Below are positions 1 through 43,567 of a stretch of DNA of 43,567 nucleotides, in pieces. Below the pieces are notes generated by a model. The model did not search any database. It was not told the DNA's origin and saw only the letters and a list, made by a program, of their open reading frames with translations. The DNA is from Campylobacteraceae bacterium (GTDB taxonomy: Bacteria > Campylobacterota > Campylobacteria > Campylobacterales > Sulfurovaceae): NCBI GenBank assembly GCA_026983875.1, contig JALSTG010000144.1, positions 1-43,567 of the forward strand. The letters are read 5' to 3'. Position 1 is the stretch's first letter; each line of letters opens with the position of its first letter. The position numbers and the translations under genes are program-made.

Positions 1-2406
1 ACCCCCGAGACCGGCCGAATGATCGTCATCGAGATGAACCCCCGGGTCTCCCGCTCTTCGGCCCTGGCTTCCAAAGCCACCGGCTACCCCATCGCCAAGG
101 TCGCCACGCTGCTGGCGGTAGGCTACACTCTGGATGAGATCACCAACGACATCACCGGTACTCCCGCCAGCTTCGAACCGGTCATCGACTATATCGTCAC
201 CAAGATCCCCCGCTTTACCTTCGAGAAATTTCCCCAGGCCGAAAGCACCCTGACGACGGCCATGAAATCGGTCGGTGAGGTCATGAGCATCGGCCGGACC
301 TTCAAAGAGTCCTTCCAAAAAGCCCTGGTCTCCCTGGAGACGGGGCTTATCGGATTCGATCCCGTCGATTGCGACGACGAGACCCTCACCCGGCAGATCC
401 GCCGCCCCAACGCCGAGCGAATCCTCTACCTTTTCGAAGCTTTACGCCGGGGCAGAAGCGTACAGGAGATCCACGAGCTCTGCCGTATCGACCCCTGGTT
501 CCTCTATCAGTTTGAGGAGCTTGCCGCCAGCGAGGCCTCTATCGTCCTGGAGACACTCCATGACGCCTCTGCTCTACGCAGACTCAAAACGGAGGGATTC
601 AGCGACGCCATGATCGCCGCGGTGATCAACCGCAGAGAGGGGCTACAGCTGACAGAAAACGACATCTACAACGCCCGGAAAAAACTGGGCATCGAGCATC
701 AGTACAACGAAGTGGATACCTGCGCGGCCGAATTCGAAGCCCTGACGCCCTACCTCTACTCCACTACCAACATCACTTCCCTCCCCGATGCGGGACGCAA
801 AGCCAAGGCGGGCAAAAAAGTCCTGGTCATCGGCGGCGGCCCCAACCGGATCGGTCAAGGGATCGAATTTGACTATTGCTGCGTCCATGCCGCCTTTGCC
901 CTGCAAGATATGCAGATCGAATCGATCATGTACAATTGCAATCCCGAAACCGTCTCCACCGACTACGATACCAGCGATATCCTCTACTTCGAGCCCATCG
1001 ACTTCGAACATGTCCGCAGCGTCATCGAGACCGAAGAGCCCGACGGCGTCATCGTCCACTTCGGCGGCCAAACGCCTCTGAAACTGGCCAAAAACCTCAC
1101 CGCCGTCGGCGCCAAGATCATCGGGACGCCAGCACGGGTCATCGACCTGGCCGAAGATCGGGAGAAGTTCAGCGCCTTCATCGAAAAGCTCGGCCTACGC
1201 CAGCCGGAAAACGGCACCGCCTTTACCAAGGATGAAGCCATCGCCATCGCGGGCCGTATCGGCTATCCGGTCCTGGTTCGCCCCAGCTTCGTCCTTGGAG
1301 GCCGGGCGATGCGGACCGTCTACAACGATGCGGAGCTCCGCGAATATATGGAGGAGGCGGTTCAGGTCTCCAACGACTCCCCGGTACTGATCGACAAGTT
1401 CCTGGACAACGCGATCGAACTGGACGTCGACGCCATTTCCGACGGCAAGGAGGTCTATATCGGCTCGGTGATGCAGCACATCGAAGAGGCCGGCATCCAC
1501 TCGGGCGACAGCGCCTGCTCTCTGCCGGCGGTCTCGGTCCCCGAGACGATCTTGGAGCAGATCAAGAAGCAGACCATGGAGATCGCCCTGGGGCTGGGCG
1601 TCGTGGGTCTGCTCAACATCCAATACGCCATCCACAACGGCGAGATCTACCTCATCGAGGTCAACCCCCGCGCCTCCCGGACCGTTCCTTTCGTCTCCAA
1701 AGCCACCGGCGTCCCCCTGGCCAAAGTCGCCACCCGGGTCATGGTCCGGGGCGATCTCCGGGAAGCCCTGGAGTATTACGACACCTTCAAGATGGTCGAC
1801 TACTCCAAGATACCGATGGAACCGAAACTTACAGGACATATCGCCGTCAAAGAAGCGGTTTTCCCCTTCAACAAACTCCCCGGCTCCGACTTGATCCTGG
1901 GACCCGAGATGAAATCGACCGGCGAAGTGATGGGAATCAGCGAGAGCTTCGGCATGAGCTTCGCCAAAAGCCAATTCGCCTCCAAGAACCTTATCCCTCT
2001 CGAGGGCAAAGTCTTCCTCTCTCTGACGGAGATCGACAAGCCCTATGCCGGCGAAATCGGGCGAAAATTCGTGGAGCTGGGCTTCGAGATCGTCGCCACC
2101 GCCGGGACCCACGCCGCCCTGGAGGCTGCAGGCGTCCCCTCGACGAAGGTCCTCAAGATCAGCGAAGGCCGTCCCAATATCGACGACATGATCCGCAACG
2201 AAGAGATCGCCCTGGCCATCAACACTTCCGACAACAAAGCTGCCAAAGCCGACGCCCGGCTTATCCGCCAGTCGGTCCTGGCCAACCACGTCGCCTACTT
2301 CACTACCATCGCCGCCGCCCGGGCCGCCGCCCTGGCGATCGAAGCCCTCAAGGCCAACGAAGGCCGCGTCGAGCCCAAAGCCCTGCAGGATTATCTCCGC
2401 CGATGA
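1..2406 (+). CDS. carB: Carbamoyl-phosphate synthase large subunit (3' part)
   Basis: This is the large chain that makes carbamoyl phosphate from bicarbonate, ammonia (from CarA glutaminase) and two ATP, feeding pyrimidine and arginine synthesis in the cytoplasm. The frame is open from base 1 (TPETGR before the ORF-track Met), so the gene is cut at its 5' end; about 801 codons are visible and roughly 280 of the usual ~1,080 are missing. The visible part starts in the first ATP-grasp half (EMNPRVSRSSALASKATG), passes the oligomerisation region, contains the second carboxyphosphate/carbamate half (GGGPNRIGQGIEFDYC, then EVNPRASRTVPFVSKATG), and ends with the MGS-like allosteric domain (about the last 140 residues, VATAGTH). 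The stop overlaps the next gene by 4 bp (ATGA). Identification is very secure. Confidence 0.97.
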   Translation, partial: TPETGRMIVIEMNPRVSRSSALASKATGYPIAKVATLLAVGYTLDEITNDITGTPASFEPVIDYIVTKIPRFTFEKFPQAESTLTTAMKSVGEVMSIGRTFKESFQKALVSLETGLIGFDPVDCDDETLTRQIRRPNAERILYLFEALRRGRSVQEIHELCRIDPWFLYQFEELAASEASIVLETLHDASALRRLKTEGFSDAMIAAVINRREGLQLTENDIYNARKKLGIEHQYNEVDTCAAEFEALTPYLYSTTNITSLPDAGRKAKAGKKVLVIGGGPNRIGQGIEFDYCCVHAAFALQDMQIESIMYNCNPETVSTDYDTSDILYFEPIDFEHVRSVIETEEPDGVIVHFGGQTPLKLAKNLTAVGAKIIGTPARVIDLAEDREKFSAFIEKLGLRQPENGTAFTKDEAIAIAGRIGYPVLVRPSFVLGGRAMRTVYNDAELREYMEEAVQVSNDSPVLIDKFLDNAIELDVDAISDGKEVYIGSVMQHIEEAGIHSGDSACSLPAVSVPETILEQIKKQTMEIALGLGVVGLLNIQYAIHNGEIYLIEVNPRASRTVPFVSKATGVPLAKVATRVMVRGDLREALEYYDTFKMVDYSKIPMEPKLTGHIAVKEAVFPFNKLPGSDLILGPEMKSTGEVMGISESFGMSFAKSQFASKNLIPLEGKVFLSLTEIDKPYAGEIGRKFVELGFEIVATAGTHAALEAAGVPSTKVLKISEGRPNIDDMIRNEEIALAINTSDNKAAKADARLIRQSVLANHVAYFTTIAAARAAALAIEALKANEGRVEPKALQDYLRR

Positions 2407-3797
2407 CGATCCAGCAGCGCATTATCCTCTTTTTCATCCTGATTACCGCGCTGCTGCTGTCAGTGATTGCGTTGATGTGGTATCGTCTCACCCTCCAGCA
2501 GGAGCTGACTCAGGCCCAGAAAAATCGCTACGAAAGTTACCGTCTGGCCGTCCAGCTCAAAAATACCGCCGACGAGCTCACCCAGATGGCCCGTACCTAC
2601 ACCCACACGGGGGATCCCCGCTATCTCGAGTACTATCGCCATATCCTGGCCATTCGTGAGGGGAAGGAGATTCGTCCGAAACACTACGATATTCTCTTCT
2701 GGGACAAAATCAGTCCGGAAATGGATTTCATTTCTCCAAAAACCGGAACGAAAATCTCTTTTCAAGCGCTACTGAAACGCTATGACATCAGTTCACAAGA
2801 GCGCACCGCGCTTCACGAAGCCAAAAAATATGCCGACAAGCTTACGGAATTGGAGCGGCAAGCATTTCATCTCATGGAGCTGGCCTCTCATGACGACAGC
2901 CTCAGCGGTGCCAACCGTCTTACTGCCCAGCAGCTTCTCTACGGCGCTCAGTACCGAAGGGACAAAGCTAAAATGATGCAGAAACTCTCCGACTATTTCA
3001 ACTTGGTCGATCGACGCACCTCTACCAAAGTCCAGGCAATCGCTCAGCGTACCCGTCAGATCGATTTTGCCATTTTTACTCTGATCTTACTCATGCTCTT
3101 CCTGGCCCTCTTTAGCTGGTTTCACTCCCGTCGCAAGATCGTCCACCCTCTTAGAGAGCTGATCGATTGGACCAAAAAATTGAAAAAAGGCAGCTTCGAA
3201 TTTGAAGGTACGATTCAAGGAGAAGATGAAATCGGCCAGTTGGCCCGCTCTTTCACCCACATGGCCGACACCATACACCAAAGCCTCAACGACCTCAATG
3301 TCAAGGCGCATACAGACCGTCTGACCGGACTGCCCAACCGCATGGCCCTTGAAATCGAAATGCAACGGCTTCATCTCGCCGTGAAATATTACGGAATTCA
3401 TTGTAACGTCGTTCTCATCGACCTGGATCACTTCAAATCGATCAATGACCGTTACGGACACGATGTCGGAGATCGGGTGCTCGTCCATTTTGCGCACCTT
3501 CTTCAAAAACATATCAAAGTCCCTCAGATTGCAGGACGTTGGGGCGGAGAAGAGTTTTTGATCTTGACGAAAGAGCTGACTTGCACGCAGGCGAAAGGAT
3601 TGGTAGAATCTTTACGTCGAGAAGTCGAACAAGACGCCTTCCCCGGAGGAATCCACGTGACCTTCAGCGCCGGAATCTCCCCGATCGAGGTAGACGAGTC
3701 TATTGATGCAGCGCTTCGCCGTGCCGATGCCGCCCTCTACCGGGCCAAGAGACTCGGACGCAATCGAGTCGAAACCCAGGAGCAGGACGCCCCATGA
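2403..3797 (+). CDS. Membrane-bound diguanylate cyclase (HAMP-GGDEF)
   Basis: It probably makes cyclic di-GMP from two GTP at the inner membrane. The 464-residue protein has an N-terminal membrane helix (about 7-28), a ~190-residue periplasmic sensor region without a family I recognise, a second helix (about 222-242), a HAMP-like segment ending in GEDEIGQLARSFTHM, and a C-terminal GGDEF domain with DRLTGLPNR, LIDLDHFKSINDRYGH and the active-site loop GGEEF. The catalytic residues look intact. The inhibitory I-site RxxD is absent: KVPQ stands at that place, so product inhibition through this site is unlikely. The ATG overlaps the carB stop, and its own stop overlaps the next ATG, which suggests translational coupling of all three genes. 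Which signal it senses cannot be read from the sequence. Confidence 0.9.
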   Translation: MTIQQRIILFFILITALLLSVIALMWYRLTLQQELTQAQKNRYESYRLAVQLKNTADELTQMARTYTHTGDPRYLEYYRHILAIREGKEIRPKHYDILFWDKISPEMDFISPKTGTKISFQALLKRYDISSQERTALHEAKKYADKLTELERQAFHLMELASHDDSLSGANRLTAQQLLYGAQYRRDKAKMMQKLSDYFNLVDRRTSTKVQAIAQRTRQIDFAIFTLILLMLFLALFSWFHSRRKIVHPLRELIDWTKKLKKGSFEFEGTIQGEDEIGQLARSFTHMADTIHQSLNDLNVKAHTDRLTGLPNRMALEIEMQRLHLAVKYYGIHCNVVLIDLDHFKSINDRYGHDVGDRVLVHFAHLLQKHIKVPQIAGRWGGEEFLILTKELTCTQAKGLVESLRREVEQDAFPGGIHVTFSAGISPIEVDESIDAALRRADAALYRAKRLGRNRVETQEQDAP

Positions 3798-4231
3798 GTC
3801 TCCACAAAGCACTCTTCCTCACTGCCACCGACACGACCATCGGCTTCCTCTCCCAGGACTCCGTCCGACTCGATTGGGTCAAAAAGCGCCCCTCCCATAT
3901 GCCCTACATCCGTGTCTACCCTTCTCTGGCGGCGTTCAAGACACGTCGGAGGTTCCCCCGACGATGGCACAATAAGCTCCGCCGCAGTAGGCTCACCAGC
4001 TATATTCATCCATGCGGTGAGAGTTTTCGTCTTGTTCGGAATCCCCGACACCTCCTCCTTTTGCAACGCCTCGGCTGGGCCTACAGCACTTCGGCGAATC
4101 TCAGCAGCGTTCCTTATGACGAAAGTTACGCCCGTTCCGTCGCCGATATTGTCATTGAACCGCTGGGCTCCCCCGGAGATCCTTCCCGCATTTTCAAGCT
4201 GGGTAAGCGCAAACTTCGCAAACGACGCTAA
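3794..4231 (+). CDS. Short Sua5/YciO/YrdC-like protein
   Basis: The 145-residue protein resembles the Sua5/YrdC family, which makes threonylcarbamoyl-AMP for t6A modification of tRNAs that read ANN codons. Visible family traits are the N-terminal LTATDTTIGFLS, comparable to the PTDTxYGL substrate loop, and YSTSANLSS, comparable to the TSAN motif. It is much shorter than E. coli YrdC (about 190 residues) or Sua5 (over 300), and the KxR-rich nucleotide-binding core is only partly recognisable. Short forms occur in Campylobacterota, so it may be the working enzyme or a diverged paralogue; a second Sua5 gene elsewhere would favour the latter. The start overlaps the diguanylate cyclase stop by 4 bp (ATGA). 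The C-terminus is strongly basic (KLGKRKLRKRR). Confidence 0.75.
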   Translation: MSLHKALFLTATDTTIGFLSQDSVRLDWVKKRPSHMPYIRVYPSLAAFKTRRRFPRRWHNKLRRSRLTSYIHPCGESFRLVRNPRHLLLLQRLGWAYSTSANLSSVPYDESYARSVADIVIEPLGSPGDPSRIFKLGKRKLRKRR

Positions 4232-4245
4232 GGCGATCGATACGC

Positions 4246-4251
4246 TATAAT
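4246..4251 (+). promoter_or_regulatory. Probable -10 element of yebC
   Basis: A perfect TATAAT lies 31 bp before the yebC ATG, in the short gap after the Sua5-like gene. No convincing -35 hexamer is visible. Weak -35 boxes are usual for sigma-70 promoters in Campylobacterota, so the absence does not count against it. Confidence 0.5.
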
Positions 4252-4282
4252 TGCATCAAATTTTTATCAAGGAAGCGAACGA

Positions 4283-5023
4283 ATGGGACGAGCCTTCGAA
4301 TACCGCAAAGCCGCCAAAATGAAGCGCTGGGGACAGATGTCTCGAATCTTCCCCAAACTCGGCAAAATGATTACCATGGCTGCCAAAGAAGGAGGCAGCC
4401 CCGATCCCGAGATGAATGCCAAGCTCCGCACCGCCATCGCCAACGCCAAAGCCCAGAACATGCCCAAGGACAATATCGAAGCAGCCATCAAGCGAGCTTT
4501 CAACAAAGATGCGGCGGATATCAAGGAGATGCACTACGAGGCCAAGGGACCCCACGGCAGTCTGATGATCATCGAGTGTGCCACCGACAACCCTACCCGA
4601 ACCGTAGCAAATGTCAAAGCGATCCTGGTCCGTAACAAAGGTGAGCTCCTCACCAGCGGTTCTCTGGACTTTATGTTTACCCGCAAGTCGGTCTTTGAAT
4701 TCGACAGGCGCGAGGATCTCGATCTCGAAGAGCTGGAGCTGGAGCTTATCGACTACGGTCTCGAGGAGATCGAAGAGGACAAAATCCCTCAGGAAAACGG
4801 CGAAGACAAGATGATCGTCCGAATCTACGGCGAGTTCACCTCCTTCGGCGAACTGAGCAAAGCCCTCGAAGAGCGGGGAATCGAGGTGAGCAAAGCCCAG
4901 CTTCAGTATATCCCCAACACCCCCGTCGAGCTGAGCGAGGAGCAGATGGACGAGGTCGGCACCCTGACCGAAAAACTCGAAGAGGATGACGATGTTCAGG
5001 TCGTTTATACCAATCTGGCATAA
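4283..5023 (+). CDS. yebC: YebC/PmpR (TACO1) family protein
   Basis: The 246-residue protein belongs to the YebC/TACO1 family. Members have been described as DNA-binding regulators and, more recently, as ribosome-associated factors that ease translation of proline-rich stretches; the sequence cannot decide between these. It starts with the family hallmark [28 protein letters not shown], followed by a helical segment with NPKxxLRxAI-type features ([29 protein letters not shown]) and the second domain [28 protein letters not shown]. Length is normal for the family. A Shine-Dalgarno AAGGAAG precedes the ATG. It has its own likely promoter and is followed by a repeat-rich intergenic region. Confidence 0.96.
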
Positions 5024-5044
5024 GAGTACCGAGTGCTGAGTGTC
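5024..5044 (+). repeat. Three tandem heptamers GAGTNYY after yebC
   Basis: Directly after the yebC stop codon come three 7-bp units in register: GAGTACC, GAGTGCT and GAGTGTC. The units keep GAGT and vary in the last three bases. The period equals that of the unrelated CTATTCA array 54 bp further on. Confidence 0.6.
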
Positions 5045-5071
5045 ATGCGTTTAGAAAAAAATTTTAAAAAA

Positions 5072-5125
5072 GCGGCGCGAAGCAACGCATACCGATACTA
5101 TTCACTATTCACTATTCACTATTCA
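5072..5125 (+). repeat. Composite element copy A: 17-nt hairpin, 9-nt spacer, 4 x CTATTCA
   Basis: Bases 5072-5088 form a 17-nt imperfect hairpin (GCGGCGC GAA GCAACGC, two mismatched pairs, 3-nt loop). After 9 nt follow four perfect CTATTCA units at 5098-5125. The array ends 26 bp before the ubiX-type start codon. A second element with the same dimensions lies at 43019-43072. What it does is unknown. Confidence 0.8.
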
Positions 5126-5151
5126 TCACCAGTTTTATACGGGAGTCTCGT

Positions 5152-5679
5152 ATGAAACTGGCACTTGTCATCTCAGGTGCCAGCGGCGTCGAGTTGGGCG
5201 TTAAGTTCCTAAAATATCTTCCGAAAAATGTCGAGCCCCATGTCGTCGTCTCCGACAATGCCCTCAAGGTTCAACTCCACGAGCTGGGACGCATTACTTT
5301 CCATTCCGACGAAAACATTGCCGCCGGTCCCGCCAGCGGCTCCTTCGGTATCCACGCCACTGCCGTCATCCCCTGCTCCATGAACACCCTGGCCAAGATC
5401 GCCTGCGGCATCTCCGATACGCTGGCCACCCGTACCGCCGCCGTCGCTCTCAAGGAGAACCGACCGCTTCTCCTCGCCCCCCGAGAGATGCCCCTCTCCC
5501 CTATCGCCCTGGAAAACATGCTCAAACTCTCCCGGCTGGGCGTGCTCATCGCCCCACCAATAGCAGGCTACTACGCCGAACACGACTCCCTGGAAGCTAT
5601 GGAGCGCTTCTGGATAGGAAAATGGTACGATCTGCTCGGCATCGAGCACGAGCTCTATCGACGCTGGTCCGGTTCCTGA
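5152..5679 (+). CDS. ubiX: UbiX/Pad1-type flavin prenyltransferase
   Basis: UbiX joins dimethylallyl (mono)phosphate to FMN, giving the prenylated flavin that UbiD-type decarboxylases need, for example in ubiquinone or menaquinone synthesis. The 175-residue protein is slightly shorter than E. coli UbiX (189). It shows the FMN-binding start LALVISGASGVELG, the central VIPCSMNTLAKIACGISDTLATR and the C-terminal block RPLLLAPREMPLSPIALENMLKLSRLGVLIAPP, all hallmarks of the family. A Shine-Dalgarno-like GGGAG precedes the ATG. Upstream lies the heptamer-repeat element; downstream the stop is only 7 bp from the convergent stop of the autotransporter gene. No UbiD is in the window. Confidence 0.93.
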   Translation: MKLALVISGASGVELGVKFLKYLPKNVEPHVVVSDNALKVQLHELGRITFHSDENIAAGPASGSFGIHATAVIPCSMNTLAKIACGISDTLATRTAAVALKENRPLLLAPREMPLSPIALENMLKLSRLGVLIAPPIAGYYAEHDSLEAMERFWIGKWYDLLGIEHELYRRWSGS

Positions 5680-5686
5680 TCTCCAA

Positions 5687-8038
5687 TCAAAAAGACCAGG
5701 TCAACTGCACCGAAACTCCTAAATTTCGACCTGCTTTCCACTCTTTGCCGTAAAAGCTCTCCAAAGCAACGTTGATATCCTTTCCAAATTTCTTGATGAC
5801 ACTCAATCCAAGCTGCCAACTCCACGGCGACCGGTAATTCAGATCGATAGGAAACTTTCCGCTTCCATAACCTTGAAACCTACCCCGACTGGAAAAAGAA
5901 CGGTGTAGCGTTTCGTAGGCGAGCTCTCCCTTGAGTTTCACACTCCACTCTTTATCCCAATGATAGAGCAGTTCGCTTCTGAGATCGAGATAGAGCGCGG
6001 TGTGAGAACTTCGATCCAGGTCTACATTCATATCCCCGGCATTCTCCTCCTTCACCGAATCCATACGTGAATGTATCCAGAAGACACCGAGGCTAAGGTT
6101 TGACTGGAGATTCCGACTGGATCTAAAGGTACGGTATGCCTCGGCAGAGGCATAGAACAGGTTCATAGGTACTCGGATATCAGCCTTTCCGGGAAGGAGC
6201 GGGAGTCTCCTTGATAGCCTGGAGCTGACCCGACTCAATCCGCTGCGCATCCGGAGCTGCCACCGGCGCGTCAGGGGGGTATGGCCGTAGAAAAGCAGGT
6301 CGTAGCGATCAAATCTCCCATCTTGATCCAATCCTCCGCTTTGGATCTTGCCATGTCCGGCAAAAAGTGCTACCCCCAGACGTGCCTGACCTACTGTACC
6401 GTCTCCCCCAAGAAGTATACCTCTGAACCTTGCTTCATATCCTCTATAGTCGTTGGTACACGGACGACTTATAGAGGTGTGAACAACCTTCATCCATAGC
6501 TTTTTCCCAGTGGCAAGCGTATCGCCCACCGGATCTGTGGGGATCTGGGCGCTCAGAAGGCGACTGAAACGCTCCTGGGTATCCGTCTGATGCAGCGCCA
6601 CGAGAGGAATAGACTCCTCCAGTGCGTTCCCCACCTCCTCCAGACTCGAAAGCTGGTAAAGACCCAGCACAAAGGAGTCTATCTGCGGATTGGACCCTAT
6701 AGGATAATCCTCCAGATAGCCGGCCACGCCCAAAGCCCCGGCATTGCACCCCCTCTCTGCCGCCTGGGAGAAATTCGACACTCGATAGGGGACCAGATCG
6801 AGATTGGCCGCATCGTAACGTGCCCGATAGCCCAGAAGCGCCGAATTGTCCAGGACCTGGATCTGACCGTTGACCGTGAGATTGTTGTCAGTCTGGATCA
6901 CGCCCAGAAGCTCCTGACCGAGGAGATAATGTTGCTCGGTCAGGGCACTCCGTATATCCACGAAGATTTGGCTGCCGTCATCGAGCACCGTGCCTTGTGT
7001 CTTGAGAGTGGAATAGATTGGATTATGCGCATTGTCCAGATCGACGACGATCCCCAAAACAGATCCCGCCGATCCGTGATAGTAGTCGCTTAGGGATTGA
7101 CCTGTGGTGTAGAGATAGAGTTCACCTCGGTTTTCGAAGTGCTGACCCACGGTATGAATATCTCCGTAGGCTAAAGCTCCCGTATCGTTGACGACCGTGC
7201 CGTTACCGTCATCGGTATTAAAGGCCAAGCTCACAGCTCCTACACTGTTGTGGAGTCTGATGACTCCGCTGTTGCGTATCAAGGCATAGTTATAGTTGAC
7301 GCCTATCCCGTAGAGGGTATTGTTTGACCCCTCTCCCTTGAGCTCGATGAGTCCGGAGTTGATAACCGAGCCGTCATTGTACTGGGCATACATTCCCGTG
7401 CTTCCGCCATCATCACCGGTATTGACCCCTTGGATTTCTCCCAGGTTTCTCAGGGTGCCACCGGCTTCGTTTCGAATGGTCGCAAAGCCGTAGATCCAAC
7501 TGTTTGTACGGCCGACGCTCCTAAGCACGCCGTTAGCTTCGTTTTCCACCAACCCTCTGTTGCGGCGAACATGCAAATCCACTCCCCAGCTGTTATCCCG
7601 CGTCACCGCCAGAACATCGCCGGAATTGACGACGGTTCCGGAAACTTCATTACGCGAGAGATACAGAGGATAGGCCAGCTGGGAGTCTTCCACCGTTGAG
7701 CTAAGGCTCCCGCGATTGACGATATTTCCGTAGGAACTCACAAAAAGCATCAAAGGAATAGAGTACCCTCCGCCCGATGCGTCAAGCGTCGTGGAAATCA
7801 CGCCGTCGTTTTCGATCATTTTTCCGTTTTGTAACGGTCCCGTAAGACGTATAGCGTAGTTACTCTGTCCGGCAGCGGGAATGACGATAGCTCCGGTCGG
7901 AGTTACAGTGATGTTTTCCTGCCCGTTGCTGACGACAGGAGTAGACTGTGTCGACGAAATGGTCTGATCCGCATAGAGAGTCTTAAGAACCCCCATCCAC
8001 ATTAAGATCACACAGTATGTGGTGGAACGTCTGAGCAT
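5687..8038 (-). CDS. Autotransporter (type Va) with beta-helical passenger
   Basis: The protein probably displays its own passenger on the outer membrane. I start it at the ATG at 8038 (MLRRSTTYC), not at the longer ORF start: AAAGGGG precedes this ATG and a signal peptide follows, ending near LKTLYA. That gives 783 residues. The passenger (about 25-480) has repeated units of the VxNxGxI type (NRGSLSS, NSGDVLAV, NEAGGTLRNLG, NSGLIELKG, NSGVIRLHN), typical of a right-handed beta-helix. From about 505 an autotransporter beta-barrel follows, with alternating aromatic strands, ending in the outer-membrane signature VQLTWSF. It lies 73 bp behind the giant adhesin gene and may share its transcript. 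The passenger carries no catalytic motif I recognise, so adhesion or aggregation is only inferred. Confidence 0.85.
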   Translation of the reverse strand: MLRRSTTYCVILMWMGVLKTLYADQTISSTQSTPVVSNGQENITVTPTGAIVIPAAGQSNYAIRLTGPLQNGKMIENDGVISTTLDASGGGYSIPLMLFVSSYGNIVNRGSLSSTVEDSQLAYPLYLSRNEVSGTVVNSGDVLAVTRDNSWGVDLHVRRNRGLVENEANGVLRSVGRTNSWIYGFATIRNEAGGTLRNLGEIQGVNTGDDGGSTGMYAQYNDGSVINSGLIELKGEGSNNTLYGIGVNYNYALIRNSGVIRLHNSVGAVSLAFNTDDGNGTVVNDTGALAYGDIHTVGQHFENRGELYLYTTGQSLSDYYHGSAGSVLGIVVDLDNAHNPIYSTLKTQGTVLDDGSQIFVDIRSALTEQHYLLGQELLGVIQTDNNLTVNGQIQVLDNSALLGYRARYDAANLDLVPYRVSNFSQAAERGCNAGALGVAGYLEDYPIGSNPQIDSFVLGLYQLSSLEEVGNALEESIPLVALHQTDTQERFSRLLSAQIPTDPVGDTLATGKKLWMKVVHTSISRPCTNDYRGYEARFRGILLGGDGTVGQARLGVALFAGHGKIQSGGLDQDGRFDRYDLLFYGHTPLTRRWQLRMRSGLSRVSSRLSRRLPLLPGKADIRVPMNLFYASAEAYRTFRSSRNLQSNLSLGVFWIHSRMDSVKEENAGDMNVDLDRSSHTALYLDLRSELLYHWDKEWSVKLKGELAYETLHRSFSSRGRFQGYGSGKFPIDLNYRSPWSWQLGLSVIKKFGKDINVALESFYGKEWKAGRNLGVSVQLTWSF

Positions 8039-8111
8039 CTTTTCCCCTTTCTGGTAGGAGAATGTTTTATAGACGATGTCACCCCTTATTTTACCCTTTA
8101 ACCCTTTCGGA

Positions 8112-11100
8112 TCATACTGCAGTGTGAACGGACTGGTCTTCCACATTCAAATGCACAGTCGGATCGTCCGATGGTGTATAGTCCGTACTCGGTGCCACGG
8201 GTTCCGCAGCGGTACTATAGTCCCCATCATTTATTTGCGAACTCTGAGGCAAGAGTGAATCGGTACTGCTGTCTCCAAGATCCAAAATCTCATGGAGTGC
8301 AGGGGAAATGACCGACACTTCTGCTCCAAAGAGATCTTGAATTTCTTCGGAAGTCGCCTCTGGCGAAAATTCCGCCTGCAGGTCATCCGTCATAGGCACA
8401 TTTTCAGGCAGCTGAGTATCGAAGTGCAGCACTTCCGTCGACTCGACGCCGCTATATTCGACGAGCATCTCGGCCACATGCTCCATCGCATCCGCATTAT
8501 CTACCGCCTGGGCGCCATTGGTTTCGATGATGGAGACCAGAGCCTCTTCGCTGATCGTCGCCAGATCGAAGCTGTCGTCACTGAAGGCTTCGTGCATCGC
8601 TTCGGTGATAACGATACCGTTGTAGGCATCCCCGTCGTTGTCCAAGGATTGCAGCAGTACCGCCATATTTTCAACATACTGATCGCTCAGATCCGTTCGA
8701 TCCGTTCCGGCGATATCCTGCAGGAAGACTTTACCGTCTTCGATCTGTGTCGTATCGAGGCGTCCGAGCTCAACCTCGCCGATCTTGAAGACGACCGTGT
8801 CGCCATCTGCATAATCAAAAGTCCCGTCGGCATCGGTAAATCCGTGCAGCCCGCTGCTGGTTTCGTAGTACATCCCTTCGACGATACCGTCGATGACCGT
8901 AGAGCTTCGGGTGACATCGGCCGTTCCGTCGACGTGAATTGTATAAGCACCTGCGGTATAGTCACCGTTTCCGGCATCCGTCCACTGATTGGTAAGATTC
9001 AGGGTATCGTCGCCGTCTGCATGTATCGTGAGGGTCGTGTTGGTCCCATCCAGCATCCGCGCCACATCCTCTTGGGCCAGATTGCTCAGCGTGTGCGTAC
9101 CCGTGCGCAAATCGATCGCTTCGATATTGGCAAAAGGCGTATCCGTCCCGCTGAAATCTACATCCGTTCCGGACTTTAGAACCACCGTATCTACTCCGCC
9201 TTCTCCGTCAAAAGTATCCGTCCCATCATAGAGGAACGTATCATCTCCGGAGCTTGGAGCGGCGGGATGGATATTGAGCTCAAATGTAGCGGAGACATCG
9301 GACGATGTATCCGAAGTCGCCTGTTCGACCGTATGGGCCGTCACGGTCACGGTAGCGCTCACGGCACTCTGAATAAACGTAATTTCGTTGACATCCAGTG
9401 CCGGCACGCCGCTAAGTGTATAAGTATCGCTGCTTGCATCATATACCGCAGGGAAATAGCTACCCGCCACTTTGAATGACGCACCCTCACCCAGACCCGT
9501 CAACGTCAGATCCACGACTTCCGAACCGTCCAGATCGATGACGTTGGCATTGAGTCTCAAAGGAATCTCCTCCCCCTCGCCTCCGAAAGTCTTGGTGGGT
9601 TCGATAGTGAGACCGTCCACGACGGGATTGACCTCCGCATTGAAGGTACTGCTCTGGGCATTCCCGCCCTCAGAGAGGATATTGAGAGAGACATCGGGGA
9701 TGGTTCCGCTCCAGTTTTCGGGAGGTTGAATCGCGATATACGCCGGGATCTCTCCGTTGTTCGTCGGAATGTTCCAGAGGTTGTAATCCACCGTTTCATC
9801 CACTCCGTAATGCATCTGCAGCGTCATCTGCCCGTTGACCCCGACATTCTGTGCAATCGTGGCACTCGCGGCATCCGCACCGTAATAGACGATAAATCCA
9901 TTGGGGATACGGTCCAGGGTAATGGAGCTGAGTTTTTCGGAGTCGTCCGGATCTTCTCCATTGACCGTCAATACAACCCGCGTATCTTCGTCACCGCTTG
10001 CGCTCGCTGCAAAGTTGCTAAAGCCGTCCTCGACCGGTGTCACGTCGATCCCGATTGTTTTGTGGGAAACGACCTCCTGAGTATCGTAAGGATTCCACGC
10101 TTCACTCTCTTTGTTTTTGACGTAGAGATCCATATCGACATGTCCGTCCCGATTCTCTGCAGGCTTGTAGACGAAATCCAAAGTGTCGCCGTATTGTACG
10201 TTTTCGATCACGTAGTAGTCCCCGTCGGCGATGCCGGACACCCCGCTGACATGGGTCAAGGTAAGTTGGGTACCGTTGTACCAGAGCGACCCGTTCGTGC
10301 CGTCATCGCCCTGGAAGTCTGTATAGTTTTCATTCAGCTGCAGGTAGACCTTTCCGTCGATGATCTCCGTCCGATTTCCGTCTCCCTGATTATCCATGGT
10401 GACACTGAACTGATAGTCGGTATCTTCGGGGGTGGTCCCCGTACCGGTGGTACTCAGATCCATCGGATCGGTCACGGGCAGAATCGGTGCGGAAAAGTTG
10501 ATCAGTGCCGTCTGGGCATCTCCTGCATCGGCATAGGTCGTCAACTCGATATCGAAATTGAGATCCGTATTATCCGGATCGTTCGCATCCGTATTGTGGT
10601 TTTCCGGCGGTGTGATCGTCAAATTCTGGAGCGCCTGAACGATCGCGGCCTGATCTCCCTGGCCGGTCAAAGTGTACATCTGATTGACCATATCATAGCT
10701 CAAGCCGGGACCGGAAATCGTATATCCTGGGGTAAGATCTCGAATCGTAATACCGAACGATCCCGTCCCGTCCGTCTCTACATGAATCACGTCGCTCAAT
10801 GCGAAAGGCGTATCTTCTCGCAAAATACTCCCTGGATAGGCATCGCTGTCCGTAATATTGTGATCTTCGGAACTGCTCACCGTATAATCGTGATCATGAA
10901 CCCCGTCGTTGTCGATATCCTGATAGAACGCATTGATCGTCGGAGGCGGCGGAGGCGGATTGCCGCTGTCTACATCCGTCGGAACATGAAGCGTGAACGT
11001 CTCACTGTCATTCTGCTCCTGACCGTTTCCGCTATCTTCGTTGAATGCGGTAATCGTAATATCGTAATCCCCGGAAACCAAGGTGCCGTTTTCAAATTTG

Positions 11101-14100
11101 AATACCAGATCGTAGCTGGCATTGCCGTCGAGAGCGATATCCCCTACATCGACGTACCAGAGGCCGGAATAGTTGCTTCCGCCCGTATCCCCGGCATAGT
11201 GGCCATTTTCAATGGTGATTCCCTCAGGAACTCCATGGACCTCGATACGGGTGAACTTTTCGGATCCGTCCTCATCGGGATGTCCGCGACCGTCACTGTC
11301 GATGCCGTGGATCGCAATCTTTTTGGTAAACGTTCCCGTCGAACCGGCTGATGTATCGACGTTGACATCTGCAGCATCTCCGGAAGCGGTTGTGAAGATT
11401 CCGGTAGCCGTAGTCTCTGTCGTCATATCGATATCGTCGGTGACGGCATGCACATCGACGGTATAGTCGATATCCGTATGGCTTTGCGTGGCGGAGTAAG
11501 GATCTCCCGCCCCATCGAGAGCAGTATCCTGGACCGTATAGGAGATCTTGAAGCTGTATTGCCCGTTCATATTGGAATCTTCGGGCAACTGCACAAAGAC
11601 CGGCTGGGGCGTTCCGTTTTGTACCGCTACATCGATGTATCCGTCACCGTCCGTATCCGTCAACTGCTGATGGTTGGCATCATAAAGTGCTACACCGGCG
11701 GGCAGAGAGTCGACTTTGATCTGCAAGGTCTGCAGCTCTTCCGCCCCTGCAGCCGAACCGTCCGCATCCGGAGTGATCATACTGAAGTCGAGTTGATGAT
11801 ACTCATCTTCATCCTGGGTATCGTGGGTGTTGATCGTATTGTCCACTTCCGGAGTGATCATCACTTGCACGGGCTTCGTCGGATGGGTTTTGCTGTCGCC
11901 TTCACGCTCCGTCGTGATCATGGCGATATCAAAGTCCACTTCACCCGCATAGTTCTGAGGTGTGACGAGTTTGACATCCCCGTTTTTGAGATCTGCCAGA
12001 TCGATAAACCATATACGCCCGGCTCCCGTTCCGCCGACCAGCGTAGCACCCTGGATATCAAACGCCGTATCCAGACCGGTGAGTTTGATCGTCAATTTTT
12101 CCGACCCGTCACTGTCATATGAATCCAAAAGATCAGGAGTCGCCAGGATACCCTTCAGATCATAAGGGCCGGAGTCTTCTGTGCCGGTTGCGTTGAAACT
12201 GTGATCCGTACCGTTGTCGTCACTCAAATCAACGTTGGCGAGATCATCATGGACCGGAATATCCGCCACGCCTTTGACCTGAACATTGATATCCAATGCT
12301 GTCGGGGAAAGCTGAGTCGCCGCGACACTGCCGTCGGAGTAATGCTCGACGGAAACTCCCTCTACGTGCAGAGTGAAGTCTTCGTCGCTGTTATGCGGAG
12401 GAATGATCTTGAATACGGCATCGTTGTCAAAGTCCGTAATCTTCAGCTTCCAGGTGCCGTCACCGTTGTCCGTGATGTCCAAGCCGCTTCCGGAAGCCGT
12501 ATTTTTGTCGATCAAGACGCCGTCGTAATAGAGGGAGGCTCCGTCGGGTACCTGATCGACGGTAATGTCGTAGGTCTCGGATCCGTCGGTATCGTCGCTG
12601 CTGGCGACGATACCCAAATCGATGCCGTTTTGCGGTGCATCGATATCTGCCGCATTGGCATCGTTGGAGATATTGCCCTGGGTGCGACCAGCATCCTCCT
12701 CACCGATAGGCTGAGCCACCTGGAGCGTACAGTCATCGACGACCGGCGTGACATCGACAGTGAAGTAGACTTTGGCGATCTTGGTCGTATCGACGTAGCT
12801 CGTGTCGCTGTCGTGATCCGCCACCGAGAGGGTAATGACTCCGTTGTCGATCGTCCCGCCGAACTGTTCCGGAAGCTGTAGTGTGAAACTCGGATCATCG
12901 TCGGTATTGTCCGGGAAGGCGATCGTTACGCTCGCATCGGCGGTATTGTCATCGCTCCCGCCTGCAGCGACGGCGCTCACGCCGCCCAGTGTGACGACCG
13001 TGCCGTTGGGAATGCCGCTGATCGTATAGCTGCGATGCTCGCTGCCGTCCAGATCTCCGTGGGCTCCTCCGGGCCCCTTCTGCGCACCGCTCACGGCGGA
13101 GAGGAGAGCGGTCAGGTCGATCGCGCCGTCTCCTTCGCTGCGCGTATTGAAAGTATAGGTATCATCCTGATGAACATTGGTAGAGATCGTGCCTTCCGAA
13201 TTATCGTCCCACTTCAATGCGACATCATCCGTTCGTGCTTCGATGGCAAGGGTGAAAGAGTCACTGGCAGATTCCGTCAAAACGCTGCTGTTGGGATCGA
13301 GAGGCACGCCGCTGTCATCCGTCTCGTAGGAGGTAACCGAGAGCGTCATCTGGACGTCGATGTCGTTATCTTCCGCCGGAATGAGCTGTAGGGCGTTGAA
13401 TTCCGACTCACTCAGCGATATCGCTCCATCGGCCGAAGGATCGAGCCCACTGATATGATAATCGCTGACATCGTTGAGATAGAATTTGACGGTATCGCCA
13501 TCGGCTCCGATCGTCGCCAGTACCGTACCGTTGGTGTCTATCAGTTTCGCACCGGCCACGGCGGCGCCGTTGTCGAATTGCAGTTCGATGTAGCCAAGCC
13601 GCTCGGGATGATCTCCTGCATCCGTACCGTTCTGGTCGGTTTGATCGCTGCTGAGTGAAGGCTTGCTGAGATTCAAAGAGACTTTATTATTACCCTCAGT
13701 CTGATTGTCCTTGTCCTCCGTGGTGGAAAGATCACTCACAGCGACGCTGGGGGCATCGGCGACCGGAGTCACCGTCAAATCGACATGGGCACTGGCCGTA
13801 TCCCCGTCTGTATCGCTTACCGAATAATCGAAACCGTGTGTCGATCCGCTGTAGTCATGATGGGGAGTGAAAGTCAGCGTCCCATCACCGTTATTAGTCA
13901 ATTTACCGACCACGTCATTGAGCCCAGTGTCGTAGATATCGATACTGCTGCCGCTTGATACGCTCTGATCGCCGTCTACCCCGTTATTCAGTGTAATCTC
14001 GCCGCTTGAGAAGGATTCGTTGCTGATAATGATCGTCTGCGTATAATCCTCAGCGAGAGAGAGAGCCTGATCACTGCTTTGAGGCAGCGAGTCGTTGACC

Positions 14101-17100
14101 GTGACGGTGAAGTGGACAGGATCGCTGGTCTCTCCCTGATCACTGATTTCGAACGCAAAATCCAATACCACATCATCATCGCTGTCGACGGTGGGATGAT
14201 CGATATTTTTGAACTGGGTGTAGGTGTGGCTGTCGTCGCTGCCTCCCGGGGCATTCTTATCCAGGGTGATCACAAAGACCCGATCGTCATCCATCCGGCC
14301 GGATCCCTTGTAAGCGGTGATCGTATCGCCGTTGACCTCATATTCGATCGCCACGCCGTCGGAGGTCAGAGTCGTATAGGAAGCGTCATCGGAAGTGAAG
14401 GTCGGCGCCCCAGTGAAAGAGAGCGTGTAACCATTGTCGCCTGCCGGTGCCGTAATCCCCAGGCTGTCGGTATCTGTCAGGGTAGAAGTGGGGTCGAGAG
14501 GGTCGAAATTATCTTCGTCCACGTAGGAGTTTTCCGGCGTGCCGGGCGTGACTCCGTCGATGATTTCACCCGTCGTCGACTTGTCCGTGGCGTGGATTTC
14601 AAGGTTTTCGAAGGTACCGTCGTCGTCACTTACCGAAGCGATAGAGACGGTGTAGTGTTCGGTCCCCTCCGCGGTAAAGTCATCCAGAGGAACGTTGACG
14701 AATGTCTGAGAGGAACCTCCGGTAATCGTGACGGAGGTGGTCAGAGTGCTGAAGTCGGCACTGGTATCCACCCCGTCCGTGGATGTGTAGGTCAAGGTAA
14801 CCGTCACGCTCTTTCCGCTGGGAAGCGTGACCGGATTTCCATCTTTGTCGACAAGAGATACCGTATGACTCAACTGATTGCCCTCGATAACGGAATCGGG
14901 ATGAGTGATTTTGACATAGACGGTATCTACCGGCTGATTGGGCGTCGCATCTCCACTGGCTCCATCGGTGATGGTCGTGGTCACCGGATCGGTATGGACC
15001 TGGACGTTCTCGTAGCCGCTGCCCGAAACCGGAGCGTAGGAGTCGGCATCGATCGCCACCTTATACTTCTCACCGTTATCGGCCCGGTAGTCATCCAGGG
15101 TATCGATACTGAAGGCCTGCCCCAAGCTCACCTCTTGGCTCTGGGTCGCGGCGTAATCTTGGCTACCGTCGATGGCGCTTTGGCTCGTCACACCGTGGGC
15201 GTCTTGATCGGCCGTCGTGATCGTGACCGTTCCGATCTGGTTGACGGGCTCCAGTACCGTATCGGTCGTATACTCACTCGCCCCGGGCTTGAAGGCCAGG
15301 GCCATGTAATAAGCCGCGTCATCCTCGGGAACCTCGTTGGCGAAGACGTAGGTGTTGACGTTTCCGTTGCCGTCATCGACGAGGATCGGATTACCGTTAC
15401 TGTCACAGGCGACCAGGCGGATCTGGACCACTTCGTGATTGCTCTCCGCGTGGGTCGGATCGTTGGTCTCGTCATCCAGGCTGTTGGGATCGTTGGGATT
15501 CGTGCCGCTGTCGTCGGTGATGGTCGTGGTTACCGCCCCTTGATCGATACTGACGTCTTCGTAGACCGGCGTATTGGGAGCGCTATAGTTACCGATCGTA
15601 ACGGTAAAGGTCTCACCGTTATCGGCCATATAGTCATCCAAGGCATCTGCCGAAACCGCCGTCCCCAGGGCGATCCCCGTCACGTTGCTCTGAGGCAGGT
15701 AGTCGTTGCTTCCCTCGGGAGCGCCGGTATTCGTATCCCGTGTCGCCGTAGCGTCGGTGAAGGTGAAATCCACCGTTCCTTGCTGCAGGGAGCTATCGAG
15801 CACCGTCGCATCACTGAAGGTCGTCGTCCCGGGAGCGAAGGCCAGGGCTACGTAATGGGTCGTTCCCCCTTCGGGAGCCTCGTTGGCCTCCAGGTAGTGC
15901 CCGTCGTTGGAATCTTTCAGGGGCACTCCGTTTTCATCGGAGGCAAAGACCTTGATGATCACCGGCTCTGCGTTCTTCTCCGGCCCGTCGCTATGATCAC
16001 CCGGCGTATAGGGATCGGAATTGTCACGAATCGTCGTCGTGACATTGTCGAAATGCTCCGTGCCCTGGGAATCGGTATAGCCGTCATGATCGACATTTTC
16101 AAACTCGTTTTGCGTTACCGAATCGATGGTGAGACGATACTGCTCTCCATTGTCCGCGATATAGTCGTCGATCGTATCGACGTCAAAGCTGACGCTGAAG
16201 CTTCCGGAGGGAATCGTCAAAGTGATGGTATCTCCGTCCGTATATTGCGTATCGTCGTTTTGCGTCGTGAGATTGTTGTACCGGACCGTCACTTGCATAT
16301 CCTGGGTAACCGTCACCGGATTCCCGTCATGATCGAGAAGCCTGACCTGATAACCCTGTGCCGTATCCCCTTCGGCTACACTGTTGGGACCGACAATTTC
16401 CAGATAGACGGTATCGGCGGTATCATAACCTCCTTCGTCGGGGTTGGGATCGTTGGGCTCGTTGTCGGTGATCGTACCGATTGCACTGACGATATCGCTG
16501 GAGGCTCCGTTGGCTACCGTATGGGGCAAGAGCTGCTCATAGGTATTGTTTTGCTGAGAGACGTTGGAAATCGTAGCGATGTACTGCTCGTCTTGTTCAT
16601 TATAATAATCGTCCACCGCATTTACGGTAAAAGTGGTCGAACTGGTTCCGGCAAGGATCTGAACCGTGGTCACCGGGGCATAATCGTCCCCTGCGGTCGC
16701 AGGATCCTGGCCGTATCCATTGTAATCGATCGTCACGGTAATCGTCTCACCGGCTGCCACGGTTACCGGATCGCCGTTTTCGTCTACCAGCTCGACAGTA
16801 TGCGTCAGTTGGCCGCCTTCCGGGGCACTGTCGTCATGGAAAAGTTTGACGAAGACTTTGGTCGGCACCGCACCGTCATAGATCGTCGTCGTCACCGGAG
16901 AAGTATCGATAGAGACATCTTCATATCCGCCTCCGGCAGAGGGACGGGTATAAGAGTCGGCATCGATCGTGACGGTATAGGTCTCTCCGTCATCATTGAC
17001 GATATCGTTGAATGTTTCGGTACCGATGACGCTCCCCAACTGCACCGAAACCTGCGGATCGTTGTCGAAGTCCTGGGAGCCGTCGTTGGTACTCTGACTG

Positions 17101-18329
17101 GAAGCACCCCCCGCCGAACCGTCATGGAACGAGATATCGACCGTCCCCTGTTGCAAAGCGGCATCGAGAACCGAGTCGTCATTGAAAGTCGTCGTTCCCG
17201 GGCGGAAAGCCAATGCCATGTAGTGGGCCGTTTCTCCCTCTATGACGCTGTTAGCTACTTGATAATCCCCCGTCGCCGGATCCCGAATAATCTCCCCGTT
17301 GTCATCGAGAGCGATCAACTTGATCACCACGGGCTCACTGTCGGGTTCCGCCCCGTCGTTGGGATCATTGGGGTCATTGGGGGTCCCGTCGGTAGCCGCG
17401 TTGTCATGAATCGTCGTCGTCACCGGCTCCGGGTCTATCGTTACATTGCCGTACCCTCCTCCGGCCGTCCCATAGGAGCCGTCGGCGATTGAAACCGTAA
17501 ACTCTTCGGAGTCGTCGGCCATATAATCATCAAAAAGCTCGGTAGAGATGGGAGTGCCTAGCGGGACATTGACCTGGGTCGCATTGGAGAAGTCCTGGCT
17601 TCCGTCCTGGGCACTTTGGTGATCGGCGCCCTGAGCCGAATCGTTCCGGAAAAGGATCGTCACGGTACCACTCTGGTCACTCAAACGTGTCTCGGGAGTA
17701 AACTCCGTCGTCCCCGGTTGGAACGCCAGCGCCATATACTGAGTCGCTTCCCCTTCGTAGCCTTCGTTCGCCACGGCATAATGCCCCTGAGGATCCAAAA
17801 TGGGGTTTCCGTCCTGATCCAGGGCGATCAGTTTGATAATGACCGGAGGATTGGGGCCTCCGCTCTCCATCTCGGCATAGGGATCGTATTCGTGACGGAA
17901 CTCATCTTCAAAGCGATTATCCCTGAGAGGAGCGTCGATATTGACTTCATCCTGTGCACCCGGACGCCAGAAGCCGGTGTTGTTCATCCAGAAGTCACCA
18001 TGTTTGATGGGAGCCTGCAGCTGCCAATCAGTTTCTATATTTTCCAGAAAGTCGTGATAGTCGGTCGTTTCGGGAATTTTTTTCTCTTCGGGTTGTTTCT
18101 CCTCTTCGGAAGGTGCTTCCGCCGTCGGAGTCTCTGTCTGTTCTGCCGCAGTCGCATCCGACTCGACCGCCGGACGCAGAGCATCTACGACGACATGACC
18201 CGCAGCATCGACCACCACTTCACCTTCGTATATCGGATCATCCGGATGAATTTCTCTCAAATTCCCTTCCGGATCCTTGGCATAATACTGACCTGTCAAA
18301 TCTTTGAGGTATCCTATGATCCTTTTCAT
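8112..18329 (-). CDS. Giant LapA-like type I-secreted adhesin
   Basis: This about 3,405-residue acidic protein is probably a surface adhesin exported by the neighbouring type I system. I start it at ATG 18329 because AAAAGGG lies 5-6 bp before it; the ORF track uses a TTG 15 bp upstream. Residues 1-50 resemble a LapA retention module (GYLKDLTGQYYAKDPEGNLR, then GEVVVDAAGHVVV). A charged linker follows. From about 155 to 1255 come seven Calx-beta-like modules of two subtypes in the order A-A-B-B-A-A-B, each closing in a TTxTxD-type strand. About 1255-3015 is cadherin/VCBS-like repeats with DxDGS motifs and a six-proline hinge near 2460. A short RTX-like GDDTFLYDGTD block (about 3025) and a DGIVEGMYYETSSG domain (about 3145) end the protein. 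There is no Sec signal peptide, as expected for type I export. Confidence 0.88.
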   Translation of the reverse strand: MKRIIGYLKDLTGQYYAKDPEGNLREIHPDDPIYEGEVVVDAAGHVVVDALRPAVESDATAAEQTETPTAEAPSEEEKQPEEKKIPETTDYHDFLENIETDWQLQAPIKHGDFWMNNTGFWRPGAQDEVNIDAPLRDNRFEDEFRHEYDPYAEMESGGPNPPVIIKLIALDQDGNPILDPQGHYAVANEGYEGEATQYMALAFQPGTTEFTPETRLSDQSGTVTILFRNDSAQGADHQSAQDGSQDFSNATQVNVPLGTPISTELFDDYMADDSEEFTVSIADGSYGTAGGGYGNVTIDPEPVTTTIHDNAATDGTPNDPNDPNDGAEPDSEPVVIKLIALDDNGEIIRDPATGDYQVANSVIEGETAHYMALAFRPGTTTFNDDSVLDAALQQGTVDISFHDGSAGGASSQSTNDGSQDFDNDPQVSVQLGSVIGTETFNDIVNDDGETYTVTIDADSYTRPSAGGGYEDVSIDTSPVTTTIYDGAVPTKVFVKLFHDDSAPEGGQLTHTVELVDENGDPVTVAAGETITVTIDYNGYGQDPATAGDDYAPVTTVQILAGTSSTTFTVNAVDDYYNEQDEQYIATISNVSQQNNTYEQLLPHTVANGASSDIVSAIGTITDNEPNDPNPDEGGYDTADTVYLEIVGPNSVAEGDTAQGYQVRLLDHDGNPVTVTQDMQVTVRYNNLTTQNDDTQYTDGDTITLTIPSGSFSVSFDVDTIDDYIADNGEQYRLTIDSVTQNEFENVDHDGYTDSQGTEHFDNVTTTIRDNSDPYTPGDHSDGPEKNAEPVIIKVFASDENGVPLKDSNDGHYLEANEAPEGGTTHYVALAFAPGTTTFSDATVLDSSLQQGTVDFTFTDATATRDTNTGAPEGSNDYLPQSNVTGIALGTAVSADALDDYMADNGETFTVTIGNYSAPNTPVYEDVSIDQGAVTTTITDDSGTNPNDPNSLDDETNDPTHAESNHEVVQIRLVACDSNGNPILVDDGNGNVNTYVFANEVPEDDAAYYMALAFKPGASEYTTDTVLEPVNQIGTVTITTADQDAHGVTSQSAIDGSQDYAATQSQEVSLGQAFSIDTLDDYRADNGEKYKVAIDADSYAPVSGSGYENVQVHTDPVTTTITDGASGDATPNQPVDTVYVKITHPDSVIEGNQLSHTVSLVDKDGNPVTLPSGKSVTVTLTYTSTDGVDTSADFSTLTTSVTITGGSSQTFVNVPLDDFTAEGTEHYTVSIASVSDDDGTFENLEIHATDKSTTGEIIDGVTPGTPENSYVDEDNFDPLDPTSTLTDTDSLGITAPAGDNGYTLSFTGAPTFTSDDASYTTLTSDGVAIEYEVNGDTITAYKGSGRMDDDRVFVITLDKNAPGGSDDSHTYTQFKNIDHPTVDSDDDVVLDFAFEISDQGETSDPVHFTVTVNDSLPQSSDQALSLAEDYTQTIIISNESFSSGEITLNNGVDGDQSVSSGSSIDIYDTGLNDVVGKLTNNGDGTLTFTPHHDYSGSTHGFDYSVSDTDGDTASAHVDLTVTPVADAPSVAVSDLSTTEDKDNQTEGNNKVSLNLSKPSLSSDQTDQNGTDAGDHPERLGYIELQFDNGAAVAGAKLIDTNGTVLATIGADGDTVKFYLNDVSDYHISGLDPSADGAISLSESEFNALQLIPAEDNDIDVQMTLSVTSYETDDSGVPLDPNSSVLTESASDSFTLAIEARTDDVALKWDDNSEGTISTNVHQDDTYTFNTRSEGDGAIDLTALLSAVSGAQKGPGGAHGDLDGSEHRSYTISGIPNGTVVTLGGVSAVAAGGSDDNTADASVTIAFPDNTDDDPSFTLQLPEQFGGTIDNGVITLSVADHDSDTSYVDTTKIAKVYFTVDVTPVVDDCTLQVAQPIGEEDAGRTQGNISNDANAADIDAPQNGIDLGIVASSDDTDGSETYDITVDQVPDGASLYYDGVLIDKNTASGSGLDITDNGDGTWKLKITDFDNDAVFKIIPPHNSDEDFTLHVEGVSVEHYSDGSVAATQLSPTALDINVQVKGVADIPVHDDLANVDLSDDNGTDHSFNATGTEDSGPYDLKGILATPDLLDSYDSDGSEKLTIKLTGLDTAFDIQGATLVGGTGAGRIWFIDLADLKNGDVKLVTPQNYAGEVDFDIAMITTEREGDSKTHPTKPVQVMITPEVDNTINTHDTQDEDEYHQLDFSMITPDADGSAAGAEELQTLQIKVDSLPAGVALYDANHQQLTDTDGDGYIDVAVQNGTPQPVFVQLPEDSNMNGQYSFKISYTVQDTALDGAGDPYSATQSHTDIDYTVDVHAVTDDIDMTTETTATGIFTTASGDAADVNVDTSAGSTGTFTKKIAIHGIDSDGRGHPDEDGSEKFTRIEVHGVPEGITIENGHYAGDTGGSNYSGLWYVDVGDIALDGNASYDLVFKFENGTLVSGDYDITITAFNEDSGNGQEQNDSETFTLHVPTDVDSGNPPPPPPTINAFYQDIDNDGVHDHDYTVSSSEDHNITDSDAYPGSILREDTPFALSDVIHVETDGTGSFGITIRDLTPGYTISGPGLSYDMVNQMYTLTGQGDQAAIVQALQNLTITPPENHNTDANDPDNTDLNFDIELTTYADAGDAQTALINFSAPILPVTDPMDLSTTGTGTTPEDTDYQFSVTMDNQGDGNRTEIIDGKVYLQLNENYTDFQGDDGTNGSLWYNGTQLTLTHVSGVSGIADGDYYVIENVQYGDTLDFVYKPAENRDGHVDMDLYVKNKESEAWNPYDTQEVVSHKTIGIDVTPVEDGFSNFAASASGDEDTRVVLTVNGEDPDDSEKLSSITLDRIPNGFIVYYGADAASATIAQNVGVNGQMTLQMHYGVDETVDYNLWNIPTNNGEIPAYIAIQPPENWSGTIPDVSLNILSEGGNAQSSTFNAEVNPVVDGLTIEPTKTFGGEGEEIPLRLNANVIDLDGSEVVDLTLTGLGEGASFKVAGSYFPAVYDASSDTYTLSGVPALDVNEITFIQSAVSATVTVTAHTVEQATSDTSSDVSATFELNIHPAAPSSGDDTFLYDGTDTFDGEGGVDTVVLKSGTDVDFSGTDTPFANIEAIDLRTGTHTLSNLAQEDVARMLDGTNTTLTIHADGDDTLNLTNQWTDAGNGDYTAGAYTIHVDGTADVTRSSTVIDGIVEGMYYETSSGLHGFTDADGTFDYADGDTVVFKIGEVELGRLDTTQIEDGKVFLQDIAGTDRTDLSDQYVENMAVLLQSLDNDGDAYNGIVITEAMHEAFSDDSFDLATISEEALVSIIETNGAQAVDNADAMEHVAEMLVEYSGVESTEVLHFDTQLPENVPMTDDLQAEFSPEATSEEIQDLFGAEVSVISPALHEILDLGDSSTDSLLPQSSQINDGDYSTAAEPVAPSTDYTPSDDPTVHLNVEDQSVHTAV
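17355..17381 (-). repeat. 9-bp tandem repeat coding PND-PND-PND in the adhesin
   Basis: Three nearly identical 9-bp units (GTCGTTGGG, ATCATTGGG, GTCATTGGG on +) encode a Pro-Asn-Asp linker between the first two Calx-beta modules. Because the unit is a multiple of three, slippage would change linker length without breaking the frame. Confidence 0.6.
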
Positions 18330-18391
18330 TTCTGCCCTTTTCAATCTCTTGGTTGTCGTAGTTCTCTAAGAAGAGAGGAGGATGACCTGCA

Positions 18392-18420
18392 ACTACATTA
18401 CACATCTTTATGAATGTAGT
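18392..18420 (-). promoter_or_regulatory. Hairpin in the adhesin leader
   Basis: ACTACATT and AATGTAGT form perfect 8-bp arms, with an inner CAT/ATG extension. On the minus strand it sits right behind a candidate -10 box (TAAAAT, 18428-18423) and about 63 bp before the adhesin ATG, so it would form near the 5' end of such a transcript. No T-run follows, so it is not a simple terminator. Confidence 0.5.
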
Positions 18421-18449
18421 CTATTTTATCTAACTGTACCTACCGAAGC

Positions 18450-18469
18450 GTGTAGGATTTTTCCTACAC
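18450..18469 (-). promoter_or_regulatory. Perfect 8-bp hairpin behind the OmpA-like gene
   Basis: GTGTAGGA and TCCTACAC enclose a 4-nt loop just 4 bp downstream of the OmpA-gene stop. On the transcribed strand there is no U-tract after it, so a classical rho-independent terminator is unlikely. A processing site, partial attenuator or 3'-end stabiliser that lowers read-through into the adhesin gene is possible. Confidence 0.5.
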
Positions 18470-18473
18470 CGTT

Positions 18474-19394
18474 TTACCGATAGAGTTTCGCTTCGATCCT
18501 GCGGTTCTGACGGTAGGCGGCTTCGCTGTGACCGGAGACGAGGGGTTGCGTATAGCCCCGACCTTCGGTACGGATCCGGTCCGGGGAGACTCCCAGCTCG
18601 ACCAGGCGGGCCTTGACCGCTTCGGCGCGACGCTTGGAGAGGGTGATGTTGTAAGCGTAACTTCCTCGCCGATCGGTATGACCGACGATGGTGGTGGAGA
18701 GACCAGGATTCTGCTTAAGAAGTCGGGCGAAGTCCGCTACACGCGTTTCGAACTGGGGAAGGATTCGGTCGGAATCGAGGGCAAACTGGATACGCAGGTC
18801 CGCAAGGCTCAGAGGGCCGGTGGAATAGAGCGCCACATCGACCCGGTTGTTCCCCAGGCGTCCTGCTGCCGTCGCTTCAGTATAGAGCAACTGACGGTCG
18901 AGGCGATTTTCGGAGAAGATCCGTGAAGCAGGCATACCCGCATCACGTACCACTCGGTAGAGATACCGCAGGCGCTCGTTGACCAGACGAACGGCCTGCG
19001 GCTTTTTCAGGCGCGGATCGCCGCCCAACCCCTGCCAGAGGCCGCTCCATCCGTCCAGATCCATACGATTCTCTTCGTCGACGACGGCGGAACTATGACC
19101 GATGAGGCTGACGTAGCGGATCTTGGAGCGGTTCTGACGGATCAGTTTTTCGAGCTGATCGATCGTCCCCTCAGAGGCATCGACGACTTCGGTACCCTGA
19201 AAGACCACCGGAGCCAGACGCACGACATAACGATGCCAGTGCAGCAATTGTCGTCCGTCTACATGATTGGGAAGTCCGGTCTCGACGGGAGCAGCGACCA
19301 CTCCGCTGCGCTGCATGTAGGTGTCATTATAGAGTCCACCTGCCATACTGATCGACGAAGCTGCCAGCATTGAAAGGAAAAAAGACTTGTTCAT
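18474..19394 (-). CDS. OmpA-family protein with two OmpA-like domains
   Basis: The 306-residue protein has a signal peptide (SFFLSMLAASSISMAGG) and a C-terminal OmpA/peptidoglycan-binding domain (about 185-306) with IVGHTDRRGSYAYNITLSKRRAEAV, RIRTEGRGYTQPL and RQNRRIEAKLY; the Asp and Arg that hold peptidoglycan are present. A second, diverged OmpA-like copy seems to precede it (about 60-183): VSLIGHSSAVVDEENR, a helix LVNERLRYLYRVV, RIFSENRLDRQLL and GRLGNNRVDVALYS. There the key Asp is replaced by Ser (GHSS), so it may not bind the wall. The ATG lies 2 bp behind the TolC-gene stop with GGGAGG inside that gene's end, which indicates translational coupling. It likely anchors or stabilises the secretion or adhesion apparatus at the cell wall. 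Confidence 0.85.
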   Translation of the reverse strand: MNKSFFLSMLAASSISMAGGLYNDTYMQRSGVVAAPVETGLPNHVDGRQLLHWHRYVVRLAPVVFQGTEVVDASEGTIDQLEKLIRQNRSKIRYVSLIGHSSAVVDEENRMDLDGWSGLWQGLGGDPRLKKPQAVRLVNERLRYLYRVVRDAGMPASRIFSENRLDRQLLYTEATAAGRLGNNRVDVALYSTGPLSLADLRIQFALDSDRILPQFETRVADFARLLKQNPGLSTTIVGHTDRRGSYAYNITLSKRRAEAVKARLVELGVSPDRIRTEGRGYTQPLVSGHSEAAYRQNRRIEAKLYR

Positions 19395-19396
19395 GC

Positions 19397-20878
19397 TTAC
19401 TTACCTCCCAGGATTTTCAAAGCACTGACCGGAGGACGGCAACCCGAGGGACGTACGCCTCTCTTCCAGCGTTTGGAATCCTGGCAGAGGTCCTTGTCAG
19501 CGGAGACACCGTCATGATCGGCATCATAGGTTGCCGGTAGCGTATCTTGGGGACTATGACCTCTGTTGTAGAGGCCGACCCGCTTGTAGATCGAACGGAC
19601 ATTGCCGATCACCGAGGCCATCGTCAGTCCCATGGCATCAAGTATCCGATATTTGGAGAGCAACAGACTGTAACGTGCATTAATCAGCTCGTCGTTAGCC
19701 CGTTTGAGATCTTGCTCCGTTGCCAGAAGGTCAAGCAGGGATCGCTCCCCCAGTTTGTACTCTTTCCAGTAGAGACGAAGAGTCTCCCGGCTCTGGTTGC
19801 GATATTTCTTCAGCATAGGAATCTGACTTTTGGCCAGCTCGTAGGTACTCCAGGAGAGGTCCATTCCCTCGATGACCTGGCGCCGAAGATCGTTGGTAAC
19901 CTCCATCTCCTGGGAGATCTTGCTCATCTTATTGACCCGTGCCGCTTCATCGGCTCCGCCGTTGAAGATATTGTATCGGAGCTTGAGCATTGCTTTGATA
20001 CCGTCTTCCCTGTCGGGATAGTTGATATCGGAGCGAATCCCGTCCGTGTAGTTCGCCGTCACTTCCGCATCGATGGTCGGATAGAAGGCACTTTTGCTCT
20101 CCCGATAGAGGGCTTCGGCACCTTTGATGTTGTACTTGCCTACTTTGAGAGAGGGGTTGTACTCCAGAGCGAACATTGCCGCCTTTTCCTGATCGGTGGG
20201 GAGGGGAAGATTGAAGTTGGGTTTCCTCAGACTCTTGACCGAGACGGTACGGCCGGTGATTCTGCGAAAGTTGTACATCGCGTTGGCCAGGCGGTTGCGT
20301 GCGACCAGCATATTGGAGCGGGCCGAGGCAAGCGAAGAGCGTACTTTACTCACCTCGGACATTTTGGTCAGTCCTGCTTTGTAAGCCTTGGTCACCTTGG
20401 CATTGAGCTTTTCGATGTGTCGCACATGAAGCCGGGCATTTTCCAGCAGTTCCTTATCCTGGAGCAACTCGATATAGACCTTGATCGTCTGCAGCGTTAC
20501 GTCGTTGGCCTTTTCCAGATAGCTGTAAGCCGCCGCCAAGGCACGCATCTGCTGATAGTTGACCTGCTCCTGAGTGCTGAAACCCTTAAAGAGGTTTTGT
20601 CGTAAGATCAGTGCCGTTTCAAAAATATCGTAGTTTTTATTGCTCTTGTTGGTGAACTCGCCTTTATAATCTCTTCCGACACCCGCTTCAAGGTCGAGGG
20701 TCGGATAGTAACCGGCCTCGGCACCGCGAAGATCGGCTCGCGTCGCCCGGTAGTTGTGCAGTCGCTCTTTGATGATGGGACTGCTTTGGAGTACCTCGTT
20801 GACGACACCCTTCAGCGTCGTCGCAGAAGCCCCCAGGCTTATCCCGCAGAGTAGTGGTACGATCAGTTGTCTCTTCAT
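19397..20878 (-). CDS. TolC-family outer-membrane channel of a type I system, TSP3-like tail
   Basis: It should form the trimeric outer-membrane pore for adhesin export, as LapE/AggA does for LapA. The start at 20878 (MKRQLIVPLLCGISLGASA) is chosen because AGGGGAAGAG lies just upstream and a signal peptide follows; the protein is then 493 residues. Two outer-membrane efflux repeats with long coiled coils are visible, with NYRATRADLRGAEAGYYPTLDLEAG at the start of the first and NIKGAEALYRESKSAFYPTIDAEV at the second. The last ~45 residues are unusual: DADHDGVSADKDLCQ...GVRPSGC looks like a thrombospondin type 3 calcium-binding repeat, more typical of OmpA-family proteins. The OmpA-like gene follows after 2 bp. 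Confidence 0.9.
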   Translation of the reverse strand: MKRQLIVPLLCGISLGASATTLKGVVNEVLQSSPIIKERLHNYRATRADLRGAEAGYYPTLDLEAGVGRDYKGEFTNKSNKNYDIFETALILRQNLFKGFSTQEQVNYQQMRALAAAYSYLEKANDVTLQTIKVYIELLQDKELLENARLHVRHIEKLNAKVTKAYKAGLTKMSEVSKVRSSLASARSNMLVARNRLANAMYNFRRITGRTVSVKSLRKPNFNLPLPTDQEKAAMFALEYNPSLKVGKYNIKGAEALYRESKSAFYPTIDAEVTANYTDGIRSDINYPDREDGIKAMLKLRYNIFNGGADEAARVNKMSKISQEMEVTNDLRRQVIEGMDLSWSTYELAKSQIPMLKKYRNQSRETLRLYWKEYKLGERSLLDLLATEQDLKRANDELINARYSLLLSKYRILDAMGLTMASVIGNVRSIYKRVGLYNRGHSPQDTLPATYDADHDGVSADKDLCQDSKRWKRGVRPSGCRPPVSALKILGGK

Positions 20879-20907
20879 TCTCTTCCCCTGTTTCACTTTC
20901 ATTTTGG

Positions 20908-20935
20908 TTGGCGATCTCATTGATTGGCGATCTCA
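20908..20935 (+). repeat. Direct repeat TTGGCGATCTCA, 16-bp period
   Basis: Two identical 12-bp copies (20908-20919 and 20924-20935) lie in the leader of the TolC-like gene. On the transcribed strand they read TGAGATCGCCAA. They could be a small duplication or paired binding sites. Confidence 0.6.
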
Positions 20936-20968
20936 AAAAGTTTCGGTCGATACCATCCTCGGTATCAC
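20933..20968 (-). CDS. Candidate 11-codon leader ORF before the TolC gene
   Basis: A GTG at 20968 is preceded by a near-perfect Shine-Dalgarno (AGGGGAGG, 6 nt spacing) and opens an ORF of 11 residues, MIPRMVSTETF, ending in TGA 55 bp before the TolC-gene ATG. The GATACC/GGTATC hairpin (20949-20966) lies inside it, so ribosome passage could open the hairpin. It is in the same frame as the TolC gene but separated by the stop. Translation is inferred from the ribosome-binding site only; a chance G-rich run is the alternative. Confidence 0.3.
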   Translation of the reverse strand: MIPRMVSTETF

Positions 20969-21143
20969 GGTTTACCTCCCCTTTTTGTTAACAATTCGTT
21001 TTCACAAGATCATCCAGCGTAAGAAAAATATCATAGATATACTAATATTTAAATGAAAATTAACCGTTCTTTGTCAGACAGATTAATGTTTCACACTATT
21101 TGCAGAATCCGGACGGCGGTTTTGCTCCCTCTTGGCCGGGAAA

Positions 21144-22469
21144 CTATCGCTCCGTAAAGGTGTACTCTTTGGCCCGGAGGATCGGTTTGAGGATGTAGTC
21201 CAGGACCGTCTTTTTGCCGGTCATGATGTCCACGTTGACCGTCATACCCGGGATAATCTTGAGCGGCTTTTCCTTGGTCCCCAGATAGTTCTTCTTCGTC
21301 TTGATATGGACGATATACCAGGGGCGGTCCTTGTCGTCTTTTGTCGTATCGGCACTGATATGTACCACCTCGCCTTCCAGTGAACCATAGATGGCAAAGT
21401 CATAGGCACTGACCTTGACCACGGCCTTCTCACCGGGATAGATGAAGGCAATGTCGGAAGGCTTGACCTTCACTTCCAGCCAGAGTTTGTCATCAGTGGG
21501 TACGATCTCCACCAGGTCTTCACCCGGCTTGATGACACCGCCGACGGTGTGAATGTAGAGCTTTTGAACGATTCCCTTGATCGGGGAGCGGACAATGGTA
21601 CGGGTCACCTCGTCCTTGAGGGCCAGATAGCTTTGGCGGGCCCGAAGCAACTCACCTTCAACCTGATTGAGCTCCTCTTTAGCTTTGTTGCGAAACTCTG
21701 CACGGGTCTCATCGATCTTATGACTGATCTCCCTGATGGAAGAGGCGATCCCGGGAAGGCTGTTCTGAGCCGAGTGTAGCTCTTCGAGAATCTTGCTCTG
21801 CTCTCGTTGCAGATGCATGAATTCAACCCGGGACTTGACTCCTTGTTTCACCATCGGACGCATGATGGAAACCTCTTTGGCCATGAGCACCGCCGTTCGG
21901 TTGAGATCGGCAATACGCTGGCGGGTCTCCATCTCAGTATGCTCCTTCTGGCTCCGCTGTTCCTGGAGTGCCTCGATACGGGAACGCAGCTCCTTCTGGC
22001 GGCTGTGATAGAGACTGAGTTCATTGTGGTAAAAGCCGTAGTCTTTCCCCGTGCCGCTCAGGTTGACGTCAAAGGATCTTCCCTCTGCCTCCGCAGCCAA
22101 ACGCTCCTTCTTGGCAGCGAGTTCATGAAGCTTGATCTCCGTCGCTTTCATCTGGGAACGGGCCTTTTCATTCTCAATCTTGAGCAAAGGGGTGCCCTTT
22201 TCCACACTGTCACCGACATTGACCATAATCTCCTTGACGATACCTCCCTCAAGATTTTGAATCACTTTATTGTTGCCGCTGGGAACGACTTTTCCTTGAC
22301 CACGCGTGATCTCATCCACTTGAGCGAGAGACGCCCAGATCAGAAAACCAGCTACAGCAATCAGCCAAAAATAGATCGCATAGCGGATCTTGCGAGGGGT
22401 ATGTTCTGCAAGGGCTTCCCCCAAACTGTCCATATATTGATGATCGTGTTCGTTCAGCTTACGCTGCAT
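21144..22469 (-). CDS. HlyD/LapC-type membrane fusion protein
   Basis: The 441-residue adaptor should link the ABC transporter to the TolC channel through the periplasm. It has a short cytoplasmic start, one membrane helix (about 30-48, YAIYFWLIAVAGFLIWAS), a lipoyl-like half motif GGIVKEIMVNVGDSVEKGTPLLKI, long coiled-coil arms (about 90-270), and the HlyD family signature region TIVRSPIKGIVQKLYIHTVGGVIKPGEDLVEIVP followed by a beta-barrel domain ending near the C-terminus. The length and the family traits match type I secretion adaptors. The ATG overlaps the ABC gene by 11 bp and is preceded by AAGGAGG, so the two are co-translated. About 265 bp separate it from the TolC-like gene, which may have its own promoter. 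Confidence 0.93.
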   Translation of the reverse strand: MQRKLNEHDHQYMDSLGEALAEHTPRKIRYAIYFWLIAVAGFLIWASLAQVDEITRGQGKVVPSGNNKVIQNLEGGIVKEIMVNVGDSVEKGTPLLKIENEKARSQMKATEIKLHELAAKKERLAAEAEGRSFDVNLSGTGKDYGFYHNELSLYHSRQKELRSRIEALQEQRSQKEHTEMETRQRIADLNRTAVLMAKEVSIMRPMVKQGVKSRVEFMHLQREQSKILEELHSAQNSLPGIASSIREISHKIDETRAEFRNKAKEELNQVEGELLRARQSYLALKDEVTRTIVRSPIKGIVQKLYIHTVGGVIKPGEDLVEIVPTDDKLWLEVKVKPSDIAFIYPGEKAVVKVSAYDFAIYGSLEGEVVHISADTTKDDKDRPWYIVHIKTKKNYLGTKEKPLKIIPGMTVNVDIMTGKKTVLDYILKPILRAKEYTFTER

Positions 22470-24708
22470 TGCCGCCTCCTTCGCTTAGGCGTTTGAGGAC
22501 CTCATCCCTGGGGCCGTCGAGGTAGACCCGACCTTCATGCATGACGATAACCCTCGGCGTCAGGTGCAGGAGAGCGAACTTCTGGGTGATCATCAAAACC
22601 GTCCGTCCCCTCAGTACCGGTCGCAACGCCTGGAGGATACGGTTCTCACTGATCTGATCCATGGCGTTGGTGGGCTCGTCGAGGAGCATAATAGGTGCGT
22701 CGCTGATGAGAGCCCTTGCCAAACCGATGCTCTGTCTCTGGCCGCCGCTGAGCCCCTGCCCTCTCTCGCCGATAGGCATACTGTAGCCGAGAGGATGTCG
22801 TCGGGCAAATTCGTCGACCCCTGCAACTCTAGCTGCATCCAGGAGCCGCTCGTCGCCGATTCCCGGACGGCGGTTGGCGATGTTGTCCCGCAAGGTACCC
22901 CGGAAGAGACCGATATCCTGCCCTACATAGCCGATAAATTGCCTCAGACGGGCAGGGTCGATTTGGGCGATGTCCACTCCGTCTATGAGGATCTTTCCTT
23001 CGTCGGGATCGTAAAGTTTCAGAATCAATTTTTCGATGGTGCTTTTGCCTGAACCGATCCTTCCGATGAGTCCCACATGTTCGCCGGGCTCAATGACGAA
23101 AGAGACATTCTTGAGTGCGGGAATCTCAGCGCCGGGATAGGTGAAGGTCACATTCTGAAATTCGATCTTGCCCCGGAAACTCTCCCGATGAATGAATTTC
23201 TGTCCCGAGAGGCGTTCGGAAGGCTGATTGACGATCCGATCAATGTTTTCGTAAGCGGTTTTGGCATCGCTGTAGTTGGTGAGCAAGGCTGCCACCTGCC
23301 CCATCGGCGCTACGGTCCGTGATGCCAAAATCGTGATGGCGATCAAGCCCCCCATCGTCAGCTCAAGATCCCGGATCATATAGACTCCGACAATAAGCAG
23401 CAACACGGTATTGAGCTGGACCAGGAAGCCGGTCAATGTCGGGATCGTCGCCGACATCAAACGCGAGCGTAGGCTCTTGCGGGCGATCTCACCGACACTC
23501 TCCTCCCATTGCCACTGGATCTGGCCGGCAATGTTGTGGGCTTTTATCGTCTCGATGTTGTTGAGTGCTTCGATGAGAATGCCGTTTTTCCTTGCGGCAG
23601 CCTCATAGGTGCTTTCGATACTTTTTTGCAGCGGCTTTCGGATAAAAAGCGCATAGGCGAGGATCAGGAGCATGATAGTCAAGGGCACCAGAACGATGAT
23701 CCCGCCGATATACCAGATCACGATGAGAAAAATCACCGCAAAAGGCAGATCGATCACCATCGCCAGCGTCGCATTGGTCAGAAAACCCCGAATCGAATCG
23801 AACTCCTTGAGATTGCTGGCAAAAGATCCTACCGAACGCGGGATCTGACTCATATGCATATCCATGACTCGTTCGAAAATGATCGAAGACATGATGACGT
23901 CGCTTTTTTTTGCGGCAATCTCCAACATGCGACTGCGGAAATACTTCAAGAAAGCATCAAGAAGATAGACGATCAAAACACCTGCGGCGAAGACCATCAT
24001 CGTCTCGACCGCCGTATTGGGAATCACTCGGTCGTAGACATTCCGGGTAAAAAGCGGCGTCGCCAGCACAAAGAGGTTGACCAGTAACGATGCCAGAATC
24101 ACGTCTTTGTAAATCGGCCAGGAGAGTTTGATCGTGTCCCAGAACCAATGTTTGCCCCGATGTTGCCAGGCAAAGGTGGCTTCCTCCTTACCGTCGAGCT
24201 CCTTTTTGAGCATAAAGAGGTAACCCGTATAGTGGGGAGCCAGTTTCTCTACCTCGACCCACTCTTCCAAAGGTGTACTTCCCGGATAGATCACCTTGGC
24301 TTGACGACGATCCTGACTCAGAGCCTCCAAGATGCAGCTCTGTCCTTGCCCAAGCAACAAAACCACCGGTAGATGCAGATCCAGGATCTCTTCCAGACTT
24401 CGCTGAGCCATTGCCGCCCTAAAACCTGCTCGATGAGCGGCCTTCACAAAGAGGGTCTCTGCCTGAGAGTAGCTCAGAAGATCCGGTGACGCCTGATGGG
24501 GCGGATGGGGCAAACCTGCTGTGAGTGTCTCCATTGAGACTTCTTTGCCGTAACGTTTGGCAAAGAGCAGCAGAGTCTCCAGAAGACGCAGAGAAGCGAT
24601 CTGCCGATCCGGCCCCTTTTTTGTCTCGGATTTTCCCTGCTCGGCAGAAAGGGTCCCCGCTCTGCTCTCCAATGCTTTTTCTTCTACTTTTTTCTCTTCT
24701 TCCTTCAC
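22459..24708 (-). CDS. Type I secretion ABC transporter/permease (LapB-like)
   Basis: This 749-residue inner-membrane protein should power adhesin export. After a charged start (EEEKKVEEKALES) comes a C39-peptidase-like domain (about 40-165) in which I see no catalytic Cys at the usual place, as in the substrate-docking domains of HlyB-type exporters. Six membrane helices follow (about 185-450), then the ABC domain with Walker A GRIGSGKST, signature LSGGQRQ and Walker B IMLLDEPTNAMD. The start is GTG with GGAG five bases upstream. The gene is first in the minus-strand adhesion island, and a TATAAT lies upstream of it. Confidence 0.95.
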   Translation of the reverse strand: MKEEEKKVEEKALESRAGTLSAEQGKSETKKGPDRQIASLRLLETLLLFAKRYGKEVSMETLTAGLPHPPHQASPDLLSYSQAETLFVKAAHRAGFRAAMAQRSLEEILDLHLPVVLLLGQGQSCILEALSQDRRQAKVIYPGSTPLEEWVEVEKLAPHYTGYLFMLKKELDGKEEATFAWQHRGKHWFWDTIKLSWPIYKDVILASLLVNLFVLATPLFTRNVYDRVIPNTAVETMMVFAAGVLIVYLLDAFLKYFRSRMLEIAAKKSDVIMSSIIFERVMDMHMSQIPRSVGSFASNLKEFDSIRGFLTNATLAMVIDLPFAVIFLIVIWYIGGIIVLVPLTIMLLILAYALFIRKPLQKSIESTYEAAARKNGILIEALNNIETIKAHNIAGQIQWQWEESVGEIARKSLRSRLMSATIPTLTGFLVQLNTVLLLIVGVYMIRDLELTMGGLIAITILASRTVAPMGQVAALLTNYSDAKTAYENIDRIVNQPSERLSGQKFIHRESFRGKIEFQNVTFTYPGAEIPALKNVSFVIEPGEHVGLIGRIGSGKSTIEKLILKLYDPDEGKILIDGVDIAQIDPARLRQFIGYVGQDIGLFRGTLRDNIANRRPGIGDERLLDAARVAGVDEFARRHPLGYSMPIGERGQGLSGGQRQSIGLARALISDAPIMLLDEPTNAMDQISENRILQALRPVLRGRTVLMITQKFALLHLTPRVIVMHEGRVYLDGPRDEVLKRLSEGGGNAA

Positions 24709-24744
24709 ACTCGCTCCGTGACTTCGTCAAATAGATTCTCTATA

Positions 24745-24750
24745 ATTATA
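24745..24750 (-). promoter_or_regulatory. Candidate -10 element of the type I secretion operon
   Basis: On the minus strand GGATATAATTATAG contains a perfect TATAAT 37 bp before the GTG of the ABC transporter gene. The -35 region is not convincing. The overlapping TATAAT on the plus strand (24741-24746) is less well placed for valS, which has a closer one. Confidence 0.45.
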
Positions 24751-24852
24751 TCCCCTGAAAGTAAAAGTAGATGAATAGTCTGTCGTGATATGGAAAACCA
24801 ACTCTGGTCTCCGGAACTTGACAGCGACATCACTTTCTAACACCCCTTTCGA

Positions 24853-24858
24853 TATAAT
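24853..24858 (+). promoter_or_regulatory. Probable -10 element of valS
   Basis: TATAAT lies 30 bp before the valS ATG. No good -35 hexamer is found at 16-18 bp. The TTGACA at 24818 is 29 bp away and too far to pair with it. Confidence 0.5.
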
Positions 24859-24888
24859 CGCGGCAATTTCTCCAGACAAAGGTGCGCC

Positions 24889-27531
<2,643 letters not shown>

Positions 27532-27551
27532 CTCGGTGAATGGAAAGAGAC

Positions 27552-27557
27552 TATAAT
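27552..27557 (+). promoter_or_regulatory. Probable -10 element of the pagL-like gene
   Basis: TATAAT, followed by the AT-rich TCTTTAAATATTAAT, lies 39 bp before the ATG in the short gap after valS. It suggests that the deacylase gene is not only read through from valS. Confidence 0.5.
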
Positions 27558-27596
27558 ATCTTTAAATATTAATCCTCGAACAAAAGGCAATGTATT

Positions 27597-28154
27597 ATGA
27601 AGAAGGCATCAAAGGTTGCACTGACTTCTCTACTCCTCGCTCCCCTTCTCGCCTTTGGTGGGGGCGATCTTTCCCTCTCCTATGAGCCGCAAGCATCCCC
27701 CTGGATCGATGCCGTCTCATTCAACTACGGTCAGAGCAAGGACAATATCGATATTTATCGCTTGGGATTTCGAAGAGATTTCGACAGTCGATGGTTCGAA
27801 AGCGGCGTGGGCCACCTCTCGGGATATTATGAATTGAGCCTCAATTACTGGAACGGTCGCAGTGACGAAAACTTCGGCGTCGCCCTCTCTCCGGTCTTCG
27901 CCTACTATTTCAATGTCTCAGAAGACTTCCATCCCTATCTGGAGGCGGGAATAGGTGCCAGTCTCTTCAGTCGAACCCGCATGGGCCCCAGAGACCTCTC
28001 AACCAACTTTCTCTTCGAAGATCGTATCGGCATCGGAGTGCGAGCGGGCAGCTGGGATCTTGCCTTACGTTATATGCACTACTCCAACGCCGGCATCAAA
28101 CAGCCCAACGACGGGATCGATATCTTCATCGGTTCGATCAGCTATCGTTTTTAA
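27597..28154 (+). CDS. pagL: PagL-like lipid A 3-O-deacylase
   Basis: PagL-family outer-membrane enzymes remove the 3-O-linked acyl chain of lipid A and so remodel the outer membrane. The 185-residue protein has a signal peptide (KVALTSLLLAPLLAFG), an eight-strand beta-barrel pattern with alternating residues, and ends in SISYRF, a typical outer-membrane C-terminus. The family signature is near 155: RYMHYSNAGIKQPNDGIDIF. The His and Ser of the PagL catalytic triad are both there. At the place of the triad Glu (14 residues after the His) this protein has Asp, a conservative change. It is convergent with the lipoprotein gene, 19 bp apart. Confidence 0.85.
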   Translation: MKKASKVALTSLLLAPLLAFGGGDLSLSYEPQASPWIDAVSFNYGQSKDNIDIYRLGFRRDFDSRWFESGVGHLSGYYELSLNYWNGRSDENFGVALSPVFAYYFNVSEDFHPYLEAGIGASLFSRTRMGPRDLSTNFLFEDRIGIGVRAGSWDLALRYMHYSNAGIKQPNDGIDIFIGSISYRF

Positions 28155-28173
28155 AAGGTGTTCACCGTCCGAT

Positions 28174-28725
28174 TTATTTTGTCAACGAGGGGAAACGGGG
28201 ATCTGTAATTATTTTATGAATGAGCTTTTGGACTGCAAGAGGAAACGATCTTTGCATTTCGCTACAGGCCGATGATGCCAAATAACTTGATTCATAGTCA
28301 TATCTGGACTTAACATTGTAACTTTTTCCGTTACTTGATTTTACCGTCATATCAAAAGCCCAATAGGTATTAGCTGGCAGCGTACTGCTTGAAATATTGT
28401 TCAGATTTGCAGTGATAGTATTCTTTGCCTTGGGATTGTACATATTTGTAATCACGAGCTCTTTTTTAAAAGCATCTTGAATATACGAAGCGAACGTCTT
28501 TCCTTCCGGCGTGCCGACGGGTGAGGAGAGTCTGCACATTACGGCACTCTCTTTCTTTCCGGAATCGGTAAACTCTCCCACGTTAACAGGTCTGGCTTTT
28601 TTGGATAAATTTTTTAGAGCCAACAAATTTTCAGTTGAAACTGAATAATCATTGACCTTATTGGCACAACCGCTAAACATTACGATGCCTAATGACGCTA
28701 TGATACCTGTAACTTTAATACGCAT
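28174..28725 (-). CDS. Hypothetical lipoprotein, AT-rich gene
   Basis: I do not recognise the family. The 183-residue protein has a lipoprotein signal peptide (GIIASLGIVMFSGCAN) with the lipid-carrying Cys at about 20. The mature part contains RPVNVGEFTDSGKKES, which resembles the start of some envelope lipoproteins that assemble at the outer membrane, and a C-terminal amphipathic helix. The base composition is much more AT-rich than that of its neighbours and the codon choice is different, so transfer or relaxed selection is possible. It stands alone between convergent pagL and the lepA operon, with a ~100-bp AT-rich upstream region where its promoter should lie. Confidence 0.7.
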   Translation of the reverse strand: MRIKVTGIIASLGIVMFSGCANKVNDYSVSTENLLALKNLSKKARPVNVGEFTDSGKKESAVMCRLSSPVGTPEGKTFASYIQDAFKKELVITNMYNPKAKNTITANLNNISSSTLPANTYWAFDMTVKSSNGKSYNVKSRYDYESSYLASSACSEMQRSFPLAVQKLIHKIITDPRFPSLTK

Positions 28726-28827
28726 TTATCTGCTCCTTTTTTTGTCATGGAAAACTATACAAGGTTATAGATTTAAAGAGACTTAGCAGTAAAGGAAGCG
28801 TATGTTAGACAGCATTTCTATAGGCGG

Positions 28828-29304
28828 CTAAAGAATATTTCTCATGACGATGGCGTAGTGCATCACAAAAAGATTGAGGAAAAAGATCAACATACTCGAT
28901 CCGCGCGAGAAAAAATTCTGCCAACGGGTGCGCTCTTTGCCGTTGGTGCGGTAGGCGATGATGAAGTGAACGATCGTTGCCACCGTCAAGATTGCCACCA
29001 GGATGGCTTTCATCATTAGGGCATGGGAGATTTCACTACCGTCAGGATGCATAAGTAGCTCGAAGAGGTGAAACTTGGCCCCCAGAATGAAGCCCGTGCT
29101 CAGGAGAATGAGCAAGGATGCCACCTCGAACCAGCCGAAGATAGGCCCGACGTGAGGATAGACCTCCTGTTGGGCCTTTTTGTCCCGCAGTGTGACGCCC
29201 AGGATGAACATAAAAACCGATCCACCGATCCAGGAGATGGCCATGAGCAAATGGAGGTGAAAAGCCCACTCAGTCATCCAGTCGGGCATAGAATGTACTG
29301 GCAT
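28828..29304 (-). CDS. Four-helix membrane protein, CopD-like
   Basis: The 158-residue protein has four predicted membrane helices, at about 12-36, 50-76, 92-116 and 132-156. The first, FHLHLLMAISWIGGSVFMF, has the His and WIGG pattern of CopD/YebZ-type membrane proteins. Further His residues (VHFIIAY, VMHYAIVM) lie in helices 3 and 4, so haem or copper binding is possible but unproven. The ATG comes 3 bp behind the lepA stop, with a Shine-Dalgarno GAGGAG overlapping that stop, so it is translationally coupled to lepA. Its role is not known. Confidence 0.7.
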   Translation of the reverse strand: MPVHSMPDWMTEWAFHLHLLMAISWIGGSVFMFILGVTLRDKKAQQEVYPHVGPIFGWFEVASLLILLSTGFILGAKFHLFELLMHPDGSEISHALMMKAILVAILTVATIVHFIIAYRTNGKERTRWQNFFSRGSSMLIFFLNLFVMHYAIVMRNIL

Positions 29305-29307
29305 CCC

Positions 29308-31119
29308 CTACTCCTCAATCTTCAAAACGGCCATGAAGGCCTCCTGGGGGACGTTGACCTTGCCGATGGCTTTCATCCGTTTCTTTCCGGCCTTTTGCTT
29401 CTCCAGAAGTTTGCGCTTCCGGGTAATGTCCCCTCCGTAGCACTTGGCGGTGACGTTCTTGCCCATGGACTTGACGTTGGTCCGGGCGATGATGGTGTTG
29501 CCGATGCTTGCCTGAATCGCCACTTCGAAGAGCTGGCGGGGAATCAGCTCCTTGAGCTTCTCGACGAAGGCCAATCCTCGACTGCGGGCCTTCTCTCTAG
29601 GAACGATGATCGAGAGGGCATCGACCACCTCCCCGGCGACGCGAATGTCGAGCTTGACCAGATCCCCGGGACGGAATCCCACGGGCTCGTAGTCGAAGCT
29701 GGCATAACCCTTCGTGACAGTCTTGAGCCGGTCGTAGAAGTCCATGACGATCTCGTTCATGGGGATGTCGTACTCCATCAGAACTCGGTTTTCATTGAGA
29801 TAATCCATCTTTACCTGGATCCCTCGGCGGTCGTTGAGGAGTTTGATGAGATTGCCCACATAATCGTTGGGGGTCAGTATCGTCGCTTTGACGTAGGGTT
29901 CGTAGATCATCTCAATTTTAGAGGGCTCAGGCATCTCCGAGGGATTTTGGATGGTGATCTCTTCGCCGTTGGTGAGCTTGACTTTGTAAACGACGCTGGG
30001 AGCGGTGGCGATGAGCTCCAAGCCGAACTCCCGCTCCAGGCGCTCCTTGACCACCTCCATATGCAGCATCCCCAGGAAGCCGACCCGAAAGCCCGATCCA
30101 AGAGCTGCCGAGGATTCGGGCTCGAAACTTAGTGCCGCGTCGTTGAGCTTGAGTTTGTTCAGCGCGTCGCGCAGATCCTCGAACTTGTCGGTCTCGATGG
30201 GATAGATCCCGGCGAAGACGAAGGGTTTGGCCGGTTCGAAGCCTCCGATAGGCTCGGCAGTCGGGTTTTTGGCATCGGTAATGGTGTCGCCCACCTGAAG
30301 AGCCTCGACGGTCTTGAGCCCGGTGACGACGATCCCCACCTCGCCCGTCTCCAGGGAAGGCGTCTTGATGGGTTTGAGAGGATGGGGATACATCAGATCC
30401 AGGACCTGATGCTCTTCGGAGGTGCCCATGATCTTGATCTTCTGCCCCTTCTCGATCCGACCATCAAAGACTCTCACCAGGGCCAGGGCCCCCAGATAGT
30501 TGTCGAACCAGCTGTCGTAGATGAGCGCCTTGGCGGGAGCCTCTTCGTCGCCTGTCGGAGCGGGAATCTTCTCGACGATCATATCGATGAGCTCCTTAAC
30601 CCCCTGACCCGTCTTGGCGGAGACCAGGGCGTGTTCGGTTGCATCGATGCCAATGGCCTCTTCGAGCTCATGGAGCACCCGGTCGGGATCGGCAGCGGGA
30701 AGGTCGATCTTATTGACCACGGGGATGAGCTCCAGATCGTTTTCGATGGCGATGTAGACGTTGGCGATGGTTTGGGCTTCGACCCCCTGAGCGGCGTCCA
30801 CCACCAGCAGTGCTCCCTCGCAGGAAGCCAGAGATCGGCTCACTTCGTAGGAGAAATCCACGTGGCCCGGTGTGTCGATCAGATTTAGAACATAGTGTTC
30901 TCCGTCTTTGACGTAATCCAGACGCACGGACTGGGCTTTGATAGTAATGCCCCGCTCCTTCTCGATATCCATCGTGTCCATCATCTGGGCACTCATCTCC
31001 CGATCGCTGACGGCACCGCACTCCTGGATGATCCGGTCGGCCAGGGTCGATTTGCCGTGGTCGATGTGGGCGATGATGGAGAAGTTACGGATATGGGACT
31101 GGGGTATCTTTTGGGACAC
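29308..31119 (-). CDS. lepA: Elongation factor 4 (LepA)
   Basis: LepA is a ribosome-associated GTPase that affects translation under ionic or other stress. I start it at GTG 31119 ([26 protein letters not shown]), because AAGGAG lies six bases upstream; the ORF-track start is a TTG 33 bp earlier without a site. The 603-residue length is normal. G1 AHIDHGKS, G3 DTPGHVDF and G4 NKID are all present, followed by EF-G-like domains II, III and V and the LepA-specific C-terminal domain ([22 protein letters not shown]). A perfect 9-bp inverted repeat lies before the start. Confidence 0.97.
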
Positions 31120-31150
31120 TCTATCTCCTTGGCAGATGCTTTCTTGCGTC

Positions 31151-31182
31151 AATGCGGCATCTCATGCGAATTCTGCCGCATT
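31151..31182 (-). promoter_or_regulatory. 9-bp inverted repeat before lepA
   Basis: AATGCGGCA and TGCCGCATT form perfect arms around a 14-nt loop, 31 bp before the lepA GTG. On the minus strand a TAGAAT box (31185-31180) overlaps its edge. It may be an operator, a 5'-UTR hairpin or a weak attenuator; no T-run follows. Confidence 0.45.
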
Positions 31183-31221
31183 CTACCCCCTTGGGGTTAA
31201 TCAGATTTTTTCTCGTTGCAC

Positions 31222-32157
31222 TTAGACGGTTTCAAAGAGAGAATTGACACTCTCGTTATTCTGAACCCTTCGGATCACTTCGCCCAGCATCGGTGCAGTG
31301 CTGAGAACCTTGATCTTCTTACATTCGGCGTGGAGAGGGATGGAATCGGAGACTACCAACTCGTCCAAGGCTCCATCTCGTATACGCTCGATCGCCGGAC
31401 CGGAGAGGACCGGATGGGTACAACATGCCATGACGCTGGTCGCCCCCAGTTCCTTGAGCGCGGCGGCTCCCTTGACCATCGTCCCGGCGGTATCGATCAT
31501 ATCATCGATCAGGATCACGTCCCGCCCTTCCACATCGCCGATGACATTCATCACCTCCGCGACGTTGGCCCGCTCCCGGCGCTTGTCCACAATTACCATA
31601 TCCAATCCGAGGCGGCCGGCGAAATAGCGGGCACGGGCGACACCGCCGATATCGGGAGAGGCAATGACGGGATTGGGAAGGTTTTTCGCACGGATGTAGT
31701 CGAGAAAGAGGATCGCACCGTAGAGATTGTCTACCGGAATATCGAAAAAGCCCTGGATCTGAGAAGCGTGCAGATCGACGGTCACCACCCGAGTGATCCC
31801 TGCCGTCTCCATCATATCGGCCACCAACTTGGCACTAATGGGGACGCGGGGGGCCGCCTTGCGGTCCTGTCGAGCGTAGCCGTAATAGGGAACGACGGCC
31901 GTAATGGAACGGGCACTGGAGCGCTTGAGAGCGTCGGTCATAATCAGCAGTTCCATCAGGTTGGCATTGGCCGGCGCGCAGGTGGGTTGGATGATAAAGA
32001 CATCCTTGCCTCGGACGCTTTCACCGATCTGAACGTTGATCTCTCCATCGGAGAAACGTTTGATCGTTGCACCGGAGAGGGGCATCTCGAGATACTCGGC
32101 GATGTTCTGGGCGAGCTGGGGATTGGCGGTACCGGAGAAGAGCATATAGTGACTCAT
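31222..32157 (-). CDS. prs: Ribose-phosphate pyrophosphokinase
   Basis: The enzyme makes PRPP from ribose 5-phosphate and ATP for purine, pyrimidine, NAD, His and Trp synthesis. The 311-residue length is normal. Visible are [24 protein letters not shown] near the start, the ATP-binding [12 protein letters not shown] flexible-loop region, [12 protein letters not shown], the DIGGVARAR catalytic segment and the PRPP-binding loop [14 protein letters not shown]. The prs stop is 102 bp before the lepA start, so the two could be co-transcribed. carB is 29 kb away, so there is no pyrimidine cluster. Confidence 0.98.
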
Positions 32158-32270
32158 TAATCAGACCTTTTCTATCAGAAATTTTATGTTACGAGATCGT
32201 CAGGAACGAGAACGATAACGATATTTTACTCCAAGAGAGATAAAGAGCGGCTCGACAAAGCGATTTTTGT

Positions 32271-32276
32271 TACAAT
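32271..32276 (+). promoter_or_regulatory. Candidate -10 element of the GGDEF-EAL gene
   Basis: TTTTTGTTACAATC contains TACAAT about 58 bp before the preferred start. A short hairpin (CCGGA/TCCGG, 32293-32308) lies between it and the Shine-Dalgarno AAAGGAG at 32321. Confidence 0.4.
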
Positions 32277-32333
32277 CTCGTTAGCAAAGGTTCCGGATCT
32301 GCCTCCGGTCCACTTGGGTCAAAGGAGAAAACG

Positions 32334-34631
32334 ATCAAGAATGTCGATACCTTTTTTCCGATTGTAAGTGAACAACTTCATCTCTATGCAGGGAAAAGCC
32401 TGAAGTTTTTAATCGTCGTCATCCTCTTCCTGTCTGCTCTTCTTTACGGATCCGTGCCTGTCGGATATCTCGTCGGCTGGGCTGCTCCGCTTCTTCTACT
32501 TGTTCTCTTCCGGTTCTACGACCTTTCACGCTTTCCTTCCGGCGATGAGGAAGATGCTTCCCGTCGGCGGGAAGCGTGGTATCGGCGCTTTCGGATCTCC
32601 GCTTATCTGACGGCACTTGGTCTTGGCCTGGCGGCACCTCTTTTTATTCCTTATCTAGGCGAACGTTACCTCCATTTCCTTGTGCTCTTTTTTATCATCG
32701 GTATCTCGGCCGGAGCATTGGCGGCTCTTTTCCCCGACACCCGACTCGTCACGACCTATCTTCTCTTCCTCAATCTACCTCTATTTCTCTATCTATTGAT
32801 TCGTGACGACCCCTATACAAACATTGCGGCAGCCGCTCTTTTCGTCTTTGTGATCGTCCTACTTGCGATAGCACAGATCAGCCGGGACCTGATGTTCCAG
32901 AGTGCCCAACGACAAGTGAAGCTCCAAGCCAAAGAGCGGGAGCTTCACGCACTCTTTGAGCAGACTCCGACACCGATTTTCTACTTCGACACCGACATGC
33001 GTGTGCGGAAGTACAACCGTGCTTTTAAAGAGTTCTTCCACGTTTCCGACGATGAGGAGCTTGATGGCTTCGATCTCCATAGCCTCAGTCACTATCCGGC
33101 CATTCAGCTGATGAAAGAGGTCCTCGAAAACCAAGAACCCAGGAAATACGACGGATACTATCACTCGACCTTTCCCCCCGAGAGGAGGTATTGGATTCGG
33201 GCCATCGTCGCACCCCTTTTCAACGACAGAGGAGAACTTATCGGGGGAGTCAGTAGCTTCCAGGACAAAACCCTGGAGAAAGAGAGTATCGACAACCTCC
33301 AACGGCTCGCATCCAAAGATTCTCTGACCGGCCTTCACAATCGTCGTGTCTTCTTCCAGAGGCTCAGCCAGCTCCTGCAAGAGACCCGTCAAGGGCTGAC
33401 ACTCCTGCTCTTCCTTGATCTCGATCAGTTCAAACCGATCAACGATACCCTCGGCCACAATATTGGCGATAAAGTTTTACAAAAAGTTGCAGATGTATTG
33501 AGGGAGATTCTCCCAAAAAACGCACAGGCCTTCCGTCACGGAGGCGACGAGTTTGTCGTGCTCTTTCCCGATTGCGGTAAAGAGGAGTCGGCTGTCCGTC
33601 AACATGCAGAGGCTTTTACGGAACAACTCAACCGACATCTGAACGTTTCCGTCGTCATCGACGGATACCATTTGCCGATACGAGCGAGTATCGGGGCTAT
33701 TGTGATCCATCCTTATATGCAAGACAGTGATGAAATCATCCGGCGTGCCGACATTGCAATGTACCAGGCTAAGCTCTCCAGTAGACATCTTGCTTTCTAC
33801 GATCCTACCTTGGATCTAAAACGTCAGAAAAATTTCTTTCTCCGTCACGGCCTGAACAATGAGAAACTCACCGATCAGCTATGCTTGTATTATCAGCCTA
33901 TCGTCTCTTCAGAAACCGGTTTTTTGCTGGGTGCCGAAGCACTGATCCGATGGGAACATCCTTCTTTGGGACTCCTCTACCCTGAGGAGTTTATCCCCCT
34001 TGCCGTAGAGAGTGGGGAAATCCTCAAAGTTGGTCGATGGGTAGCCGAAGAGGTTTGCAAAACACTTGCCCTGATCCAAAATAGTTTTCCCCGGACGACA
34101 CTTCGTTATCTCTCTTACAATATCGATGCCCAGGAACTTCATTTTGAAGATTTTGCCGAGCATCTCTCTTCCCTTTTGGACAAATATCGACTCCCTCCCA
34201 AAAGCCTGGTACTCGAAATCACCGAAAACTCCCTTATCGACAACCTTCCCCATATCGAAGAGACGATTCAGCACCTCAAAAAACTGGGAGTTCTCTGTGC
34301 AATCGATGACTTTGGAATAGGCTACTCCTCCCTCTCCTACCTCCAACGTCTCACCTTCGATATCCTCAAAATCGATCAGAGTTTTACCAAAGTTCTCACT
34401 GAAAGAGATCGCTCCGTATTCCTTATCGGACATATTCTGCAGATTGCTCGCCAACTCGACTACACGGTTATCGTCGAGGGGATCGAAGATGATCGTCAGC
34501 TTCGAAAACTCAAGGGGATTTTCCCCGGCTTGCAATGTCAAGGCTTCTACTACAGTAAGCCCTTACCTAAAGAAGAGTTTTTCCAATTACTTGAACATCG
34601 CAAAAAACTTGGGCACAATAGGCCAGACTAA
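32334..34631 (+). CDS. Membrane PAS-GGDEF-EAL cyclic di-GMP enzyme
   Basis: It has about six N-terminal membrane helices (a MASE-like module), a coiled linker, a PAS domain (ALFEQTPTPIFYFDTDMRVRKYN), a GGDEF domain with intact GGDEF loop and no RxxD I-site, and an EAL domain with EALIRWEHP, EITENSLI, IDDFGIGYSS, LKIDQSF and VEGIE. Both cyclase and phosphodiesterase sites look intact, so net activity cannot be told. The start is uncertain. The ORF-track GTG (32454) would cut the first helix LKFLIVVILFLSALLYG. The frame stays open back to a stop at 32241, but has no ATG, GTG or TTG before 32454. A Shine-Dalgarno AAAGGAG stands six bases before an ATC at 32334, which I use. The alternative is an ATG at 32341 with a shift in the T6 run. 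Confidence 0.88.
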   Translation: MKNVDTFFPIVSEQLHLYAGKSLKFLIVVILFLSALLYGSVPVGYLVGWAAPLLLLVLFRFYDLSRFPSGDEEDASRRREAWYRRFRISAYLTALGLGLAAPLFIPYLGERYLHFLVLFFIIGISAGALAALFPDTRLVTTYLLFLNLPLFLYLLIRDDPYTNIAAAALFVFVIVLLAIAQISRDLMFQSAQRQVKLQAKERELHALFEQTPTPIFYFDTDMRVRKYNRAFKEFFHVSDDEELDGFDLHSLSHYPAIQLMKEVLENQEPRKYDGYYHSTFPPERRYWIRAIVAPLFNDRGELIGGVSSFQDKTLEKESIDNLQRLASKDSLTGLHNRRVFFQRLSQLLQETRQGLTLLLFLDLDQFKPINDTLGHNIGDKVLQKVADVLREILPKNAQAFRHGGDEFVVLFPDCGKEESAVRQHAEAFTEQLNRHLNVSVVIDGYHLPIRASIGAIVIHPYMQDSDEIIRRADIAMYQAKLSSRHLAFYDPTLDLKRQKNFFLRHGLNNEKLTDQLCLYYQPIVSSETGFLLGAEALIRWEHPSLGLLYPEEFIPLAVESGEILKVGRWVAEEVCKTLALIQNSFPRTTLRYLSYNIDAQELHFEDFAEHLSSLLDKYRLPPKSLVLEITENSLIDNLPHIEETIQHLKKLGVLCAIDDFGIGYSSLSYLQRLTFDILKIDQSFTKVLTERDRSVFLIGHILQIARQLDYTVIVEGIEDDRQLRKLKGIFPGLQCQGFYYSKPLPKEEFFQLLEHRKKLGHNRPD

Positions 34632-34640
34632 GGAAGCTCT

Positions 34641-35576
34641 ATGTATCTCTTCGCCGACCGCCTCTACCGCAGAGACGAAATCACACTTGATGATGACCGC
34701 AAGCAGGTCATCTTCACCACCATCGACAACGAACAGATCCTTCAGTGGCTCCGGGAGCATGATTTCCCCGAAAGCTTCATCGAAGATATCCAAAACGAAG
34801 ACCAGAGTATCACCTATGAAGACAATGAGCGCTTCAAGCTGATAATTCTGAAATATTTCGTGCCCGACCCGGAAGACCGGCTGCACTTCCACGATGAAAA
34901 CGTCGTTATCATCGTCATGAAAAACACCTTTTTACTGATGGGACGGGATCAGCGCACCATCAAAGAGCTCAGTGCCCGCCTCTACAAACGCTACCGTCAA
35001 AGAGACAGCCTCGAATATATCACCTATACCGTGATCGACATCATAGTCGACCACACCATGTGGATCATCGACCGCATCGACGATCAACTCGAAGCGATCG
35101 AAGACCGTATCTTCGCGGAAGATCTGGACGAGCAGGAGGTTCAGAAAGATCTCTACTTTGCCCGGCGTACCCTCAACCGTATCGCCAAACTCTCGGTCCA
35201 ATCCAACGACGTCGTCAACAAGATCTACAACCACTTTCCCATCGAAACCCGCAAAAAACTCAAATATGAATTCATCGACCTCAAGGAACACCTCTCCTTC
35301 AGTATCAACGAATCCAAAACCTACCTGGACCGCACCGGCTATCTCCAAAACCTCCTCATGGGCTTTCTCAGTAACCGAATGAACCAGGCGATGCAACGTC
35401 TAGCGGCCATCAGCCTGATCTTTCTCCCCCTGACTTTTATCGTGGGCAACTACGGGATGAACTTCAAATTTATGCCCGAACTGGAGTGGCGCTACGGCTA
35501 TCTTGCCGTCTGGGTCGTCAATATCGCCATCGCCTGGGCCATCTACCGCTGGCTCAAGAGGCAGAAGTGGATCTGA
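34641..35576 (+). CDS. corA: CorA-family magnesium/divalent cation transporter
   Basis: CorA forms a pentameric channel that takes Mg2+ (also Co2+ or Ni2+) across the inner membrane. The 311-residue protein has a large N-terminal cytoplasmic domain with alternating helices (YFARRTLNRIAKLSVQ) and two C-terminal helices (about 255-275 and 287-305), with the selectivity motif YGMNF between them. The end KRQKW is basic, as is usual. AAGGAAG precedes the ATG, which lies 9 bp behind the GGDEF-EAL stop. The methyltransferase gene follows after 7 bp, so the three may form an operon. Confidence 0.94.
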   Translation: MYLFADRLYRRDEITLDDDRKQVIFTTIDNEQILQWLREHDFPESFIEDIQNEDQSITYEDNERFKLIILKYFVPDPEDRLHFHDENVVIIVMKNTFLLMGRDQRTIKELSARLYKRYRQRDSLEYITYTVIDIIVDHTMWIIDRIDDQLEAIEDRIFAEDLDEQEVQKDLYFARRTLNRIAKLSVQSNDVVNKIYNHFPIETRKKLKYEFIDLKEHLSFSINESKTYLDRTGYLQNLLMGFLSNRMNQAMQRLAAISLIFLPLTFIVGNYGMNFKFMPELEWRYGYLAVWVVNIAIAWAIYRWLKRQKWI

Positions 35577-35583
35577 AGCCCCG

Positions 35584-36141
35584 ATGAGGATCTCCACCAC
35601 CCCCTCGGTCGTCATCCGCATCCTTCTTTGGATCCTGTTGCTCATCGGCGGCGCTATCGGCTCCATCCGCTGTGACCTGCAATGCTTTCGTGCACTTTTT
35701 AGTTCCTGGAGCTTTCACCTCCTAAGTCTAACGGCGGGAGTTGCGGTCGTCCCCTTGGCCTTTCGTGCTGCGGCGACAGGAGGAAGAGAGCTCGCCCGTC
35801 AGGGTCGCGAAGGTGATCTCCCCCGCCTGGAGACCAATCGTCTGGTAACGACGGGAATCTACCGCTGCACCCGCCATCCGATGCTCTTCGGTCTGATGCT
35901 TCTGCCTCTGGGCTTCGCCCTGCTACTGGGATCTCCCACCTTCATCTTCTTTGTCGCCCCAGCGGAAGCCCTTTTTATCCTCCTAATGATCCTGACACTG
36001 GAGGAGCGGGAAGCGATCGCCAAGTTCGGCGATGCCTACCTGGAGTATCGGCGGAAAACGCCTCTGGTACCAAGATCGACGAAATGCTGGAAAGCGCTAT
36101 TTGGGAAAAAGACGGAAGAGATGAAAACGCGAGGTGGATAG
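35584..36141 (+). CDS. ICMT-like integral membrane methyltransferase
   Basis: The 185-residue protein resembles the isoprenylcysteine carboxyl methyltransferase/phospholipid methyltransferase family. It has several membrane helices and the C-terminal family pattern GIYRCTRHPMLFGLMLLPLGFALLLGS, followed by EEREAIAKFGDAYLEYRRKTPLVP, which together bind S-adenosylmethionine. The substrate is unknown; bacterial homologues act on lipids or small molecules. The ORF track begins at 35503 inside corA; I start at ATG 35584, giving 7 bp after corA and the first helix VIRILLWILLLIGGAIG directly. Confidence 0.8.
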   Translation: MRISTTPSVVIRILLWILLLIGGAIGSIRCDLQCFRALFSSWSFHLLSLTAGVAVVPLAFRAAATGGRELARQGREGDLPRLETNRLVTTGIYRCTRHPMLFGLMLLPLGFALLLGSPTFIFFVAPAEALFILLMILTLEEREAIAKFGDAYLEYRRKTPLVPRSTKCWKALFGKKTEEMKTRGG

Positions 36142-36197
36142 AAAGAGGGTGCAATGGCGTGAAGACGCTATTACGCTCGGTGGCTAAAGGGGACGAA

Positions 36198-37220
36198 CTA
36201 CATCCGCTCCGCCACATAATCCGCTAGCTCCAGGAGACGCCCAGCGTAGCCAAACTCGTTGTCGTACCAGGCCATCACTTTGACCATCGTGCCGTTAAGG
36301 ACTTGCGTGGAGAGTCCGTCGATGATGCTGGAGTGGGGATTGCCCAGGATGTCGGTGGAGACCAGCTCCTCGGTCGTAAATTCCAGGATCCCTTTGAGCT
36401 CGCCGTCGGCAGCCTTTTTGAAGGCGGCGTTGAGCTCCTCGACCGTCGTCTCCTTCTTGAGATTGGCGACGATCTCGGTAATCGCTCCGTCGGGTACGGG
36501 CACCCGCAACGCCATCGCGGTCATGCGACCTTGCAACTCGGGGATAACCTCCACGGTCGCTTTCGCCGCTCCGGTGGTCGTGGGAATGATGTTGACCGCG
36601 GCCGCCCGGCCCCGGCGGTGCTTGCCGGGCTTTTTCCTGTCGATCGTTACCTGACTGGAAGTATAGGCATGCGTCGTGGTAATATGGGCGCTCTCGACAC
36701 CGAAATTCTCCTCCAGGACCTTCATCGCCGGCGCCAGGGAGTTGGTCGTACAGCTGGCATTGGAGATGACGTGGTGATCTTCGGGCTTGTACCAGTGTTG
36801 ATTGACCCCCAAGACGACGGTCAGGTCGACGTTTTTCCCAGGTGCGGAGATGAGGACCTTCTTCGCCCCCGCTTCCAGGTGCTTGGCCGCACCGTCGCGA
36901 TCCGTGAAGTGTCCGGTGCACTCCAGGACGATATCGATGTCATGCTCTGCCCAGGGAAGTTTGGCGGGATCCCGCTCGTCGACGATAGCAATCTTCTGAC
37001 CCCCCACCCTTAGTGAGTTGTCGTCATATTCGATCTCGGCGGGGAATCGGCCGTGAACCGAGTCGTATTTAAGCATATAGGCGAGATCTTCGGGGGTGCC
37101 GCTGCCTCCGTTGGCGTAGACGATCTCCACATTTTTAGGGGGATGGGTGACATAGTGCCAGAGGACCATCTTGCCGATGCGGCCGAGACCGTTGATGGCG
37201 ATGCGTTTTTTACTCATCAT
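36198..37220 (-). CDS. gap: Glyceraldehyde-3-phosphate dehydrogenase, type I
   Basis: This enzyme interconverts glyceraldehyde 3-phosphate and 1,3-bisphosphoglycerate with NAD(P), here probably mainly for gluconeogenesis. It has 340 residues. Visible are the Rossmann start RIAINGLGRIGKM, the catalytic Cys in SNASCTTNSLAPA, the S-loop KPGKHRRGRAAAVNIIPTTTGAAKA and the C-terminal WYDNEFGYAGRLLEL. AAAGGAG precedes the ATGATG start, and the second ATG is also possible. No other glycolytic gene is near. Confidence 0.97.
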   Translation of the reverse strand: MMSKKRIAINGLGRIGKMVLWHYVTHPPKNVEIVYANGGSGTPEDLAYMLKYDSVHGRFPAEIEYDDNSLRVGGQKIAIVDERDPAKLPWAEHDIDIVLECTGHFTDRDGAAKHLEAGAKKVLISAPGKNVDLTVVLGVNQHWYKPEDHHVISNASCTTNSLAPAMKVLEENFGVESAHITTTHAYTSSQVTIDRKKPGKHRRGRAAAVNIIPTTTGAAKATVEVIPELQGRMTAMALRVPVPDGAITEIVANLKKETTVEELNAAFKKAADGELKGILEFTTEELVSTDILGNPHSSIIDGLSTQVLNGTMVKVMAWYDNEFGYAGRLLELADYVAERM

Positions 37221-37313
37221 TTGACTCCTTTGAAAATATGGGATAATTCTAATACAGAATGGCTAACGAACAGTTACATATACAAAATAGAGATCAAAAG
37301 GTGAGTCGATAAA

Positions 37314-37661
37314 ATGCGTCGAATGAAACTTAGGGAATATGCGCGGGAAAAGCGCCTCAGCCTCTTTGAAGTGGTCAAAAAGATCCAAAAGGGCGAATTA
37401 CGCTCCGAACAGGTGGAGGAGAACGGTCTTTCGGTCCAATATATTCTTCTGGAAGAGGATGAAACGGCACCTTCAAAAGCTCAGGAACCTACACAAAAGC
37501 GGACAGAAGCCGGCGATGGAAGAGATCCGTACATGGAGGAGCTGGAGCAGCTTCGCAAGGAGGTAGCCCAATTACGCAAGCTGGTCGAGTCCTGCTGCGG
37601 AGAAGAGAGTCTCTCTAGTCCAAAGGCTTTGCCGCCATCAAGAGACGAATATGCCCTTTAA
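37314..37661 (+). CDS. Small coiled-coil protein, unknown
   Basis: I do not recognise this 115-residue protein. The N-terminal half (MKLREYAREKRLSLFEVVKKIQKGEL...VQYILLEE) looks like a compact helical module, similar in pattern to helix-turn-helix proteins of the excisionase/MerR-start type, and might bind DNA. A charged linker follows, then a short coiled coil (about 77-95, EELEQLRKEVAQLRKLVE) and a CC pair. AAGGTGAG before the ATG supports translation. Its last 47 bp overlap the 3' end of the convergent methyltransferase gene. It is divergent from gap. Confidence 0.65.
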   Translation: MRRMKLREYAREKRLSLFEVVKKIQKGELRSEQVEENGLSVQYILLEEDETAPSKAQEPTQKRTEAGDGRDPYMEELEQLRKEVAQLRKLVESCCGEESLSSPKALPPSRDEYAL

Positions 37662-38271
37662 GATACAGTGACTCCTTGAAGGAATTGAAACCGTGATTTC
37701 CAAGCATCTCACGGGTATCCCGGCGGATAAAATCTTCCGCCAATGGACACTCGACTTTTCGAATAGCAAAACGCACCCATCGGGGAGCCCTGTCCACGTC
37801 GAAGTTGGCATAGTCTAGAATCGCGAAGCGTCCGCCGGGTTTTAGGGCTCTGAAAGCATTTTCGATGATCCGATCCCGCTTTTCCTGGATAAAGCCATGA
37901 AGGACGAAGGAGATAAAGACACAATCAAACTCCTCATGATAGGGCAGCGGCTCGTCGATGCGCCGATTTTCGAGGATAAGATTAGAGTAGCCGCTCGTCT
38001 TTCGTCGGAAAGTCTCCTGCATCTCTGCTCCGATTTCAAGGGCCCTCACCTCGCCGCTGCGGCCGATATACTCCCGCATCAGCAGAGCGTTGCGCCCCGT
38101 CCCGGCTCCCAGGTCCAGGAGCCGTTCCCCCTCCTTTAACTCCAAATCTCCTATCGCTTTTTTGATAAAAGAGGGATACCAGCCCACAGTTATAATATTC
38201 ATTAATATATCATAATACTTCGCTTCCAATCCCTTCACTTCGACCTTGGAGATATCTTGCGTCAATTCCAT
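37615..38271 (-). CDS. Class I SAM-dependent methyltransferase
   Basis: The 218-residue protein shows motif I LLDLGAGTGRNALLM, an acidic strand-2 end VRALEIG, a motif around DCVFISFVLHGF and KPGGRFAILDYANF, which is typical of UbiE/class I small-molecule methyltransferases. The substrate cannot be told. It starts 12 bp behind nnrS with AAGGAG before the ATG, so the two form an operon; a link to nitric oxide or metal-related metabolism is only a guess. The gene ends inside the small convergent ORF. Confidence 0.85.
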   Translation of the reverse strand: MELTQDISKVEVKGLEAKYYDILMNIITVGWYPSFIKKAIGDLELKEGERLLDLGAGTGRNALLMREYIGRSGEVRALEIGAEMQETFRRKTSGYSNLILENRRIDEPLPYHEEFDCVFISFVLHGFIQEKRDRIIENAFRALKPGGRFAILDYANFDVDRAPRWVRFAIRKVECPLAEDFIRRDTREMLGNHGFNSFKESLYLKGHIRLLMAAKPLD

Positions 38272-38283
38272 AGCGAACTCCTT

Positions 38284-39453
38284 TTATTCTCGACCGAAAA
38301 TCAAGATACGGCCATAGAGCACAAGCCAGCCGACCCAAAGCGCTATCCAGAGCATCGCGCTGATATCGAACCAAGGGAAAATATGCCCATCTACCGCCGC
38401 AAGTGAAAACAAAAAGCGTCCCAGGACCACGATCTGCGTCATCCAAAAGATCGCTACGCCCCAGGGACCCACTTGCAACGTCATACCGCCATGTCCCAAG
38501 GTCACCCGGGTCCCAAAAGCCACCAGGATCGTCGTCAGAAACCCAAGCGCCAGCAGATGAATTTCCAGACGCAGAGAAGCCACCGCGAACCGGGCTTCGA
38601 AAAAATCCGAAAGTGCTCCGACAAAGAGGCCAAGCGGCAGCCAGAAGAGCGCCAAATGCAGGCTCCAGAGCAACGGATCGGAATGGGGAAAAGGCAAGCT
38701 CGCCTTCAAAATTTCACGCCCAAGCCAAAATGCCAGAAGCAGATCGACAAAGAAAAGCGCTCCGGGATAAAAGGCCTCCACGATGACATGAGAAAAGAGA
38801 AGTGCGAAAACGATCCCGTGAAAAGAGTGACTCTTGGCATAATCCATAGCGCCGCTGAAGATTGGCACCATCCGGAAGCCGATGACGATGGGAAGAAACA
38901 TCAGATAGAGCCAGACTCCCACCCCCACGGCCCAGAAGGCGAAGACACCTGTCCGACAGCCCTGGCAGGGGATCGCCGCCAGAAGATAGAGCAGATTTGC
39001 CACCGCCCCCATTCCCAGCGCTACGATGATCCAGTACTGATCCCCTTTGGGCTCGGGTGCTTCGGTATAGATCACCAGGAAGTTCCTGATCGTCAGAGCA
39101 AAGGAGAGTGCCATGAAAATTGTTGCGGCATAGAAAGCCTCGGGTAGAAGGAGCGAAACATAGAGGCTCACCGATGACAAAAAGTTCAATAGCCAGACCC
39201 GGAGAATACGTCTCGTCTCGATAGGAGGCCTAGCGCTGAAACGGGGAAAAGTCGTGTAGGTGAATCCGTAGAAAAAGTTGCTAAAAACCGCAAAAATCAT
39301 CCCGTAGCCGTGCAGGCGCAAAGCATCGGCCTCTATGATGCCCCGGTAGGCAAGGATGAAGAGCGCCATAATCACAATCGCATTGATCACACCCAAGAGA
39401 AAAAAGGGCTGATGCGGCTGAGAAAAGAAGTAACTCAAACGATTCGATCCCAT
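38284..39453 (-). CDS. nnrS: NnrS-family membrane protein
   Basis: NnrS is a polytopic haem/copper membrane protein linked to nitric oxide stress and denitrification, common and often multiple in Campylobacterota. I start it at ATG 39453 (MGSNRLSYFFSQPHQPFFLLG), because AAAGGAG stands eight bases before; the ORF-track start is 27 bp further up. The protein has 389 residues and about 12 membrane helices, with family marks HGYGMIFAVFSNFFYGFTYTTFPRF, FRMVPIFSG and a C-terminal GFLTTILVAFGTRVTLGHGG. His residues in helices could hold haem. It probably forms an operon with the methyltransferase gene and is divergent from cutA. Confidence 0.92.
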   Translation of the reverse strand: MGSNRLSYFFSQPHQPFFLLGVINAIVIMALFILAYRGIIEADALRLHGYGMIFAVFSNFFYGFTYTTFPRFSARPPIETRRILRVWLLNFLSSVSLYVSLLLPEAFYAATIFMALSFALTIRNFLVIYTEAPEPKGDQYWIIVALGMGAVANLLYLLAAIPCQGCRTGVFAFWAVGVGVWLYLMFLPIVIGFRMVPIFSGAMDYAKSHSFHGIVFALLFSHVIVEAFYPGALFFVDLLLAFWLGREILKASLPFPHSDPLLWSLHLALFWLPLGLFVGALSDFFEARFAVASLRLEIHLLALGFLTTILVAFGTRVTLGHGGMTLQVGPWGVAIFWMTQIVVLGRFLFSLAAVDGHIFPWFDISAMLWIALWVGWLVLYGRILIFGRE

Positions 39454-39494
39454 AGAAGGGTCTCCTTTTTTTCCGACCATTATGCCCGTAGGTG

Positions 39495-39500
39495 TATAAT
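39495..39500 (+). promoter_or_regulatory. -10 element directly before the cutA ATG
   Basis: GTGTATAAT ends only 6 bp before the cutA ATG at 39507. A TTCCGA at 18 bp spacing (39471-39476) may act as the -35. Transcription would then begin at or next to the A of the start codon. Confidence 0.5.
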
Positions 39501-39506
39501 GAGTCC

Positions 39507-39839
39507 ATGAAAAGCAATGAAGCGATCATCGTCATCACCACGACCGAGAAAGAGGCGGAGGCGGAGTTTCTGGCCCGGACTCTTTTGGAGAGCCGTCTCG
39601 CTGCCTGTGTGCAGATCGAAGCGATCCGGAGTCTCTACCCTTGGGAGGGGGCGATCGAAACAAGCGGCGAGTACCGCCTCCAGATCAAAACATTGCGACG
39701 TCTCTACTCCCGGATAGAAACGACCATCAGACAATATCATAGCTACGAGCTTCCCGAGATCCTCGCCCTTCCCGCCGTGGAGATCAGCCCCGACTACCGA
39801 CAATGGATCCAATCCTCCGTCACGATCGACTCTGCCTGA
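39507..39839 (+). CDS. cutA: CutA-like divalent cation tolerance protein
   Basis: CutA is a small trimeric protein of PII-like fold linked to copper tolerance in E. coli; its true function is unclear. The 110 residues show IIVITTTEKEAEAEFLARTLLESRLAACVQI, the YPWEGAIETSGEYRLQIKT strand pair and the C-terminal HSYELPEILALPAVEISPDYRQWI, all family hallmarks. The ORF-track start (GTG 39492) overlaps a TATAAT box, so I use ATG 39507. No Shine-Dalgarno is visible before it, which fits a leaderless message. Confidence 0.93.
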   Translation: MKSNEAIIVITTTEKEAEAEFLARTLLESRLAACVQIEAIRSLYPWEGAIETSGEYRLQIKTLRRLYSRIETTIRQYHSYELPEILALPAVEISPDYRQWIQSSVTIDSA

Positions 39840-39947
39840 TTTTCTCCTGTGATTCCTTTGCTTCCCGATTCCTCAAAACCGCTTGTAATATTTATTAATA
39901 TATCTCAAAGTTCCTTCCCCCTTCTACTGCATCAAGTCAACTTTAGC

Positions 39948-39953
39948 TAAAAT
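39948..39953 (+). promoter_or_regulatory. Candidate -10 element of metG
   Basis: TAAAAT in TTTAGCTAAAATATC lies 41 bp before the metG ATG. No good -35 is seen. The upstream AT-rich stretch (39885-39910) may help promoter opening. Confidence 0.35.
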
Positions 39954-39993
39954 ATCTTCCAAATTCACAGCGTCACGACCCAAGGAAAGATCT

Positions 39994-41943
39994 ATGTCCG
40001 AATCCTGCAAAAAAGCCTATATCACTACCCCCATCTACTACGTCAACGACATTCCCCATATCGGCCACGCCTACACTACCATCATCGCCGACACCCTGGC
40101 CCGATACTCACGGATGGCCGGGCTGGAGACCTTTTTCCTGACCGGAACCGACGAACACGGCCAGAAGATCGAAGAGGCCGCCAAAAAGCGGGGCAAATCC
40201 CCCAAAGAGTATGCCGACGAGATCAGCGGACGTTTCAAGGCTCTCTGGGACGAGTTCGGCATCAGCTACGACCGCTTCATCCGTACCACCGACGAAGATC
40301 ACAAGCTGGGCGTCCAGGCGGCCTTCAAGAAGATGTACGACAAGGGCGATATCTACAAAGACGTCTACCGGGGCCACTACTGCATCAGCTGCGAAGCCTT
40401 CTTTACCGAGATGCAGCTCGTCGACGGAGAGTTCTGCCCCGAGTGCGGGAAACCGACCCAGATCGTCGAAGAAGAGAGCTACTTTTTCCGCCTCAGCAAA
40501 TACCAGGAGCCTCTGCTTAAGTGGTATCGAGAGAATGAAAAGTGCATCCTCCCCAAGACCCGTCGCAACGAAGTGATGCGCTTCGTCGAAGGGGGGCTGG
40601 AGGATCTCTCCATCACCCGCACCAGTTTCGACTGGGGAATCAAGCTCCCCCAGGAGATGAACGACCCCAAACACGTCATGTACGTCTGGCTCGACGCGTT
40701 GATGAACTACCTGACGGCCCTGGGCTACGGCACCGACGAGAAGCTCATGGATTTCTGGCCCGCCAGGGTCCATCTCATCGGCAAGGATATCCTGCGCTTC
40801 CATGCCGTCTACTGGCCCGCCTTTCTCATGAGCCTGGATCTACCCCTTCCCAAACATATCGCGGCGCACGGCTGGTGGACCCGCAACGGGGAGAAGATGT
40901 CCAAATCCAAGGGCAACGTCATCAATCCCAAAGAGGTGGCCGACGCCTACGGCCTGGAGAACTTCCGCTACTTCATGCTCCGGGAAGTCCCCTTCGGCGG
41001 CGACGGGGATTTCAGCCAAAAGGCCCTCATCGACCGGATAAACTCCGACCTGGGCAACGACTTGGGCAACCTCCTCAACCGTCTTATCGGTATGAGCTCC
41101 AAATACAGCGACGGTGCCGTCTCCAGCGCCAAAGTCGCCGAACTCTACCCCGAGGAGCTCGCCGAGCTTCACGCTTCGATCGACTGGCTCGAACCCCTGC
41201 TCTATGAGATGCAGCTACACCGCTACCTCGAAGAGCTCTGGAGGCCCCTCTCCGTCGCCAATAAGGCGATCGACCGCTACCAGCCCTGGGTCCTGATGAA
41301 AGAGGGCAAAGAGGAGCAGGCTTTAGCCCTCTTGGGGCTCATCGCCAACATCTTGGCCAAAGTCTCGGTAATGCTGCATCCCGTCATGCCCCAGACCACT
41401 CAAACCATCGCCCGGGCCCTGGGCTTTACGATCACCCCTGCCGCCTATGAGGATCTGATCGTGCGCAAAGACCTGCTTAGCGACTTCAGCGTCGAGAAGG
41501 TTCCGCCCCTCTTTCCCCGGATCGAAGAGGTCCGAATGGCCGAGGCGGCCCCCGATGTCGAAGCGAAGCAAGCCGAACCCAAAAAGGCGGAGAAAAAAGC
41601 CGAAAAACCTATCGAAGGGCTCATTACCATCGATCAGTTCTTCGAAACTTCCCTCAAAGTCGGTACCGTCGTCGAGGCCGAGGAGGTCCCCAAGAGTAAG
41701 AAGCTTCTGCTCCTCAAGGTGGACCTTGGCGAGGAGACCCCCCGACAGATCGTCGCCGGGATTAAAGAGTGGTATGCCCCGGCGGATCTGCTAGGCACCC
41801 AGGTCTGCGTCGTAGCCAACCTTAAACCTGCCAAACTCATGGGGATGCTCTCGGAGGGGATGCTCCTGGCCGCCAAGGATGACGAGGGGCTCGCCCTCAT
41901 CCGTCCCGAGCGTCCCGTCGCCGTCGGCACGGCTATCGGGTGA
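39994..41943 (+). CDS. metG: Methionyl-tRNA synthetase
   Basis: This class I synthetase charges elongator and initiator tRNA-Met. The 649-residue protein has the HIGH motif in TPIYYVNDIPHIGHAYTT, a single knuckle zinc site CISCEAFF...CPECGKP (about residues 128-150), the KMSKSKGNVINP loop near 305, the helical anticodon domain, a Lys/Glu-rich linker (about 510-540), and a C-terminal tRNA-binding OB-fold (DQFFETSLKVGTVVEAEEVPKSKKLLLLKVDLG). AAGGAAAGATCT precedes the ATG. The stop overlaps or nearly touches the next start. Confidence 0.98.
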   Translation: MSESCKKAYITTPIYYVNDIPHIGHAYTTIIADTLARYSRMAGLETFFLTGTDEHGQKIEEAAKKRGKSPKEYADEISGRFKALWDEFGISYDRFIRTTDEDHKLGVQAAFKKMYDKGDIYKDVYRGHYCISCEAFFTEMQLVDGEFCPECGKPTQIVEEESYFFRLSKYQEPLLKWYRENEKCILPKTRRNEVMRFVEGGLEDLSITRTSFDWGIKLPQEMNDPKHVMYVWLDALMNYLTALGYGTDEKLMDFWPARVHLIGKDILRFHAVYWPAFLMSLDLPLPKHIAAHGWWTRNGEKMSKSKGNVINPKEVADAYGLENFRYFMLREVPFGGDGDFSQKALIDRINSDLGNDLGNLLNRLIGMSSKYSDGAVSSAKVAELYPEELAELHASIDWLEPLLYEMQLHRYLEELWRPLSVANKAIDRYQPWVLMKEGKEEQALALLGLIANILAKVSVMLHPVMPQTTQTIARALGFTITPAAYEDLIVRKDLLSDFSVEKVPPLFPRIEEVRMAEAAPDVEAKQAEPKKAEKKAEKPIEGLITIDQFFETSLKVGTVVEAEEVPKSKKLLLLKVDLGEETPRQIVAGIKEWYAPADLLGTQVCVVANLKPAKLMGMLSEGMLLAAKDDEGLALIRPERPVAVGTAIG

Positions 41944-41945
41944 CG

Positions 41946-42926
41946 ATGAAGATCTCCGACATCCTCCACATCACCGGAGGAACCCTGGACAACGAGCCTC
42001 AAATCCAGGCCATCGAAAGTGCTACGGTCTTCCCCTCCAAAGTCGAACGGGGCGATCTCTTTTTCGCCGCCAAGACCGAGGAGATTCCCTCCGCCGTGGA
42101 GCGGGGAGCCTACGCCGTCGTCTACCAGGGAGAGCGTCCCGAGGGCCTCGATGAGGAGATCGCCTGGATTCGGGTGGAGAGCGTCCGGGAAGCGGCCTTT
42201 CGGCTGCTGCGCTACGTGCTCTTGCATAAAGAGGCCGACTTCGTTCTGCTGCGGCCCCACGAGGAGAGCCTCCTGCGTCAGGTCCTCACCCACAAGGGTA
42301 ATATCGCCTTTCTTCCCTCCGACTGGATGAGGGCCTTCGAGCGGATTCTCAACGGCGAGGAGCATCTCTTCGTCGGGAGCGACCGCAATATGCTGGAGAC
42401 GATTCGTCCCGAGATCGAACGCCTCGAAGAAGAGGCCGAGGGCACGATGATCAGCGATACTCTCTTTCGCTCCACCTTCAAGGTCCACGGCTATATCTAC
42501 CAGCAAAAAGAGATGGCCCCCTTCCATCTGGACCACCTTCTGAGGGTCGTCGCCTTTTGCGATCGACGGGATCTTCCTTACTCCCTGGACCGGGTCCGCT
42601 ACACCCGCCACTTCCAGCCCCTTTTTGTCGACGGCCGTCTCGAGAGCGTGCCCAGGGGAAGCACCGACAGAGTCCTGATCTTCGTGGACAATCTCGAAGA
42701 TATCGTCCAGGCCCGAGAGTATGTGCATTACCAGAGCAGCTGGGCCAAAAGCATCGTCCTTACGCCTCCCAAAACCCGAGTGGAAAAGGTCGAGCGACCC
42801 TACTGGTTCGAAAGCCCCGAAGAGGCTAGAGAGATCCTCAAAAACACCCACTTCAACTACGCCTTCATCTACAGCCTGGACCGGAAAATGCTTCAGAGTA
42901 TGCGGGAAGAAGCGACGCTTTTTTAG
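41946..42926 (+). CDS. Mur-ligase-N-like protein, unknown function
   Basis: The first ~60 residues (ISDILHITGGTLDNEPQIQAIESATVFPSKVERGDLFFA) match the pattern of the N-terminal domain of MurE/MurF ligases, where it binds the UDP-sugar substrate. The ATP-binding GTNGKT loop of real Mur ligases is absent, so the protein (326 residues) is not a full ligase. The rest has a helical middle part and a C-terminal segment with RVLIFVDNLEDIVQAREYVHYQ. I know of no function. The start may be ATG 41946 or the overlapping GTG 41940; I prefer ATG. It follows metG within 2 bp and is likely co-transcribed. Confidence 0.65.
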   Translation: MKISDILHITGGTLDNEPQIQAIESATVFPSKVERGDLFFAAKTEEIPSAVERGAYAVVYQGERPEGLDEEIAWIRVESVREAAFRLLRYVLLHKEADFVLLRPHEESLLRQVLTHKGNIAFLPSDWMRAFERILNGEEHLFVGSDRNMLETIRPEIERLEEEAEGTMISDTLFRSTFKVHGYIYQQKEMAPFHLDHLLRVVAFCDRRDLPYSLDRVRYTRHFQPLFVDGRLESVPRGSTDRVLIFVDNLEDIVQAREYVHYQSSWAKSIVLTPPKTRVEKVERPYWFESPEEAREILKNTHFNYAFIYSLDRKMLQSMREEATLF

Positions 42927-42945
42927 GAGCAAAAAGCATAAAGTG

Positions 42946-42966
42946 GAAGGCTTCAGGCCTTTTTCC
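42946..42966 (+). terminator. Likely rho-independent terminator after the metG operon
   Basis: AAGGC-TTCAG-GCCTT is a 5-bp stem followed by a T-run (CCTTTTTCC), 20 bp behind the stop of the Mur-N-like gene. The stem is short, so efficiency is uncertain. Confidence 0.5.
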
Positions 42967-42997
42967 CTGACGGAACCTGCCTTTTATCCCAACCGTG

Positions 42998-43003
42998 TAT
43001 AAT
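42998..43003 (+). promoter_or_regulatory. Probable -10 element of dut
   Basis: GTGTATAAT gives a perfect TATAAT 87 bp before the dut start. The composite hairpin-heptamer element lies between it and the gene and would be part of the 5' untranslated leader. Confidence 0.5.
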
Positions 43004-43018
43004 ATTTTCCAAAAAGAA

Positions 43019-43072
43019 GCATCGCAAAGCGATGCCGACCAAACCTATTCCCTATTCCCTTTTACCTATTCT
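43019..43072 (+). repeat. Composite element copy B: 17-nt hairpin, 9-nt spacer, 4 heptamers
   Basis: GCATCGC-AAA-GCGATGC (43019-43035) is a perfect 7-bp hairpin with 3-nt loop. After 9 nt come four heptamers, CTATTCC, CTATTCC, CTTTTAC and CTATTCT (43045-43072). Sizes and spacing equal copy A at 5072-5125; the hairpin matches it in 12 of 17 bases. The array ends 17 bp before the dut TTG. Confidence 0.8.
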
Positions 43073-43089
43073 CTAAAAAAGGATCGATT

Positions 43090-43567
43090 TTGCTTCAGAC
43101 CATGTTACGCCTCCAGCAGGAGCTCAACGACGCCACCAACGGTCCCGGATGGGAGCGAGGCCTCACCCGCCAGGGCAAGCGCATCGACTGGCGACGCTGC
43201 ATCTGGCTCGAGGCCGCCGAACTGGTGGAGAGCTACCCCTGGAAACACTGGAAAAACATCGCCGCCGAACCTGACTACGCCAATATCCGCATCGAAGCGG
43301 TCGATATCTGGCACTTCGTCATGAGCGAAGCTTTGCGGCTCAACACTCTCGAGGGTAATGGAGAGATCGCTTCCCTAGCCCGCCGCATTACCGAGACCGA
43401 GGCTTTCACAGCCTTTGACGACGGTAGCCTGGAGATCCCGGAGGATCTCTACGCTCAGATCGAGATCGTCGAATCCTTCGTCGCCGCCCTCTTCTCCCAC
43501 GCCTCCATTGAGGATCTGACGGAGCGGTTCTTTCGCGTCGCCCGCCTGGGTGATCTGAATCTGCAAA
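43090..43567 (+). CDS. dut: Dimeric all-alpha dUTPase (5' part, cut by window end)
   Basis: The enzyme hydrolyses dUTP to dUMP and pyrophosphate, keeping uracil out of DNA. About 159 codons are visible and the frame is open to the last base. The family is the all-alpha dimeric dUTPase, MazG-related and known from Campylobacter. Its marks are LEAAELVESYPWKHWKNI (first metal-binding ExxE) and RIEAVDIWHFVMSEAL (ExxD). I start at TTG 43090 (LLQTMLRLQQEL) because AAAAAAGGA stands six bases before it; the ATG at 43102 would be 18 bases away. The gene is missing from the ORF track since it has no stop in the window. The metals (Mg) bind the acidic residues in known family members. Confidence 0.9.
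   Translation, partial: MLQTMLRLQQELNDATNGPGWERGLTRQGKRIDWRRCIWLEAAELVESYPWKHWKNIAAEPDYANIRIEAVDIWHFVMSEALRLNTLEGNGEIASLARRITETEAFTAFDDGSLEIPEDLYAQIEIVESFVAALFSHASIEDLTERFFRVARLGDLNLQ

Follow-up and report, generated by a model that had tools for sequence, protein, structure and literature searches.

The element in front of ubiX belongs to one family of intergenic repeats, of which this genome holds about 40 to 60 copies, and across the family it is the structure, the period and the length that are kept while the sequences of stem and heptamers drift. The window, i.e. the whole stretch of DNA that was analysed, is an entire contig of 43.6 kb from a metagenome-derived genome of 1.85 Mb in 198 contigs; its UbiX relatives are 74-80% identical, which points to a Nitratifractor-like member of the Campylobacterota as the host. 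Two copies, A and B, are present (Table 1). Each measures 54 nt, and the dimensions that the earlier note had ascribed to both (a 17-nt hairpin footprint, a 9-nt spacer and four heptamers, at 5072-5125 and 43019-43072) were confirmed on the sequence, as was the identity of the two hairpins at 12 of 17 bases. Its description of hairpin A held for the footprint and the 3-nt loop, but only five of the seven pairs match, the other two being mismatched (G-A and C-A). Hairpin A is also absent from the predicted fold of the ubiX leader. The degenerate heptamers found behind yebC resemble arrays of AAGTGCT/AGTGAAG that lie behind other genes, and a TATAAT sequence is located 21 nt upstream of the copy B hairpin. 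Between the two copies, a simple gene caller gives one ORF of ~3400 codons (8112-18329, minus strand), which is unusually large for the contig.

Table 1. Coordinates of the two modules and of neighbouring features in the window.
Feature	Position	Strand	Description
yebC	4283..5023	+	upstream of and co-directional with ubiX; PF01709, E 2.6e-49
Degenerate purine heptamers AGTGCTGAGTGTCA	5032..5045	+	directly after the yebC stop codon; possible left-hand array remnant, uncertain
A-run before hairpin A	5066..5071	+	on the minus strand a U-run behind the hairpin
Copy A, hairpin footprint	5072..5088	+	GCGGCGC-gaa-GCAACGC; 7+3+7 nt; covariance-model match 5072-5115, 54.9 bits (copy A is a training row)
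Copy A, spacer ATACCGATA	5089..5097	+	family consensus NNNCCRAAA
Copy A, array	5098..5125	+	four perfect CTATTCA units
Hairpin over ubiX start	5129..5161	+	CCAGTTTTATACGGG-AGT-CTCGTATGAAACTGG; 15 bp, 3-nt loop; predicted fold; encloses Shine-Dalgarno GGGAG (5141-5145) and ATG (5152)
ubiX	5152..5679	+	flavin prenyltransferase; ATG 5152; Pfam Flavoprotein, PF02441, E 1.2e-37
Copy B, hairpin	43019..43035	+	GCATCGC-aaa-GCGATGC; perfect 7 bp, AAA loop; model match 43019-43062, 52.0 bits (training row)
Copy B, spacer CGACCAAAC	43036..43044	+	
Copy B, array	43045..43072	+	four imperfect units, CTATTCC CTATTCC CTTTTAC CTATTCT
dUTPase gene	43102..43567	+	after copy B; start ATG 43102 or TTG 43090; truncated by the contig end; PF08761, E 7.4e-20

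The earlier note had suspected a dispersed family and had regarded the resemblance as a coincidence if a search of the genome were to return these two sites only, or hairpins and heptamers at varied spacing. A covariance model of hairpin, spacer and heptamers (40 training rows, including copies A and B) matched 61 sites in the genome at E<=0.01, 39 of them at E<1e-7, and tens of copies in relatives, with the spacing fixed. Coincidence is also rejected by the heptamers: a three-unit pattern with <=2 mismatches has 55 matches genome-wide against 0 for its reversed control, and CTATTCACTATTCA, at the same tolerance of <=2 mismatches, is matched 4 times in the window, where 0.12 matches are expected.

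Anatomy of the module

Read on the C-rich strand, the module consists of an A-run (often present), a hairpin with 7 bp and a loop of 3 nt, the spacer NNNCC(A/G)AA(A) and some four heptamers that make up a G-poor tract, 29-30 nt long in most copies (median 29-30). A set of 71 modules was chosen by spacer and array alone, pairing not being a criterion. At least six of seven pairs are formed in one register (loop 3, stem end 3 nt before CC) in 44 of these 71; other registers are occupied by 0-4 modules, and the sole other high value, 41 at a position 1 nt outward with a loop of 5, represents the same hairpin minus its innermost pair. The modules have 20 different stem sequences. In a 40-copy alignment, changes on both sides, i.e. 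compensatory ones, occur at all seven pairs (37 cells vs 4.9 in shuffles), and 98.6% of the cells are paired as compared to 24-45% when slid; this alignment was filtered for good pairing, copy A excepted, and the unfiltered 71-module set is the fairer test and agrees. At least five A within the 8 nt before the hairpin were found in 27 of 44 modules, a T-run on the opposite side in none of the 44.

The heptamer letters vary freely and only the period of 7 and the length are constant. Units on the C-rich strand have few G, and common types have no G or C run of three. Among genomes the units comprise CTATTCA, CTCTTCA, CCATTCA, TTCCTCA, AAAATCC, GGTCATT and others. The period itself is conspicuous in 226 kb of the genome sampled without regard to the element, where near-perfect tandem arrays number 14 at lag 7 and 7 at its harmonic, lag 14, as compared to 0-1 at each of the remaining lags from 4 to 13 and at lag 15. 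A period-7 excess is likewise present in stretches of the relatives G001, G009, G011, G017, G018 and G027. These arrays are intergenic 7-nt tandem repeats beyond chance, as are long heptamer simple repeats (LSSR), with the statistics resting on genome stretches, of which those of G001 and G011 were partly picked because they bear the element, and on gene calls by a home-made codon-usage caller.

Distribution among genomes and between genes

The commonest hairpin, GCGTTGCNNNGCAACGC, has 10 copies in this genome, 57 in G001 and 35 in G011, and was found in eight more of the 41 genomes searched; it is absent from the other 30, which include four members of the same genus. One heptamer pattern matches 10 of the 11 genomes that carry GCGTTGCNNNGCAACGC and no others among the 41, and the arrays of the eleventh genome, G010, are built from other units. 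In stretches of G011, a single contig of 2,101,285 bp and presumably the type strain N. salsuginis DSM 16511, an array adjoins 21 of 27 hairpin sites by the lag test, most others having degenerate arrays by eye. Run on 298 sampled genomes of the phylum, the covariance model gave matches in 12 of them from five genera, with many copies in the genera g1 and g4. Heptamer arrays are spread wider in the order than the hairpin module. The complete genome G027, from another family of the order, has GGTCATT, GATTCCC and GGTTATT arrays (L113, L135, L136), mostly without the same hairpin; in the 41-genome search it gave 64 matches to the reversed control of the heptamer pattern.

No Rfam 15 family scored above its gathering threshold in the window, and five element-bearing stretches gave only tRNAs and one c-di-GMP riboswitch, a c-di-GMP-I-GGC type in G001 (L101:6654-6729, minus strand). 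Carriage of the module by phages was rejected, as 21 hairpin+CC matches in viral contigs are all without an array behind them. A second dispersed hairpin family, GTAGCGTGGGATTGCYATCCCACG, is REP-like with a GTAG tag and a hairpin. G001 has 35 copies of it, G007 has 28, this genome and G011 have none, and it often follows directly after a heptamer array (e.g. G001 L101 near 13065-13110 and L104 near 19110-19155).

Placement is oriented towards gene edges. Of 84 copies, 73 have the array side closer to the gene than the hairpin side; at gene 5' ends (n=48) a median of 25 nt separates the tract from the start codon, and at 3' ends (n=37) it overlaps the stop codon (median -3 nt). Within the intergenic region purine-type arrays mostly lie on the left and pyrimidine-type arrays mostly on the right, regardless of gene direction. 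Copies also occur singly; neighbouring ones form six inverted pairs with their arrays outward, 16-18 or 47-49 nt apart, and four tandem pairs with starts 63-66 nt apart (three at exactly 63); a convergent order was not seen. Co-directional regions carry arrays in 47 of 162 cases, divergent and convergent regions together in 5 of 68 (p 2e-4); in an unbiased sample of this genome, the figures are 12 of 60 for co-directional and 0 of 31 for other regions. The neighbouring genes are diverse housekeeping genes. As 5'- and 3'-end copies are about equal in number, a pure leader role fails: the leader RNA structure that the earlier note had considered is compatible with the copies at 5' ends, and a leader-only element is rejected as the full account.

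One divergent gene pair differs between this genome and G001: its intergenic region measures 78 nt and has no array in one of the two, and measures 272 nt and has three arrays in the second. In other orthologous regions the module is kept and its heptamers are new. The heptamer type turns over genome-wide. The array before ubiX has 4-5 units in six genomes of different species, the unit being CTATTCA, CTCTTCA or TCCTCAC. The suggestion of a slippage-prone spacer with varying unit number was not borne out by these orthologues, nor by the 29-30 nt that most copies share. The suggestion of a mobile miniature element fared better and is plausible in view of dispersal, inverted pairs and presence or absence at the same gene pair, but no transposase tracks the element and no transposition was seen. 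RAYT/Y1 transposases were rejected as mobilisers, because neither gene presence nor flanks track the element: Y1_Tnp is absent in the element-bearing G005 and G010 and present in the element-free G003 and G008, and the Y1 genes of G000 and G001 are flanked by no module. The module has presumably spread within the bacterial family by copying through some enzyme.

Hairpins at gene edges and possible functions

The hairpin that is predicted over the ubiX start is far stronger than hairpin A and had escaped the earlier note. At the corresponding position of the ubiX orthologues L052-L056 lies a hairpin of another sequence (CGAAAGC-GGA-GCTTTCG). In windows of 60 nt, start codons adjacent to arrays reach -15.5 kcal/mol vs -7.4 kcal/mol elsewhere (p 9e-6), and the same comparison in G001 gives -11.0 vs -8.5 (p 0.017). 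Stop codons beside arrays have no excess of fold strength. Perfect gene-specific palindromes of 12-16 bp span stop codons directly beside arrays in G000 and G001 (e.g. L108:677, L112:13711, L104:9732), and the presence of such palindromes at gene 3' ends indicates that translation control alone is insufficient as an explanation.

We classify the module, by its features, as a REP/BIME-like repeat family. Our best guess as to function, to which we give about an even chance, is that this REP/BIME-like family is kept as a tolerated or useful boundary of transcribed intercistronic RNA. In the mRNA leader of a downstream gene, the module hairpin would be followed by a free tract and then by a hairpin that masks the Shine-Dalgarno sequence and the start codon; the free tract may serve as a landing site for the ribosome (S1) beside the masked start. 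Landing sites adjoining masked starts are known from E. coli in the available text of PMC3936740 and PMC7708055. At the end of a gene, a copy in mirror orientation would contribute the stop codon together with a hairpin and U-run that resemble a terminator. We count in favour of a transcribed boundary the pairing in one register, the compensatory changes, the polarity of the arrays to the genes, the co-directional enrichment, the start-codon hairpins and the 61 sites. On the sense strand, copies at gene 5' ends have more G-U wobbles than A-C (10 vs 3), which is weak evidence that the module has a role as RNA in the mRNA of the downstream gene. Against a transcribed boundary stand the persistence of copy A despite its two hairpin mismatches and the promoter evidence, since no consistent -10 position, and hence no fixed promoter at the hairpin, was found among the copies.

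Next in line is a selfish or neutral REP/MITE-like repeat of no host function, in which template switching would keep the palindromes perfect and slippage the heptamers uniform. We consider this possible but somewhat doubtful: the patchy presence in the genus, the presence or absence at the same gene pair, the turnover of the heptamer type, the diverse housekeeping neighbours and the long gene-specific palindromes at both gene edges are in its favour, whereas length and register are held across genera, including the unit number at ubiX, polarity to gene edges and co-directional preference are left over and no associated transposase was found. That the hairpins are intrinsic terminators, with the U-run behind the hairpin on the array-to-hairpin strand and inverted pairs as bidirectional terminators, is improbable. 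The one-sided A-run would fit such a role, as would the T/A-rich centre shared by the inverted pairs that are 16-18 nt apart; however, about half of the copies would halt antisense transcripts only, 3'-end copies have no better T-runs than the others (p 0.99), convergent regions, the expected place of terminators, rarely bear arrays, a site scan gave no terminator-like site at copy A, and the array is left unexplained.

Ordinary heptamer simple repeats produced by polymerase slippage, with hairpins nearby by chance, are a very improbable explanation. Among long simple repeats, those with a 7-nt unit are in many bacteria the most strongly over-represented, and the polymerase has been put forward as a cause (Mrazek 2007, as cited in PMC4679880 and PMC4692102). 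Chance would, however, not place hairpin, loop size and CC spacer in one fixed register, the hairpin family is confined to array-bearing genomes, the hairpin+CC matches of viral contigs have no array, and array lengths are narrow. Slippage is thus refuted as the full explanation and may account for the uniformity of the units.

Relation to known repeats and significance

The likeness to REP/BIME elements (PMC3733652, PMC2817692) comprises the short hairpin with a short loop, tens of intergenic copies, compensatory stem changes, inverted pairs, a position near gene ends with occasional provision of the stop codon, and the preference for unidirectional genes, between which REPs preferentially lie (PMC3733652). 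Unlike these elements, the module includes a fixed heptamer tract and is as common at 5' as at 3' ends, and it lacks the link to a Y1 transposase of RAYT-linked REPs. The module falls outside the GTAG- and CGTC-tagged REPs, in one paper on which Sulfurovum is named: its tag at the stem is GGNNN, GTAG immediately adjoins the stem in 6 of 46 modules and CGTC occurs in the spacer of 0 of 46, the constant part being GG 3 nt from the stem.

The TAACTGA repeats of Beggiatoaceae and cyanobacteria (PMC4679880) are also intergenic arrays of a few units, many of them close before the starts of diverse genes, with some related 7-mers between; they consist of one fixed heptamer, most are without a ribosome-binding site, and no covarying hairpin and spacer are described for them, whereas the heptamers of the present family vary freely. 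GGGAATC of Xanthomonas, for which four units are the commonest number, and GGGGA(C/T)T of Nostoc likewise form intergenic arrays and inverted pairs, and differ in length and sequence between related strains (PMC4692102). Those are G-rich, were read as quadruplex formers and have no reported hairpin module, whereas the present arrays are G-poor or C-poor and their common units have no G runs of three, which rules out quadruplexes. In layout only, the module resembles ribosome standby leaders (tisB and designed ones), in which, in the text available from PMC7708055 and PMC3936740, a single-stranded tract lies upstream of a hairpin-masked ribosome-binding site; the 3'-end copies do not fit this comparison. 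The searchable literature yielded no relevant paper on CTATTCA heptamers, none on tandem repeats of Nitratifractor and none on a fixed combination of heptamers, hairpin and spacer.

The present value of the family lies in the anatomy of the module. Across the bacterial family the tract keeps its period and length while its letters drift, and it stands in fixed combination with a covarying hairpin and a gene edge; this separates sequence-specific binding, quadruplex formation and simple slippage as explanations, and the single-contig relative of 2.1 Mb (G011) is a place where single modules could be tested. The excess of heptamers in bacterial genomes has been on record since 2007; to our knowledge no cause has found acceptance, and the reports treat single sequences. 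As a long shot, we propose that a tract set by its period (7 nt) and its length (about four units, 30 nt) rather than by its letters is the functional part, either because a 7-nt register is read or because a free tract of just that size is needed between two gene-edge hairpins, and that the same rule might hold for the arrays of Xanthomonas, Nostoc and Beggiatoaceae. If this were true, the long-noted heptamer excess in bacteria would have a common cause.
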